From NCBI GenBank assembly GCA_019637295.1, contig JAHBVX010000012.1, forward strand, positions 124,001 through 188,000: a stretch of DNA of 64,000 bases. The letters run 5' to 3'. The translations under genes were made by a program, and so were the position numbers. The notes beneath the pieces are model-generated. The model was not told the DNA's origin and ran no database searches. It saw nothing but the letters and a program-made list of their open reading frames with translations. The stretch is from Polyangiaceae bacterium. GTDB taxonomy: Bacteria; Myxococcota_A; Polyangia; Polyangiales; Polyangiaceae. Shown here piece after piece: positions 1 through 64,000 of this stretch (position 1 is its first letter; the number at the start of each line of letters is the position of its first letter).

Positions 1-1193
1 GCGTCGATCTTGTCGCCGTAGCGACCCGAGTCGATAGCGGCCTTGGTCGCGTCCCAGGGCAGCCCGATCTTCTCGGCGACGGCCTTGAGGTCCTCGTCCT
101 CGAGCTTCGGCTGGCTCTCGAACAGCGCGGCGTGCGCGGCCCAGAAGCCCTCGTTGCCCTTCGTCTTGTAGGCGTGCCGTGCCAGGATGGCGGCGGGCTT
201 GGCGCGCGGGTGAAACGGCAGGATGTTGTCCTTCCACACGAAGCGGACGTCCTTGCCGTAGGTGTCCTTGATCTGCTTGATCGTGTCGCCCACGCGCTTG
301 CAGAAGGGGCACTGGAACTCGCTCCACTCCACGATCGTGACGAGCGCATCCTTCGGTCCCGCCTGCGGGTCGTCCTCGAAGACAGGGACCTTCCAGACCG
401 TGGTGTCGGGCGGAGGTTCAGCCGGACGCTCCTGCGGCTGGGCTGCCTCGGGAGCGGCGGTGGCGTTCTTCTTCGAGAGCTCCACGTACACGCGCTCCTT
501 GGGTGTCCCGGACGCGACGAGCTTCTGGGCCTCGGCCAGCTGCTGGTCGATGACCTCCTTGAACTTCTCGAAGGGCTGCGCGCCGACCAACGTCACGCCG
601 TTGATGCGGAACGCGGGCGTGCCGGTAGCGCCGACCTTGGTGGCCATGGCCATGTCCTCCTGCACCTTCGCGGCGTACTTCTTGGTCGAGAAGGCCTCGT
701 TGAACTTGGCCATGTCCACGCCGGACTGCTGCGCCCAGCTCTTGATGTTCTCCTCCGTGAGCGCGCGCTGATTCTGGAAGGCCAGATCGTGGAACTTCCA
801 GAACGCGTCGTTGCCGGCGAGAGCGTGGATGGCGGCGGAGGCCTCGTGCACGGGCACGGCGGCCTTGTGGAACGGCAGCGGCTGGTGCTTCCACACGATG
901 CGGACCTTCTCGGGGCCGTAGGTCTTCTTGACCTGGTCGAGGGTAGGCCCGACCCGGCTGCAGAATGGACACTCGAAATCGCTGATCTCCACGATGGTGA
1001 CCAGGGCGTCCGAGTTGCCCCACTGGGGATCGGCAGCCGTGACCGGAACTGGAGAGTCGCTGTGGTCCAAGCCACCTGCGGCGCTCGACTCGGGGCCGAT
1101 GGCAACACCCTTGCTGCGATCGATGCCCCACATCAGGCCCATCCCTGCCAAGAAGCAGAGGAAGAACCCGACGATGGCGGTTCCCTTGTTCAT
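1..1193 (-). CDS. Tandem DsbA-like thioredoxin-domain protein (C-terminus outside window)
   Basis: The frame starts at an ATG at 1193-1191, preceded by a good GGAG ribosome site, and stays open to the window edge, so at least 397 residues are visible. The N-terminus is one membrane segment (about residues 5-22, FFLCFLAGMGLMWGID), so the protein is membrane-anchored or exported. Two DsbA/thioredoxin-fold domains follow in tandem. Each opens with an ALVTIVE strand and carries a CPFC redox motif (C75/C78 and C295/C298), joined by an Ala/Pro-rich linker near residues 240-275. Known DsbA-family proteins make or rearrange disulfides in the cell envelope, or act in thiol-dependent peroxidase and reductase roles. 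Two complete active sites in one chain are unusual. An envelope role suits the many Cys-rich lipoproteins in this window, but that link is inference. Confidence 0.88.
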   Translation of the reverse strand, partial: MNKGTAIVGFFLCFLAGMGLMWGIDRSKGVAIGPESSAAGGLDHSDSPVPVTAADPQWGNSDALVTIVEISDFECPFCSRVGPTLDQVKKTYGPEKVRIVWKHQPLPFHKAAVPVHEASAAIHALAGNDAFWKFHDLAFQNQRALTEENIKSWAQQSGVDMAKFNEAFSTKKYAAKVQEDMAMATKVGATGTPAFRINGVTLVGAQPFEKFKEVIDQQLAEAQKLVASGTPKERVYVELSKKNATAAPEAAQPQERPAEPPPDTTVWKVPVFEDDPQAGPKDALVTIVEWSEFQCPFCKRVGDTIKQIKDTYGKDVRFVWKDNILPFHPRAKPAAILARHAYKTKGNEGFWAAHAALFESQPKLEDEDLKAVAEKIGLPWDATKAAIDSGRYGDKID

Positions 1194-1337
1194 GATAATC
1201 TCCTGAATGAATGATGACGTGAAACAGAGCTGGAGCGCCCGCAACGGTCTAGCCAGGTATGGCAGGGCCACGCACCGGATGTGCTGAGCGCAGGCGACCA
1301 GAGATTCGTGAGGCGGAAGAGCGCGCGCGGGGCGCGC

Positions 1338-1730
1338 TCAGGACCGCGGGGGCCGGAACACGCCTTGGCGATGGTCTTCATCGTGGCGCGCACGTTCGGC
1401 GACTGGGACTGGCACGCGATCGCCCTTGCGCCCGAGGGCCCAAGCGACGCTGACCGGAAGGACTCGCTCGTGAGGGGGAGGCGTGGTGACGCTCCCGTCG
1501 GGTGCTCGTGACTGGCCGACGTCGAACTCCGAGGTTGCGGCATCGCAGCCTGGACGCAGCTCCCCGCCTCGAGTCGGCATGAGCGGGAACGGCGCGGCGA
1601 TGCTCTGTGCGTCTTCACCACACATCGGAACCGAGCCCCACGCCAGCTTGGGCAGCAGCACGCCGAGCACCGCAGCGCACACCGACAGCGCAAGGCGTGC
1701 GCTAGGGCAGAGGCGACAGACGGCAGACAT
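1338..1730 (-). CDS. Small hypothetical exported protein (uncertain)
   Basis: This is a possible gene of about 130 codons starting at ATG 1730; a GTG nine bases further upstream (1739) is an alternative. The N-terminus looks like a signal peptide: ARLALSVCAAVLGVLLPKLAWG, with cleavage plausible after the final Ala-Trp-Gly. A short segment containing MCGEDAQSIAAPFPLMP and a further Cys follows. I recognise no domain. The C-terminal half is Arg/Val/Pro-rich and could be either real or a chance frame. No ribosome site is visible. The stretch 1194-1870 between the DsbA-like gene and the kinase gene otherwise holds only overlapping chance frames. It must also carry the promoters of both flanking, divergent genes. 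Confidence 0.4.
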   Translation of the reverse strand: MSAVCRLCPSARLALSVCAAVLGVLLPKLAWGSVPMCGEDAQSIAAPFPLMPTRGGELRPGCDAATSEFDVGQSRAPDGSVTTPPPHERVLPVSVAWALGRKGDRVPVPVAERARHDEDHRQGVFRPPRS

Positions 1731-1870
1731 GGCGTACACGGCGCGGGCAGTCTACTCGCTGCCGCACGACGCGGTAACCCGCTATCTCGGAGCCCCATTC
1801 CCCGCCTCCGCTGCCAGGGAACGACGCCGGTTTGTTGGCCACCTTATCCTACATTGGCACCATCGGGCCC

Positions 1871-4603
1871 ATGGCGGAGCCTGGCGAGTCACGCAACCCA
1901 TCGAAATCCGGTGAGAAAACTGCGAGCTCGGAGGTCCTGCCTCGGGCCTTTGGGCGGCTGACGCTGCTCCGCCAGCTCGCCCGGGGCGGGATGGGCGAAG
2001 TGTACCTCGCGGCCGCCGGAGGCATCGAGGGCGCCGAGCGACCCTGCGTCGTCAAGATCATCCGGCGTGAGCACGCGGACGACAAGTCCTTCCTCGCGCG
2101 CTTCCTCGACGAGGCCCGGATCCAAGCTCAGCTCCAGCACCCAGCGGTCGCCACCATCTTGGAGGCGTCGACCGACGACGACGGCAAGCCCTACGTGGTG
2201 GTCGAGCACATCGAGGGGCGCAATCTGGGCGAGGTCCGCACGCGGGCCTCCCAGCTCGGCGTCCGCTTGTCCTGGGCGGAGGTGGTCAGCATCGGCATCT
2301 GCCTCACCGAGGGGCTCGCCCACGTGCACGAGCGGACGGACGCGATGGGTCGTCCGCTCGAGATCGTGCACCGCGACCTCAGCCCGCAGAACGTGATGGT
2401 CGGCTACGCCGGCGACGTCAAGCTGATCGACTTCGGCACGGCCCGAGCAGAGAACCGCCGCTGCCACACCGTCTCGGGCATCGTCTTCGCCAAGCCTGGC
2501 TATGTGGCCCCCGAGGTGGCGAACCACACCCCCGGTGGTGTCCCCGCAGATGTGTACGCGGTCGGGATCATGCTCTGGGAGCTGCTCGCGGGCCGTCGAT
2601 TCTTGAGCGGTGACTCTGCCGAGCACCTCGCCGCGGTGGCGGCTGGGCAGCGCTCGCCCGAGCCCATCGCCGAGCGCGTCGACGCACCGGCCGAGCTCGA
2701 CGCCGTCATCGCTCGTCTGACGGCGAATCGGATCCAGGATCGCTACGGCTCCGCACGCGATGCCGCGACGGACTTGATCGCACTGCTCAAGCGCGGGCCG
2801 AGCCTCACGGACGGCGAGCGGAGCGTCCGCGGGCGCGTTGGGCAGCTGATGCAGCGGCTGTATCCGTCCGAGCCCGCCCGAACCCGCGCGGAGTTCTCCC
2901 GCCTACTCGTGCTGGCCCGCAAGCGCAGCAAGCAGCGCCGCGTCCTTCCGCCAGCGAGCCCGCTGCCTGCCGCCACCGACGCGAGCGAGTCGCTGCCCGG
3001 CACCCGCTATCGGCTGCTGCGCGAGCTGGGTCGTGGCGCCATGGGCGTGGTGCACGAGGCAGTGCACGTCGACCTCGGTCGCAGCTTCGCCGTGAAGGTC
3101 TTGTCGGCCTCTACCTTGGCTGGCGCCGACAGCTTGCGCGCGGAGGCGCGAGCGATCGCGCGCTTGCGCCACGAGAACATCGTCGCCTTGCACGACTTCG
3201 GCGTCACTAGCGACGGGCGCCCCTTCTACGCCATGGAGCGCTTGGACGGCGAATCCCTCGACGCGGTCCTGGCGCGAGACGGAGCGCTGCCCTGGCGAGA
3301 CGTGATGCGCATCGGCATCGACGCCTGTACGGCGCTCGCGGCGGCGCATGCGGCCGGCGTGCTGCACCGCGACATCAAGCCGGCGAACCTGTTCGCGACT
3401 CGAGCAGGCGCGATCAAGCTGCTCGACTTCGGCGTGGCCAAATCGAGCCGTGAGCTCGAGCCCGCGGCAGACGCCGAGGCGCTGCACATCCTGGGGACGC
3501 CCGAGTACCTGCCGCCGGAGCACTTCCGGCGGACGCCGGCCAGCGAGCAGAGTGACCTCTACTCGCTCGGGGTGGTGCTCTACGAGCTTCTCACGGGTGG
3601 CCATCCGCACCCCGCGCCAAACCTCGTTTCACTGATCGAAGCCAAGACAAAGACCTGTGTGCAGCCGCCCAGCCTACGGGCGAAACAGAGAGGGTTATCC
3701 AAAATGGTGGACAAGACGATACTTCGGGCACTCGACACGGATCCCGACAAGCGCTTCGAGAGCGCCGAGGAGATGAAGCGCGCGCTCACCGCCGCGCTCG
3801 CAGAGCCCGAAATGCGGCGCGCGCGTCGGCGTCGGATTGGTTTTGTCGCCGTCGGCGCGGTGACGGCTGCTCTCGGAGTCGCCGTCGCCTTTGGCGCTGC
3901 CAAGCCCGAGGTGAGGGAGCGAGCCGCGGCGCTGCTCGGTCCGGCAGTTCAGAAGTTTCGCGGCGCGGCGCCCGAGGCCGACGCCCCGCTGCTCGCGGCT
4001 GCCCAGGATGAGGCGAGCCCGATGCCGCAAGAGGAAGCGGAGCAAGAGCCCGCCGAGGAGGCCGAGGTCGCCGCCGCCGAGCCCGCCGAGGGCGCGGACA
4101 GCAGCGAATCACTGGACGACGACGAAGCGAGCGAGCCCGTCGCGGCGGCGGCGCCAGCTGCCGAGGCCGCCCCCGCGCAAGACAACGCCGACCTGTTCGC
4201 TGCCTCGCCGGTCGCACAGGTCACGCCAGGCGACGATCTCGAGATGAGGATCACCAAAGCCCAGGAGATGATGCAGAATGGGCAGAAGGTGAAGGGCTTC
4301 AACGAGCTCCGGCGACTCGGGAAGAACCACCGCAAGGATGTGCGAGTGCTGCGCGCGTGGTGCGAAGCCGCGACGCAAATGAAGGGCTGGGGCGAAGCTC
4401 ACCGCGTCGCTCGACAGTGGGCAGCCATCGAGAAGAGCCCCGAGTCACGGGTCGCGCTGGCCCGCCTCGAGCGCGCCGTGGGCAAGCGCGAGCAGGCCAT
4501 CAAGACGCTGACCGCCCTGCTCGCCGAGCGCCCCGGCCACGAAGAGGCGCGCCACATGCTGAGCTCGATGCAGGCCGGGAACCCGAAGCTGGCGCAGCGC
4601 TGA
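1871..4603 (+). CDS. Membrane Ser/Thr protein kinase with two tandem kinase domains
   Basis: The product is 910 residues from ATG 1871. An in-frame TTG at 1832 with AGGGA upstream is the alternative start. Kinase domain 1 (about 28-310) has a glycine loop ARGGMGEVY, Lys62, HRDLSPQN with D169, and DFG D187-G189. The usual Lys of HRDLKPxN is Ser, as in many myxobacterial kinases. Kinase domain 2 (about 380-640) has GRGAMGVV, Lys409, HRDIKPAN with D501, and DFG beginning D519. Both look catalytically complete. A transmembrane helix follows (about 655-675, after RRARRRR), then an acidic Ala/Glu-rich linker (about 690-790), then a helical TPR-like tail on the far side of the membrane. This is a transmembrane signalling kinase of the PknB/Pkn2 type. 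Possessing two active kinase modules in one chain is unusual. Its substrate is unknown. Confidence 0.93.
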   Translation: MAEPGESRNPSKSGEKTASSEVLPRAFGRLTLLRQLARGGMGEVYLAAAGGIEGAERPCVVKIIRREHADDKSFLARFLDEARIQAQLQHPAVATILEASTDDDGKPYVVVEHIEGRNLGEVRTRASQLGVRLSWAEVVSIGICLTEGLAHVHERTDAMGRPLEIVHRDLSPQNVMVGYAGDVKLIDFGTARAENRRCHTVSGIVFAKPGYVAPEVANHTPGGVPADVYAVGIMLWELLAGRRFLSGDSAEHLAAVAAGQRSPEPIAERVDAPAELDAVIARLTANRIQDRYGSARDAATDLIALLKRGPSLTDGERSVRGRVGQLMQRLYPSEPARTRAEFSRLLVLARKRSKQRRVLPPASPLPAATDASESLPGTRYRLLRELGRGAMGVVHEAVHVDLGRSFAVKVLSASTLAGADSLRAEARAIARLRHENIVALHDFGVTSDGRPFYAMERLDGESLDAVLARDGALPWRDVMRIGIDACTALAAAHAAGVLHRDIKPANLFATRAGAIKLLDFGVAKSSRELEPAADAEALHILGTPEYLPPEHFRRTPASEQSDLYSLGVVLYELLTGGHPHPAPNLVSLIEAKTKTCVQPPSLRAKQRGLSKMVDKTILRALDTDPDKRFESAEEMKRALTAALAEPEMRRARRRRIGFVAVGAVTAALGVAVAFGAAKPEVRERAAALLGPAVQKFRGAAPEADAPLLAAAQDEASPMPQEEAEQEPAEEAEVAAAEPAEGADSSESLDDDEASEPVAAAAPAAEAAPAQDNADLFAASPVAQVTPGDDLEMRITKAQEMMQNGQKVKGFNELRRLGKNHRKDVRVLRAWCEAATQMKGWGEAHRVARQWAAIEKSPESRVALARLERAVGKREQAIKTLTALLAERPGHEEARHMLSSMQAGNPKLAQR

Positions 4604-4623
4604 GCCGGAGCCCGCGGGCCGCA

Positions 4624-4650
4624 GGGGGCCGGTGGAGAATCCGGCCCTCC
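4624..4650 (+). terminator. Hairpin after the dual-kinase gene
   Basis: A GGGCCGG / CCGGCCC stem (4626-4632 with 4641-4647) has an 8-base loop and can be extended by G-C and G-U pairs. It starts 21 bases after the kinase stop codon. A TTTT lies about 10 bases further on, so it is only a loose match to an intrinsic terminator. The rest of 4604-4798 shows no gene. Confidence 0.4.
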
Positions 4651-4798
4651 GTGCCCGCTTTTCGCTTTGTGAACGGCGGAAAGCTCGCGATAACCCCGGG
4701 CGGCCGCGATCCGAACCGCTAAGCCGCCCGCCGCTGGTGTCCGAGGGGAGCCGCGGGGGCAGGCGACGCTCGACGGCCCCACCCGACCGCTCCCCCTC

Positions 4799-6238
4799 AT
4801 GGCATCCGTCCCCCAAGTCTCCGGCGTCAGCGTCGTCACCACCGGTTCGCCCTACAAGGTGGTGCTCAAGCTCGCGAGCCCGACGGTGCTCGCGATGCTC
4901 AGTCAGAGCGTCGTCAACGAAGTCGACATCATCTTCTTCTCCTGGCTGCCCTGCCCGGAGTCATCCAACGCTCAGGCGGCGCTCTTGCCGTCCCTGATCC
5001 TGCTCTGGTTGTTCGGGGGCTCCTTGTCGGCCATCTCCGTGGGCACGCAGGCCATCGCTGCTCGTCGCTTCGCCCAGAAGAATCCGGCAGACGCCGGCGC
5101 GGTGCTGGTCAACTCCTGGTTCTTCTCGCTGGTCGCCGGCATCGCCTTCACGGTGATCGGCTATCTCTCACTGCCCTTCATCCTGGGCGTGCTGATCAAG
5201 GTGCCCGAGGTGCGGGAGGCGGCCACGCAGTATCTGCACTGGCGCCTGCTCGGCATCATGTCCATGGCGATGACGTTCTCGTTCAAGGCGTTCTTCGACG
5301 GGATCGGCAAGACCCACGTCCACATGGTCAGCGCCATCGTGATGAACGTGATCAACGTCGTGCTGTGCCTGATCTTCATCTTTGGCCGCTTCGGCGCGCC
5401 GCGAATGGGCATCGCCGGCGCGGGTCTGGCCGGGTTCGTGAGCACCTGGGTGGGCCTGGCGATCATGATCGGGTGGGCGATGTTCGCCAAGTATCGCCGC
5501 CCGTTTTCGCCCTTCAATCTCAGCCGCCTCTCCAAGCGACTCACCGGGGACATCCTCCGGTTGTCCATCCCGAGCGCCGTCGCCACCATCGCGGTGATGA
5601 GCGGCTTCGCGCTGTTCGCGATGATCGTCAGCAAGCTCGACAGCCTCACGGATGCCGCCGTGGTGCAGGCGTCGTGTCCGGGTGGCCGCGCCGAGGCCGT
5701 GAACAGCGCGGCGACGACCGTGATCGTCGGCATCTTGAAGCTGACCTTCACGGCGTGTCTGGCGTTCGGCACGTCCACGGCCACGCTGGTGAGTCAGTCC
5801 TTGGGGGAGGGAGACGGGGACAAGGCCACGCGCTTCGGCTGGGTGAGCGTGCGCCTCGGATTGCTCATCTTCGGCGTCGTCGGTCTGCTCGAGGGGGTGA
5901 TCTTCCCGCGGCAGATCCTGTCCATCGTGAGCCAGAGCCCCGCGGTGATCGAGGCGGCGCTGCTGCCCATGCAGATCATGGGTATCTGCACGCCGATGAT
6001 CGCCGTGGGCATGATCCTCACGCAGGCGCTGTTCGGTGCGGGCAACACCCGCTTCGTCATGATCGTGGAGCTGGTGCTGCACTTCCTGTGCTTGGTTCCG
6101 CTGGCGTGGGGTCTGGGGATCACCCTGGGCTATGGCCTGGTGGGCATCTGGAGCGCCGCGGTCATCTACGTCGTGCTGCTCACCGTCGTCATGGTGTGGA
6201 AGTTCGCGAAGGGCGACTGGAAGACGATCAAGATCTGA
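4799..6238 (+). CDS. MATE family multidrug/toxin efflux transporter
   Basis: The 479-residue protein consists almost entirely of hydrophobic helices and fits the 12-helix MATE fold and the usual family length of 440-480. Typical features are the opening PYKVVLKLASPTVLAML helix, GTQAIAARRFAQ after helix 2, a repeated half with GTSTATLVSQSLGEGD near residue 325, and a late GAGNTRFVM loop. Family members exchange H+ or Na+ for drugs, organic cations or metabolites at the inner membrane. One periplasmic loop contains an odd inserted stretch with a Cys-Pro-Gly-Gly around residue 295. The ATG start directly follows the C-rich leader and has no strong ribosome site. The gene stands alone and is convergent with the next lipoprotein gene two bases away. 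The substrate cannot be predicted. Confidence 0.92.
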   Translation: MASVPQVSGVSVVTTGSPYKVVLKLASPTVLAMLSQSVVNEVDIIFFSWLPCPESSNAQAALLPSLILLWLFGGSLSAISVGTQAIAARRFAQKNPADAGAVLVNSWFFSLVAGIAFTVIGYLSLPFILGVLIKVPEVREAATQYLHWRLLGIMSMAMTFSFKAFFDGIGKTHVHMVSAIVMNVINVVLCLIFIFGRFGAPRMGIAGAGLAGFVSTWVGLAIMIGWAMFAKYRRPFSPFNLSRLSKRLTGDILRLSIPSAVATIAVMSGFALFAMIVSKLDSLTDAAVVQASCPGGRAEAVNSAATTVIVGILKLTFTACLAFGTSTATLVSQSLGEGDGDKATRFGWVSVRLGLLIFGVVGLLEGVIFPRQILSIVSQSPAVIEAALLPMQIMGICTPMIAVGMILTQALFGAGNTRFVMIVELVLHFLCLVPLAWGLGITLGYGLVGIWSAAVIYVVLLTVVMVWKFAKGDWKTIKI

Positions 6239-6240
6239 CG

Positions 6241-7557
6241 TCAGCGCGCGCTGTCGAGGCAGCGCAGTCGCGCCACGCGGACCCCCGCGCCGACCGCCTG
6301 CTCGGACCACGCCAGCACGGCTTCATCCCCGGCCGGCGAGCCCAGGATCGCCGGGGCACCGACGAACGGCGGCTCCACGGCGAGTTGGGCACGCACGTCA
6401 CCCGGCGCGTCGAGCAGAGACACGACCAGGTCCGGGGGATTGCCCGCCGGGTCGTTGCCCCAGGTGATCAACAACCGCTCTCCAAGCCCTGAAGCGTCGA
6501 AGCCGAGGGGCCAATCGCCAGGCTGGCTGAGGGATGCGACCACCAGATCGAGCGCTGGCAGCCCCACGCGCGCGACGTCGATCCGCGTTCCGCCCGCGAC
6601 GGAGTAGACGACCCAGAGCGCGCTCGGTGTCCGCACTGTCTTCAGGGCATGAACCGTCTCGCCGACCGGGATGTGCAACAGCGTGGTGGGAGTCTCGTCC
6701 GTACGCCACTCGATGATGTCGATGCGTTCCGGCGGCTCGCTCACCTGCGTGCTGCAGTCCGACCCGATGGGAGCGCCGTTGCTGGTGGCGATCAAGAACC
6801 CGAGCGGGGTGGGCTCGGCGTCACCCACGGGTGACGGCAACCCGCACGCGATCGCCGCCTCCTCGGGAGAGAAGTCGGGGACTTGGCGACGACTGACGAG
6901 CAGCCGCCGCTGGTCAGTCGAGAGCCGGCCTGCTAGCGCATACTGGTCGGAACGGGTCACGAGCTGGGGGCGGGTCCCGGTGAGCGAGAGCGTGCTCGAG
7001 CCGCCGGACGCTTCCGGATCGACGGACTGGGCTAGGCTCACGACGGCGCCGCCGTGGTCCACGAGCAGTGCCAGTCGCTCGTTCGGACCTGGCCCCGCCG
7101 CATACGTGCTCGCCAGATCGGGGTGAGCGAACGAGTCATGCAGCGGGCCAAGCGTCCCGCCAGGCCAGGTGAGCCAGGGGCGGAAGCTCACGTGCTTCAG
7201 CTGCTTCAGGTTGGAGCCTGCCGCCGTCTCGCGCATAAATACGAGCGTGAGCCGCTCCGAATCATCCGAAGTGGCGCTCAAGGTCGGCCACCGATCGAGA
7301 TGATCGGCCAAGGGCGTGGCTGTCAGTACCTCGGGGTCCAAGGCGAGACCCAAGCAGCTCGAGGGCGCGCCGCCGCTGGCGCCGCCCGTCCCCGCGCCGC
7401 CCAGTCCCCCGGAGCCGGCGCCGCCGGCGCCGGTTCCGCCCAGACCGCCGGCTGCTCCGGCGTCCGGCCCGCTGCGCGCGACGTCGAGCGGCGACCGGGA
7501 ACCACACGCAGCGCCGGCACCGACGACGAGCGCACAGAGCGCGACTCGGGCTCGCAT
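6241..7557 (-). CDS. Hypothetical lipoprotein with Gly-rich linker
   Basis: The 438-residue product starts MRARVALCALVVGAGAACGS, a signal peptide ending in a lipobox (GAAC, lipidated Cys near residue 18). A Gly/Ala/Ser-rich flexible linker follows (about residues 30-65, repeated GGxGGAG). The C-terminal globular part has alternating beta-rich segments such as RPQLVTRSDQYALAGRLS and could form a beta-propeller-like repeat, but no named domain is clear. Lipoproteins with this architecture are typical of Polyangiales surfaces. The gene diverges from the phosphatase-like gene starting at 7640 and may share its promoter region. Function is unknown. Confidence 0.8.
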   Translation of the reverse strand: MRARVALCALVVGAGAACGSRSPLDVARSGPDAGAAGGLGGTGAGGAGSGGLGGAGTGGASGGAPSSCLGLALDPEVLTATPLADHLDRWPTLSATSDDSERLTLVFMRETAAGSNLKQLKHVSFRPWLTWPGGTLGPLHDSFAHPDLASTYAAGPGPNERLALLVDHGGAVVSLAQSVDPEASGGSSTLSLTGTRPQLVTRSDQYALAGRLSTDQRRLLVSRRQVPDFSPEEAAIACGLPSPVGDAEPTPLGFLIATSNGAPIGSDCSTQVSEPPERIDIIEWRTDETPTTLLHIPVGETVHALKTVRTPSALWVVYSVAGGTRIDVARVGLPALDLVVASLSQPGDWPLGFDASGLGERLLITWGNDPAGNPPDLVVSLLDAPGDVRAQLAVEPPFVGAPAILGSPAGDEAVLAWSEQAVGAGVRVARLRCLDSAR

Positions 7558-7639
7558 TGCCGTAACGATAGCGCATACTTCGTGGAGTCGTCACCCGCTC
7601 GGCACTGTCCGAGGCTCGGGTGATGCAGGGTTTCGCTTG

Positions 7640-8800
7640 GTGAAGTCGCTCGAGAGTCCATCCCCCATCGCCGCCCTCGCCGGCCGATTCGGACGCCGCG
7701 CGACGCTGCTGGCGTGCGGCTGGGCGCTGGCGAGCTGTCTGGTGAGCGGTCCGGCGCTCACCCCCGAGGCTACTTCCGCGCCCCGCATCGCGGCCGAGCG
7801 GACTCGCGGCCAGCCCATCGTGGTGCTCCTCGCGCTCGATGGGGTGCGCTGGCAGGAGGTGTTCGGTGGGGTCGACAGGGCGCTCGCTCGACGCTTCCGG
7901 CTGAAGCCGAGCGAGGTGGTCGGCGCGACGGAGTTGATGCCGAGCACGCACGCGCTGCTCCAGCGCTCCGGGGCGGCGATTGGCGCACCGGAGGTCGGGG
8001 AGGAGATGGTGGCGTCGGGGCCGAACTTCGTGTCCCTGCCGGGCTACCTCGAGCTCTTCCGCGGGCGACGCGACTCGCGTTGCACGGACAACGCGTGCCC
8101 ACCGGTCGCCGAGCGCACCGTGGTGGACGAGATCTCGGCCCTGTCCCAAGGTTTCGCCACGGAGGTCGCGGTGATCAGCTCGTGGCCCGGTGTCCTGCGC
8201 GCCGCGGCTCGCCACCCGGAGCGCATCGTCGCGAGCACCGGACGAACCGGTGGGCCTACGCGCCATTACCTGCGCCGCGACCCGATCTCCGCGGCTGTGC
8301 TGTCCGCGGGTGAGGCGTCCAGTAGCTACCCGGGTCACGGCGACTATCGCCCCGATCCCTACACGGCCGCGCTCGCGCTCCGCTTCCTGGAGACCGAGCA
8401 CCCACGCCTGCTCTTCATCGGTCTCGGGGACACCGACGCTTACGCGCACAAGGGGCTCTATCGCGAGTACCTCCGCGCTCTCGGACGGGCTGACGCGATG
8501 ATCGGTGATCTGGACCGCGCGCTCGAGCGCTTGCGTACGCAGGGGCACCGCGCCACGCTGCTCGTGACCACGGATCACGGCCGTGGTCGGCGTTTCGCGG
8601 GGCACGGCGCGATCGCTCCCGAGTCTGCTCGCATATGGCTGCTAGCCGCGGGGTCGGGCATCCGCGCGCGCGGACTCGTTGCCGCGCCGGAGCTACGCCG
8701 GCTCTCGGACGTGGCTCCGACGGTGAGGCGACTGCTCGCCGTCCCGCCTCCGGAGCATCCGACCCACGCCGCGGGTCAGCCGCTGGTCGAGCTGTTCTGA
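7640..8800 (+). CDS. Alkaline-phosphatase-superfamily hydrolase (phosphodiesterase/phosphatase type)
   Basis: I start this at GTG 7640, about nine bases after an AGGG ribosome site. A longer frame upstream would overlap the divergent lipoprotein gene. The product is 386 residues with an N-terminal hydrophobic segment containing LLACGWALASCLVSG, so it is exported or lipid-anchored. The alkaline phosphatase fold is indicated by LALDGVRWQEVFGG (first metal-binding Asp), SGPNFVSLPGY (the Ser is the likely nucleophile), GDTDAYAHKG (second metal set) and TTDHGRG followed by GHG (final metal ligands). Two Cys in CTDNAC may form a disulfide. Related enzymes cleave phosphomono- or diesters in the periplasm; the substrate is not predictable. 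Its stop is 20 bases from the end of the convergent TRAP operon. Confidence 0.85.
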   Translation: MKSLESPSPIAALAGRFGRRATLLACGWALASCLVSGPALTPEATSAPRIAAERTRGQPIVVLLALDGVRWQEVFGGVDRALARRFRLKPSEVVGATELMPSTHALLQRSGAAIGAPEVGEEMVASGPNFVSLPGYLELFRGRRDSRCTDNACPPVAERTVVDEISALSQGFATEVAVISSWPGVLRAAARHPERIVASTGRTGGPTRHYLRRDPISAAVLSAGEASSSYPGHGDYRPDPYTAALALRFLETEHPRLLFIGLGDTDAYAHKGLYREYLRALGRADAMIGDLDRALERLRTQGHRATLLVTTDHGRGRRFAGHGAIAPESARIWLLAAGSGIRARGLVAAPELRRLSDVAPTVRRLLAVPPPEHPTHAAGQPLVELF

Positions 8801-8819
8801 GCGCCGCGCGAAAGCGCCG

Positions 8820-10460
8820 TCACTCGAGCATCTTCTCGAGCAGGTCGTCGTCCGTGCCGTCCTCGCTGGGGGGCTTCTTCGAGCCTTCGCTGTCGCCGCC
8901 TGGCTCACCGTCAGCGGCGTCCTTGTCGCCGCCCATCATGTCCTTCAGCAGGTCATCCATCTCGTCCTCCGAGTCCGGCTCGGTGGTGTCCGGCGTGTCG
9001 GGGTCCGGGGTCGAGTCTTCGTCCGGCGGAGGGGCCTCGACCTCCTTGCCCTTGCCCCACTTCGCCTTGTCCTCCGGCGTACAGGGCAGCGGGTTGTTGC
9101 GGTCCTCCTGCACGCACTCCATCTGCCAGGCGTCCCGGGGCGGCTCGCCAAACTCCGCCGCCTTCGCGCGAGCCTCGGCGATGTCCCCTTCGATCAAGAT
9201 CGTCGAGAGCCGCGGGATCGTCATCAGCAGCACCAAGCCCACCAGCAGGATGCCGATGAACGGCAGCGCGATGCGGTAGAGCTGCACCATGGGTCGGTTG
9301 AACCGGAAGCTGGTGACGAACAGGTTCTGGCCCAACGGGGGGGACAGGTAGGCGATCTCGAGGTTCAACAGGAACATCATCGCCATGTGGAACGGCGAGA
9401 GCCCGAACTCCGCAGCGAACGGGATCAGCAGCGGAACGGCGACCAAGATGGCGCTGAACCCATCCATCACCATCCCCTGGATGTAGAGGAACACGTTCAG
9501 CGTGATCAGGAACTGCCAGCGCTCGGTGACGCCCGCGCTCGTCACCCACTCGAACACCTGACGCGGGATCTGCTGCGTGATGATGTAGTTGGTCAGCGCG
9601 ACGGCCATGGCCATGATCAGGATCACGGCGCCAGCGAGCGCGATGGCGCTCTTGGCGATGCGCGGAAGGTCCCTCCACTTCAGATCCTTGTAGGCGTAGA
9701 TCTCGATCAAGACCACGTACAGGGCTGCGACCGCCGCGCTCTCGTCGATCTCCGTCAGGCCAGTCGCGAGTCCCCCCAGGATCAAGACGGGGATGCCGAG
9801 CTCCCACTTCATGTACCAGAGGCTCTTGCGCATCTCGGTAATGTCGGGTGGGTTCGTGGGGATCTTGGCCTTGATGCCCACATACGCCGCGTGCACGCCG
9901 AGCAACGCGATCACCAGAAAGCCCGGGATGATGCCGGCCTTGAACGCTTTGGTGAAGTCGATGCCCGCGACCAGCGAGTAGACCAGGATCGGCAGCGACG
10001 GGGGCAAGAGCAGGCCCAGCGAGCCGCCCGTCATGACCAGGCCCAGGGAGTAGCCCTCGGGGTAGCCGCGCTTGCGCAGCGCCGGGTAGAGCAGCGCGCC
10101 GATGGCCACGATGGTCACGGCGCTGCCGCCGGTGAGCGTCGTGAAGAATGCGCTAGCGAAGATGCAGACGATCGCCAAGCCGCCCGGCATCCAGCCGAAG
10201 AACGCGTTCGACGCGCGGACGATGCGCTCCGGGGTCCTCGACTCGGCCATCACGTAGCCGATGAAGGTGAACAGCGGGACCGTCACCAGGATGGGTGATC
10301 CCGCGAACCGCTCGTCGAGCACGTCTGGCGCCAAGAAGCGCAGGTTGTGCATCGACTCTTCGGGATGCGTCATCCACGCCAGCTGCGAGGCGCCCGCCAT
10401 CACGGCAAACACCGGCGCGCCGATGAGCGCGAAGATCAACACGAAGAGGAGGATGATCAC
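8820..10460 (-). CDS. dctM: TRAP transporter large permease, DctM type, with acidic C-terminal extension
   Basis: This is the 546-residue membrane channel subunit of a tripartite ATP-independent periplasmic transporter, which imports an organic acid-like solute with Na+ or H+. The DctM signature is clear: MAGASQLAWM, FTFIGYVMAESRTPERIV, ALLYPALRKRGYPEGYSLGLV, GGSLGLLLPPSLPILVY and LSPPLGQNLFVTSF, spanning about 11-12 helices to residue 430. The usual family length is 425-440, so the last 100 or so residues are an addition. They contain two Cys (MECVQ, PCTPED) and then a long Asp/Glu/Pro/Gly-rich tail. The ATG overlaps the dctQ stop by four bases (ATGA), which implies translational coupling. 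It is the last gene of the unit, convergent with the phosphatase-like gene. Confidence 0.95.
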   Translation of the reverse strand: MIILLFVLIFALIGAPVFAVMAGASQLAWMTHPEESMHNLRFLAPDVLDERFAGSPILVTVPLFTFIGYVMAESRTPERIVRASNAFFGWMPGGLAIVCIFASAFFTTLTGGSAVTIVAIGALLYPALRKRGYPEGYSLGLVMTGGSLGLLLPPSLPILVYSLVAGIDFTKAFKAGIIPGFLVIALLGVHAAYVGIKAKIPTNPPDITEMRKSLWYMKWELGIPVLILGGLATGLTEIDESAAVAALYVVLIEIYAYKDLKWRDLPRIAKSAIALAGAVILIMAMAVALTNYIITQQIPRQVFEWVTSAGVTERWQFLITLNVFLYIQGMVMDGFSAILVAVPLLIPFAAEFGLSPFHMAMMFLLNLEIAYLSPPLGQNLFVTSFRFNRPMVQLYRIALPFIGILLVGLVLLMTIPRLSTILIEGDIAEARAKAAEFGEPPRDAWQMECVQEDRNNPLPCTPEDKAKWGKGKEVEAPPPDEDSTPDPDTPDTTEPDSEDEMDDLLKDMMGGDKDAADGEPGGDSEGSKKPPSEDGTDDDLLEKMLE

Positions 10461-11920
10461 GACTTGTCCTCCTCGTTGTCGTCGGAGGGGTCGTCGCTGG
10501 TGGAACCTTCGGCGTCGTCAGTCTTGGCGACCGCCGCGGGTAGCGGCTCGGTCTCGGCGTCGTCGGGCTCCTTGGCGGGAGGGTCGCCGGCGCCCTCGGT
10601 CGGCGCCGACTCGGCTTCCACGTCCTTTGGCTCGCTCTTCGCGGCGCGGGTGTCGTCTGGCTCGGGCTCCTCGCCTCGAGGGTCGTCACTCGGAGCGTCG
10701 TCACTCGGAGCGTCGTCGGCTCGAGCCGACGCGGGCTCCGGCACTTCGGCGGCGGTGGACACCGGCTCGTCGATCCCGTCGTCGTCTTCACCGCCGCGCT
10801 GCTTGATGTCGGCGCCTTCGAGCTCGGGCTCCGTGCTGATGTGTCCGGCGAAGGCCAGCAGGGAGAGCAAGAGGAAGCGGAACGCCATGACCAGCAGGCC
10901 GAAGGGGAAGACCAGGTTGGCCGCCTTGATCAGCTCGCCCCGAGGCTCGCCGCGCTCGGGGACGACGACGATCGGCGACCGCGTCAGGTCGTTCGACATC
11001 TTGAGCGCGTCGATCTTCTCCCTGCCGTACCGCTCGACGAAGCCCGACTCTTCGAGCCAGGCGTTCCACTGACTGCCCGTGAGCCACTCCGAGTACCGCT
11101 CGCCCTTGAGCACCTTGGGCAGGCTCTTCATGTCCAGAGAGGCCTGCTTGCGAGCGATGAACAGGTCTTCGCCCATGCCGGAGGTCACCGCCTTGAACTT
11201 CTCTGTCGGGCGCGCGTCGGCCTTGGCGCCGAAGTCCTCGATCGCGATGTGGTCGAAGAAACCCCAGGCAGCGGCGCCGCAGATCAGCGCGGTACCCACC
11301 CAGCCAGCTATGACCATGGGCAAGCGCACGCGGCTGCTCACGAAGCGAGTCACCAGATCGATGGTGATGTGCTTGCCGCTCGCCGTCGCCAGCGAGCCGC
11401 CCAGCAGCGCCAGCAGCAGCGTGAGCCGCGTGCCGACTCCGCGCAGCCCTCCGACCAACGTGAGCGTGGACGCCTGCTGGTACCAGTTGAGCAGGTTCGT
11501 CGACCACTCGATGCCCACGTTCTGCCAGTATTTGGCGGCGAACACTCCGATGAGCACAGCGGAGACGGACGCGATCCGCTGCGGGACCTTGCCCGCCTTC
11601 TTCGCCGCGAAGAAGGCGATGAGCCCCAGCACCATGGCGCCGGTGATGGCGCGAAACACGAGCCCGGCCTTACCCGCGTCGGGTGGGGTGCTGAGGCCCT
11701 TGAGCGACACCCACAGGGACAGCACGATCACCTCGGTCAGGAGTACCGCGGCGCACAGCCATGCCTCCCAGCGAGTCCACAGCACGTCGACCTTCACGAA
11801 GGGCAGCGCCCAGGCGGCGCCGCGGGGCTCCGACGGGATTGAGTCCTGCTCGATGGTGTGCCCGCTCCCCGTCGGCGCTGGATCCTCGGCCTCGTCCCGG
11901 TCGTGCTCCTCTCCAGCCAT
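10457..11920 (-). CDS. dctQ: TRAP transporter small permease, DctQ type, greatly enlarged
   Basis: I start this at ATG 11920 (MAGEEHDRDEAED). The open frame continues 38 codons upstream, into the hairpin region after dctP, and that part is unlikely to be translated. The DctQ core is recognisable: WTRWEAWLCAAVLLTEV in the first helix and GSLATASGKHITIDLV in the middle. At 487 residues it is more than twice the usual 160-200. The extra material is an extra helix pair (about 75-130), a hydrophilic insertion of about 110 residues between late helices (about 255-365), and an Asp/Glu/Ala/Pro-rich C-terminus of about 110 residues. DctQ normally pairs with DctM in the membrane. The acidic tails of Q and M look alike and may do something together, which is inference. 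Confidence 0.9.
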   Translation of the reverse strand: MAGEEHDRDEAEDPAPTGSGHTIEQDSIPSEPRGAAWALPFVKVDVLWTRWEAWLCAAVLLTEVIVLSLWVSLKGLSTPPDAGKAGLVFRAITGAMVLGLIAFFAAKKAGKVPQRIASVSAVLIGVFAAKYWQNVGIEWSTNLLNWYQQASTLTLVGGLRGVGTRLTLLLALLGGSLATASGKHITIDLVTRFVSSRVRLPMVIAGWVGTALICGAAAWGFFDHIAIEDFGAKADARPTEKFKAVTSGMGEDLFIARKQASLDMKSLPKVLKGERYSEWLTGSQWNAWLEESGFVERYGREKIDALKMSNDLTRSPIVVVPERGEPRGELIKAANLVFPFGLLVMAFRFLLLSLLAFAGHISTEPELEGADIKQRGGEDDDGIDEPVSTAAEVPEPASARADDAPSDDAPSDDPRGEEPEPDDTRAAKSEPKDVEAESAPTEGAGDPPAKEPDDAETEPLPAAVAKTDDAEGSTSDDPSDDNEEDKS

Positions 11921-12044
11921 CGACCGGACGTTAGCCCGAAACGCCCAGAGACAATGCCGTTTTTGCAGCGGCTGCGCAGCGGCGAGGGGGAGCTCGGGGG
12001 CCGGGACCCGCCGAGCCCGCGCCGCCCGAGACACAAAACGACAC

Positions 12045-12069
12045 GGGCCGAGCCCAGAGGGCCCGGCCC
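12045..12069 (-). terminator. Hairpin with T-tract between dctP and dctQ
   Basis: GGGCCGAGCCC (12045-12055) pairs with GGGCCCGGCCC (12059-12069) with one mismatch and a 3-base loop. On the minus strand the stem is followed by a short TTTT (within GTCGTTTTGTGT). It lies 29 bases after the dctP stop and upstream of dctQ. It could terminate or attenuate transcription so that the binding protein is made in excess of the permease. Confidence 0.6.
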
Positions 12070-12097
12070 GCGCGGTGGCGCTAGCGCCGGGGCTGGC

Positions 12098-13096
12098 TCA
12101 GCAGGCGCCGACCTTGGTCAGCGCGCCGCCGGGGATCGCCCCCTTCAGCCGCTCGCACGCCTGCTTGAAGACGCGGCCCCACTCGGCCTTCTCTGCCGTG
12201 GTCGCCTCGTGAGTCGTCATCTTCTTCTTCAGGCGATCGAAGGCCTTCTCGTCCTCGCGCCGAATGGTCTTGGTGAGCGCTTCGGCGGCCTGCTTGCCCG
12301 TGGACTCGACGATCTCGCGCTGGTCTGCCGGGAGCTTGTCGAGCTCCTTCTGGCTCATGACCACCGCGCCGATGCCGAAGTAGGTGGCCGTGGTGTTGAC
12401 GTGGTCGAGGCGCGAGGCCCACTGCAAGAGCTCAGCGGCGAGCGAAGGCGTGTTCATCACGTTGATGCGACCCGAGTTCAGGTTCGGCAAGAAGCCGGTG
12501 ATGCTCGAGGGGACTGCCGAGACGCCGCCGATGGCCTCGTAGATCTTGGGGGCGATGATGTCTTCCGTGATCTGTCCAGGGCGCTTGCCCTTGAGGTCGT
12601 TCGGCACCTTGATGGCGAAGCCCTTCGAGAACACGCGGCCAACACCGACATCGCCGAAGCCGCCGATATGAAAGCCGTCCTTCTTGGCGGCTTCGATCAG
12701 ATCGGGCGCGAGCTTGGCGCGAGCGCGATCCAGCTCGCCCCAGTTCTTGAACGCGCCGGGCATCTGGAGCGCGAGGAAGCGCTTGTCGATGGACGAGAGC
12801 CCGACGGCCGTGATCGCGCCGCCCGAGAGCTGGCCCGACTTGATCTTGCCGACCACCGCGTGCTCCGGACCCGCGGTGCCGTTCCACAGCCAGTCGATCT
12901 CCACTCCCTTGTTGGTCTTCTGCTCCACGGCCTTCGACCAAGTGCGGAAGACCTTGCCCCAGGGACTCCGGGGAGGGGCCTGCGTCGCCATCTTCAGGGT
13001 CGTCTTGGCGTCCCGGGCTTGGGCCTCCGCGAGCTCGGGCGCGGCCATCAACACGAAACCGGCGGCTAGCGTGGCCGCGACGAGTCTGACAGACAT
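12098..13096 (-). CDS. dctP: TRAP transporter periplasmic solute-binding protein, DctP family
   Basis: The 332-residue exported protein has an N-terminal signal peptide (MSVRLVAATLAAGFVLMAAP, cleavage near residue 25 in LAEAQA). DctP family features follow in order: TTLKMATQAPPRSPWGKVF, WLWNGTAGPE, MPGAFKNWGELDRAR, a central GFGDVGVGRVFSKGF hinge strand, KRPGQITEDII, NVMNTPSLAAELLQWA, and C-terminal YFGIGAVVMSQKELDKLPADQREIV. It binds a solute in the periplasm and delivers it to DctQM. A GAGGAGG ribosome site precedes the ATG by about ten bases. A final Cys (VGAC) is odd. The adjacent TatT gene makes this a TatT-type (TPAT) TRAP system. The ligand cannot be read from sequence. Confidence 0.95.
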   Translation of the reverse strand: MSVRLVAATLAAGFVLMAAPELAEAQARDAKTTLKMATQAPPRSPWGKVFRTWSKAVEQKTNKGVEIDWLWNGTAGPEHAVVGKIKSGQLSGGAITAVGLSSIDKRFLALQMPGAFKNWGELDRARAKLAPDLIEAAKKDGFHIGGFGDVGVGRVFSKGFAIKVPNDLKGKRPGQITEDIIAPKIYEAIGGVSAVPSSITGFLPNLNSGRINVMNTPSLAAELLQWASRLDHVNTTATYFGIGAVVMSQKELDKLPADQREIVESTGKQAAEALTKTIRREDEKAFDRLKKKMTTHEATTAEKAEWGRVFKQACERLKGAIPGGALTKVGAC

Positions 13097-13167
13097 GATT
13101 TCTCGATCCTCCTCGACGATTTTTCCCGGGGGTCCTGACGCCGGGCCCTACTTCAGACGATGTGAGC

Positions 13168-13196
13168 TGACAAAGCGTTCAATCGAAATACGTCAA
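13168..13196 (-). promoter_or_regulatory. Possible dctP promoter
   Basis: On the minus strand, TTGACG (13196-13191) is followed 17 bases later by TTGTCA (13173-13168), a fair -35 and a poor -10 box. It lies just beyond the tatT terminator hairpin and about 70 bases before the dctP start. It fits a separate promoter for dctP-dctQ-dctM but is a weak match. Confidence 0.25.
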
Positions 13197-13200
13197 AAAC

Positions 13201-13236
13201 GACCCGGCCCACGCTGAAAGAGCGTTCAGCCGGGTC
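13201..13236 (-). terminator. Intrinsic terminator after tatT
   Basis: GACCCGGC (13201-13208) pairs perfectly with GCCGGGTC (13229-13236), with an inner CGCT/AGCG stem. On the minus strand the hairpin is followed by GTTTTTGACG. It starts 22 bases after the tatT stop. This is one of the best intrinsic terminators in the window and suggests that tatT and dctP are separate transcripts. Confidence 0.65.
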
Positions 13237-13258
13237 CGAGGCCCCGCCTCGCTGGGGC

Positions 13259-14191
13259 TCAGAGCCGGAAACCGCACTCCTCCTGCCACACCTTGTTCCC
13301 GAGGTAGCGGCGGGCCTTGCGTTTCGCAATCACGTTCTGCAGGCGAGCCTCCGGCAGATCATCCCCGGCCGCGAGGATCTCGTTGAGCGTGGCGACGTAG
13401 GCGTTCTTGTCGCCCTTGAAGCAGTAGTAGCGGGCCGCCAAGTTGAGCTTCGTTGGCAAGAACTTGCCACCGGTGACCGCCATCGCCTTGTCGAACATCT
13501 GCTTCGATTCGTCCAGCTCCGCCATGGCGGACCGCGCGTGATAGGCGCCCAGGATGGTGTAACCAGTTCCGTAGACCAGCGTGTCGTCGAGCTCCACGCT
13601 GCGCTTGACCATCTCCACGCCCACGAAGAGCTCGCCGACGATCTCCGGGATGTCGCGAGAGGCGGACACCCAACCGATCCAGGCGTACCCAGCCCAGAGC
13701 AGGTCTTCGGCCTGCTCCTTGTCAGTGAAGTTCGCCTTCAGCCAGGTCTGGATCGAGCCGTGGTCTACGCGAGCCTTGTCGAAGCCATCGGCGTGGTGGG
13801 CGAGCAGCTCCAGGCCGTAGTACTTGGCGCGCTGGTAACCCGCGCGCATTCGCATCAGGTGGTACTCGGCCATCACGTCGTCCCCCGCCTCGTAGGCGCG
13901 CTCGTAGTCGTCCTCGGTGAAGCCGAAGGTCAGCCCGGCCCAGCCGCGAGTGAGCATGAACAAGGCGTCCGTGTTGTCCGGGGCGAGCTTGTGCATGCCC
14001 TCGAGCTGCGCCATGCCCGCATGAGCGGCGCCGCGCGCTACCTCGTAGTCATGCAGCGTGTTGACCGCTCCAGAGCCGTCGCGGGTACCCTTGATCTGCC
14101 CGTTGAGCAGAAGCTTCTTGATGCACCCGGTGGAGCTCGTGGCGAGCGCCGTGAGCAGCAGAGCAGACCCAATCCCTCGGAACCAATTCAT
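13259..14191 (-). CDS. tatT: TatT-like TPR lipoprotein (TRAP transporter T-component)
   Basis: This start gives MNWFRGIGSALLLTALATSS followed by TGC, a signal peptide with a lipobox (Cys near residue 23). An ATG seven codons upstream (14212) is the alternative. The 310-residue protein is helical and TPR-like, with typical TatT segments: MHKLAPDNTDALFMLTRGWAG, FGFTEDDYERA, LLWAGYAWIGWVSASRD, and RSVELDDTLVYGTGYTILGAYHA. TatT proteins are periplasmic lipoproteins that form trimers and bind the TRAP solute-binding protein (TatP/DctP), apparently forming a tunnel for hydrophobic or special ligands. The position immediately upstream of dctP-dctQ-dctM supports this. C-terminal Cys in EECGFRL and Arg/Lys-rich RKARRYLG are visible. 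Confidence 0.88.
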   Translation of the reverse strand: MNWFRGIGSALLLTALATSSTGCIKKLLLNGQIKGTRDGSGAVNTLHDYEVARGAAHAGMAQLEGMHKLAPDNTDALFMLTRGWAGLTFGFTEDDYERAYEAGDDVMAEYHLMRMRAGYQRAKYYGLELLAHHADGFDKARVDHGSIQTWLKANFTDKEQAEDLLWAGYAWIGWVSASRDIPEIVGELFVGVEMVKRSVELDDTLVYGTGYTILGAYHARSAMAELDESKQMFDKAMAVTGGKFLPTKLNLAARYYCFKGDKNAYVATLNEILAAGDDLPEARLQNVIAKRKARRYLGNKVWQEECGFRL

Positions 14192-14224
14192 GATGCAGCC
14201 GAATACCCGCATCCGGCTGGAGTT

Positions 14225-15505
14225 TCAACGCTTCTCGCCCGCCCGCGCCAGCATTGCGCAGGCGACGCGCCCGCGGACGAAGGGATCGTCGTCCGCCAGA
14301 GCGGTCGCGGCCAGGCCGAACTCGCCCAGACCGAGCAGGCTGGTGGCAGCGATGGTGCGGTATCTCGCGGTTTTTGCGCTCAGCTGCTCGACCAGCCGCG
14401 GCTTGACGCTGGCGTCGGCGACCGCCGCCAGCGCGGCTCGGGCTTGCAGCCCGATGTCATCGTCCTTGGGCGCCAGCTTGCGGAGGGCCTCGATGGCTCG
14501 CTCTCGCGCGTCTGCCGTCCCCGCCAGGCGGGCCCACGCCATGACCGCGACCTCCGCGTCTTCCGTCGCGGTGGCCTTCTCGACGGCCGCTCGGGCATCC
14601 ACGTCGTCCAGCGGCACGAGCCGCAGGGCGAGGCGCCGCTCGGTCTCCGTGCCCTGGGAGCTAGCCCGAATCAGCACCGCGACGCCGATGTCTCGCGCCT
14701 CGGCGTCGTGGCGGGTGAGGGCCGCCGCCGCCGCCAGCGGAGGCAGGCCGCTCTCGGTCTCGGCGATGCGCACGAGCTTCTCGCGACCGCCCGCCTCGAA
14801 GCTGGCTTTCATGCCCCAGGCGTCGACCAGCGTGACCCGGGTGGTCTCGTCCGCGCGCGCCCAGAGGTCATCGAGGAGATTGGCGACGTGGGAGCCGCCG
14901 AGCGCACCGAGCGCGCGCGTCGCGATCGACCGACTCAGCGCGTCGGGATCGAGTCGCGCGGACTCGAACAGCGCGTCGACGTCGTCCCGGGAGGGCGCGT
15001 CCACTGCGGCATCGAGGGCGGCGCGCCGCACGCGTTGATCCGGATCCGTGAACCAGCCACGACGCATCGCGAAATCTCGAGGGCGCACCGCAGCCCTCGC
15101 AGCCACGGCCCGCCAGGCGCCGCTCGCGGCGTCGTGATGCCGCTCCACCAACTGCGGAGCGGAGCGCACGCCGAGCTCGTACAGGATGAGGGTCGCTTCC
15201 GCCGCGACGTCGTCCGAGCGCTTGGCGCGCTCCTCGAGCACGTGCGACAGCGGGGCCGCGCAGGCGCGAAAGCTGCGCAGGGTGCTCACGGCGTCCTGTC
15301 CGCGAGCCGAGTGAACCTCTCGGGCCGCGACCGCGCGCGCGAGGTCGAGGGCCTCGCTGCGGTCGAGGGTGCCCTTGTCCTGCGCGGCCTTCACCTCGCG
15401 CTTGAGCGTGGCCAGGTCCCCCGAGAGCGCGCTGTCGACCAGGCTGCTCGTCCCGCAGGAGACCGTCAGCAGGAGCAAAGGCAGCAGCAGCCCAAATCCG
15501 CGCAT
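14225..15505 (-). CDS. HEAT-repeat lipoprotein
   Basis: The 426-residue product starts MRGFGLLLPLLLLTVSCGTS, a lipoprotein signal with Cys at residue 17. The rest is a regular series of paired helices of the HEAT/PBS-lyase type, such as DDVAAEATLILYELGVRSAP, RSIATRALGALGGSHVANLL, and YRTIAATSLLGLGEFGLAATAL. Such repeats make extended protein-binding scaffolds. It ends only 33 bases before the start of tatT on the same strand, so the two envelope lipoproteins are probably co-transcribed. A role in assembling or modulating the TRAP system is possible but rests on position alone. Confidence 0.82.
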   Translation of the reverse strand: MRGFGLLLPLLLLTVSCGTSSLVDSALSGDLATLKREVKAAQDKGTLDRSEALDLARAVAAREVHSARGQDAVSTLRSFRACAAPLSHVLEERAKRSDDVAAEATLILYELGVRSAPQLVERHHDAASGAWRAVAARAAVRPRDFAMRRGWFTDPDQRVRRAALDAAVDAPSRDDVDALFESARLDPDALSRSIATRALGALGGSHVANLLDDLWARADETTRVTLVDAWGMKASFEAGGREKLVRIAETESGLPPLAAAAALTRHDAEARDIGVAVLIRASSQGTETERRLALRLVPLDDVDARAAVEKATATEDAEVAVMAWARLAGTADARERAIEALRKLAPKDDDIGLQARAALAAVADASVKPRLVEQLSAKTARYRTIAATSLLGLGEFGLAATALADDDPFVRGRVACAMLARAGEKR

Positions 15506-15628
15506 GGCGTAGGGTCATAGTCCCAGCTCTGGCGGGTCGCAAACTCGAACTTTGGCGCAGCGCCGCCGCGGGCACCGCGCGGCGGTCGCCCGGAACGTCG
15601 TCGCCGGTCCGGTCCGAGCTGAAGTAGC

Positions 15629-16570
15629 GTGGCGTGGTTGAGAACGGCGGTCCTGGTCAACCCCCACGCGCGGGCTCTGCAGCAGAAGCCCAAGCTGATC
15701 ACGGCAGTGACGCTGGCCGCCGGCGGCTCGGCGCGGGTGTGGGTCACCCGCGATGCGGTCGCCGTCACCCGCGCGGCGGAGGAGATCGCGAGCACTGGCG
15801 CAGAGCGCGTCGTGCTGTGCGGCGGTGACGGCACGCTCATGTCGGCGGTGACGGCCCTACACCGTGCGGCGGCTACCTCCTCGGCTGGGATGCCCGAGTT
15901 GGTCATCGCGCCGGCCGGGACCGTGGCCACGGTCGCGCGCAACTTCGGCCAGCGTGCGGGGCTGCTCGATACCGTACGCCGCGCTGTGGCGTTCGAGCCT
16001 CCCCGCCGGCGCCTGCGCACTCCCACCCTCGAGCTGCAGGTCGAGGAGGGTACCTTGCTGGGTTTCATCTTCGGCACCGGGCTGGTCGCCCGTTTCTTCG
16101 AGAAGTATTACGCGCAGGGCGCCGGAGGCTATCGGCGGGCGGCGCTCATCACCCTGCGCACCTTCGTCGGCTCGTTCGTCGAGGACGCCTATTCCTCCAG
16201 CGTACTCGACCCGCTGCCTTGCGAGGTGACCATCGACGGCGCAACGCTCGAGCCGCGCGCGTTCAGCCTGGTCGTCGCGTCGGTGGTCAAGGACTTGGGG
16301 CTGCACATGTGGGTGACCCCCCGTGCGGCGGAGGACCCCACGCGGCCGCACGTCGTCTGCAAGTCGCTGACCGTCAAGCGACTAGGTCCGCAGGCTCACC
16401 GGGTGCTGCGCGGTCTGCCCATCGAGGGGCCCGGCTTCGATGGGCTGTGCGAGAGGCTGGCGGTCACGTTCCCCGACGCCGCGGGCCCTCTCGTGCTCGA
16501 CGGCGACGTCCTGTTCTCGAGGACCGCGATCGTGCGGGCGGGCCCGGTCGTTCGCGTCGCGGCGTACTGA
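15629..16570 (+). CDS. Diacylglycerol/lipid kinase family protein (DAGK catalytic domain)
   Basis: The 313-residue protein has a GTG start (GTGGCGTGG). The N-terminal half carries the DAGK/NAD-kinase-like fold: LVNPHARALQQKP, then VVLCGGDGTLMSAVTAL near residues 62-78 with the GGDGT nucleotide-binding motif, then IAPAGTVATVARNFG, where families normally have G-T-x-N-x-F/L-A. The C-terminal beta-sandwich includes FSLVVASVVKDLG and ends VLDGDVLFSR, like the family's D-G-E/D element. Members phosphorylate diacylglycerol, sphingoid bases or related lipids using ATP. The motif's Asn is shifted, so substrate and activity are open. It is convergent with the next gene, two bases away. Confidence 0.88.
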   Translation: MAWLRTAVLVNPHARALQQKPKLITAVTLAAGGSARVWVTRDAVAVTRAAEEIASTGAERVVLCGGDGTLMSAVTALHRAAATSSAGMPELVIAPAGTVATVARNFGQRAGLLDTVRRAVAFEPPRRRLRTPTLELQVEEGTLLGFIFGTGLVARFFEKYYAQGAGGYRRAALITLRTFVGSFVEDAYSSSVLDPLPCEVTIDGATLEPRAFSLVVASVVKDLGLHMWVTPRAAEDPTRPHVVCKSLTVKRLGPQAHRVLRGLPIEGPGFDGLCERLAVTFPDAAGPLVLDGDVLFSRTAIVRAGPVVRVAAY

Positions 16571-16572
16571 AC

Positions 16573-18309
16573 TCAGGGGCTCTTCTGCAGCTCGCACGCG
16601 AGCTTCAGCCCGCGCTTGCAGGCTTGGTCGAGGCGCTGCGCGCCCATGGGCATGTTCATGGCCTTGTCCGCGACGCCCAAGAGTGCGCAATCCTTGACGT
16701 TGCCCTCGGTGCACGCCTTCTGCAGCGCCATCTTGCGGGTGGGCTCGACCATTGCTGGGTTCTTCTCGCCGAACGCGACGTTGAGCGCGGCGCAGGCGAG
16801 GGTCTCGCGCATCATGCAGGCGCGCTTGAGCGTGCGCTGTCCCTGGTCGCGCTGGGTCTCGAGCTCGAGCAGCCCGAGGTGCAGGCACGCAGCGGCGTTG
16901 TTCCGGAAGCAGGCGCGCCGGTACAGCATCTGCGCCAAGATCGTGTTCTTGCCCAGGCCCGCCGTGCCGCTCTCGTAGGCGCTCGCGACCGGCATGCAGC
17001 TGCTGTCGACTCCTCCGTGACACGCGCGTTCGTGCAGCTTCAGGGCGGTCGGTCCCGTCGTCGCCTTGGCGGCCTCCGCGCAGCCATTGGCATGACCGCC
17101 GTCGCAGGCGCGCGTGAAGTAGCGAAGCGCTTGTTCCGGCTCCGACGCTTGGGCGGCCAGGCCGGCGCCGAGACAGCCCGTGGACGAGCCGCCCTCGCAC
17201 GCGCGTGTCGCCAGCGTGCCCGCCTTGGCCTCGTCACGCGTCACGCCGCGGCCCTCCCGCAGCAAGCTCGCGTACACTCCGCAGCCCTCGGCGTCCCCGC
17301 CCTCGCAGGCCTTCTCGAGCCGCGGGACGGCCTCGGCGTCTTTGCCGGCGCGGGCGAGGGATCGGCCCAGGGCAGCGCAGCTCCCGGCGTGGCCCTTGTC
17401 GCACTGGGTGGTGCACTCCGCCACGTTGTCCGCGGCGCACTGGTAGCTCTGAGCGCTCTTGGGATCGGTGCACTTACCGTCCGCCATCACCAGTCCACCT
17501 GGGCAGCCGACCTCCACTTCGGGAGCGGTCGCAGGCGTGGCCGCCGTCGCCGCCGTGGCGTCGCCCTTGGGGGGCGGCAGGATCGGCGCGAGCGCCAGAC
17601 GAACGGGCGCTCCGCACAGGGACGGTGGCTGCGAGTCGTCGGGTTTGGCGCCGCCACAGGCCTTGGGGTCACCGTCTTGATTCTTGGTCTGCTTGTCGCT
17701 CTGACTCTTGGTGCTGACGCCTGCGCCGAACAGCTCCGCCGCGGCCGCGACCTTGGCGCTCGACGCGGTGGCCAGCACGAACGCGCCGACGGTGGCGGCC
17801 GCCACGTAATGCGTTGCGCCATCGCAGCTGCCCACCAGATCGGCCTTGCTCGGCGACCGCCAAGTGGTTCGGTGCTTGCCCACCAGCACGATGCCGACGT
17901 CGAGCCCCGAGCCCCGAGCGACTTCTCCGCCCACCGCGCCACCCGAGAAGGGCAGGTTCGCCTTGATCTCGTCGGCGTTCGACAAGCGCACCACCTGCTC
18001 GCGACGGGTCATGGCCGTGTAGCCGTACTCCCCGGCGAGCTTGCAGTCCGTGAGCAGCTTCAGCCCGTTGCAGTCATAGGCCACGACGGTGATGCCGTCC
18101 TTCATGGCGATCTCGAGATCGCCGCGCTGCTCCGCCTTCCAGTCCACGATCAGCGGCTCGGCGCCCCGGCTGACGTCGCGGCACTCCGCGTCTTCGCCTA
18201 GCGCGTTGGCCGCCGTGGGCGCCTCGGGACGCACCGCTTCCGCGGCGCCGCCGGGGCCGCAGCCCAGGGCGAACAGCCCAGCCATCGCGATCGAGTTTCG
18301 AAGAGTCAT
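16573..18309 (-). CDS. Sel1-like repeat lipoprotein, Cys-rich
   Basis: I start at ATG 18309, eight bases after a perfect GGAGG; longer frames lack a site. The 578-residue product begins MTLRNSIAMAGLFALGCG, a short lipoprotein signal (Cys near residue 17). The middle (about 20-280) has an Ala-rich region with a possible hydrophobic segment and a Pro/Ala/Thr linker. From about residue 310 to the end come Sel1/TPR-like repeats of about 35-40 residues, each with a pair of Cys spaced to staple the helices (ACEGGDAEGCGVYASLL, ACDGGHANGCAEAAK, ACTEGNVKDCALLG). Cys-paired Sel1 repeats resemble the Helicobacter cysteine-rich protein family. They suggest an exported, disulfide-bonded protein-interaction scaffold. 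Its partner is unknown. Confidence 0.85.
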   Translation of the reverse strand: MTLRNSIAMAGLFALGCGPGGAAEAVRPEAPTAANALGEDAECRDVSRGAEPLIVDWKAEQRGDLEIAMKDGITVVAYDCNGLKLLTDCKLAGEYGYTAMTRREQVVRLSNADEIKANLPFSGGAVGGEVARGSGLDVGIVLVGKHRTTWRSPSKADLVGSCDGATHYVAAATVGAFVLATASSAKVAAAAELFGAGVSTKSQSDKQTKNQDGDPKACGGAKPDDSQPPSLCGAPVRLALAPILPPPKGDATAATAATPATAPEVEVGCPGGLVMADGKCTDPKSAQSYQCAADNVAECTTQCDKGHAGSCAALGRSLARAGKDAEAVPRLEKACEGGDAEGCGVYASLLREGRGVTRDEAKAGTLATRACEGGSSTGCLGAGLAAQASEPEQALRYFTRACDGGHANGCAEAAKATTGPTALKLHERACHGGVDSSCMPVASAYESGTAGLGKNTILAQMLYRRACFRNNAAACLHLGLLELETQRDQGQRTLKRACMMRETLACAALNVAFGEKNPAMVEPTRKMALQKACTEGNVKDCALLGVADKAMNMPMGAQRLDQACKRGLKLACELQKSP

Positions 18310-18367
18310 GCTCGCATCCTCCGCGGCGGGGATACAGCGGCGCACGTCCGACCGCAAGGAGCCCGAC

Positions 18368-20977
<2,610 letters not shown>

Positions 20978-20984
20978 GCTCGCC

Positions 20985-21512
20985 TCAGAACACGCCCAGG
21001 ATGCCGATCCCTACGCCGTCCTGACCGGCGGCGTAGGGCACGGGCCTCAGCTCGAGAGCGCCTTCGCGACGCAGGCGCACCGGCGCGCGCCGCCGCTGCT
21101 TGGAGCGCTCCTGCGTGGGCAGCAGCGCGCCCTCGATCATCGCCGCGACGCCGCCGACCTGACCCACTCCGTCGATGGTGGTGAGGATGGCGCGCAGCAC
21201 GACGGTGAACGTGCTGCAGCCCGGGCTGTCTTCCGCGCAGCCGGTGTCGGCCAGCGCCATCCACGGCCCGGCGACCGGGATGCGCAGATCGTCGGCGCCG
21301 GGCGCTCCGGGCCACAGATACGAGAAGCCGACGGCGATGCCGTACCAGGCCGCGGTGATGCCCGCGCCTGCGACGAGCAGGTTCACTCGCGCCTCCGGAG
21401 GTGGGTACTCGCCGGGATCCGACCGGTCCGGTCGCACCGGCTCATCGGCGAGCACCGGCGAGGCGAAAGCGAGCGCGGCTGCGGTCAGGAGCGCGGCGGG
21501 GGCGGTGCGCAT
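20985..21512 (-). CDS. Hypothetical membrane protein with signal peptide
   Basis: The 175-residue product starts MRTAPAALLTAAALAFASP followed by VLADEP, a clear signal peptide with cleavage after VLA. Two hydrophobic segments follow: LLVAGAGITAAWYGIAVG (about 45-65) and a helix near TFTVVLRAILTTIDGVGQVGG (about 95-125). Cys at GCAED and GCST may pair. The C-terminus is basic (RSKQRRR) and ends GIGILGVF. The frame runs on far upstream of this ATG through the neighbouring gene, but that extension lies antisense to no good start and is rejected. I do not recognise the family. Confidence 0.68.
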   Translation of the reverse strand: MRTAPAALLTAAALAFASPVLADEPVRPDRSDPGEYPPPEARVNLLVAGAGITAAWYGIAVGFSYLWPGAPGADDLRIPVAGPWMALADTGCAEDSPGCSTFTVVLRAILTTIDGVGQVGGVAAMIEGALLPTQERSKQRRRAPVRLRREGALELRPVPYAAGQDGVGIGILGVF

Positions 21513-21589
21513 GGGAGCGACGTCATCCCTCGGAGGGCTCCAGAGATCAAGCGCGCGGTGCCGGCGTGCCCGGTCCGGCGCACGCTCGG

Positions 21590-23071
21590 TCAGCGCAGGG
21601 CGGCCAGCCCCAGCCAGCGCCCCTCTGCGCTTTGGGTGAAGCCGGCCGCGCGGCGGGAGACGACGGTGACCTGATCTTCGTGCCAGAGCGGGACGACCGG
21701 CAGCTCCCGCGCCATCAAGCGTGCGAACTCCGCATAGTGTGCCTGACGCGTGGCTCGATCTCGGTTGGTCCCGGCTGCGTCCAGCAGGCGCGCAGCGTCG
21801 GGGTGGCGGAAGCGTGCGCGGTTCTTGCCCTGACCCCCCTCCCCGGGAACGCCCGCAGGGTGGAAGAACCAGCTGAGCAGGTGCGGCTCGGTGAGCTCCG
21901 GCATCTGCAGCGTCGCTAGATCGAAGTCGCCCGAGTCGAGCCGAGCCAGCAGTACGCCGAGATCGAGTGACACTACGCGGACCCGGACGCCGGCGTCGCC
22001 CAGCATCTGCGCGATCACTCGCGCCAGGGTCACGCGCGCGCGATCGGTGCTGGTCAGCAGCGTGAGCGGGCGACAGTCGCGCAGCGCGTGCGCTGCCCCA
22101 GCGCGATCGAAGGGCTCGGCGGTCACGTCCCTGGGGCTCGCCCAATGCTCTCTCGGAAAGAGGAAGTGTGCGACCTGCGCGCGACCTGCGAAGAGCGTCC
22201 GGGTGATCTGCTCGCGGTCGATGGCTCTGGCGAGCGCGCGCCGCAGCTCGCGCTGGTCCAGCGGCGGGCGATCGTTCTGCATGAGCAGATAGGTGACGTT
22301 CGCGCCCGGGCGGCTGGTCAGGGTCAGGCCATCGTGGCCGTCGAGGGCAGGTAGCAGCGTGGACGAGATGGCGTTCGGGGCGACGTCGGCGCGTCCGGCG
22401 AGCAGGCGCAACGCCCGGGCGTTCTCGTCGCGGACCGTACGCACGATGAGCTCGTGGCGGGGCCTGGGGAGCACGCCCGTGTCCGCCGGCGTCAACTCCG
22501 CGTGACGTGGGCTCTGAGAGACCAGGCGATAAGGTCCCAGGCCATCGAGCTGACCGCTGGGACGCGGCGCAGACGTCGCCTCGTCCGCGCGCAGGATGGG
22601 GACCTCGAGGTCCGTCAGCAGCGTGGCGCGAGGCTGGGCGAGGGTGAGCGCGAGGGTGCGCTCGCCGCTGGCCGTACATTCGCCGATCGCGCTCACCACC
22701 GCGCGGTGCGGGCTTCCGAGGGTGGGGCTGCGCAGGGCCTCGAGCGTGGCGCAGACGTCCTCGGGCGTCAGCAGGCGACCGCTGTGGAAGCGCACGCCGG
22801 GCTTCAGCTCCACATGGAGCGTGCGTTCGTCCGGAAAGTCGAGGCGAGAGGCCACCAAGGGATAGGGCGCGAGCGTGTCGGGATCGAGCCCCACCAGGCC
22901 GGCGTGCACCAGCCGCGTGACCTTGATGTCGAAGCCGCGGGTGGAGAAGCGCGGATCGAGCGTGGAGAGCTCCTGCGGGATGAGGACCTCGAGCGCGGAG
23001 CGTTGCTCCGAGGATGCGCACGAGCTCAGTGCCACGAGCAGTAGGAGCGAGAGCTGGGTCGACCGCGTCAC
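21590..23071 (-). CDS. Family 5 extracellular solute-binding lipoprotein (peptide/oligopeptide type)
   Basis: The 493-residue product has a GTG start and a lipoprotein signal (LLLLVALSSC, Cys near residue 18). It matches the DppA/OppA family: LIPQELSTLDPRFS, VHAGLVGLDPDTLAPYPLVA, LKPGVRFHSGRLLTPEDVC, GLGPYRLVSQSP, PPLDQRELRRALARAIDREQ, VRVVSLDLGVLLARLDSGDFD and a C-terminal PVVPLWHEDQVTVV. Such proteins capture peptides or other solutes for an ABC importer. No permease or ATPase gene is adjacent, so it is an orphan subunit or a receptor. It diverges from the peptidase gene at 23143 across 71 bases. Confidence 0.9.
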   Translation of the reverse strand: MTRSTQLSLLLLVALSSCASSEQRSALEVLIPQELSTLDPRFSTRGFDIKVTRLVHAGLVGLDPDTLAPYPLVASRLDFPDERTLHVELKPGVRFHSGRLLTPEDVCATLEALRSPTLGSPHRAVVSAIGECTASGERTLALTLAQPRATLLTDLEVPILRADEATSAPRPSGQLDGLGPYRLVSQSPRHAELTPADTGVLPRPRHELIVRTVRDENARALRLLAGRADVAPNAISSTLLPALDGHDGLTLTSRPGANVTYLLMQNDRPPLDQRELRRALARAIDREQITRTLFAGRAQVAHFLFPREHWASPRDVTAEPFDRAGAAHALRDCRPLTLLTSTDRARVTLARVIAQMLGDAGVRVRVVSLDLGVLLARLDSGDFDLATLQMPELTEPHLLSWFFHPAGVPGEGGQGKNRARFRHPDAARLLDAAGTNRDRATRQAHYAEFARLMARELPVVPLWHEDQVTVVSRRAAGFTQSAEGRWLGLAALR

Positions 23072-23142
23072 CGCCCTCTACGATAGCGAGTCCGCGAACA
23101 AAAGTGGAACACGCAGCTGAAAGGCGCTACCGATCCCCCGTC

Positions 23143-24594
23143 ATGCGTCGGCTGGCGGCGATCGCGTCGTGTCTCTGCTCGCTCGGGCTCTCGTCGGGCG
23201 GGGCGCTCGCGGTACCCGCCGGCCCGACGGCTCAAGTCGTCAATCCCACGCGGGCCCGGCTCGAACGCGACCTCACGGAGCTGGCCAGCTGGGTCGACGG
23301 CAACGGCGGGCGTCTCTCTGCAGCGTTCGCTCACGCACGCGGGGGAGCCCCCGTCGCCATGCGCAGCGCCGAGCGCCCGCAGAATCCGGCGTCGGTGCTG
23401 AAGCTGCTCACGGCGCTCACGGCGCTCGAGGTGCTCGGGCCTGCGCATCGGTTTCGCACGCGCGTTCGCGGCGTCATTACGGACGGCGTCGCGCCGCGGC
23501 TCGTGCTCGTGGGGGACGGCGATCCCTCGCTCGACACCAAGGACATCGATGGGCTGGTGGTGACGCTGGTGGGACTGGGACTGACCCGTGTGGATGGTGA
23601 CATCCTCGTGGACCAGTCGCACTTCGACGCTCAGCTATTGCCGCCTGGCTTCGAGGCGCGGCCCAAGGAGGCGGCGGCGTTTCGCGCCGCGGTGAGCCCC
23701 GTGTCGCTGGCGCAGAACGCCATCACGGTCAACGTGGCTCCCGCGGCCGAGGGCAAGGCAGCGCGGGTCTGGCTCACCCCCGCGGGCGTCGCCAGCCTGG
23801 AGGGTGGCGTGCGCACCGCGAAGGTCGGCAGCGGCCAGAAGGTCGGGCTCACCGTCACGCAGGCAGGGCAACGGCTGCGGGTGCGCGTGAGCGGCGCGGT
23901 CGCCGAGGGCCACCCCATCGTTCGCTTGCGCCGACGTGTCGACGATCCGACCGCCACCGCTGGTCGCTACTTGCTGGCCGCGCTCGGGCGCGCAGGCGTG
24001 CGCGTCAGCGGCGCCGTCGTCATGGGCAGCGGCGCCGAGCCCATCCTCGCCGAGCACCAGTCCGCCGATCTGTCCGTGCTCATCCATGCGCTCGGCAAGC
24101 GCAGCGACAACTTCACCGCGGAGGCGTTGCTCAAGGCCATTGGCGGCCGCCGGACCGGGTCTGCCGGCGCGAGCAGCGACGGCGCCGACGCCATCCTTGG
24201 ACTGCTTCGCCGCCACGGCCCGCTGGAGCCGGCGACGCGGATTCGAAACGGCTCGGGGCTGTACGATGGCGGCAACGTCAGCGCCAACGCTGTGGTGCGG
24301 GCGCTGGTGGCGGCACACGGCGACGCGCGGCTCTCTTCCGAGTTTCTCGCGCACCTCGCGGTAGGTGGTGTCGATGGCACGCTGGCCGGTCGATTCCAGA
24401 GCCACGCTGCGGCTCGGAGCATTCGCGCCAAGACCGGCACCCTGGCTCAGGTCACCGCCCTCGCGGGGTACCTGGTCCCGCCCGCGGGCGAGCCCTTGGC
24501 GTTTGCCGTGCTTATCGAGGGCAAGGTGCCCCAAGCCGAGGCGCGAGCGCGAATCGATCGGCTCGTCTCGCGCGCACTCGCATCGACACCGTGA
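23143..24594 (+). CDS. dacB: D-alanyl-D-alanine carboxypeptidase/endopeptidase, PBP4 (DacB) type
   Basis: This peptidase family S13 enzyme trims and cleaves peptidoglycan cross-links in the periplasm. I start at ATG 23143 (MRRLAAIASCLCSLGLS), which gives a signal peptide with cleavage near ALAVPA. The frame is open upstream but overlaps the divergent gene. The 483-residue protein has all three active-site motifs: S84-V-L-K87, S321-D-N323 and K430-T-G. Between the first two lies the domain II insertion typical of PBP4 (about 110-300). The NGSGLYDGGNVSANAVVRAL stretch is also characteristic. It is convergent with the oxidase operon, 11 bases away. Confidence 0.95.
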   Translation: MRRLAAIASCLCSLGLSSGGALAVPAGPTAQVVNPTRARLERDLTELASWVDGNGGRLSAAFAHARGGAPVAMRSAERPQNPASVLKLLTALTALEVLGPAHRFRTRVRGVITDGVAPRLVLVGDGDPSLDTKDIDGLVVTLVGLGLTRVDGDILVDQSHFDAQLLPPGFEARPKEAAAFRAAVSPVSLAQNAITVNVAPAAEGKAARVWLTPAGVASLEGGVRTAKVGSGQKVGLTVTQAGQRLRVRVSGAVAEGHPIVRLRRRVDDPTATAGRYLLAALGRAGVRVSGAVVMGSGAEPILAEHQSADLSVLIHALGKRSDNFTAEALLKAIGGRRTGSAGASSDGADAILGLLRRHGPLEPATRIRNGSGLYDGGNVSANAVVRALVAAHGDARLSSEFLAHLAVGGVDGTLAGRFQSHAAARSIRAKTGTLAQVTALAGYLVPPAGEPLAFAVLIEGKVPQAEARARIDRLVSRALASTP

Positions 24595-24605
24595 GCGCGG
24601 CCGAG

Positions 24606-25388
24606 CTACTGCGCCTGTAGCGCGGCTTGATCCGTCTCGCGTTGATCGATGTCTTTCTGGTACTCGCGGCGATCCGTGAGCGCCAAGCCCAAGAACAAGG
24701 CCAAGAAGAGCACCGAGCTCATGAACACGAGCAGGTTGAACTTCCGATCCCAGATCAAGTGCATGAAGAACGCGCACACCAGCACGGCCTTGATGGTGGC
24801 GATCACCATCGCGACGACCAGGTTCCACTGAGAGCCCAGATCGACCGAGGTGACGGCGACCGTCGCCACCGTCAAGACCAGCAGCACGGCGAGCACGCCC
24901 ACGAGCAGCTTGACCGGCATGACGTGAGCGAGCCCGTGGTGCGGGTCATGCGCGGCAGGCCGCTCGCGGTAGGCGCCGCCCGCCTTCGCGGCGGGAACGC
25001 TGGCGCGCTTGGTCGCGGTAGTCTTCGCCGCGGCGGGGGGCGGGGCATCGCTGGCAGCCGGCGCCTCGTCGCCGTCGTCCTCGTCGCCGTCGTCCTCGCT
25101 GTCGTCCTCGTCGCCGTCGTCGTCGCTGTCGCTGTCGTCGTCCTCGTCGCCGTCGTCGTCGCTGTCGCTGTCGTCCTCGTCGCCGTCGTCCTCGTCGCTG
25201 TCGCCGTTCTTGGCGGCCGCGGGCGGCTCGCTCTTGGCGGCCGCGGGCGGCTCGCTCTTGGCGGCCGCGGGTGGCTCGCTCTTGGCCGCTTCGGTCGCTG
25301 CACGCTTGGCGTCGACCGTCTCTACCGCGGTCTTCACGTCGTCTTCGTCGCCGTCCGAAGCCAAGCTCTTGTTTTTGTCGTCAGCCAT
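24606..25388 (-). CDS. Cytochrome c oxidase subunit IV with long acidic N-terminus
   Basis: The C-terminal 110 residues are a prokaryotic oxidase subunit IV: three hydrophobic helices including KLLVGVLAVLLVLTVATVAV, WNLVVAMVIATIKAVLVCAF followed by FMHLIWDRKFN, and FMSSVLFLALFLGLALTD. Typical subunit IV proteins are about 100-110 residues, so the first 150 residues here are an addition. They hold three KSEPPAAA repeats, then a nearly pure Asp/Glu/Ser/Gly tract (about 55-110), then Ala/Pro/Lys. The result is a disordered, highly negative domain facing the cytoplasm or periplasm. It is the last gene of the ACIII-oxidase operon, 18 bases after subunit III. Confidence 0.9.
   Translation of the reverse strand: MADDKNKSLASDGDEDDVKTAVETVDAKRAATEAAKSEPPAAAKSEPPAAAKSEPPAAAKNGDSDEDDGDEDDSDSDDDGDEDDDSDSDDDGDEDDSEDDGDEDDGDEAPAASDAPPPAAAKTTATKRASVPAAKAGGAYRERPAAHDPHHGLAHVMPVKLLVGVLAVLLVLTVATVAVTSVDLGSQWNLVVAMVIATIKAVLVCAFFMHLIWDRKFNLLVFMSSVLFLALFLGLALTDRREYQKDIDQRETDQAALQAQ
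25210..25281 (-). repeat. Three 24-base tandem repeats in subunit IV gene
   Basis: Three head-to-tail copies of a 24-base unit (25210-25233, 25234-25257, 25258-25281; the last differs by one base) code for Lys-Ser-Glu-Pro-Pro-Ala-Ala-Ala. The adjacent 25070-25200 is a GTC/CTC/GCC triplet-rich tract coding for the Asp/Glu run. Both are slippage-prone. Confidence 0.85.
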
Positions 25389-25406
25389 GGTGCCTCTCCG
25401 GGACCG

Positions 25407-26351
25407 TCAGTGAATCAGGTACAGCAGCGGGAAGAGATAGATCCAGACTAGGTCGACTAGATGCCAGTACAGCGCGGCGTAGTCGATCGGTCCGAAATAG
25501 TTCTCGTTGAAGATGGCCCGCTTCGCGCGGAAGAAGAGCCACACCCAGATGCCGATGCCCACCAGCACGTGGATGCCGTGCAGGCCGGTCATGAAGAAAT
25601 AGATGCCGAAGAAGGTCCCCGTCTTTGCGGGCGGCGCCATGCGAACGTCGCCGGTCTTCGGGTTGTACAGGCCCGCGTCCACGAGCGGCTTCTGAACCTT
25701 CGCGGGCAACGAGCGGGCGTACTCGCGCTGCGCCGCGCGTGCCGCCGGCGCGTCCGCGGCGTCCGGCGCCTTGCCCAGCTCCACTAGCTTGGTGGCCGCC
25801 ACGGCGGACTCGGGGAACTTGGCCTTGAATCCATCGAGCTCCCAGATGACGTGCGCGGGTTGGAAGCGCTTCCCGGGCAACAGTCCGTCGTGGAACTTGT
25901 GCGAGTACTCCACGTACTTGATGCCCATGAACCCGCACGCGCACAGGATGGTGATGACGATGTTGATCAGCAGCGCGCGTGTGTTCCGCAGTTGGGCACA
26001 ACGCACCGCCCAGGCGGCGGTGAGGCTCGAGACCAGCAGCACCACCGTGTTGATGGCGCCCCACTTCGTGTCGAGGAAGAAGTGGGCGTAGTAGAAGACC
26101 TCGGGGTTCTGCGAACGGTAGATGGTGTACGCGCAGAACAGTCCAGCGAAGAACAACACCTCGGTGACGAGGAACAGCCAGATGCCGAGCTTGCCGGCGT
26201 CGAACTGTTGCTGCGGCGTGTCGAAGTGGTGCTGCAGGAACGGGTACTTGTCGTGGTCGTGCCCGTCGTGGTCGTCATGCTCGTGAGCGTGCGGCTCCGG
26301 GGGCGCGTGCCCCGCCTCGCCGCTCGTCACTTCTTGTGAGGCTTCCGACAT
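25407..26351 (-). CDS. ctaE: Cytochrome c oxidase subunit III
   Basis: The 314-residue protein belongs to the heme-copper oxidase subunit III family: [19 protein letters not shown], the [16 protein letters not shown] helix, [19 protein letters not shown] and a C-terminal [19 protein letters not shown]. There are about five helices, as in the short subunit III forms of caa3 oxidases. Two oddities are visible. The N-terminus is His/Asp-rich ([16 protein letters not shown]). A hydrophilic insertion of about 90-100 residues lies between helices 3 and 4 (about 130-225). Subunit III stabilises the catalytic subunit at the membrane. It sits between the subunit I and IV genes in the operon. Confidence 0.94.
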
Positions 26352-26365
26352 CGGTCTTTCCTATA

Positions 26366-28039
<1,674 letters not shown>

Positions 28040-28043
28040 GGTC

Positions 28044-29039
28044 TCACTTGAGAGTCTTGAGGTACTCGATCAGGGCCGTGATCTCGTCGTCCGAGACTTG
28101 GCCTTTGTAGGTGGGCATGGACGGGGGGAACCCCGTCACGATCTTGGCCTGAGGCTCCAGGATCGATTCCTTGATGTAGTTCTCGTCGGCCGTCACGGGG
28201 CTGCCTGACGCGAAGCTGCGCTCGCTGCCCCACAGACCCTTGAAGCTGGGACCGACCTTGGGGCTGCCGTCGACCGTGTGGCACGTGGCGCAGCCCTTCT
28301 TCTCGTACACCTTCTGGCCGCCCTCCGCGGTGATGTCCACCTTGGTGCACTCGTCGAGGTAGCTGTCGTACTCGGACTGAGACTGCACCACGACCTTGCT
28401 CAGCATGTCCGAGTGGCTCGTGCCGCAGTACTCGGTGCACTCGAGCGGGAACTCTCCCGGCTCGGTGGCCTCGAACCACAGGTCCGTGTAGCGCCCCGGC
28501 ACCGCGTCCATCTTCACCCGGAAGTTCGGGATCCAGACGCTGTGCAGCACGTCCACGCTGGAGATGATCAAGCGCACGGGCTTGTTCACCGGCACATGCA
28601 GGACGTTGTCTTGACAGCCGTTCTTGTGGGTGAAGCTCCAGCTCCACTTCTGCCCCTGGACGTGGACCTCTTGAGCGCCCTGCGGTGGCGTACGCAGCTC
28701 GAGGTAGCCCTTGAAACCAAAGTAGAAGAACGCCACCATGAAAAACATTGGCAGCACGGACCACGTGATCTCGAGGGTGGTGTTGTGATCCGACGTGGCC
28801 GTGGGTTGCTCGTTCGCGGAGCGGCTCTTGGCGCGGAACTTCACCACGAAGTAGACCATCGCGGCCACCACGGCCACGGTGACCGCGGCGCTGGTCCAGT
28901 AGATGAAGTAGTAGAGCCAGTCCACGTGGCCGGCGGACGTGGACACGGCCCGCGGCATCCAGAAGCTGTCGCGCTCTGGGAACGGCGGCACGGCGGGCTG
29001 CAACCCGGCGGCGATGAGGTTCAGGAAGAGCTGGTTCAT
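28044..29039 (-). CDS. ctaC: Cytochrome c oxidase subunit II with fused cytochrome c domain (caa3 type)
   Basis: The 331-residue protein has one helix pair (about 38-62 and 90-115), then a cupredoxin domain with the CuA ligands in [12 protein letters not shown] and [14 protein letters not shown]-terminal cytochrome c domain (about 245-331) has CATCHTVDG for covalent heme and a later Met in [10 protein letters not shown] as likely axial ligand. The fused heme makes this a caa3-type oxidase that takes electrons directly from a donor complex. The N-terminal region is short and lacks a long signal. It lies two bases from sco and four from subunit I. Confidence 0.97.
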
Positions 29040-29041
29040 GG

Positions 29042-29902
29042 TCAGGTCACGAGGGCAGGCTTTTTCTTGCGTTCCGACCGCCAGAGGGCGCCAAGGAACC
29101 CTGCTAGCAGCACGACGGCCAGGGCGCCGCCAAGCTTCATGATGTTGCGCGCGACCGGGGCGTAGCGGCCCTCGTTCGCGTCGTAGTGAAAGCAGAAGAG
29201 CAACAAGCGGTCCACGGTCGAGCCGATCTTGCCTTCAGAGGCCTCTACCAGGCTGAGGCGGAGCGTTCGAGGATGGTACTCCAGACCGTACAAGTAGCGG
29301 GACATTCGGCCGTTTGGCGTGGCCATCGCGATCGCGGCGGGGTGAACCCACTCCTGCCGCTTCTCGTTGAACCCGTACTTGAAGCCCAGGGCGCTCGCGA
29401 GCTGGCGCACGTTCTGCTCGGACCCGGTCAGGAAGGCCCAACCGTCCTCCGAGCCGGGACGCCCGTACTGCTGCAGGTAGCGTGATTTCGTCTTCTGCGC
29501 GCGCTCCCAGCTCTCCTTGGGGTCGATGCTGACGGTGACGACCCGGTACTCTTTGCCGGCGGTCCAGTCCACCTGCTTCATGCTCTCCACCACGCCGCTC
29601 AGCTGCATGCTGCACAGCATGGGGCAGTCCGAGTAGTTCAACGTGAGGATGACGGGCATGGAGCCATCGAAGTAGTCCGCCAGGGTGACGTGCTGGCCCC
29701 GCTCGTTCACGAAGGAGAGCTCGAGCGGCAGGCGCTCGTCGAGCTTCTCGAACACGTCTACCTCTTGCAGGCGCTTCGGTAGCGGCTCCGTGCGCACCTT
29801 GCGCGGCTCCTGTGGCAACACCTGCGCCTGGGCTGGGAGCGAAGCTCCGAGCAGGGCGAGCGCGACGAGCGCCGACGGGAGATGCAGGACGTCAGGGGCC
29901 AT
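29042..29902 (-). CDS. SCO1/SenC copper chaperone for the CuA centre
   Basis: The 286-residue protein starts at ATG 29902, overlapping the previous gene by 11 bases. It has a signal peptide (ALVALALLGASLPAQAQ), a thioredoxin-like fold with the copper site C93-P-M-L-C97 in YSDCPMLCSMQ, and a conserved His in EWVHPAAIAM. A C-terminal helix (IMKLGGALAVVLLAGFLGAL) followed by RSERKKK anchors it, facing the periplasm. SCO proteins deliver Cu to CuA of subunit II. Its position directly upstream of the subunit II gene fits exactly. Confidence 0.94.
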   Translation of the reverse strand: MAPDVLHLPSALVALALLGASLPAQAQVLPQEPRKVRTEPLPKRLQEVDVFEKLDERLPLELSFVNERGQHVTLADYFDGSMPVILTLNYSDCPMLCSMQLSGVVESMKQVDWTAGKEYRVVTVSIDPKESWERAQKTKSRYLQQYGRPGSEDGWAFLTGSEQNVRQLASALGFKYGFNEKRQEWVHPAAIAMATPNGRMSRYLYGLEYHPRTLRLSLVEASEGKIGSTVDRLLLFCFHYDANEGRYAPVARNIMKLGGALAVVLLAGFLGALWRSERKKKPALVT

Positions 29903-30401
29903 CTTCGGGCGCGGGCGGGGGCGGGGGCTTGGGAGGAGCGATCGGCTTCTTGGGCGCGGGCGCTTTGGGCGCGGGCGCCTCGGGCGCGGGCGCCTCGGGC
30001 GCGGGCGCCTCGGGCGCGGGCGCCTCGGGCGCCGAAGCCTCGGGTGTGGCGCCGCCGTCGGCCTCGCCGGGTGCCGGCGCGACCGGCGCTGGCGCCGGCG
30101 CGGTGGCGCTCTCCGGATCCTCGCGCAGCGCCTTCGCCGTGAGCTCCATGGCGCGCTCGATCGGGATGCTGACCTCACCTTTGCCCTGATCGACCCAGGC
30201 GGCCGGCTCCGTGAGCGAGTCCTTCTGAGGCTTGACGATCGCCACGTGCATGCCCGCTGGCTGCTTGCCCGCGACCTCGGCGTCTGCTTCCGCGCGAACC
30301 AGCGCGGTGACCGCGAGCGCGACGCCCACGACCGCGAATGTCAAGAGCGCCACCAGAGTTCCGATGGCACCTGCGTTGACGCTGTCTTGCTCCGTCGACA
30401 T
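29892..30401 (-). CDS. Small membrane protein with Pro/Ala-rich repeat tail (ACIII-oxidase operon)
   Basis: The 169-residue product has one N-terminal helix (GTLVALLTFAVVGVALAVTAL, about 13-33), then a conserved-looking segment of about 60 residues (GMHVAIVKPQKDS, GEVSIPIERAMELTAKAL). The tail of about 70 residues is Ala/Pro/Glu-rich, with APEAP units repeated, and ends in a poly-Pro stretch. I recognise no named family. The position between actF and sco, with 13-base and overlapping junctions, makes it part of the respiratory operon. It could be an accessory or linker subunit of the ACIII-caa3 assembly, which is inference. The ordered core resembles small single-helix subunits of such complexes only in size. 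Confidence 0.78.
   Translation of the reverse strand: MSTEQDSVNAGAIGTLVALLTFAVVGVALAVTALVRAEADAEVAGKQPAGMHVAIVKPQKDSLTEPAAWVDQGKGEVSIPIERAMELTAKALREDPESATAPAPAPVAPAPGEADGGATPEASAPEAPAPEAPAPEAPAPEAPAPKAPAPKKPIAPPKPPPPPAPEDGP
29953..30042 (-). repeat. Six 15-base tandem repeats in the Pro-rich tail
   Basis: Six head-to-tail 15-base units (consensus GGCGCGGGCGCCTCG on the plus strand, the first and last degenerate) code for Ala-Pro-Glu-Ala-Pro-type units. The four central copies are identical. This is a slippage-prone in-frame repeat. Confidence 0.85.
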
Positions 30402-30414
30402 GGCGTATCCGTCC

Positions 30415-31725
<1,311 letters not shown>

Positions 31726-31734
31726 GGTGCATCC

Positions 31735-32979
31735 TCACTTGAGCGCCCCGCGCTCCGCTTCCGGCACGTCGTCGACGCTGGTCTGGCGGCTGCGCTGGAG
31801 CGCCCGCAGGTACATCACGATCTTCCAGCGATCCTCCGGCTCGATCAGCTGGCCGTAGCCAGCCATGTTCCGGATGCCGTGGGTGACGGTGTCGAACAGC
31901 TGACCCACCGGCATCTGCCGCAGGTAGTCCTGGTGCACGTTGGTCGGAGGCACCCAGGTGCCCTCCGCGAGCTCCTGCGCTCGCACGCTGATGGGGCCGT
32001 CCCCGTCGCCGGCGAAGCCGTGGCACGGAGCGCAGTACACGCCGAACTTCTCCTTGCCACGCTCGAGCGCGTCCGCGCTCGGCTCGATGCTGGTCGGGAA
32101 GGTGCGCGCCCAGGTGTCCTGCTCCTTGCCGCGGAACAGGTGGTCGTCCTCCCGCAGGTGGCCGACCGCGACCGTCTCCGGGATCTCCGGGCGCTCCGCT
32201 CGCCCGTCCGCGAAGAACGGGTGCGCCTGCTGAGCCTGGAACTTGAGCTGCCAGTCCATGTCGCCCACCACGTGCACGCGGGTCTTCTCGCTCTTGGCGA
32301 AGCGCGCCTTGGCGATGAAGGCGAACGGAATCAGCGAGGCCGTTGCCACGATCAAGAGGCCATAGACCAGCCCTGTCGGCAGCTTGCTCGGCGATGTCCG
32401 GTCCTCGAGCACCACGTCGAGGACCGTGGGGTGGGTGCCCTCGAGCAGCGCGCGGGTCTCACGCTCGTCGAACTTCGCGTCCGCTGCCTGGATCATCAGG
32501 AAGAACTTGTCGTCCGTGACCTTGGCGAAGCGCTCCTTCAGGTCGAGCGGATGCGACGGCAGCGGCAGGTTGTTGAGCGCGAGCATGCCGCCGAGGGCGG
32601 CGAACGCGCTGAACAGCACCGTCAGCTCGAAGTAGATCGGGACGCTGGCCGGGATGCTCCAGAAGGGCTTCCCGCTGATGATGTACTTGTAGTCGACGGC
32701 GTTCATCCACCACTGCATCAGGATGGCGGTGGTGAGCCCCGTGATCGCCGCGCCGAGCACGATCCACGGCAGCTTGGTCATCTTGATGCCCATCGCGCCG
32801 TCGATGCCGTGCACCGGGAAGGGGGTGTAGGTGTCCCACTTCTCGAAGCCGGCGTCGCGCACCTTCTTCGAGGCCGCGATCAGCGCGGCGGTGCTGTCGT
32901 ACTCGGCGAGCAGGCCGTGGAGCGGCGCTTCGCCTTCGGCGTGCTCGGTCTGGTCGGAGTCTTTCTTCTTGTCGGCCAT
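31735..32979 (-). CDS. Fused alternative complex III subunits ActD and ActE
   Basis: The N-terminal part (about 1-190) is ActD (DUF3341): PLHGLLAEYDSTAALIAASK, GIDGAMGIKMTKLPWIVLG, and two central helices around ITGLTTAILMQWWMNAVDYK and VPIYFELTVLFSAFAALGGM. A further helix (about 205-228, LPTGLVYGLLIVATASLIPF) leads into a cytochrome c domain (ActE, about 290-414) with C316-A-P-C319-H320 and a probable Met ligand in RNMAGYG. The usual ACIII operon has separate actD and actE genes. The single open frame of 414 codons joins them, with the ActE helix serving as linker. The cytochrome c would accept electrons from ActB/ActA and pass them on to the oxidase. Confidence 0.93.
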   Translation of the reverse strand: MADKKKDSDQTEHAEGEAPLHGLLAEYDSTAALIAASKKVRDAGFEKWDTYTPFPVHGIDGAMGIKMTKLPWIVLGAAITGLTTAILMQWWMNAVDYKYIISGKPFWSIPASVPIYFELTVLFSAFAALGGMLALNNLPLPSHPLDLKERFAKVTDDKFFLMIQAADAKFDERETRALLEGTHPTVLDVVLEDRTSPSKLPTGLVYGLLIVATASLIPFAFIAKARFAKSEKTRVHVVGDMDWQLKFQAQQAHPFFADGRAERPEIPETVAVGHLREDDHLFRGKEQDTWARTFPTSIEPSADALERGKEKFGVYCAPCHGFAGDGDGPISVRAQELAEGTWVPPTNVHQDYLRQMPVGQLFDTVTHGIRNMAGYGQLIEPEDRWKIVMYLRALQRSRQTSVDDVPEAERGALK

Positions 32980-32994
32980 GACACTCTCTCGCGC

Positions 32995-34368
32995 TCAGTG
33001 GTGGTCCCCGGAGGCGTGGGCCGCAGGCACGAATGCCTTGACCTCGGCCATGGCCACCATCGGCAGGTAGCGGCAGAACAGCAGGAATAGCGTGAAGAAC
33101 AGCCCGAAGCTGCCCGCCAGCGTGGCGAAATCCCACGCGGTGGGGATGAAATAGCCCCAGGACGCCGGCAAGAAGTCGCGGGAGCCGCTGGTCACGATGA
33201 TGACGAAGCGCTCGAACCACATGCCGATGTTGACCAACACGCCGACGAAGAAGATGACCCACACGTTGCGGCGCATGCTCTTGAACCAGAACACCTGCGG
33301 CGTGACGACGTTGCAGAAGATCATCGCCCAATAGGACCAGGCGAACGGGCCCACCGCGCGATTGAGCAGCGCGAAGCCCTCGTAGGCGCTACCGCTGTAC
33401 CAGGCGATGAAGAACTCCATCCCGTAGGCGTAGCCAACCATCATGCCCGTCGCGAGGATGATCTTGCTCATGAGCTCGAGGTGGTTGATCGTGATGATGC
33501 GTTTCAGTCCAAAGAACTGACGCGCCGGCACCGCGAGGGTGACCACCATGGCAAAGCCACCGAAGATGGCGCCCGCCACGAAGTAGGGTGGGAAGATGGT
33601 CGTGTGCCAGCCCGGCATCTGCGACGTCGCGAAGTCGAAGGAGACGACGCTGTGCACGCTGAGCACCAGGGGTGTGGCCAGGGCCGCGAGCAGCAAGTAC
33701 GCCCGCTCGTAGCGGTGCCATTGACGGCTCGACCCACGCCAGCCCATCGCGAACGCCCCGTACAGCGCCCGTCGCAGGGGCGACGTGCTGCGATCCCGGA
33801 AGGTGGCCAAGTCCGGGATCATGCCCATGTACCAGAACAGGAGGCTGACCGTGGCGTAGGTGCCGACCGCGAACACGTCCCACTCCAGCGGGCTCCTGAA
33901 CTGCGGCCACATCTGCATCTGGTTCGGGATCGGGAACATCCAATAGGGCAGCCAGGGGCGTCCGACGTGGAGGCCTGGGAACACCGCAGCGCAGATGACC
34001 GCGAAAATCGTCATGGCCTCGGCGAAGCGGTTGATCGCGGTGCGCCAGGTCTGGCGCATCAGGTAGAGGATCGCGCTGATCAGCGTGCCGGCGTGGCCGA
34101 TGCCGACCCAGAACACGAAGTTGACGATGGGGAAGCCCCAGTACGAGGGGTTCATGTTGCCCCAGATGCCGATGCCCTCCCAGAACAGGTAGGCCACGCT
34201 GATGCCGAACAAGCCGAGCAACGACGTGCTGATGCCGAAGGCGATGTACCAAGCACGCGGCGGCCGGTTGACCTCGGCGATGCGAGAGACGTTATCGGTG
34301 ACGCGTGCGAAGTCGTTGTCGCCCTTGGGCGGCTGAACGAACGGGTTGACGTCGCTGATCGCGGCCAT
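32995..34368 (-). CDS. actC: Alternative complex III subunit ActC (NrfD/PsrC-like)
   Basis: The 457-residue membrane protein belongs to the NrfD/PsrC family with about ten helices. Characteristic stretches are [60 protein letters not shown] and [21 protein letters not shown]. It holds the quinol oxidation site next to the Fe-S subunit ActB. It starts three bases after the actB stop codon. Length and order agree with ACIII operons elsewhere. Confidence 0.95.
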
Positions 34369-34371
34369 GGC

Positions 34372-37300
34372 TCAGCCGAGCTCCGGGTTGGGGTTCTTGA
34401 CCCGCGCGAGGTAGCGCACGCGCGGACGATTGTTGAGTTCCTCGAGCAGTCCGTAGCTTCGCGGCGAGTGCGCGAGCTGCGCCACCTTGGCCCCCGAGTC
34501 GTTCAGGTCGCCGAACTCGATGGCCTGGGTCGGACAGGTCTCCTGGCACGCGGTGCGGATGTCGCCGTCCTTGATCGAGCGCTTGGCGTTCTTGGCCTTG
34601 ATCTTCACGTTCTGGATGCGCTGCACGCAGAAGGTGCACTTCTCGATCACGCCACGGGCGCGAATCGAGACCTCCGGGTTGAAGACCATGGCCTTGATGC
34701 GGGCGTCCTCGTCGCGGAAGCCGTGGTAGGGCGTGACCGCCTGAACGTCGAGGTTGTAGTTCAGGTAGTTGAAGCGCCGCACCTTGTAGGGGCAGTTGTT
34801 CGCGCAGTAGCGCGTGCCGATGCAGCGGTTGTAGACCATGTCGTTGAGCCCCTCGCTCGAGTGCATGGTCGCGCCCACCGGGCACACCTGCTCGCACGGG
34901 GCGTTCTCGCACTGCATGCAGGGCAGCGGCTGGTAGGCGACCTCCGGATTGTCCGGGTCGCCCTTGAAGTAGCGGTCCACCCGCAGCCAGAGCATCTCGC
35001 GCCCGCGCGCCAGGTTCTTGGCGCCGACGGATGGGATGTTGTTCTCCGCCTGGCAGGCGGTGATGCACGCGCTGCAGCCGATGCACTTGTTCAAGTCGAT
35101 GGTCATCCCCCACTTGTGACCGTCGTACACCACGGGGTCGTTCCACAAGCTCAAGAGCGGGGGGTGGTGGACGGCGTGCTTGGCGAAGTCCGGTTCCTTC
35201 TTGTACTTCTCCACCGTGCCTTCGCGCACGATCATGCCCAGTCGCGACTGGGTTCCTTCGCGGCCGAGCTGGTCCATGGTGTGCACGTCCTGGCTCGCGG
35301 ACAGCTCGATCGTGCCAGCCCCCGCGCTGACCTGCAGACCGCCGGCGAAGTAGGGCGACTTGCTGCTCTGCAGGGCGTAGCCGCTGATGCCCACCGGCTC
35401 GACCCGTTGCTCGTCGTGTCCGCCGACGCGCCCCGCGCGGGTCCGACCGTAGCCCAAGGTCAGCCGCACGCTGCCCCGCGCGGTGCCAGGGACGATCATG
35501 GCGTGCGTGCGCGCCGACTGGCCGCCGATGGTCAGCGTGACTTCCTGTCCGTCCGTGAGCCCGAGGGCGGCAGCCGTCGCTGGTGACATCACCGCGGCGT
35601 TGCCCCAGGCCAGCTTCCCGTTCTGCTCCGGCAGCTCCTGCAGCCAGGAGCTGTTGCCGAAGCGCCCGTCGTACACCTTGCTGTCGGCGGCGAGCACCAG
35701 CTCGAGCTGTCCGTTCTGTGCGTCGAGGGGTGCGTTGTCCCGCTCGCCGAGCGCGATCGGGTCCAGCGCCTTCAGCTCAGGGCTGACGCGCGGTAGCTGG
35801 TCGTCGATCAGTCCGTCGTGCACGGTGCGGCGGAACTTGCGAGGGTCCGCCAGGCGCTCGCGGTGCGTGTGCTTGACGATGTCGAGCCCCCGAGTGTGCG
35901 TCTCACCCAGGAGCGAGGCCAGTACCTCGATCTGCGAGCGACCGCCGAACAGCGCCTCGATGAGCGGCTGCTGGATGGAGAGCGTGCCGTCGGCTGCGCG
36001 AACGTCGCCCCAGGTCTCGAGCCAGTGCGCCTCGGGCAGGTGCCAGCCCGACGCCTTGCCCGTCTCGTCGTGATAGGTGCCCACATGAATACGCGTCTGC
36101 ACCTTGGCGTAGGCGGCGGCGAAGCCCAGATCCTGCGGTGCGGTGTAGACGGGGTTGGCGCCGAGCACGAGCACCGTGCTGACCGCGCTGCCGAGCTTGG
36201 CGGTGAGCGCCTCGAGCTGTGCGACGCGTGCGGGAGCGTCCTTGTTGGGGTGCTCCGTGTACGACACCGTCTTGCCGACGTTGTCGAGGATGGCGTTCAG
36301 CCGGCAGACGAGCGCGTGCACCTCGGGCGGCTGATGCTCACCGGCGACGACCAAGCTGCGGCCCTTGGCCGCGGCCAGGTCCTTCGCCAGCGCCGTGAGC
36401 AGCTTGGCGATCTTGGGGTCGTTCAGCGCGGCGCTCGTGGGCTTGGGTTGTGCGCCGCTGGCACCGACGGCGGCGCTCACCTCTGCGTCGAGCGCGACGG
36501 CGAAGGCGCGGATCAGCTCGGCCCGGAGGGGCTGATGGTGGTCCGCCTGGCTGCCGAGCTGAGTGTACGCGCTCTCTATCGCGTACACCCGGCTCATGGG
36601 CTGGTCCGGATCCCGGCGGGCGGCGAAGGCTCGCGCGTTGGCCAGCCCGGACGGGTACAGGTCGTCCAGCGGATCGGCGTCCAGCGAGACGACGACGTCG
36701 GCCTTGGCGAAGTCGTAGTGCGGGAGCAGCGCGGCGCCGTAGGCGAGCTGCGTACCGAGGCGTGAGCCCTCCCCGAGCCCGGGCTCCCACTCCACCCACG
36801 TAGCCTGGGGCAAGAGTTCGGTGAGCCGGGCGCGCAGCGCTGCCCGGCTTGGCGACGAGCTCGCGCTGGCGATGACCGCGAAGGCGCCCCCGCCCGACGC
36901 CTTGAGCGCCTCGAAGTGACCCCGCGCAAAGGCGTCGAAGTCGACCCAGGTCTTGGGTTGGCCGTCCAGCTGAGGGCTGCGGCTCCGATCCGGATCGTAC
37001 AGCTCGAGCACCTGGGCCTGGTGCAGCAGGCCGAGCGCGCCACGGTTGGACGGATGACTTGGGTTGCCCTCGAGCTTGATGGGACGGCCATCGTAGCTGA
37101 TGGCGTGCACGCCGACGGTCGTGCCGCCGATGTCGCACGCCGTGGCGAAGCGCCGTGTCTCTCCCGCCACGCGCCCCTCCGGCGTGCGTGACATGGGCAG
37201 CATGTGGTCCTCTTGCCAGCGGCACCCCGCCGCAGCCGCCAGCGCCGCGCCAGCGCTCATGATCTGCATGAACTGACGGCGCTCGGGAGAGCTCGGCGAC

Positions 37301-37461
37301 TCGACCTCGTCTTCGACCCGCTCCGCTCGTGCTCGCGCTACGAACTCGGGTCGACCCTCGAGCTCCGCCAAGCTCTTCCAGTACGTCGGCGCGCTGTGCT
37401 CGGCGGGCGGGCTCGTCACGACGGGCAGCTTCTTGTTGGCGTCCGGTTTCAGCGATGACAT
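34372..37461 (-). CDS. actB: Alternative complex III Fe-S subunit ActB
   Basis: I start at ATG 37461 (MSSLKPDANKKLP), within the end of actA by 13 bases. The 1029-residue protein has a Tat-like signal with R61-R62-Q-F-M and a following hydrophobic stretch ending in GC80, a possible lipid-attachment Cys. Then comes a large molybdopterin-oxidoreductase-like domain (about 100-720) of the kind that lacks the cofactor in ACIII. The C-terminal ferredoxin-like domain carries four Cys clusters: CIGCSACITACQAEN, CMQCENAPCEQVCPVGA, CIGTRYCANNCPYKVR, and CTFCVQR plus CQETCPTQAI. These match the three [4Fe-4S] and one [3Fe-4S] known for the complex. It relays electrons from quinol to the hemes of ActA/ActE. 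Confidence 0.96.
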   Translation of the reverse strand: MSSLKPDANKKLPVVTSPPAEHSAPTYWKSLAELEGRPEFVARARAERVEDEVESPSSPERRQFMQIMSAGAALAAAAGCRWQEDHMLPMSRTPEGRVAGETRRFATACDIGGTTVGVHAISYDGRPIKLEGNPSHPSNRGALGLLHQAQVLELYDPDRSRSPQLDGQPKTWVDFDAFARGHFEALKASGGGAFAVIASASSSPSRAALRARLTELLPQATWVEWEPGLGEGSRLGTQLAYGAALLPHYDFAKADVVVSLDADPLDDLYPSGLANARAFAARRDPDQPMSRVYAIESAYTQLGSQADHHQPLRAELIRAFAVALDAEVSAAVGASGAQPKPTSAALNDPKIAKLLTALAKDLAAAKGRSLVVAGEHQPPEVHALVCRLNAILDNVGKTVSYTEHPNKDAPARVAQLEALTAKLGSAVSTVLVLGANPVYTAPQDLGFAAAYAKVQTRIHVGTYHDETGKASGWHLPEAHWLETWGDVRAADGTLSIQQPLIEALFGGRSQIEVLASLLGETHTRGLDIVKHTHRERLADPRKFRRTVHDGLIDDQLPRVSPELKALDPIALGERDNAPLDAQNGQLELVLAADSKVYDGRFGNSSWLQELPEQNGKLAWGNAAVMSPATAAALGLTDGQEVTLTIGGQSARTHAMIVPGTARGSVRLTLGYGRTRAGRVGGHDEQRVEPVGISGYALQSSKSPYFAGGLQVSAGAGTIELSASQDVHTMDQLGREGTQSRLGMIVREGTVEKYKKEPDFAKHAVHHPPLLSLWNDPVVYDGHKWGMTIDLNKCIGCSACITACQAENNIPSVGAKNLARGREMLWLRVDRYFKGDPDNPEVAYQPLPCMQCENAPCEQVCPVGATMHSSEGLNDMVYNRCIGTRYCANNCPYKVRRFNYLNYNLDVQAVTPYHGFRDEDARIKAMVFNPEVSIRARGVIEKCTFCVQRIQNVKIKAKNAKRSIKDGDIRTACQETCPTQAIEFGDLNDSGAKVAQLAHSPRSYGLLEELNNRPRVRYLARVKNPNPELG

Positions 37462-38129
37462 GTGGAGCAGTCCTCGGGCGGGTTGATGTTGTTCTCCGCG
37501 CGGAGCTTGGTTCCAAACTCGACGGCGTCCCCCGGGGCTTGCCAGGTCATGTTGGTCACCTCGGACACGGGCCGCAGGTGCTGCTCGGGGGCGCGATGGC
37601 AGTCCAGGCACCAACCCATGCTGAGCGGCTCTTTCTGGTACACCTCCACCATCTGATCGACGCGGCCGTGGCAGCTCACGCAGCCGACGCCGCGTGAGAC
37701 GTGTGCGCTGTGGTTGAAGTACACGTAATCGGGCAGATCGTGGACCTTGACCCAGGGGATCGGCTTGCCATCGTCACGGCAGGTGCGCGTCTCGTCCGAC
37801 CACTCGCAGCTCTCGCGCAGGAGCTCGAGCTTCGGACTCTTGGCCCGAACGCGCGAGTGGCAGTTCATGCACGTGGCCGTCGATGGGACCGCGGCGTGGG
37901 CAGCCTTGTCGACGGTGTTGTGGCAGTACTTGCAGTCGATGCCCAGCTCCCCAACGTGCAGCTGGTGGCTGTACGGGATGGGCTGCTTGGGCATGTAGCC
38001 AGCGTCGACGGTCTTTGGGGAGAACCCGTACCAGACGATGGCCGTGAGGTAGAGCGGCGCGACGCCCAACCCAAGGCCAGCGATCTGCCGGATCTTGTTG
38101 GTCCATCGCGGGAATACGAACAGCTTCAT
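37449..38129 (-). CDS. actA: Alternative complex III pentaheme cytochrome c subunit ActA
   Basis: The 226-residue protein has one N-terminal helix (IAGLGLGVAPLYLTAIVWYG, about 16-36) and five CxxCH heme motifs: CKYCH, CMNCH, CVSCH, CLDCH and the final CSTCH two residues from the end. Extra His residues (SHQLHVG, FNHSAH) are the likely second axial ligands. ActA is the multiheme anchor of the complex. It is the first gene of the 13.5-kb operon. The 245 bases between it and the prenyltransferase gene hold no gene and are where the operon promoter should lie; no convincing boxes were found. Confidence 0.95.
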   Translation of the reverse strand: MKLFVFPRWTNKIRQIAGLGLGVAPLYLTAIVWYGFSPKTVDAGYMPKQPIPYSHQLHVGELGIDCKYCHNTVDKAAHAAVPSTATCMNCHSRVRAKSPKLELLRESCEWSDETRTCRDDGKPIPWVKVHDLPDYVYFNHSAHVSRGVGCVSCHGRVDQMVEVYQKEPLSMGWCLDCHRAPEQHLRPVSEVTNMTWQAPGDAVEFGTKLRAENNINPPEDCSTCHR

Positions 38130-38374
38130 CGCTCGAACCTGTCTTGGTCGATTCCGGCACCCGAGACGCCGGAGCTTTCTGGTTTCGAATCAGGTGACTG
38201 ACGAGTGCTGCAGGCGAACGGGTGGTCGTCGGACTAGTACCCCGAGCACCAGAGCGGCCCCCCGATACCATCTTCGAGCCCATCTTGGCGACAAGAAGAG
38301 AGGGCCGGCGGAGTTGCGCGCTGGCTGTAGCAAATCGCGCAGGATTTTCGCTGTACGTCGAGGTAGGTGTCCCC

Positions 38375-39250
38375 TCAGCCCGCCCAGCAGGCACCTGCCC
38401 ACCCGAGCCAGGCGAGCGCGATGGCGCCGCCCGCGGCCGCGACCAGGCCGACGGGGCGTGCGAGCGGCCACGCAGCGGCCACCAACAGGCCCACCGCGGT
38501 CGGGGCCACCGCCGCGGCGCGGGTCACACCCGAGGCGTAGGGGACCGCGAGGGGCGTCAGCGCGAGCGCCAGCGCCAGCGCGATGAGCGCGTCTCGGCGC
38601 GCTCGCGCCGGCCCGACCGCGACCGGGCGCGTTCGCTTCTCGCTGCGTCGGTCCGCGGGCTCGTCGGGCAGCGCCGTGACCACGTTCCCAGCCCAGCCGA
38701 GCAGGTAGCAGGGCACCAGCGCGAGCCACGGCATCGCCGCGAGGGTGCCGCTCTGAAAGTAGTACCCAACCATGGGCAGCACGACACCGACGCCGAGGGC
38801 CTGCAGGTGCGCGCCTCCGCCCCGGTAGGAGAGGCGCAGCGGTGGGAAGCTGTAGGCCCACATCAGCATCAGCGGTGCGGTGCAGAGCACGAGCGCGAGC
38901 GCCAAGCGCTCGGTCATCGTCACCCAGAGCCCGAACGCGCCGAGCGCGAGCGCCAGTCCGAGCGCTGCGGACCCCAACGCGCGCGGCGAGAGCTTCCCGT
39001 CAGCGACGACTCGTGAGCCGCCGGAGAACGGTGTTGGAGCCCGATTCTCGAGGTCCGCCTCCCAGTCCGCTGCGTCGTTCGCGAACACGATGAAGAGCTG
39101 AGCGAGCAGCCCATAGGCATGCACGAGCACGAAGCGGTGCCAGCTGAAGGCTTGAAAGCCAGCGAACGCCAGCGCTTGGCCGTACAGCAACGGCACCGCG
39201 ATGTTCAGCTGCGCGAGTGGGCGCGCCGCCTGGAGCCAAGCCAAGACCAT
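38375..39250 (-). CDS. UbiA/MenA family prenyltransferase
   Basis: The 291-residue membrane protein has about eight or nine helices. The UbiA superfamily signature is NDAADWEAD (N-D-x-x-D-x-x-x-D; Mg-diphosphate binding), followed by FSGGSRVVADGKLSP. A second Asp site occurs in TALPDEPADRRSEKRT. Such enzymes prenylate an aromatic ring in quinone, heme or lipid synthesis. MenA (menaquinone) or heme O synthase roles would both suit the adjacent quinol-oxidase operon. The FSGGSR region is closest in feel to MenA-type enzymes, but specificity is not settled. I start at ATG 39250, because longer frames run antisense to the sigma-factor gene. Confidence 0.86.
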   Translation of the reverse strand: MVLAWLQAARPLAQLNIAVPLLYGQALAFAGFQAFSWHRFVLVHAYGLLAQLFIVFANDAADWEADLENRAPTPFSGGSRVVADGKLSPRALGSAALGLALALGAFGLWVTMTERLALALVLCTAPLMLMWAYSFPPLRLSYRGGGAHLQALGVGVVLPMVGYYFQSGTLAAMPWLALVPCYLLGWAGNVVTALPDEPADRRSEKRTRPVAVGPARARRDALIALALALALTPLAVPYASGVTRAAAVAPTAVGLLVAAAWPLARPVGLVAAAGGAIALAWLGWAGACWAG

Positions 39251-39332
39251 GGCCGCACTCTTTGCATCACTCGTCGCCGGCGCGCCAGCGGTTCCTGGCT
39301 CGAGCCGCCGGCGTGTCCTTGGGGGTAGCGCT

Positions 39333-40688
39333 TCAGAACTCGCGCATCTGCTTGCGGATCTTGCCGATGGCCTGCTCTTGGAGCTGGCGAATGCGCTCGC
39401 GGGACAGGTTGTACTTGTCGCCAATTTCCTTGAGCGTCAGCTCGTCCTCGTTGTCGAGGCCGAAGCGCCAGCGGATGATGCGCGACTCGATGGGCGTGAG
39501 CGTGCCGAGCAGTCTCTGCACCTCTTGAGCCCACTTCTGGTTCGCCAGGCAGTCGTAGGGGCTGAGGTCGTTCTCCTCGACCAAGAAGTCGATGAAGCGC
39601 CGCCCGTCCTCGTCCCCCACGGGGCGATCCAGGGAGAAGGGGGTGTCCGCGTACAGATCCTTGACCTTGTCGAGCTTCTCGCGGGGTACGCCCGTCTCCT
39701 TCTCGAGCTCTTCGATCGTGGGCTCGCGCCCGGTGCGGGCGATGATGGTCTGGGTCGCGCGCGACACGCGGTTGTAGGTGTCGAGCATGTGCACAGGGAT
39801 GCGTACGGCGCGTCCCTTGTCTGCGAGAGCGCGGCTGATCGCGTGGCGGATCCACCACGAGGCGTAGGTGCTGAAGCGATAGCCTCGCGCGTGGTCGAAA
39901 CGTTCCACCGCCTTCATCAGTCCGATGTTGCCTTCCTGAATCAGATCGATCAGCGGCAGGCGACCGCGGTTGTAACGTCGCGCGATGCTGACCACCAAGC
40001 GCAGGTTGGCCTTGACGAAGCGGTTCTTCGCCACGCGCTGGCGGCTGTCGCTGCGGCGCAGCGCCTCGAGGTGTCGGCGGTACGCGGGCGTGTCGGGCAC
40101 GGCGGCTCGCTCGCCGTCCTCTGGCGACGGATGGACCGCCTCGCCGATCACGCGTGCCGCGTTGCACATCCAGATCCGGTCCGAGTCCGGCAGGCGGATC
40201 TCTCGCGCGAGCCCCTCGCACAGCTCCGTCCACTGTCGCACCTGCTCGGCGCGCAGCTTGGAGCGCTGCTTCTTGTACACCTTGAGCAGCTTGCGCAGTT
40301 CCTCGCGCTGCAGGGCAGCGGGACGCTCCTCTTCCGAGATGGTGGCGATGTCCCTATCGAGTTGGTCTAGCACTAGGTGCGCGCAGGGCGGGTAGGCGAG
40401 CAGCGTTACCCAGAAATCGATCTCGGCCCGCTCGACCTCCTGCGCGGTCTGCAGCTCCTCGTCCGGCCCCATCACCTGATGGGTGGCCATCTCGCGGAAG
40501 TAGCGCGAGAGCGTGGAGTCGGTGCCGAGCTCGGGTGCTTCGGCGGTGGTCTCCTGGGTCTCGTTCGCAGCTGCGCTGCGAGCGCTGTCGGGCGTCGGGC
40601 GCAGGACCTCGGCGCGTGAACGGACCTGAGTCTGCTCGTCGGGCTCGTCGAGGAGCGGCGCGGTGGCGTGGTCGGGGTTACGGGACAT
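39333..40688 (-). CDS. Sigma-70 family RNA polymerase sigma factor (RpoD/RpoH-like)
   Basis: I start at ATG 40688 ([11 protein letters not shown]), five bases after GGAAG; a GTG at 40715 is an alternative. The 451-residue protein has region 1.2 ([19 protein letters not shown]), an insertion of about 110 residues, region 2 ([37 protein letters not shown] and [19 protein letters not shown]), region 3 ([17 protein letters not shown]) and region 4 ([15 protein letters not shown] and [19 protein letters not shown]). It lacks a long region 1.1, so it is an alternative (group 2/3) factor like myxococcal SigB/SigC rather than the housekeeping one. It probably directs stress or developmental transcription, which is inference. 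Confidence 0.93.
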
Positions 40689-40710
40689 GGTGCTTCCAGG
40701 AGGGCTAGAG

Positions 40711-40730
40711 GTCACTGGGGCGAAAGTGAC
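40711..40730. promoter_or_regulatory. Operator-like inverted repeat upstream of the sigma-factor gene
   Basis: GTCACT (40711-40716) and AGTGAC (40725-40730) form a perfect 6-base inverted repeat with an 8-base spacer, 23 bases upstream of the sigma-factor ATG. It is symmetric, with the shape of a dimeric repressor site. It could also form an RNA hairpin near the ribosome site. The rest of 40731-40983 shows no gene. Confidence 0.35.
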
Positions 40731-40983
40731 GGTGCTCCGTCAGGCCAACGCTCGGAGGGGCACTCCGATGCGGGGGCGCGACGGCACGGGCGGACGAGTG
40801 GGCTCTCGAGGTCCCCACAGGGCAGCTGCTGGGGTTCGGGAGCCGGAGGCGGGAGGGGCGTAGCGAAAAAGTTAGCAATGATCGTGCCCGTGGCGGCGGG
40901 GAGGGACGGACGCGGGTGGCCGAGGTCCGGTGCCCGGCGCGGGGTGGTTGTTCGCAGGTCATCCGTCGTCGTACAGGGGGCGC

Positions 40984-42720
40984 ATGGGGCCAATTCAAGG
41001 GTCGGAAGTGGGCAGTCACGGGAGTTCTACGTTCCGAGGGCGTCCGAGGATCCGCGCGGCGGTTGCGCGGGGCGTGCCCGCGCTGGCAGCATTGACGTGG
41101 ACATCACTGCCAAAACCGTTGCGAAGCTGTGCAATCGCTGCGGGGGCGATGGCATTGCTCGGGCTGGGCCACAGCGGGCTGGCGCTGTGCGCGGGGTGGG
41201 TTGGAGGGTCCCTGGCCGGGGGATCCGGGCACTGGGAAGCCCGGCTACTAGAGCTTCTACCTATCGGTCTCGCGCTCGCCATCGTCAAGGCGGCGGGCCA
41301 GATTGGGGTGTCTTATTGGGAGGTTCACACGGCGCGCGAGGTCGGCGCTGTGCTGCGACATCGGGTGGGCGCTGTCCTGCTCCGCGATGGTAGCGGCGCT
41401 TCCCGACGCGTGGCGTCGTCCACACTGTCGGTCTGTGTGCGAGAGATCGAGGCGGCTGTCGCATCGGGATTGATCGCGGGGGCGCGCGCGGTGGCTCAGC
41501 TCGTGCCGCTGGCCGCAGCCCTGATCTTCGTGTCACCCCCCCTCGCACTCGGTGGTGTGCTGCTGCTCGTTCCCTTCGCGATCGGCCTCGGTGCACTACG
41601 CCGCCGACTGCGGTCCGGCATGGAAGCTGCACAGCGTTCCGCCTTGACGCTCCACGCCAGCGTCGACGAGCTGGTCGACCACCTGGACGTGTTTCGCAGT
41701 TATGGCGCCGGTTCCCGGATCTTGGCGTCGATTGCGCACACCGCGTCGCGGGCCACGACCCTCGAGTCGCGCGCCAGCGGGTGGCGCGCCGCGCTGTCCG
41801 GTGCGAACGAAGTGCTCGGCGTCGCCGTGCTGCTCGGGCTCGCCGTCGCCGTCAGCGTCAGCGGTGCGCGCGTCGATGGTGCAACGCTGCTGGCGTTCGC
41901 TGCAGTCTTCTTCTTGGCGTACCGTCCCTTGCGCGATCTCGGAGACGCGCGCGGCCACCTCGAGCGCGGCCAGCTCGCCCTCGAGGCGCTCGAGGCGCTG
42001 GCTTCGCCGCAGGGCTCCGCGGGCGCGTCGCCCCCCGCCGCAAGCGACGGGCCTCCGAGTGTGAAGGCGTGGTCGACGGAGCCGGAAGCGTTCGACCTTC
42101 GACTGACGGGCTTCGGCGCGGCGGAGCGCGGGCCAGTCGTGGATCTCGTCGCGCACGCTGGGCAAGTGGTAGCGCTCGTCGGGCCTACCGGCAGCGGAAA
42201 GACCACCATCTTGCGTGCGCTGCTCGGGCTCGACCCGGCCACCGGGCGGCTGCTCTGCGCGGGGCGAGATCTCACCCGCGCCCCGGTGGGACCTGCGCAC
42301 CGACCCGTTGCGTGGGTGCCGCAGGATGCTCCCTTGGTCACGGGTTCGGTGCTGGACAACGTCGCCCTCTGCGCACCGACTCGCGCGGCCGCCCTCGCTG
42401 CGCTCGACGCCGTCGGCGGCTCGCACCTGGCGCGGCTCGGCGACGTACTCGTCGGCGCCGGTGGCCGCGCGCTCTCCGGCGGTGAGCGTCGGTTGGTCGC
42501 GCTCGCGCGCGCCTGGGCCACTGGCTTGCCGTTGCTGCTGCTCGATGAGCCGACCGAGGGGCTGGACCCGCAGGCAGCCGCCGCGGTGTTGGCCGCGATT
42601 CGCCGCATGAGTCGCGGCCGCATCGTGCTGCTGGTCACCCACCACGACGCCGTGCTGCGGATCGCCGACTCCATCGTCCGGCTCGACCAGCCCGCGCTCG
42701 GGATCGCAGCAGCGGAGTGA
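40984..42720 (+). CDS. ABC exporter with fused membrane and ATPase domains
   Basis: I start at ATG 40984, four bases after AGGGGG; an upstream GTG is weaker. The 578-residue protein has about six membrane helices (about 45-330) of the exporter type, then an ATPase domain. The ATPase shows Walker A G400-PTGSGK406-TT, signature ALSGGERRL, Walker B LLLLDEPTEGLD and an H-loop THHD. The architecture matches half-transporters such as CydC/CydD or MsbA-like proteins, which act as dimers. No partner half-transporter or maturation gene is adjacent. The cargo is unknown. It diverges from the sigma-factor gene and is convergent with pheS. Confidence 0.88.
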   Translation: MGPIQGSEVGSHGSSTFRGRPRIRAAVARGVPALAALTWTSLPKPLRSCAIAAGAMALLGLGHSGLALCAGWVGGSLAGGSGHWEARLLELLPIGLALAIVKAAGQIGVSYWEVHTAREVGAVLRHRVGAVLLRDGSGASRRVASSTLSVCVREIEAAVASGLIAGARAVAQLVPLAAALIFVSPPLALGGVLLLVPFAIGLGALRRRLRSGMEAAQRSALTLHASVDELVDHLDVFRSYGAGSRILASIAHTASRATTLESRASGWRAALSGANEVLGVAVLLGLAVAVSVSGARVDGATLLAFAAVFFLAYRPLRDLGDARGHLERGQLALEALEALASPQGSAGASPPAASDGPPSVKAWSTEPEAFDLRLTGFGAAERGPVVDLVAHAGQVVALVGPTGSGKTTILRALLGLDPATGRLLCAGRDLTRAPVGPAHRPVAWVPQDAPLVTGSVLDNVALCAPTRAAALAALDAVGGSHLARLGDVLVGAGGRALSGGERRLVALARAWATGLPLLLLDEPTEGLDPQAAAAVLAAIRRMSRGRIVLLVTHHDAVLRIADSIVRLDQPALGIAAAE

Positions 42721-42724
42721 GCGC

Positions 42725-43801
42725 TCAGAACTGCGCCAGGAATCGCGGATCGTTCTCGAAGAACAGGCGGATGTCGGGGATGCCGTAGCGCAGCATCGCC
42801 ACGCGCTCCACGCCGAGCCCGAACGCAAAGCCCGTGTACGTTTCGGGATCGATCCCGGTGTGCCGAAAGACGTCCGGGTGCACCATGCCGCAGCCCAGGA
42901 TCTCGAGCCAGCCGGTGCCCTTGCACACGCGGCAAGCGGGTCTGCTACCATCGTCTGCTCGGCAGAACACGCAGCCCACGTCGACCTCTGCGCCGGGCTC
43001 CACGAAGGGGAAGTAGCTCGGGCGGAAGCGCACCGGTGTTCCCTCGCCGTACAGTCGCTCGGCGAAGGCGGTGAGGACGCCCTTGAGCTCGGCGAAGCTC
43101 ACCCGCTCAGCCACCAGGAAGCCCTCGATCTGATGGAACATGGGCGAGTGGGTGACGTCGTCGTCCCGGCGATAGACCGGTCCGCCGCTCACCACGGCCA
43201 TGGGCGGCTTGCGTGTGCTCATCTCCCTGACTTGCACGTTGCTCGTGTGGGTTCGAAGGAGCACCTTCGCGTCGGGGGCACCGCCGTCCACGCGGACCCA
43301 GAAGGTGTCTTGCATGTCAGTGGCGGGGTGATCCGGCGGGAACGCGAGCTTCTCGAAGTTGTTCTCCCACAGCTCGACCTCGGGACCCCACGCGACCTCG
43401 AAGCCGAGCGAGCGGAAGATGTCGAGGATCTCGTGTCTGACTCGGGTCAACGGATGGACGTGTCCGCGGGGCGCCGGCACGCGCCCCGGGAGGGTGAGAT
43501 CGAAGGGCGGCGCGTTCAGGTCCGCCTCCCGCCGCGCCCGGTGCAGCGCCGCCAGGCGCTCTTCGAACGCGCGCTCGACGCTGGCCTTCACCTCGTTCAC
43601 GCGCTCGCCGACGGACTTCTTGTGCTCCGGGGGAACCGCCGCCATGCGCTTCAGCACAGCCGTCAGGTCCCCCTTCTTGCCCAGCACCTCGGCCTTCGCG
43701 TGGCGCAGCGCGGGTTCGTCTTGGGCTTCGGCGAAGCGCTTCTGAAAGCTCTCGCCCAGGGCAGCGAGGCCTCGCTCGATCTCGGTGACGGCGTCGGACA
43801 C
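42725..43801 (-). CDS. pheS: Phenylalanine-tRNA ligase alpha subunit
   Basis: The 358-residue alpha subunit of PheRS charges tRNA-Phe. The N-terminal coiled-coil is followed by the class II core: GHVHPLTRVRHEILDIFRSL (motif 1 region), FPPDHPATDMQDTFW, LLRTHTSNVQVR, DVTHSPMFHQIEGFLVAE (motif 2), a Cys-pair insert CVFCRADDGSRPACRVCKG typical of many PheS, and GFAFGLGVERVAMLRYG (motif 3). Length is normal. pheT, its obligate partner, is not downstream as it usually is; the convergent ABC exporter occupies that place. It is the third gene of a rpmI-rplT-pheS unit. Confidence 0.97.
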   Translation of the reverse strand: MSDAVTEIERGLAALGESFQKRFAEAQDEPALRHAKAEVLGKKGDLTAVLKRMAAVPPEHKKSVGERVNEVKASVERAFEERLAALHRARREADLNAPPFDLTLPGRVPAPRGHVHPLTRVRHEILDIFRSLGFEVAWGPEVELWENNFEKLAFPPDHPATDMQDTFWVRVDGGAPDAKVLLRTHTSNVQVREMSTRKPPMAVVSGGPVYRRDDDVTHSPMFHQIEGFLVAERVSFAELKGVLTAFAERLYGEGTPVRFRPSYFPFVEPGAEVDVGCVFCRADDGSRPACRVCKGTGWLEILGCGMVHPDVFRHTGIDPETYTGFAFGLGVERVAMLRYGIPDIRLFFENDPRFLAQF

Positions 43802-43837
43802 GGGGACGGAGGATACGGCAGGGCCGCACGACGCGGA

Positions 43838-43872
43838 AGGCCCGGGCGCACTCGACGTGGCGACCCGGGCCT
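43838..43872 (-). promoter_or_regulatory. Inverted repeat between rplT and pheS
   Basis: AGGCCCGGG (43838-43846) is a perfect inverted repeat of CCCGGGCCT (43864-43872), with a 17-base interior that can pair further (CAC/GTG). It lies within the 102-base gap between rplT and pheS on the minus strand. It has no T-tract, so it looks like an attenuator or processing hairpin rather than a full terminator. Confidence 0.4.
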
Positions 43873-43903
43873 CTTGGCGTGGCGCGCCGCGGCGGCGCCG
43901 AAC

Positions 43904-44257
43904 TCAGCTCGCGCTGGTCGCGAGCTGGGCGAGCTGCTTGAAGCCTGCCTGGTCGTGCACGGCCAGGTCGGCGAGCACCTTGCGGTCGATCTCGATCCCG
44001 CTCTTCTTGAGCGCCCCCATCAACCGGGAGTACGTGGTGCCGTTCTGCCGGCACGCGGCGTTGATGCGCACGATCCAGAGCCGCCGAAAGTCGCGCTTGC
44101 GGAGCTTGCGTCCGACGTAGGCGTACTGCCAGCTCTTCCACAGCACGCGCATGGCCTGGCGGTAGCGGTTCTTGCGGCCGCCCCAGAAGCCCTCCGTCTG
44201 AGCGAGAACTCGCTTGTGACGGGCGTGAGTCGTCTTTCCTCGTGTAGCTCGTGACAT
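43904..44257 (-). CDS. rplT: 50S ribosomal protein L20
   Basis: The 117-residue protein shows the L20 sequence throughout: MSRATRGKTTHARHKRVL, GRKNRYRQAMRVLWKSWQYA, KRDFRRLWIVRINAACRQNG and GLIEIDRKVLADLAVHDQ-like residues near the C-terminus. L20 binds 23S rRNA early in 50S assembly and in many bacteria represses its own operon. The length is standard. It starts 18 bases after the rpmI stop codon. Confidence 0.98.
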   Translation of the reverse strand: MSRATRGKTTHARHKRVLAQTEGFWGGRKNRYRQAMRVLWKSWQYAYVGRKLRKRDFRRLWIVRINAACRQNGTTYSRLMGALKKSGIEIDRKVLADLAVHDQAGFKQLAQLATSAS

Positions 44258-44275
44258 GGTTCGTTCTCCTCTCTC

Positions 44276-44473
44276 TCAGCCGTACGGCAGCATGATCTTG
44301 ATGCGCTTCTCCAGCTCGGGAGACACCATGTCGTTGTCGCGGAGGCGGCGGCGTCGCTTGCGCGACTTGCCGATCATGTTGTGTTGCGCGCCACACTTGG
44401 GGCGACGGACGCGGCCGCTGGCGGTCACTTTGAACCGCTTGCTCGCCGCGCGATTGGTCTTCATCTTGGGCAT
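44276..44473 (-). CDS. rpmI: 50S ribosomal protein L35
   Basis: The 65-residue basic protein starts at ATG 44473 after CGGAG, and has the L35 pattern MPKMKTNRAASKRFKVTASG, RRRRLRDNDMVSPELEKRIK. A longer upstream frame in the same phase has no family match. L35 is a late-assembled 50S protein. The usual upstream gene infC (IF3) is absent. The 250 bases up to the next gene, 44474-44725, contain no recognisable gene. Confidence 0.97.
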   Translation of the reverse strand: MPKMKTNRAASKRFKVTASGRVRRPKCGAQHNMIGKSRKRRRRLRDNDMVSPELEKRIKIMLPYG

Positions 44474-44725
44474 GTCGATTCGCTCCGTTCGGTTGGGACC
44501 AAGCGGTCCCGAGGATCCGGCAGCCTCGTGCGACCAACCGGGTCGCCAGGCCGAGCAGGGGCCGGAAAGGAGGCGGGGTTTTTGCAGACGCACCTGCCTT
44601 CGTCAAGGTTCGGCGAGGACCCTGCCGCCAAATCCCAAGAAAATCGCCCCACCAGGGCTCTGCCTCGGGGGGCGGCCCGGTCCCTCGACAGGCCGTGAGG
44701 CGGCGCTGTACCGTGAGCGGTGGTC

Positions 44726-45088
44726 ATGCCGGTCATCCTCATGCTCGCCATGGAGGGGCAGTCCGTTCGGGCGGAGGCGGTCACCCAGCTGAGCAACGCG
44801 GGGCACCAGGTCGTCGTCGTGGAGCCTCGCTTTCCCGAGTGCAAGGGTGAGATCGAGAAGCTCACTCCCGGCCTCGTGCTGGTCGACGGCGCTCAGGCGC
44901 CCTCCCACGGACGGGCGACGGCCGCGTGGCTCGCGGGGGTCGCGCGCTTTCGCACCGTCCCTTTTCTGTTCCTGGACGTCCCGGACCGGGACGTCCCGAA
45001 GGTCAAGAAGGAGCTGCCGCGCGCGCAGCTCGGAACCTGGTCCGCGGTGGTGGGCGCTGCGGAGCGCTTGGCCAAGTCGGCCCGGTAG
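44726..45088 (+). CDS. Small receiver-like hypothetical protein
   Basis: The protein is about 120 residues from ATG 44726; a GTG at 44720 is the alternative start. It has an alternating alpha/beta pattern like a response-regulator receiver: VILMLAMEGQSV, HQVVVVEPRFPE, GLVLVDGAQAP and TVPFLFLDVPDRDVP. The classic phosphoacceptor Asp aligns roughly with the Asp in LVLVDGA, but the surrounding acidic pair is missing (MEGQ instead of DD). It may be a degenerate receiver or pseudo-receiver. No histidine kinase is nearby. It lies upstream of and convergent with a TPR membrane protein gene. Confidence 0.72.
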   Translation: MPVILMLAMEGQSVRAEAVTQLSNAGHQVVVVEPRFPECKGEIEKLTPGLVLVDGAQAPSHGRATAAWLAGVARFRTVPFLFLDVPDRDVPKVKKELPRAQLGTWSAVVGAAERLAKSAR

Positions 45089-45098
45089 CGGCGGTGCT

Positions 45099-45869
45099 TC
45101 AGAACTTCCACACGGCGGTGGCCGAGGTCGGACCGAGGGCGACGCCCAGCTTGCGCCGTGCGGGGCGTTCGGGTCCGTCTGCCGTGACCCACAGCACCGT
45201 GCCGACGCCCGCGCCGACCACGAACAGGCCCGTCAAGATGGTGCTGGTCCACGCCAGGGTACGGCCGCTCGACACCTGCTCCTCGCTGCAGCCCGGCGCG
45301 CACGAGCTCTCCAGATCGCGATGCTTGCTGCTGGCCAGGACGCCGGTCACGATCGCGCCTACGCCGAGCGCGCCGCTCACGCCAAAGGTGACGTAGGCCG
45401 GTGTGCGGTTCGGCTCCCGAGCGGGCGGTCGATCCGGCGAGGGACTCGGCGCCGAGGGCGGCGGGTGTCCTGGCGCGGGCCCTTCGGCTGGCGCGGCGGT
45501 CTGCTCTTCGTCCACGCGCTTCCGCAGGTTCTCGATGCGAAGTCGCGCCGTCTCGGCGTGCTCGCCCTCTGGGGCCGCGTCGAGGTAACGCGTCAGCGCG
45601 TCGATGGCCTGGGAGAGCGCGCCGAGCCGTTCCTGGACCGTGGCGATGTTCAAGAGGATCTCGGGTCGCTTGGACAGCTCGTAGGCCTTGTTGAACGCGC
45701 GCAGGGCGTTGGCGTGATCGCTCTCCTGCAGGTACGCCACGCCCGACTCGAAGTGCCGCCGCGCGAGATCGTCGAGAGGCTCTTGCGCCGAAGCTCCGGC
45801 CGCGAACAGGCCGAGCGACCCGGCGAGGAGACAGGACCAACCCACACGCATGATGCTCGCTCCCGACAT
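45099..45869 (-). CDS. TPR-containing membrane protein with two C-terminal helices
   Basis: The 256-residue product has a signal peptide (SCLLAGSLGLFAAGASAQ), then two to three TPR units (ARRHFESGVAYLQESDHANA, LRAFNKAYELSKRPEILLNI, LSQAIDALTRYLDAAPEGEH), then a Pro-rich linker. Two helices follow (YVTFGVSGALGVGAIVTGVL and TSTILTGLFVVGAGVGTVLW) on either side of a loop with CAPGC. The end is basic. A second protein with the same plan lies at 57785-58765. Such proteins are abundant in myxobacteria and their function is unknown. It diverges from carB across 145 bases. Confidence 0.83.
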   Translation of the reverse strand: MSGASIMRVGWSCLLAGSLGLFAAGASAQEPLDDLARRHFESGVAYLQESDHANALRAFNKAYELSKRPEILLNIATVQERLGALSQAIDALTRYLDAAPEGEHAETARLRIENLRKRVDEEQTAAPAEGPAPGHPPPSAPSPSPDRPPAREPNRTPAYVTFGVSGALGVGAIVTGVLASSKHRDLESSCAPGCSEEQVSSGRTLAWTSTILTGLFVVGAGVGTVLWVTADGPERPARRKLGVALGPTSATAVWKF

Positions 45870-46014
45870 TGCCGCATCCTACCTCAGCGCCTCTCCCTCG
45901 GCGAGTCGAGCCTCGCGCCCACGGGCGGGGGGGGCGGGCAAATTGGCCGGGTTGGGGCCGGCGCGTTGATGTGGCCACCGGCCTGGTCTATGCGGGCCTC
46001 CGAGCCGCCGCACC

Positions 46015-49000
46015 ATGCCTCGCCGTGACGACCTCCACAAGATCCTCCTGATCGGCTCGGGCCCCATCGTCATCGGCCAGGCGTGCGAGTTCGACTACTC
46101 CGGGACTCAGGGGGCCAAGGCGCTGTCCGCCCTGGGCTACGACGTCGTGCTCGTCAACTCGAACCCCGCCACCATCATGACGGATCCCGAGCTGGTGCGC
46201 CGCACGTACATCGAGCCGCTCGAGCCCGACACGGTGGCCGCCATCATCGAACGCGAGCGTCCCGACGCGCTGCTCCCGACCCTCGGCGGCCAGACGGCGC
46301 TCAACCTCGCCCTCGCGCTGCACGAGCGCGGCGTGCTGAGCCAACACGGCGTGCAGCTGATCGGCGCGCAGGTGGACGCCATCCGCATGGCCGAGGACCG
46401 GCAGCTGTTCAAGGACGCGATGGCGCGCGCGGGGCTCGAGTGTCCGCGCTCGGCGCACGTCGGCAGTGTGGCCGAGGCGCGTGAGTTCGCCGACGAGGCA
46501 GGGTTCCCACTGATCCTGCGGCCGAGCTTCACCATGGGCGGGTCTGGCGGCGGGATCGTTCGGGACGCGGGAGAGCTGGAGTCGAAGATCGAGTGGGCGC
46601 TCAGCCAGTCGCCGACCCGCGAGGTGTTGATCGAAGAGAGCGTCCTCGGCTGGAAGGAGTACGAGCTCGAGGTCATCCGCGACCGGAACGACAACTTCAT
46701 CGTCATCTGCTCGATCGAGAACGTAGACCCCATGGGTGTCCACACCGGGGACTCGATCACCGTGGCACCCGCCATGACCCTCACGGACCGTGAGTACCAG
46801 CGGATGCGCGACGCGGCCCGCGCCGTGATGCACGAGATCGGCGTGGAGACCGGGGGCTCCAACGTGCAGTTCGCGGTGGATCCAAAGACGGGTCGCTTGC
46901 TCGTGATCGAGATGAACCCCCGCGTCAGCCGCTCGAGCGCGCTGGCCAGCAAGGCCACCGGCTATCCGATCGCCAAGATCGCCGCGCAGCTGGCGGTAGG
47001 TTTCACCCTGGACGAGCTGCGCAACGATATCACGGGCACGAGCGCCGCCTTCGAGCCGACCATCGACTACGTGGTGGTCAAATGGCCGCGCTTCGCGTTC
47101 GAGAAGTTTCCGGGCGCCGACCACGGCCTCGGCACCCAGATGAAGAGTGTCGGGGAGGTCATGAGCATCGGGCGGACCTTCCCCGAGGCGCTGCAGAAGG
47201 CAGCGCGCTCGCTGGAGACGGGCAAGGACGGCCTGACGTCGCTCATTGGCCGAGTGGACTACGCCGCCATCGCGGAGGACACCGGCCCGGCGCGGGATCT
47301 CGTGTACGACGCGCCGCCACAGGCGGAGCCTCGCTCGACGAGGCCGCCGCCGCCGGCGCCCGAGTTGGCCCAGTTGCTGCGCCGGATCGTGGGCGTGCCC
47401 ACGGCGGAGCGATTGTTCTACGTCGGCGACGCGCTGCGCGTGGGGATCGCTCCCGCGGAGCTGCACGAGCTCACCGGCATCGACCCCTGGTTCTTGCACC
47501 AGCTCGCCTCCATCACGTCGTTCGAGCAGCGCCTGCAGCAAGAGCCCGAGCCGACGGCGGACGTGCTCAGAGCGGCCAAACGGCTCGGCTTCTCGGACGC
47601 CCGCCTCGCTCACCTGCTCGGCAAGAGTCAGGACGAGCTCTACGCGCTGCGAGTCTCGAGCGGGCTGCGCCCGGTGTACGGCCGAGTGGACACCTGCGCG
47701 GCGGAGTTCGTCGCGCACACCCCGTATCTCTATTCGACCTACGAGAGCGAGACCGAGAGCGAGCCCAGCGACCGTGCCAAGGTGATCATCTTGGGTGGTG
47801 GACCGAATCGCATCGGGCAGGGCATCGAGTTCGACTACTGCTGTTGTCACGCGGTCTACGCGCTGCGCGAGCTGGGCATCGAGACCGTGATGGTCAACTG
47901 CAATCCGGAGACCGTCTCCACCGACTACGACACGGCGGACCGTCTCTACTTCGAGCCGCTAACCCTCGAGGACGTGCTCGAGATCGTGCGCGAGGAGTCG
48001 AGCCGCGGGGAGTTGCTCGGCGTGATCGTGCAGTTCGGCGGGCAGACGCCGCTGCGCCTCGCCGTCCCGCTCGAGCGGGCGGGGGTGCGTCTGCTCGGAA
48101 CCAGCGCGGACGCCATCGATCGAGCGGAGGATCGCGAGCGGTTCGAGCAGCTGCTCAGCAAGCTGGCGCTGAAGCGGCCGCAGGCGGGTATCGCCACCGG
48201 GGTCGACGAGGCCAAGGGCATCGCGCGCTCCATCGGCTATCCGGTCCTGGTTCGCCCGTCCTACGTGCTCGGCGGTCGGGCCATGATGATTTGCTGGAGC
48301 GACGACGAACTCGACGCCTACGTCGGGCTCGCCATCGAGGCGGCGCGAGACGAGGGCGGGTCTCCGACGCTGCTGATCGATCAGTTTCTCAAGAACGCCA
48401 TCGAGGTGGACGTGGACTGCGTCGCGGACGGCCACCGCGCCGTCATCGGCGGCGTGATGCAGCACATCGAGGAAGCTGGGGTTCACTCCGGAGACTCCAC
48501 GAGCGTGCTCCCGCCGCACACCCTCGACTCGGATGTCGTCGCGCGCATCGAGGCGCAGGTCCGAGCGCTCGCGCTCGAGCTCGGCGTGGTGGGTCTGATG
48601 AACGTGCAGCTCGCCGTCAAGGATGGCGAGATCTTCGTGCTCGAGGTCAACCCGCGGGCGAGTCGCACGGTGCCGTTCGTGTCCAAGGCCACGGGCCTGC
48701 CGCTGGCGAAGGTCGCGGCCAAGGTGATGGCCGGCAAGACCCTCGACGAGCTCGGCGTGGTGGAGGAGTCCCTGCCCACCCACGTGGCGGTCAAGGAGAG
48801 CGTGTTCCCCTTCGCGAAGTTCCCGGGTGTGGACACCATCTTGGGGCCGGAGATGCGCTCGACCGGCGAGGTGATGGGCATCGCTACCAGCGCCGCCGTC
48901 GCCTTTGGCAAGAGCCTGACGGCCAGCGGCTATCGCCTGCCGGAGCGCGGGCGTGCCTTCATCAGCGTGGCGGATGACGACAAGCCCGCGGCCTGCCAGG

Positions 49001-49389
49001 TCGCGCGGCGCTTGAGGAACCTCGGCTTCACCATCGTGGCTACCCGAGGGACGGCGGACGCCATCGCGCGGGCGCGCATCCCGGTCGAGGTCATCAACAA
49101 GGTGCAGCAGGGGTCGCCTCACGTGGTGGACGCGGTTCGCGCAGCGGCCATCGAGCTGGTCATCAACACCACTCAGGGCCGTCGCGCCATCGCCGACAGC
49201 TACAGCATCCGGCGCAGCACCCTGCTGGCCAACATCCCTTACTTCACGACCATGAGCGCTGCGCTGGCGCTGGTGGACGCGCTCGAGGTGCGTGAGCTGC
49301 TCGGCGGCGCGAGCCACGTTCGAAGCCTGCAGGAGTGGCACCAGCGCGCGCGCCTCCCGCAGGGCGCGCCTGCGCCCGTTCGCCCCTGA
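46015..49389 (+). CDS. carB: Carbamoyl-phosphate synthase large subunit
   Basis: The 1124-residue enzyme makes carbamoyl phosphate from bicarbonate, ATP and ammonia (delivered by CarA) for arginine and pyrimidines. Two homologous ATP-grasp halves are clear. The first shows [45 protein letters not shown] and [20 protein letters not shown]. The second shows [50 protein letters not shown] and [20 protein letters not shown]. The C-terminal MGS-like allosteric domain ends [16 protein letters not shown]. It is about 50 residues longer than typical, mainly at the Pro-rich join near residue 440. carA is not adjacent. Confidence 0.98.
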
Positions 49390-49481
49390 TCTCGCGACAT
49401 TGCCGGCGGCCCCGGCCCGGCTGGGTCCGTCCCGCGTGCAACGAAGTCGCACCAGGCGGCAGCATCGGCTAGGTTTGCCCC

Positions 49482-49976
49482 GTGAAGGGTCGACGCTACC
49501 CGCTCGAAGCGCTGCGCACCGTGCGCCAGCGCAACGTCGACAGTCAGGGCCAGGCGCTGGCGCTGGAGCTGGAGCGTACCCGCCGCGCTGGCGCGGCGGC
49601 GCAAGCCGCCGCCCAGGCCGAGCAGCGAGAGGCCGAGCGGGTCGCCCGGGAGCTCGCGGCCGAGCAGTTCCGGCTCGAGGCTGGGCTCGGGCGAGTGAGC
49701 GACCTGGCGCGCCAGAGCGAGTGGCAACGCGCCGAGCAGGCCAGGCTCGCGGCCCTCGCCGAGGCGACGCGACAGGCCAGCGACGCGCTGTCGGCGCAGC
49801 GCGACGCCGAAGCTCGACAGCGCCAGCGTCTAGCCGGCGCCGACGCGGAGCGCGAGCTCGTCGACGAGCACCGCGCCGGCTGGGCGCGCGAGCAGCTCGC
49901 CGAGCGCGAGGCGGCCCAGGACGACGAGGCGGAGGAACGCGCGGCGGCGCTGCGCGGAGGCCGGCGGAGCCGATGA
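49482..49976 (+). CDS. Coiled-coil protein, FliJ/YscO-like
   Basis: The 164-residue product has a GTG start. It is almost entirely charged and helical, rich in Ala, Arg, Glu and Gln, and predicted to form one long coiled coil (about 15-155). The opening RRYPLEALRTVRQRNVDSQ resembles FliJ, a chaperone/stalk protein of flagellar or type III export ATPases. YscO-like proteins are similar. The match rests on the N-terminal pattern and composition only. Its stop overlaps the next gene's start by four bases (ATGA), so it is co-translated with the lytic transglycosylase. Confidence 0.62.
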   Translation: MKGRRYPLEALRTVRQRNVDSQGQALALELERTRRAGAAAQAAAQAEQREAERVARELAAEQFRLEAGLGRVSDLARQSEWQRAEQARLAALAEATRQASDALSAQRDAEARQRQRLAGADAERELVDEHRAGWAREQLAEREAAQDDEAEERAAALRGGRRSR

Positions 49977-52375
49977 AACGACGGTGGTTAGCCGCGCTCG
50001 GCCTGGTGCTCTCGTGCTCGGGTCAGCAGAAGGCCGGCGAGCCCGGGGCGCCGCCTCCGCTCGCCAAGGCGGCGACCCCGAGCGAGCCGTCGAACGCGGT
50101 CGCGCTGGTGACGGGAGTGTCGATCGAGCAGTTCGAGCCGCTGCTCTCCCATCCCGCGCTGGCCGACGCAGCGCGCGCGCTCGAGCAGGACAATCCACGG
50201 CAGGCGGCGTCGCGCGTCGCCAGCTTCATCGAGCGGACTCGCCCCTCCGGCGTCGAGGCGGCGCGGCTCCACTTCTTGGTCGGTCGCTTGCGCGAGCGCA
50301 CCGGCGATCTGGCCGGCGCGTCCCGGGCGTACACGGACGCTCAGCGGCAGCCGTGGGCGCTCACCGCGTACGTGCAGCTCGCCCTCGGTCGCACGGCGCT
50401 CGCCCAAGGGCGCGTGGCCGACGCCATCACCCTCCTCGAGGGTGTACCGAAGGACCATCCGGCGGCCGCGGCGGCGCGGCTGTTGCTCGCCGACGCCGCC
50501 ATCAAGGAGGGTCGCTTCGACTTGGCGATCGACACTTGGCGCGACGTGCTCGAACGCGACGACGCCACCGTCAGGTCGCCGGACATCGCGCTCGGATTGG
50601 CCCAGGCGCTGCTCGAGCGAGCTCGCCAGCGGCCCGACGAGTCACCCGCACAGGCGGACGGCGACGTGATCGAGGCGCTCCGCGTCGCGCGCCGCGTCGC
50701 CGCGAAGAACGCCGCGCGCCGCGAGCTGACCCGGCGCGCGGAGGCCGTGGCGTCGCGAGCGCTCGAGGCCATCCCGCCCGCGCTGCGCGTCGCCCACGCC
50801 GCGCCCAGTCCAGAAGACCAGCTGGCGAGAGTCGAGGCCCTGGTGGACGGTCGGGAGTTCGAGTCCGCGGAGCGCGCCGCCGACGAGCTGCTCGACTCCC
50901 TCGGCGCGCCCAAGGGCTGGGGTCGGGTCGGCTGCGAGGCGGCCATCGCGCGCGGCAAGGCCATCTCGTCCCAGCGCTCCACGGGTCGAGCAGCGGACTC
51001 GCTCAAGGACGTGCTCGCTCACTGCACGGACGCCGACCAGCGCGCTCGCGCGCTGTACCTCGCCGGACGGTACGCGGCGCGGGACGGTCGCCACGCTCAA
51101 GCGGTCGCGCACTTCGCCAAGCTCGAGCAGGATCACCCTGCTCACCGTCTCGCCGACGACGCGCGGCTCTTGGGCGCGCTGTCCTACTTCGACATGGGCG
51201 TCGAGGCGCGCTTCACGGAGCTGCTGGCCAGCATGCCGCGGGACTACCCAGACGGCGACATGATGCTGGACGGCGTGTTTCGGCTGGCCATGCGGCGCGT
51301 CGAGAAGAACGACTGGTCGGGCGCCGCCTCGGTGTTGGATCGGGCCGCGGAGCTGGTCGCCGGTCGGGACAGCTCGAGGGGCACGGAGCTGAGCGGTCGC
51401 GAGCGCTACTTCCGCGCACGCGCGTGGATCGAGACGGGCGCGGTGGAGAAGGGCGAGGCCGAGCTGCGTGCGATCGTGCAGGAGCTGCCGCTCTCCTACT
51501 ACATGCTGCACGCCTACTCCCGCTTGGTCGAGAAGGATCCCTTCGGCGCTCGCCGCATCCGCGAGGAGGCGGCCCAGAAGGCGGCGACGCTACCCTTCTC
51601 CTTCCCGCATCGTCCCGAGTTCGACCAGCCGGGGTTCCTGCGCGCGATGGAGCTGCTCCGTCAGGGTGAGCTCGAGCTGGCGCGGACGGAGCTCTCGGCG
51701 CTGGGCCTGGTGAGACCTGGCGCGCAGCCCGAGCTGTTGTGGGCCGTCGCGCTGCTCTACGCTCGCGCAGGCTCCGCCAAGCACGCTCACGAGGTCACCC
51801 GAGGGCTGCTGACGGACTGGCTGGCGCGCTGGCCAGCGGGGGACTGGGCAAAGGCCTGGGAGCTGGCGTTCCCTCGGCCGTATCACGACGTCGTCAGCCG
51901 CGAGGCCAAGAAGAACGGCGTGCCCGAGGCGCTGGTCTACGGAGTCATGCGCGAGGAGTCGGCGTTCGATCCGGCGGCGGTCAGCCACGCCAACGCCTAC
52001 GGTCTCATGCAGGTGATCGTGCCCACCGCGAAGATGCTCGCCAAGGACGTGGGGCTGCCCTACGACCCGGCCTCCCTCAAGCGACCGAACGTCAGCATCG
52101 CGCTGGGCAGTCGCGGGCTGTCGCGCTTGAAGCAGGACTTCGCGAGCAACCCGGTGTTGGCCATCCCGGGCTACAACGCTGGCCCGGGTCGGCCACGCCG
52201 ATGGCTCCGGGAGCGCCCCAATCAGGACTTCGACGTGTGGGTGGAGCTGATCCCGTTCAACGAGACGCGTCGCTACACCAAGCGTGTGCTCGCCGCTCGC
52301 GCTGCGTATGCCTATTTGTACGCCAGCGACACGGCCGACGAGATGATGGTGCTGCCCATCAAGCTGACGCGTTGA
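49973..52375 (+). CDS. Lytic transglycosylase lipoprotein, Slt70-like
   Basis: I start at ATG 49973 (MKRRWLAALGLVLSCSG); the frame is open far upstream but lies over carB and the coiled-coil gene. The 800-residue protein has a lipoprotein signal (Cys near residue 15), a long helical region of TPR-like pairs (about 40-610) as in Slt70, and a C-terminal SLT domain (about 640-780). The SLT domain has REESAFDP with the catalytic Glu662, SHANAYGLMQVIVPTA, IPGYNAGPGRP and ELIPFNETRRYTKRVL. The enzyme cleaves peptidoglycan glycan strands to 1,6-anhydro products. The overlapping coiled-coil gene suggests a linked role in inserting an envelope machine, which is inference. Confidence 0.93.
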   Translation: MKRRWLAALGLVLSCSGQQKAGEPGAPPPLAKAATPSEPSNAVALVTGVSIEQFEPLLSHPALADAARALEQDNPRQAASRVASFIERTRPSGVEAARLHFLVGRLRERTGDLAGASRAYTDAQRQPWALTAYVQLALGRTALAQGRVADAITLLEGVPKDHPAAAAARLLLADAAIKEGRFDLAIDTWRDVLERDDATVRSPDIALGLAQALLERARQRPDESPAQADGDVIEALRVARRVAAKNAARRELTRRAEAVASRALEAIPPALRVAHAAPSPEDQLARVEALVDGREFESAERAADELLDSLGAPKGWGRVGCEAAIARGKAISSQRSTGRAADSLKDVLAHCTDADQRARALYLAGRYAARDGRHAQAVAHFAKLEQDHPAHRLADDARLLGALSYFDMGVEARFTELLASMPRDYPDGDMMLDGVFRLAMRRVEKNDWSGAASVLDRAAELVAGRDSSRGTELSGRERYFRARAWIETGAVEKGEAELRAIVQELPLSYYMLHAYSRLVEKDPFGARRIREEAAQKAATLPFSFPHRPEFDQPGFLRAMELLRQGELELARTELSALGLVRPGAQPELLWAVALLYARAGSAKHAHEVTRGLLTDWLARWPAGDWAKAWELAFPRPYHDVVSREAKKNGVPEALVYGVMREESAFDPAAVSHANAYGLMQVIVPTAKMLAKDVGLPYDPASLKRPNVSIALGSRGLSRLKQDFASNPVLAIPGYNAGPGRPRRWLRERPNQDFDVWVELIPFNETRRYTKRVLAARAAYAYLYASDTADEMMVLPIKLTR

Positions 52376-52460
52376 GCCGGAATCGGGTCTGCGCGACGCG
52401 GTGACGGCGCTCGCCGGACTCGAGCCGCCGTCTCCGCGTCGGGCCGACAAAGACACGAGG

Positions 52461-54170
52461 TCAGGGGCAGTTGCAGGAGCTGGTCTGCTTCGCCGCGTCC
52501 ACGCACAGGCTGTCCCAGCTGCCGCCGACGTTGTCGCAGCAGAAGGGGTCGTCGTCGCAGACGGCCTTCTCGCACGGGCCGCACAGCGGCGACAGGGCGC
52601 CGCCGGTGGCGCAGGCGCTGTGGCCGCAGCTCGGGCCGCTCCCGCCGGAGCAGGAGGGGCAGAGCTGCTGCGCCTTGGTGACGCACAGCGAGTCCCACGC
52701 GGTGTTGCAACAGAACGCGTCCGCAGCGCACACGGCGGCGGTGCAGGAGTTGCAGCTGGTGTCGAGCGCGCCGCCCGCGGTGCACTCGCTGTGGTCGCAC
52801 TTGCCGCTGCCTCCGCTGGTCGTTCCGGTGCAGGCCTTGGTCGGATTGGCGCACGGGATGCAGATGCCGTAGCCGCCGGCCACCGGTAGGCACTGGAAAT
52901 GAAGGCTGTGGTCCTTGTTGGAGCCGTACAGCAGATCGATCAAGAACGCGCCCGCGACGGTGGCGAGGGCGTCACCCTTGAACAGGTCCGCGATCAGCGG
53001 ATCGAGCTGGATCTTCTTGCAGTCCGAGTGCTGCTTGCAGGGCACGCACACGCCGCAGCTGATGTTCTCCGTCAGCTTCACGCTGGCGCATGCTGGCATC
53101 CCGTAGTTGATGTTCGCGTCCTGGATCTTGATCTTCTTGATGCCGATGTCGAGCTCCGGGCCGCCGATCAGATCCCGGATCGCCTCACCGACGTTGTACT
53201 GGATGCCGACGCCGCTGCAGTCCTGGTTGTTCGAGCACAGGTTCGTCACCTTGTCGTAGGGCGGCGGGAGCACCGCCACGCCGGGACCGAGATCGCTGCA
53301 GCCCGTCGCCGGCGGCGAGCAGGTGCCGTAGACGCCGCCGTTGAGGGGGAACTTGCACTTCCACGGGTTGGTCTCCGCGCCGCAGCCGGTGCAGTGGGCG
53401 TCGTCGGTGCAGGCTCCGGCCGTGCTGCCCGGCAGACCGCAGGGCTTGACGCACTTGCCTTGCTTGCACTCGAGGCCCACAGGGCAGGCATAGGTGTCCG
53501 AGCACTCCGCGCAGTGGTGGTTGTAGCAAGCCTTGGCCTTCTGGCCGCCTTGGGTCTCACAGCGAGTGCAGTCGTTGTCCACGGTGCAGCTGTCGGGGCA
53601 CATCAACGCGCACTTGTCGTCGATGCAGGCGTCCGTCTGGTTCGGGCACATGCTGGTGTTCGTGGCCGTGCACTGGACACACTTGTTCGTCGCGGGGTTA
53701 CAGATCTGGTGCGCTGGATCGCACGCCGCGCAGTCCTTGTTGGCCTGGCAGGAGATGGTGGGCGTGCCCGTCGCGTCGGTGGCGCAGGTGGCGCCTTGCT
53801 CGACGCACGTGCCGAAGGCCGAGCACTCTTGACCCGAGGGACAACCTTGCCCCGTGGACGGATTGCACGCGACGCAGCGGCCGTCTTGGCCCTCGATCAG
53901 ACAGGTGCCCCTGCCGTGGGAACAGCCTGAGCAGAAGTCGTTGGGATCGCAGCTCGGGTCGCTGGGCGGGCACGCGTTGCAGCTGTTGAGCAAGCACAGC
54001 CCGCTCGCCGTGCCGCCGGTGCCGGCGTCGGTGCCGCCGCTGCCGGTCCCACCCGTGCCCTTGGGCGCGGGGCTGGCGTCGCTGCCGGCACAGCCGGGAA
54101 GCGCCAGAGCGAGCGCGAGAGCCAGCGTGGTCCCGAGAGCGAGTACTTTCCGGAGAGTATCGAGGTGCAC
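52461..54170 (-). CDS. Large Cys-rich lipoprotein with repeated WDSLC modules
   Basis: I start at GTG 54170, seven bases after a perfect AGGAGG. The 569-residue product has a signal peptide with lipobox (LALALALPGC, Cys near residue 25), a Gly/Thr linker, and then about 60 Cys. The middle has EGF- or keratin-like short Cys spacings (CTDDAHCTGCGAETNPWKC). A less Cys-rich globular insert of about 130 residues follows (about 330-460). The C-terminus holds two copies of a module with HSxCxxGGAL, CxxCxxxVC, DxFCC and WDSLCV. The modules would be disulfide-stapled and surface-exposed. I cannot name the family. It fits the cell-surface lipoproteins of Polyangiales. Confidence 0.85.
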   Translation of the reverse strand: MHLDTLRKVLALGTTLALALALALPGCAGSDASPAPKGTGGTGSGGTDAGTGGTASGLCLLNSCNACPPSDPSCDPNDFCSGCSHGRGTCLIEGQDGRCVACNPSTGQGCPSGQECSAFGTCVEQGATCATDATGTPTISCQANKDCAACDPAHQICNPATNKCVQCTATNTSMCPNQTDACIDDKCALMCPDSCTVDNDCTRCETQGGQKAKACYNHHCAECSDTYACPVGLECKQGKCVKPCGLPGSTAGACTDDAHCTGCGAETNPWKCKFPLNGGVYGTCSPPATGCSDLGPGVAVLPPPYDKVTNLCSNNQDCSGVGIQYNVGEAIRDLIGGPELDIGIKKIKIQDANINYGMPACASVKLTENISCGVCVPCKQHSDCKKIQLDPLIADLFKGDALATVAGAFLIDLLYGSNKDHSLHFQCLPVAGGYGICIPCANPTKACTGTTSGGSGKCDHSECTAGGALDTSCNSCTAAVCAADAFCCNTAWDSLCVTKAQQLCPSCSGGSGPSCGHSACATGGALSPLCGPCEKAVCDDDPFCCDNVGGSWDSLCVDAAKQTSSCNCP

Positions 54171-54264
54171 CGTTCGCCTCCTGAAGCGGAAGATGAACGG
54201 AGAGGCTAACACAGGCTCGCCCGGGCCGAGGGTCTCGGCGGACTTCACTGTCAGCGGATTTGCG

Positions 54265-55686
54265 TCAGTCGAGGCGGTAGACGACCTCCGAGCCAACGAC
54301 CAGGTCGTGCATCGCGCGCTTGCCGGGATGAAATGCCGCCAGCGCCAGACCTGCCGCGAACAGCAGGCTGAGCAGGATGTTGCTCACCGCGACGGCGAGC
54401 ACCAGCGCCTGAAATGCGTCCACGTTGGTGAGTTGGATCTGCTCGATGGCCACGCTCAAGCCGCCGCCTCCTTGCGTGAGCAGGATCACCAGGCCCGTGA
54501 GGAAGGGGAACCACAGGCTGGTGACGGTGCGCGCGAGAGAGCGACCGAGCCCCAGACGCCCGCCGTCGGCCCGGCGCACCCGGAGCCGGAGCAAGTACTT
54601 GCCCGCGGTCTGTCCCCAGCGCGCGTGGGCCCACGTCACGTAGGCGAGGTGTAGCAGCAGCCCGGCGCCGCCCAGGAAGCTGATCACGACGCCGGCGAGG
54701 GCGACGTCGAGCGCCACCGCCGCGCCCCGCACCCAGAAGCCGGCGGGCCTGACGGCTCGCGGTGCCGCCGCCTCGAGATCTGCGATGAGCGCGTCGTAGG
54801 TCGCGTACCGGGCGTCGGGGGCCTTGCTCAGCAGGCGAGCGAGCACCTTGCCCAAGCGCGGCGGCAGCCCCGGGACCCGCTCGCCGATGACCGGCGGCTC
54901 TTCCGTGAGATGGCGGCTGACGACGGCGAGCGGCGTCTTGCCGTCGAACACCGGCTCGCCCGCGAGCAAGTGGAAGAAGGTGCAGCCCAGCGAGTACATG
55001 TCGGCACGGTGGTCCAGGTCGTCGCCCCGGGCTTGCTCCGGCGCCATGTAGAGCGGACTGCCGACGACGGCCCCATCCTGCGTGATCTTCACGTCCCCGC
55101 GACCGAGCGGCTTGGCGACGCCGAAGTCGGCGATCTTCACCTCTCCGTTGCGGTCGAGCAGCAGGTTGCTGGGCTTGATGTCCCGATGCACGATGCCGGC
55201 GCGTTGCGCGTCGCGCAGGCCGCGGGCGACTTGGATCATGAGCACGCGCGCACGCTCCGGCTCGAGCACCGTGCCCTCGTCGAGCACGCGCTCGAGCGCG
55301 CCCCCTTCGACCAGCTCCATGGCGAAGAACAGCGAGCCGTGCTCGCGATTGGGCAGCGGCGGGGTGTGACCGATGTAATAGATGTGCGCGACGTGGGGTG
55401 AGTTGAGCCGCGCCTGCGCGCGCGCCTCGCGGATGAAGCGCTCTTGCAGCTCCGCGTTGTCGGCCAGCTCGTCCGGCAGGACCTTGATGGCGACCCGGCG
55501 CTCGAGGGAGCGATCCACCCCCACGTACACCGCGCCCATGCCGCCGCGCGCGAGGGGCTCGAGCACCTCGTAGTGGTCGAAGCGAGCGCCCACCCAGCGG
55601 CCCAGCGCCCCCGGCGCGCTCTCACGCGTCCGGGGACCGCTGTCCGAGAGCACCGTGGTGTCGAACGCGTCCGCCTCGTTGCTCAT
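54265..55686 (-). CDS. Ser/Thr protein kinase with C-terminal RDD membrane domain
   Basis: I start at ATG 55686 (MSNEADAFD), seven bases after AAGGA; upstream Met codons lack a site. The 473-residue protein has a complete kinase domain (about 38-310): ARGGMGAVYVGV, K68 in VAIKVL, H167-R-D169-IKPSN, D187-F-G, SPLYMAPEQARG. From about residue 325 an RDD domain follows, with RPAGFWVRGAAVALDVALAG, several membrane helices and a final KRAMHDLVVGSEVVYR. RDD domains are membrane-embedded and of uncertain function, perhaps transport. The kinase faces the cytoplasm. It may sense or gate something through the RDD part, which is inference. Confidence 0.92.
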   Translation of the reverse strand: MSNEADAFDTTVLSDSGPRTRESAPGALGRWVGARFDHYEVLEPLARGGMGAVYVGVDRSLERRVAIKVLPDELADNAELQERFIREARAQARLNSPHVAHIYYIGHTPPLPNREHGSLFFAMELVEGGALERVLDEGTVLEPERARVLMIQVARGLRDAQRAGIVHRDIKPSNLLLDRNGEVKIADFGVAKPLGRGDVKITQDGAVVGSPLYMAPEQARGDDLDHRADMYSLGCTFFHLLAGEPVFDGKTPLAVVSRHLTEEPPVIGERVPGLPPRLGKVLARLLSKAPDARYATYDALIADLEAAAPRAVRPAGFWVRGAAVALDVALAGVVISFLGGAGLLLHLAYVTWAHARWGQTAGKYLLRLRVRRADGGRLGLGRSLARTVTSLWFPFLTGLVILLTQGGGGLSVAIEQIQLTNVDAFQALVLAVAVSNILLSLLFAAGLALAAFHPGKRAMHDLVVGSEVVYRLD

Positions 55687-55968
55687 TGCCCGTCCTTCAA
55701 TCATCGCACGTTCCCGCGGGCCGTCAGGAGCACTGACCGTGCCAAGGGGACTGCAGGCCAATCCGTCGACAAACCCGCGCTGTCCGGACCCCCGCGGCGG
55801 CGCTCGCGGGCGTCACTGAGCGCTGGGGGCACACCCGGTCGGCGCCCAAGTTCCAGAAAAATCAATCAATATCCAAGGCTTGGCACGCCTGCAGGCCCGG
55901 CGAGAATGGAACCTCGCCTCGGCGCGTCTAAGCCTGGTTCCTTCACGATTGGTAAACCGGGGCGAAAA

Positions 55969-55991
55969 GTTGACCCTACCGGGTTGACCCT
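55969..55991. promoter_or_regulatory. Direct repeat GTTGACCCT upstream of the OmpA-like gene
   Basis: GTTGACCCT occurs at 55969-55977 and again at 55983-55991, a centre-to-centre spacing of 14 bases, roughly 90-110 bases before the OmpA-like start. It resembles a paired activator site or overlapping -35 boxes (TTGACC). No good -10 is evident. The rest of the 393-base spacer 55687-56079 shows no gene. It contains the divergent control regions of the kinase and OmpA-like genes. Confidence 0.3.
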
Positions 55992-56079
55992 CGGCCTCAC
56001 ATAGTGGCACACCATGCCCCGAAACGAGGGGGGCATGCGCCCTTGGAAGAGCATCCCATCCGATGCCAGGGAGTTCCAG

Positions 56080-56700
56080 ATGATTGTACGTAACCGTTCC
56101 AAGTTGATTGTCTGCTCGATCGGGGCCGTCTTCACCGTTGCAGCCCTGTCGGGTTGTGCGGGCACGAAGGTCTTCGAGGGGCAGACCGCGTTCGCGGTCC
56201 AGGGCACGGGCCCGACCGCTCCACCGCCGCCACCGCCGCCGCCACCGCCGCCGCCTCCGCCCGAGGAGCCAAAGCGCGTGGAGGTCAAGGCCGACAAGAT
56301 CGAGATCCGCGAGAAGATCCAGTTCGATCACAACAAGGCCAGCATCAAGCAGGAGTCCCACAACCTGCTCGACGAGATCGCCGACGTGATCCAGAAGAAC
56401 CCGCACATCAAGAAGATCGCGATCGAAGGCCACGCGAGCAGCGAGGGCAACGCCGGATACAACAAGACCCTCTCGGCCAACCGCGCCAAGGCCGTGATGG
56501 CCTATCTCGTCGCCAAGGGCGTCGAGAAGGAGCGGCTCGCTTCCGCGGGCTTCGGTTCGGAGAAGCCGGTCGCCTCCAACGACACCGAAGAAGGCCGCGA
56601 GGCCAACCGCCGCGTCGAATTCAACATCACCGAGCAAGAAGCACCGGCGGCGGAGCCGCCCAAGCCGGGCGGGCTGAAGAAGCCTGCTGCGAGCAAGTGA
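56080..56700 (+). CDS. OmpA family (Pal-like) outer-membrane lipoprotein
   Basis: I start at ATG 56080, eight bases after AGGGAG; an in-frame ATG at 56014 is weaker. The 206-residue protein has a lipoprotein signal (FTVAALSGC, Cys near residue 26), a run of 14 Pro (about residues 49-62), and an OmpA C-terminal peptidoglycan-binding domain. That domain shows IQFDHNKASIKQESHNLLDE, IAIEGHASSEGNAGYNKTLS with the usual Gly-His-Ser/Thr-Asp region altered to GHASS, ANRAKAVMAYL and REANRRVEFNI. It tethers the outer membrane to peptidoglycan. It is followed 31 bases later by a second lipoprotein gene, with which it is probably co-transcribed. Confidence 0.93.
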   Translation: MIVRNRSKLIVCSIGAVFTVAALSGCAGTKVFEGQTAFAVQGTGPTAPPPPPPPPPPPPPPEEPKRVEVKADKIEIREKIQFDHNKASIKQESHNLLDEIADVIQKNPHIKKIAIEGHASSEGNAGYNKTLSANRAKAVMAYLVAKGVEKERLASAGFGSEKPVASNDTEEGREANRRVEFNITEQEAPAAEPPKPGGLKKPAASK

Positions 56701-56731
56701 GCGGCCACGGCCCAGAACGAGGAGACAGAAG

Positions 56732-57136
56732 ATGATTCAGGTTCTCAAGACTTCCTTCGCTCTGACCGCCTTGCTGGCGGTCGCGGGTTGCTCCTTCGCA
56801 GCTCGTTCCCCCGAGATGTATCGGGACGACACCTCCGCGCTGCTCGACACGAAGAACGCGGAGATCAAGGCGTGCTACGACCAGGCGCTGCAGAACAACG
56901 CCACGGCGGCGGGCACGGTTCGCGTACAGTTCACCGTGCAGAAAGACACGGGAACGATCGTGGACGCGGCGGCGGATCCCGCCGGCACCACCGCTCCGCC
57001 AGAGGTGGCGACCTGCGTGATCAACTCGATCAACGGGCTGCAGCTGACGCCTCCGGATCAGAGCGATGGTCAGGCGACCTTCACCTGGGAGTTCGTGGTC
57101 GAGTCCGCGGCTCCGCCCGCTCCGCCTGCCGGCTGA
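56732..57136 (+). CDS. AgmX/PglI C-terminal domain lipoprotein
   Basis: The 134-residue product has a lipoprotein signal (LTALLAVAGC, Cys near residue 20). The rest matches the AgmX/PglI C-terminal (TonB-like) fold: AEIKACYDQALQNN, GTVRVQFTVQKDTGTIVDA, and a late VATCVINSINGLQLTPP. The two Cys are those usual in the family. In Myxococcus xanthus, AgmX and related proteins act in gliding motility and envelope machines. Here the domain is a stand-alone lipoprotein behind an OmpA-like gene. A strong terminator follows 26 bases on. Confidence 0.88.
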   Translation: MIQVLKTSFALTALLAVAGCSFAARSPEMYRDDTSALLDTKNAEIKACYDQALQNNATAAGTVRVQFTVQKDTGTIVDAAADPAGTTAPPEVATCVINSINGLQLTPPDQSDGQATFTWEFVVESAAPPAPPAG

Positions 57137-57161
57137 GCGCACGCGAAGGCGCTGCAATGGA

Positions 57162-57199
57162 TACGCCGCCCGGCTTCGGCTCGGCGGCGTACTCTTTTT
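57162..57199 (+). terminator. Strong intrinsic terminator of the OmpA-AgmX unit
   Basis: TACGCCGCC (57162-57170) pairs perfectly with GGCGGCGTA (57183-57191), with a 12-base loop that itself has complementary parts (CGG/CCG type). CTCTTTTT follows at 57192-57199. This is a textbook Rho-independent terminator. Confidence 0.85.
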
Positions 57200-57237
57200 G
57201 TCGGTAGCCCGCGGTGCCGGCGCGGCTCGAGGGCTCG

Positions 57238-57651
57238 TCACTCGAGCGCGTTGAACGTCTCTCGCAGCCTCGACTCCATGCGCATCACCGGTCCGCCGGC
57301 GATGCCGATACGCAGGCTGATCGTGGTGTCGTCGCCCCAAGGCCACCACAGGCCGTAGGCGACCACCCCGTCCACCGGGGCCGTGCTAACCAAGAGCTGA
57401 TCCGCACGGACGCCTCCGCTGCGCTCGGCGATCTGCTGCAGCAGGGCGGGCGCCTGCCCCAGGGTTCGGTGCGACCACTGGTGCGGGAAGGCGAGCTGCA
57501 GCGCGGCCTTCGCTTCCTCCACCAACTCCACTCCGAACGCGGACGCGATGCACGAGAGCCGCCCGTCCCAGCTCCACCCGCGCTTCGGCCATCCCGCGCG
57601 AAACTGGGCAAGCTTCACGAATAGCTCGTCGGTCGTGTCTTCGGCCGGCAT
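57238..57651 (-). CDS. Hypothetical protein
   Basis: The 137-residue product has no signal or membrane segment. It is soluble, with visible segments LFVKLAQFRAGWPKRGWSWD, LQLAFPHQWSHRTLGQAPAL and YGLWWPWGDDTTISLRIGIA. The composition (many Trp) and steady alternation look like a real protein. I recognise no family; a C-terminal amphipathic strand-helix layout is all that can be said. It is convergent with the AgmX-like gene across the terminator. Confidence 0.68.
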   Translation of the reverse strand: MPAEDTTDELFVKLAQFRAGWPKRGWSWDGRLSCIASAFGVELVEEAKAALQLAFPHQWSHRTLGQAPALLQQIAERSGGVRADQLLVSTAPVDGVVAYGLWWPWGDDTTISLRIGIAGGPVMRMESRLRETFNALE

Positions 57652-57784
57652 GACTGGATCTGTAACGAATTTGTGCCCCTGACAGCTAGCCCCAAATCAG
57701 CCAACGTCGCTCGAGCTCAGCTACCCGGCGGGTCACCGAGTTGCCGCTCGGGGGTGGCTGATCGGTGTTAAGCTCGATCGGCTC

Positions 57785-58765
57785 GTGACTTTCCCACTCC
57801 GGTTGCCCAAATCCTTGCCCCTGTTGAGCTTGGTCGCGCTGCTCGCGAGCGGGCCGGCCTGGGCCCAGTCCGAGCCGGAGCTGACGCGCGCCCGACAGCT
57901 GTACAGCCAGGGGCTCACACAGGAAGCGGCAGGAGACTGGGCGGGCGCGCTCTCCACCTTTCAGCAGGTCTCGCGCATCCGCATGACGCCTCCGGTGCGC
58001 TTCCACATCGCCCGCTGTCAGGAGAACCTGGGGCGGTTGAACGAGGCGCTGGGCGGCTACCGCCTAGCCGAGTACGAGGCCGAGCGGGAGGAGGAGCCCA
58101 AGCCTGAGTTGCTCGACGAGATACGCAAGGCTCGCGACGCGCTCGAGGCGCGGATCCCGAAGCTCGTGGTCGAGCGCGGCGTCGGCGCGGGTACGCTCAA
58201 GATCGAGCTCGATGGGGTGGCGCTCGGCCCAGCCAAAGTGGGGCGTGAGGTCAGCGTGGACCCAGGTCCGCACTCCGTCGCCGGGGTCTTGGCGGACGGG
58301 CGTCGCTTCGAGCTGACCGTAGACGTGGCCGAGGGACAGACCGAGCGGATCACTCTCGACGTGCCGGAGGCGCTGCGGACGACCGCGGCGCCACCCACGG
58401 TCGGGGCGGATGAGCGGAACGTGAACCTCGAGCCCGCCGCGGGCTCGAGCTCCGCGCTGCCGTGGCTCGTCACCGGTGTCGGCGTGGCGAGCTTGGCGGC
58501 CAGCGGCGTCTTCTTCTTGCTCAGGAATCAGGCGCAGGCCGAGCTCGACCGCGAGTGTCTCGGGCGTGTGTGCCCGGACACCATGCAGAGCACCCAGGAC
58601 CAAGGGCGGACCTACGCCACACTGACCGGGGTCACCCTCGGGATCGGAGTCGTGGGCGTCTCCGTGGGCACCATCCTGCTCCTCTCTCGCCCCAAGGCGC
58701 AGCCGACGGGCAGCCTGCAGCTGCGCGTCGGCTCGCGGGAGATCCAGCTCCAGGGGAGCTTCTGA
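57785..58765 (+). CDS. TPR-containing membrane protein with PEGA-like region
   Basis: The 326-residue product has a GTG start and a signal peptide (LPLLSLVALLASGPAWAQ). TPR-like helices follow (ARQLYSQGLTQEAAGDWAGA, MTPPVRFHIARCQENLGRLN), then a beta-rich PEGA-like stretch (GTLKIELDGVALGPAKVG, VSVDPGPHSVAGVLADGR). Two helices close it (LPWLVTGVGVASLAASGVFF and ATLTGVTLGIGVVGVSVGTI), flanking a Cys-bearing loop CLGRVC. It has the same layout as the protein at 45099-45869. Function is unknown. The ATP-grasp gene starts 16 to 31 bases later on the same strand. Confidence 0.85.
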   Translation: MTFPLRLPKSLPLLSLVALLASGPAWAQSEPELTRARQLYSQGLTQEAAGDWAGALSTFQQVSRIRMTPPVRFHIARCQENLGRLNEALGGYRLAEYEAEREEEPKPELLDEIRKARDALEARIPKLVVERGVGAGTLKIELDGVALGPAKVGREVSVDPGPHSVAGVLADGRRFELTVDVAEGQTERITLDVPEALRTTAAPPTVGADERNVNLEPAAGSSSALPWLVTGVGVASLAASGVFFLLRNQAQAELDRECLGRVCPDTMQSTQDQGRTYATLTGVTLGIGVVGVSVGTILLLSRPKAQPTGSLQLRVGSREIQLQGSF

Positions 58766-58796
58766 GCGGGCTTGGCCCGGCGTGCAAGGTGCTTCG

Positions 58797-60278
58797 GTGG
58801 ACGTAACTTCGTACCAGGTCGATCCCGGCAGTTATGACGAGATGTTCGACGAGCAGGGCCAGGTCCGGCCGCTGTATCGCGAGCTGGCGCAGCGGCTGAC
58901 GGATCTCGGGGATGCGGACTTCGCGCGTCGTCGGCGCATGGCGGACGTGCTCTTGCGCAACCAAGGCGTCACCTTCACCGTCTACTCCGACGACGCAGGC
59001 ATCGAGAAGGTGTTCCCCTTCGATCCCATCCCACGACTGGTCAGCGCGGAGGAGTGGGAGCGCATCGAGCGCGGCCTGATCCAGCGCGTGGAGGCGCTCA
59101 ATCTGTTCTTGAGGGACGTCTACCACGAGCAACGGATCTTCAAGGACAAGGTGATCGAGCCCGAGCTCGTGTACGGCGCCACCTTCTTCCGTCGTGAGAT
59201 GATGGGCATGGACCCGCCCCACGGCATCTACACGCACGTGGTCGGCACGGATCTGATCCGTGATCGCGATGGCACGTTCCTGGTGCTGGAGGACAACGCC
59301 AGAAACCCCAGCGGCGTGAGCTACGTGCTGCAGTGTCGCTCGGTGCTCAAGCGCGTGCTGCCGGCGCTGTTCGAACGCTACGGTGTGCGCCGCGTCGATG
59401 ACTACGCGGACTGGCTGCGCGAGACCCTGCAGCACGCGGCTCCCCGTGGCGCGAGCAGTCCCACGGTGGTGCTCTTGACGCCGGGCATCTTCAACTCGGC
59501 CTATTTCGAGCACAGCTTCTTGGCTCGGCAGATGGGCGTGCAGCTGGTGGAGGGGCGGGACCTCGTCGTCAAGGACGGCGCGGTGTGCATGCGCGCCACC
59601 CAGGGGCTGCAGCGCGTGGACGTGATCTACACCCGCATCGACGACGACTTCATCGATCCCGTGGTCTTTCGGCCGGACTCGCTGCTCGGCTGTGCCGGGT
59701 TGTTCGCGGCTTATCGCAGCGGCGCGGTGACCCTGGCCAACGCGCCTGGCTCCGGCGTGTGCGACGACAAGGCCATCTACCCGTTCGTGCCGGACATGAT
59801 CCGCTACTACCTGGGCGCCGATCCCATCCTGCCGAACGTGCCGACCTACGTCGGCGGACGGCCAAAGGATCTGACCTACATGCTCGAGCACTTGCACGAA
59901 CTGGTCGTCAAGCAGACCGACGCGTCGGGTGGCTACGGCATGCTGATCGGCACCCACGCGACCCGCGAGCAAGTCGACGAGTTCCGAGCGCGGGTGACCG
60001 CGTCCCCGCGAAGCTACATCGCGCAGCCCGTGGTGAGCTTGGGCCGTCATCCGACCGTCGTGGACGGACAGCTCGAGGGGCGGTGCGTCGATCTCCGCCC
60101 CTACGTACTGTTCGGCGATCGCATCCGGGTGATCCCCGGCGGGCTCACGCGCGTGGCCCTGCGCCGCGGCTCGTTGGTGGTCAACTCCAGCCAAGGCGGA
60201 GGCTACAAGGACACCTGGGTGCTCGCGGCCGCGGAAGAGGGTCGACCCGTGACGGGGGAGCCGGTCGATGCTCAGTAG
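58797..60278 (+). CDS. Circularly permuted ATP-grasp peptide-ligase-like protein
   Basis: I start at GTG 58797, eight bases after AAGG; an in-frame GTG at 58782 is an alternative. The 493-residue protein belongs to the circularly permuted ATP-grasp family (formerly DUF404/DUF407, CP_ATPgrasp). Visible features are MDPPHGIYTHVVGTDLIRDR, VLEDNARNPSGVSYVLQCR, VVLLTPGIFNSAYFEHSFLA, VDVIYTRIDDDFIDP and VVKQTDASGGYGMLIG. These give the nucleotide and metal sites (ED-N in EDNARNP, Lys in VVKQTDASGG). Predicted role: ATP-dependent formation of a peptide or amide bond on a small molecule or protein. The alpha-E and transglutaminase genes that follow are its conserved partners. Confidence 0.92.
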   Translation: MDVTSYQVDPGSYDEMFDEQGQVRPLYRELAQRLTDLGDADFARRRRMADVLLRNQGVTFTVYSDDAGIEKVFPFDPIPRLVSAEEWERIERGLIQRVEALNLFLRDVYHEQRIFKDKVIEPELVYGATFFRREMMGMDPPHGIYTHVVGTDLIRDRDGTFLVLEDNARNPSGVSYVLQCRSVLKRVLPALFERYGVRRVDDYADWLRETLQHAAPRGASSPTVVLLTPGIFNSAYFEHSFLARQMGVQLVEGRDLVVKDGAVCMRATQGLQRVDVIYTRIDDDFIDPVVFRPDSLLGCAGLFAAYRSGAVTLANAPGSGVCDDKAIYPFVPDMIRYYLGADPILPNVPTYVGGRPKDLTYMLEHLHELVVKQTDASGGYGMLIGTHATREQVDEFRARVTASPRSYIAQPVVSLGRHPTVVDGQLEGRCVDLRPYVLFGDRIRVIPGGLTRVALRRGSLVVNSSQGGGYKDTWVLAAAEEGRPVTGEPVDAQ

Positions 60279-61173
60279 GGTCGCCGACGCGCTGTACTGG
60301 ATGGGGCGGTACATGGAGCGGGCCGAGCACGGCGCGCGCGCGCTGGGGGTCGCGCACAGCATGCTGCTCGATCTGGCCGAGGTGCAGCCGTCGAGCGCAG
60401 AGGCGTACTGGACTCAGACGCTCCGCGCGCTGTCGCTGCCAGAGCTGCCGCTGGCCGACTTGGTGTTCGACGAGCAGGGGCCGAGCAGCATCCTGGCCAG
60501 CGTGTCCCGCGCCCGGGAGAACAGCCGACAGGTGCGCGAGGTGATCAGCTCGGAGATGTGGGAGGAGCTCAACGAGCTGTACTGGCTGCTCAAGGACGCG
60601 GCCCACGCCGAGAGTCGCGAAGAGGATCTGGCAGCGACGTTGGCCGAGGTCGTCGCGGCCAGCTTCGCCTTCGCCGGAGTGACCGATGGCACGATGCGGC
60701 GTGGGGAGGGCTGGCTGTTCACCAAGCTTGGACAGTTCGTCGAGCGCGCGGACAAGGTCAGTCGCATGGTGCGCATGAGGGTGAGCGGGCTCACGCCTCT
60801 GCTCGCCTCGGACGAGAACCTCATGTGGGTGAGCTTGCTCCGCTCCTGCAACGCGCTCGAGGCGTTTCGCAAGGTACACCCCACGCGGCTCGACTCACGC
60901 CAAGTCATCGACTTCCTCGTGCTCGACCGCGAGTTTCCCCACACCATCCGCTACAGTGTGGCCGTCGCGGGCGACTTCGCTCGCCGCCTCGCGCAGGACA
61001 CCGGAGACCGCGGGCGCGAGGTCGAGCGGGCTTTTGGTCGGCTCGCCAGCCGCCTGTCGTACATCGATGTGGACGAGGTCTTGGCCCAGGGTGTGGACCC
61101 ATTCCTGGACGAGCTCACGCAGGAGCTGTCGACCGCCGGGCTCACCCTGCAACGGACCTACTTCTTGCACTGA
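60268..61173 (+). CDS. Alpha-E domain protein (DUF403)
   Basis: The 301-residue helical protein starts at an ATG preceded by GGGGGAG, 11 bases inside the ATP-grasp gene, so the two are translationally coupled. The DUF403/alpha-E pattern is clear: MLSRVADALYWMGRYMERAE, LYWLLKDAAHAESREED, FTKLGQFVERADKVSRMVRM, LLRSCNALEAFRKVHPTRLD, and LVLDREFPHTIRYSVAVAG. Conserved Glu/Arg pairs suggest a helical bundle with a charged groove. It is always found with permuted ATP-grasp proteins and is thought to help them bind the substrate. Catalysis by the domain itself is unproven. Confidence 0.94.
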   Translation: MLSRVADALYWMGRYMERAEHGARALGVAHSMLLDLAEVQPSSAEAYWTQTLRALSLPELPLADLVFDEQGPSSILASVSRARENSRQVREVISSEMWEELNELYWLLKDAAHAESREEDLAATLAEVVAASFAFAGVTDGTMRRGEGWLFTKLGQFVERADKVSRMVRMRVSGLTPLLASDENLMWVSLLRSCNALEAFRKVHPTRLDSRQVIDFLVLDREFPHTIRYSVAVAGDFARRLAQDTGDRGREVERAFGRLASRLSYIDVDEVLAQGVDPFLDELTQELSTAGLTLQRTYFLH

Positions 61174-61189
61174 AGGTCTGTCAGGAATT

Positions 61190-61349
61190 GACCCAGTTCA
61201 TGCCGGCGAAGCCGGCCCGCGTGGGGTGGGGCCCCAACGAATTCACTTCGTTGGGGCGGGGAGGCGCGTGCCTCCCCGGCGACAGAATGAAAGAGCTGTC
61301 GATCTTTCGACAGCTCTCGAGGCGCCGCTACAGCGGCTTTCATTGGGTC
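61190..61349. repeat. Cluster of five consecutive hairpins with enclosing stems
   Basis: Within a 263-base spacer, five inverted repeats follow one another: GCCGGC/GCCGGC (61202-61216), an 11-base perfect stem with 5-base loop (61231-61257), an 8-base perfect stem with 4-base loop (61258-61277), an 11-base perfect stem with 4-base loop (61292-61317), and a short GCCGC/GCGGC stem (61324-61337). AATGAAAG (61286-61293) can pair with CTTTCATT (61337-61344) around the last two. GACCCA (61190-61195) can pair with TGGGTC (61344-61349) around the whole. This layout looks like a multi-branched RNA or palindromic mobile element. Which strand is used is unknown. Confidence 0.75.
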
Positions 61350-61421
61350 GTAACCTGTGTGTGCCCTGCGACTGACGCGACCGGGGAGCAGCCGGTTCCA
61401 TGCAGTGGAAAGCCGCTGTAA
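61329..61421. repeat. 13-base inverted repeat flanking the end of the hairpin cluster
   Basis: TACAGCGGCTTTC (61329-61341) recurs inverted as GAAAGCCGCTGTA (61408-61420), just before the transglutaminase start codon at 61437. The left copy overlaps the last hairpin of the cluster. The two pairings compete, so a structural switch is possible. The spacer between also holds ACCGG/CCGGT. Confidence 0.7.
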
Positions 61422-61436
61422 CGTCGAGGCCGTTCC

Positions 61437-62396
61437 ATGCTCCTGCACATCGTTCACAGAACCGAGCTGACCTATCCGAGCCGCATCAGCGAGAGCGTGA
61501 TGGAGCTGCGAATGACGCCCCGCACCGACGTGCACCAGACGCTGCGAGGCTTCGGGCTCGCCGTGGGCCCGCAGGCGCCGCTCATCGAGCACGTGGACTG
61601 GCTGGGAAACCGAGTCCATCAGTTCTCCGTGATCGCCTTCCACGACGCGCTGGTGATCGTGGCGGAGAGCTGCGTGGAGACGCACCCGCTGCATCCGAAC
61701 GAGGTGGAGCTGCAAGGGGTGCCGGACGAACTGCCCGTGCCACTCGCCGACTACCGCCTCAGCGACTTCCTCTGCTTCCACGGACCCGTGAACGACGACC
61801 CGCGGCTGGCGGATCTGGCACGAGTGCTCGCGATAGACCGCGCGTCTCGAGTCGGCGACGCCCTGCATCGGGTCGCTACGGGGCTGATGCACGAGCTCGC
61901 CTACCAAAAGGGTGTGACCAACACCACGACCAGCGTTTCGCGCGTTCTCGATGCCCGAGCCGGCGTGTGCCAAGACTTCGCGCACGTCGCGCTCGCGCTG
62001 CTGCGTCGAGTGGGCATGCCCGCGCGCTACGTCTCCGGATACCTGTATCGCGCAGACGGCGAGCCCGAGCTCGAGACGCACGCTTGGGTCGAAGCCTTCG
62101 TGCCCTCCCGCGGCTGGGTCGCGATCGACCCGACTCACAGCCGCGTGGCCGGGGAACAACACGTGGCGGTCGGTGTGGGGCGTAGCTTTCGCGACGTACC
62201 GCCCAACCGCGGCGTGTATCGCGGGGACTCCTCGGAGAGCATCTCGGCTGTCGTCAACATCGCCGAGGTGGGGGAGGTGCCCAAGGGGCTGCTAGCCCCC
62301 CGCCCGGTGCCCATCGACGTGCAGACCTACGCCTCCGGTCCCGCTCAGCACCGCGAGCAGCTCGATTACCAGCAGGAACAACAGCAGCAGCAGTGA
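61437..62396 (+). CDS. Transglutaminase-like cysteine protease/transferase (SCO/ATP-grasp cluster type)
   Basis: The 319-residue protein has an N-terminal beta domain (HIVHRTELTYPSRISESVME, the bacterial transglutaminase N-terminal region), then the papain-like transglutaminase domain with C178 in GVCQDFAHVAL, H215 in THAWVEAFV and D231 in AIDPTHS. The triad is complete. The C-terminus is Gln-rich (QQEQQQQQ). In such clusters this protein is thought to cleave or make amide bonds on the product of the ATP-grasp enzyme. It has no signal peptide. The structured spacer precedes it, so it could have its own control. Confidence 0.94.
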   Translation: MLLHIVHRTELTYPSRISESVMELRMTPRTDVHQTLRGFGLAVGPQAPLIEHVDWLGNRVHQFSVIAFHDALVIVAESCVETHPLHPNEVELQGVPDELPVPLADYRLSDFLCFHGPVNDDPRLADLARVLAIDRASRVGDALHRVATGLMHELAYQKGVTNTTTSVSRVLDARAGVCQDFAHVALALLRRVGMPARYVSGYLYRADGEPELETHAWVEAFVPSRGWVAIDPTHSRVAGEQHVAVGVGRSFRDVPPNRGVYRGDSSESISAVVNIAEVGEVPKGLLAPRPVPIDVQTYASGPAQHREQLDYQQEQQQQQ

Positions 62397-62451
62397 CGCG
62401 ATGGGGATTCAGCGCGCTCGGGCCAGTGCGTGCTATCCTTCGGGCCGCAGT

Positions 62452-63507
62452 ATGGGCTACTTCCTGCCAGCTTCTGCCGGAGCGCTCGCGCTCGCCTGGG
62501 TGACGGGTTGCGCGCTCGCCGCGGAGGGCACCGGGTCTGGGGGCGGCTTGTCCCCGCCGAACGACTCGGGTAGCGGCGGAGGCAGCGGAGTGGGCGGGCA
62601 GTCGACGGGCGCCACCGGTGGCGTGGGGCTCGGGGGCTCCGACGGCGGCGCGGGAAGCGGCAGCTGTCCCAACGGCGGCAGCTGCGTCCCTCAGGTCCCG
62701 AGCGGCTGGGTCGGCTACGCGCGCCTGTTCACCCTGGAGGCGGCGACTGCTCCGCCGGTCGGCGCGGACTGCCCCGATGGTGCGACGCCGACTCGATACA
62801 AGGAGCAGCTCGTCACGACCGGCAGCTGCTCCGCCTGCACCTGCGGTGGGCTGGCGAGCGGGTCGTGTAGTGCGGAGCAGATCCTGTGCACCACGGCGAA
62901 CAAGTCGTGCTCCGGGGCGTCGGATTGGTCTGGCACCATCAACCCGAGCTGCAATGACACCTCGTCGCTCACCCTGTCCTGCCTGGTCAACCCGGCCACC
63001 GTCACCTTCGCGGGGCACTGCGAGCCATCCGTCAGCGCCGTTGCGGGAGCGGAGCCCTTCGAGTCGGTGACGGACGTCTGCCGCGAGCCGCCGTCCGGCG
63101 GGTGTGGCGCCGCAGCCGAGTGCGTGGCGCCGGGGTCCCATCCCTACACGGGCTACGTGTGCATCGAGCAGCCCGGCGCTCAGGACTGCCCGGCGGACTG
63201 GCCCGTCCGGCAGCTGGTGTACTCGGGTGTCAGCGACACCCGCGCTTGCTCGCCCTGCGCGTGCTCCGCGCCGAACACGACCTGCCTGCCCGGGGAGTTC
63301 TCCTTCTGGGGCGGGCTGTGGTGCAGCCTGGAGAAGAAGACGCTCACTCCCAGCGGCTGCAAGGACCTGTCCACCCAGATCCCCGGCGGTGTGTCCTACC
63401 GCAGAACGAAGGACCCCACGCCGACGGGCACCTGCACGCCCTCCGGCGGTCAGTTCAGCGGCACCGTCGCCGGCACTGGCCCCATCACCTTCTGCTGCAG
63501 GACCTGA
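62452..63507 (+). CDS. Cys-rich lipoprotein with Gly/Ser linker
   Basis: I start at ATG 62452 (MGYFLPASAGALALAWVTGC), which gives a lipobox with Cys near residue 20; ATG 62401 is an alternative. The 351-residue product has a Gly/Ser linker (about 28-75), then a globular Cys-rich region with about 25 Cys. Segments CSACTCGG, CGAAAEC and CSPCACS recur in a two-fold arrangement, each following a W-x-x-Y/W and a P-rich turn, so it may consist of two related disulfide-stapled modules. No named family is recognised. It is one of three such lipoproteins in the window. It lies downstream of the transglutaminase gene on the same strand. Confidence 0.8.
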   Translation: MGYFLPASAGALALAWVTGCALAAEGTGSGGGLSPPNDSGSGGGSGVGGQSTGATGGVGLGGSDGGAGSGSCPNGGSCVPQVPSGWVGYARLFTLEAATAPPVGADCPDGATPTRYKEQLVTTGSCSACTCGGLASGSCSAEQILCTTANKSCSGASDWSGTINPSCNDTSSLTLSCLVNPATVTFAGHCEPSVSAVAGAEPFESVTDVCREPPSGGCGAAAECVAPGSHPYTGYVCIEQPGAQDCPADWPVRQLVYSGVSDTRACSPCACSAPNTTCLPGEFSFWGGLWCSLEKKTLTPSGCKDLSTQIPGGVSYRRTKDPTPTGTCTPSGGQFSGTVAGTGPITFCCRT

Positions 63508-63597
63508 TTCCAGCCTCGCAAAAGCCCGAGGCGCGGCCGCACGCGCTCGCGTGAAGCGTCGTTCGGTGACTACACTCGCGGGGGCGGATGCTTCAGT

Positions 63598-64000
63598 TCG
63601 ACGAGCCGAGCGAGATCCTGGGTGCGGTGCTCGACCAGCGCTTTCGCCTAGAGCGCGTCCTCGGTCAGGGGGGGCTCAGCGCCGTGTACGACGCGACGGC
63701 CCTCGACTCGGGCGCGCGCGTCGCCATCAAGATCCTGCGCGCCGAGTTTGGCGAGCGTCCCGAGATCGTCGAGCGCTTCCTGAACGAGCTGCGCGCGAGC
63801 GCGCGGGTGGATCATCCCTCCGTGGCCGAGGTCTACGAGGCCGTGCGCGCGGCGGACGGCACACCGTACCTGGTCATGGAGTTGATCGATGGCAGTCCGC
63901 TCTCGGCCCGCATGAACCTGGGCCGGTTGCCGGTGGCGCAAGCCTCCGGGATCACCCGGTCGCTGCTCGAAGCACTGGCGGTCGCTCACCGCAGCGGCGT
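63598..64000 (+). CDS. Ser/Thr protein kinase, N-terminal part (cut by window end)
   Basis: The frame from ATG 63598 (MLQFDEPSEILGAVLDQRF) stays open to the end of the window; 134 codons are visible. The start of a eukaryote-like kinase domain is clear: LERVLGQGGLSAVYDATAL (glycine loop), VAIKILRAEF (ATP Lys), FLNELRASARVDHPSVAEVY (helix C Glu), YLVMELIDGSPLS (hinge) and LLEALAVAHRSGV, just before the HRD loop. The catalytic loop and C-terminal architecture lie outside the window. It is the third kinase gene here. Confidence 0.88.

Follow-up and report, generated by a model that had tools for sequence, protein, structure and literature searches.

A dispersed palindrome-ended repeat whose copies mostly lie on stop codons in a Polyangiaceae genome

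The spacer between an alpha-E domain gene and a transglutaminase-like gene, located in a 64,000-nucleotide stretch of a Polyangiaceae genome (the window), was found to contain two different dispersed repeats, here called elements A and B. The left edge of A is the stop codon of the alpha-E gene, and most copies of A in the same genome (G000; a 7.65-Mb assembly in 25 contigs) begin on the stop codon of an upstream gene in the same way. It is near certain that A is a mobile repeat, and likely that it is REP/REPIN-like with a single-strand mechanism. We consider moderately probable the fuller reading that A is a non-autonomous, palindrome-ended REP/REPIN-like element, which is moved as a single strand and joins the 3' side of a target in which a stop triplet is included. 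In a compact bacterial genome, mobile DNA has to leave the genes unbroken, and a repeat that lands on a stop codon without destroying it would solve this problem in an unusually simple way that does not depend on the gene. Such a repeat would also help explain the crowding of REP-like repeats behind genes.

Elements A and B in the window

The features of the region are as follows.

60268–61173, + strand: alpha-E domain gene (PF04168; Pfam E 5.3e-78); its ortholog in the same-genus genome G001 has the same end codon
61170–61321, + strand: element A, a 152-bp copy of the 'new' subfamily, 99% to the 152-nt consensus
61170–61173, + strand: CTGA, the motif at the left foot (target) of A, which includes the in-frame stop (49/57 distinct copies under the strict rule given below)
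61174–61195, + strand: left terminal imperfect palindrome of A, an inverted relative of the right end (sequence and alignment)
61202–61216, + strand: hairpin H2, GCCGGC GAA GCCGGC (sequence and fold)
61231–61257, + strand: core hairpin H3, 11-bp perfect stem, covarying between genomes (stem search and arm comparison)
61257–61278, + strand: core hairpin H4, 9-bp perfect stem, covarying at two positions (stem search and arm comparison)
61292–61317, + strand: right terminal hairpin H5, 11-bp perfect stem with a hypervariable 4-nt loop (stem search and copy alignment)
61317–61323, + strand: TCGAGGC, left-hand member of a 7-bp direct repeat that flanks B and may be a target duplication
61329–61420, + strand: element B, an internally deleted copy of 92 bp with ends TACAGCGGCTTTC / GAAAGCCGCTGTA (genome matches)
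61424–61430, + strand: TCGAGGC, right-hand member of the same 7-bp repeat
61437–62396, + strand: transglutaminase-like gene (Pfam), starting 263 nt behind the alpha-E stop

The 263-nt spacer (61174–61436) had a minimum free energy of -142.5 kcal/mol, compared with -110.09 (sd 5.23) for shuffled sequences (z -6.20). None of the 200 shuffled sequences folded as well as the real one, and the opposite strand gave a z score of -7.10; thus, the folding excess over shuffled controls for which the first-pass annotation had asked was present on both strands. That annotation had also listed two perfect 11-bp stems, which were confirmed (61231–61241/61247–61257 and 61292–61302/61307–61317), and a perfect 8-bp stem, which is actually 9 bp long (61257–61265/61270–61278). 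Its view of the spacer as a single closed, multi-branched element was not upheld, because the arms of the closing stems fall in two separate repeats: AATGAAAG (61286–61293) lies in A and its partner CTTTCATT (61337–61344) in B, and GACCCA (61190–61195) lies in A and its partner TGGGTC (61344–61349) in B. Since A and B are found separately elsewhere in the genome, the closing stems are no conserved feature, and the pairing of A with B is accidental. The element also starts earlier than had been proposed; A begins 4 bases upstream and includes the alpha-E TGA stop codon (61171–61173) as its left edge.

The window copy of A occupies G000:C4:185170–185321. Aligned copies start with C-TGA-AGG and finish with CTCT-(T/C)GA-G, and the feet of the element are CTGA on the left and CTCR on the right. 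H5 is followed by CGAG in the window copy and by TGAG in most other copies; no T-run follows the last hairpin in the aligned copies. The two ends are related in inverted orientation (CTGAAGGTCTGTC and CTCAAGAGCTGTC, 10 of 13 positions identical as read from the alignment).

Fuller copies of B are about 170 bp long (L207, L208). The left part of B was matched at 11 other places in G000 (query 61323–61440, query positions 5–73), and the last part of the same query matched separate places. The 13-base inverted repeat reaching 61420, previously described as competing with the last hairpin, is present and corresponds to the terminal inverted repeat of B. The 7-bp direct repeat round the window copy was absent, by eye, from five other copies of B. 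In five full copies the edges carried no stop, again by eye, and B was rejected as a stop-codon element. In its internal GC-rich hairpin region, B looks by eye like the reverse complement of the A core (L205–L208, L210).

Copies of A and the stop codons of upstream genes

A search of the genome with the spacer gave 40 scored long matches, the window copy included, out of 112 candidates. The 39 others all ended at about query positions 147–166, and the left edge was set from wider flanks. A pattern made from the left part of A occurred at 53 places in G000 and at none in the reversed control, which together with the shuffle z scores ruled out chance palindromes; all copy numbers given for A are lower bounds, several searches having scored part of their candidates. 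The top copies were 95–99% alike, indicating that these are recent. The earlier suggestion of a MITE/REP-like palindromic element was right for A and B alike, and by the rule set in the first-pass annotation the many dispersed copies indicate a mobile element. At one locus (L213, G000:C19:406000–425500), three copies of A lie within about 14 kb, one near-full, one partial and one minimal copy of 34 bp.

The left TGA of A was the in-frame stop of a same-strand upstream gene in 49 of 57 distinct copies under a strict rule (TGA, at least 60 open codons, and a stop frame with the highest third-position G+C and a value of at least 0.72), and in 51 of 57 when L102 and L103 (431 and 628 open codons), which fail the composition rule only, were counted. 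Three copies (L109, L128 and L099) lie 12, 18 and 2 nt, respectively, behind the true stop. Three of the 57 left ends (L083, L113, L131) were not assignable at the upstream end, and the same applied to the 34-bp copy L213b, outside the 57. The count of 57 includes L131 and a fragment on L215, and excludes the 34-bp copy, the deleted L215 copy and copies without a readable left end (e.g., the third on L213). The union of two copy lists contained 59 distinct left ends, of which 50 passed the strict rule and 52 passed when L102 and L103 were added. The upstream proteins were of many different kinds.

Bases upstream of the stop were also biased. C preceded TGA in 43/48 full copies of A compared with 104/206 background TGA stops. 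A purine was present at -2 in 41/48 full copies compared with 54/104 background NNC-TGA stops, and T at -3 was found in 0/48 compared with 18/104. This preference, read from the aligned copies, suggests that the DNA target of A has the form VRC-TGA.

To compare these stops with those of a genome free of visible copies, the C-terminal 95 residues of 19 proteins encoded upstream of A were searched in G001, where A itself gave no match at E 1e-4 among the 21 candidates scored out of 29. Orthologs (at least 45% identity) were found for 16 of the 19 proteins. The end codon was identical in 11/16 and at most 3 codons off in 14/16, whereas in two of the 16 the G001 gene extended further, by 13 and 26 codons. 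The G001 orthologs use TGA (10), TAA (3) or TAG (3) as their stop, and A was not visible in the 72 nt behind these 16 stops. These ortholog ends indicate that A sits at native stops. They ruled out stops created by gene truncation, the two longer orthologs notwithstanding. At the site corresponding to the window, G001 reads CAC TGA AT ATG CTG, with the alpha-E and transglutaminase genes 2 nt apart, from which it follows that A entered at the alpha-E stop. The present distance of 263 nt to the next gene is made up of A, B and flank; A thus changes operon spacing, separating a gene pair that is 2 nt apart in the relative.

How far the placement exceeds expectation depends on the null that is used. 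Among non-coding CTGA sites outside A, 116 of 423 (27%) were stops, in a background of about 409 kb of partly overlapping G000 loci with gene calls by simple third-position G+C rules. Against this background 49/57 gave a binomial P of 4e-20, although a null over all non-coding CTGA sites is generous to the stop-codon claim. When only sense sites close to gene ends were used (51/54), P rose to about 3e-9 to 5e-8 within 100 nt, to about 1e-5 to 6e-5 within 60 nt, and to 0.004–0.009 within 30 nt. Because P is only 0.004–0.009 under the narrowest null, extreme selection could produce most of the pattern, and purifying selection may account for much of the stop-codon bias.

This result counts in favor of a rival, conventional origin, in which A would be a DDE-type MITE bounded by the terminal inverted repeats AGGKCTGTC/AGAGCTGTC, with a 3-bp TGA duplication, and its location at stops purely a residue of purifying selection. 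The inverted ends agree with such an origin, as does the TGA (or CGA) at both ends of most copies, although TGA/YGA at the two edges may represent either a 3-bp duplication or a portion of the ends themselves. However, the bias stays strong under the 60-nt and 100-nt nulls, a sister subfamily with other ends is found at TAG stops (G096, described below), and each end of A is itself a hairpin. DDE elements are not known to need hairpin ends. A search for the right end of A in G000 gave 53 matches, and the five extra sites taken among the matches listed were all short or deleted copies (the ORFs round them are unannotated). On balance we regard the DDE-type origin as unlikely, though it retains some weight. 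A provides a clear test case for distinguishing insertion that is aimed from insertion that is only filtered by selection.

Related elements, rival explanations and candidate machinery

Related elements in other genomes share a common core, GTGGGGTGGGG followed by two hairpins, and have genome-specific terminal hairpins. Matches were found in 20 of 108 genomes of the host's family, G000 included; this carrier count is a lower bound, at most 7 candidates having been scored per genome. In named genomes, 11 of 16 core-hairpin stretches were in Myxococcota-type records (Minicystis rosea and MAGs labelled Polyangiaceae, Byssovorax, Labilithrix and Myxococcales), and the remaining 5 were in unrelated bacteria with a single hairpin only matching. 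These records make Polyangiaceae the most likely family.

An in-frame stop was present at the left end in 6/7 loci of G063, in the one locus of G064, in 4/5 fetched loci of G096 (all four TAG), in 3/4 loci of G004, in 2/4 loci of G014 and in 1/3 loci of G005 (TAG), the other two loci of G014 and of G005 being without a clear stop. In G079 (TAG, 577 codons) and G085 (TGA) a stop lay at or near the expected edge, the edge of the element itself being indistinct. In two of four G002 loci, where the edge is likewise indistinct, the in-frame stop fell 1 nt past the expected position in one and 11 nt short of it in the other. Six places in G022 showed no clear edge stop, with one marginal TAG and one TGA stop 14 nt before the edge, and no clear edge stop was found in the one locus taken from each of G080 and Minicystis (G053). 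Some of the loci without an edge stop are fragmentary contigs or shortened copies, and the loci are samples (5 of 7 listed for G096, 4 of 7 for G002, 3 of 4 for G005, 1 of 2 for G079 and 1 of 3 for G080). One G096 locus (L282, G096:C75) has tandem or nested partial core-hairpin copies in one place.

Covariation in relatives, proposed earlier as a check, was present in the core hairpins. In 12 representative cores, picked by hand, the pairing of H3 arms was 0.958 with their own partners and 0.809 with swapped ones, with six positions varying, and that of H4 arms was 0.990 and 0.848, respectively, with double changes at two positions. Such covariation would be equally expected of a palindrome kept for single-strand DNA processing and of an RNA.

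The stable fold and covarying stems, together with the sense orientation at gene 3' ends, would also suit a domesticated RNA element (a terminator, an mRNA stabiliser or a ribosome-stalling hairpin) acting on the upstream mRNA, and REPs have been discussed as post-transcriptional elements (PMC3733652). Against this role stand the variety of the upstream proteins, the absence of A behind the 16 compared G001 stops, the close similarity of the top copies, and the lack of a T-run after the last hairpin. We consider such a domesticated role improbable, while a by-effect of A on expression is possible.

A further explanation is that A inserts by recognising translation termination, through the terminating ribosome or the mRNA, and not a DNA motif. 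In-frame TGA and TAG stops in different subfamilies and the sense orientation are consistent with this, but the preference for C at -1 and a purine at -2 suggests an ordinary DNA target, and three copies lie 2–18 nt after the true stop. We know of no machinery for insertion guided in this way, and the explanation is very improbable. Hardly credible, despite the low folding energy, is the first-pass proposal of a structured cis-regulatory RNA that takes up all 263 nt and serves the transglutaminase gene, since the stretch consists of two independent dispersed repeats joined by the closing stems, A is repeated more than 50 times behind a wide range of genes, the same-genus empty site has a 2-nt spacing, and Rfam gave no match at the gathering cut-off in the whole 64-kb window.

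The REP/REPIN-like reading draws on signs of hairpin processing. In 22 'new' copies, otherwise near-identical, the diversity of the H5 loop was 0.396 compared with 0.027 in the rest of the element, and nine loops were seen; in 26 'old' copies the values were 0.311 and 0.061. In the 34-bp copy the left end is fused directly to the right hairpin, resembling the 'double foot' REPs described in PMC6006769. From the loop hypervariability and this end-to-end copy, we infer that A passes through a hairpin or single-strand stage.

G000 contains one RAYT-like Y1 gene (C1:689221–689997; L172/L232), which is the only Y1_Tnp match in the genome (26.9 bits). No copies of A were found round it in loci of 3.3 kb and 3.8 kb. 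The protein was matched in 5 of 41 family genomes; four carriers of related elements (G002, G004, G005 and G014) had no match to it at E 1e-6 and no Y1_Tnp match at 1e-4. The right hairpin of the G022 element lies about 180 nt downstream of a RAYT-like gene in G022 (L238 1501–2375, G022:C288), possibly by chance, and this hairpin was not found at a second RAYT-like locus of G022. As it is not co-distributed with the element, the RAYT-like gene is kept only as a weak possibility for the partner of A, and no transposase was tied to A at the G000 locus or in the four carriers.

In G014:C5 (L134 2905–3210), the left half of an A-like element is joined to a group II-type reverse transcriptase fragment (RVT_1). 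A reverse transcriptase partner was rejected: the G014 fragment is truncated, a related fragment occurs without the element in L162, and G000 had no reverse transcriptase match at E 1e-8.

In the mechanism that we propose for the REP/REPIN-like reading, A would travel as single-stranded DNA, and a Y1/HUH transposase supplied in trans would cut at the short foot motif beside each terminal hairpin. The element would then join the 3' side of a target with a stop triplet, VRC-TGA for A and CTAG for the sister subfamily. With the stop triplet preserved, the host gene would remain whole, and insertions of this kind would persist where others are removed by selection. In the window, A would have moved in at the alpha-E stop and parted two closely adjoining genes; B, a different repeat, would have lodged later at the right edge of A. 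More tentatively, a superfamily (probably of Polyangiaceae) may have evolved the use of stop codons as a general safe harbour, with subfamilies that have different ends, TGA or TAG targets and a shared core; this extension is possible, but we lean against it at present. If it were true, any gene end would be a harmless landing site, and the classical REP 'GTAG', through its TAG, would be a further instance of this strategy.

Comparison with known systems

REP/REPIN sequences are short palindromes, arranged as inverted pairs round a spacer, which are dispersed, non-autonomous and concentrated behind gene 3' ends. In REP/REPIN-RAYT systems the foot of the hairpin carries a 5' GT[AG]G (or CGTC) tetranucleotide. 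A resembles them in being dispersed, mostly extragenic and multi-copy, and in having an inverted pair of palindromes with a spacer between them. It differs in its feet, CTGA and CTCR, in a spacer that is a conserved hairpin core, and in the exactness with which its copies lie on stop codons. According to PMC3733652, REP termini often provide a TAG stop to flanking ORFs. RAYT genes are described in PMC2817692 as always lying between two inverted REPs, unlike the single RAYT-like gene of G000, which has no flanking copies of A.

Class 3 TnpA genes have flanking hairpins with a CnGA foot, according to PMC6006769; the left foot of A, CTGA, fits this form, and the high copy number is a further likeness to the systems covered there. 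The right foot, CTCR, does not fit, and the tyrosine motif of the G000 Y1 protein, YVLGNF, lacks by eye the Y----Q signature of class 3. As described in PMC6006769, the ends of IS200/IS605 elements have subterminal hairpins, and insertion takes place in one orientation next to a fixed short target. A is similar in both respects but contains no TnpA, and the likeness is drawn from layout, not sequence. With DDE-type MITEs, A (152 bp) shares inverted ends, the absence of a gene and many copies; it differs in having no clear target duplication and ends that are complete hairpins, and no parent transposon was found among the right-end sites inspected.

A literature search, in which most subscription journals were outside the scope, found no report of a myxobacterial repeat placed on stop codons. 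Elements of this general kind are already known; apparently new are the CTGA ends and hairpin core of A, the exactness with which most copies are placed, and the existence of TGA and TAG subfamilies.
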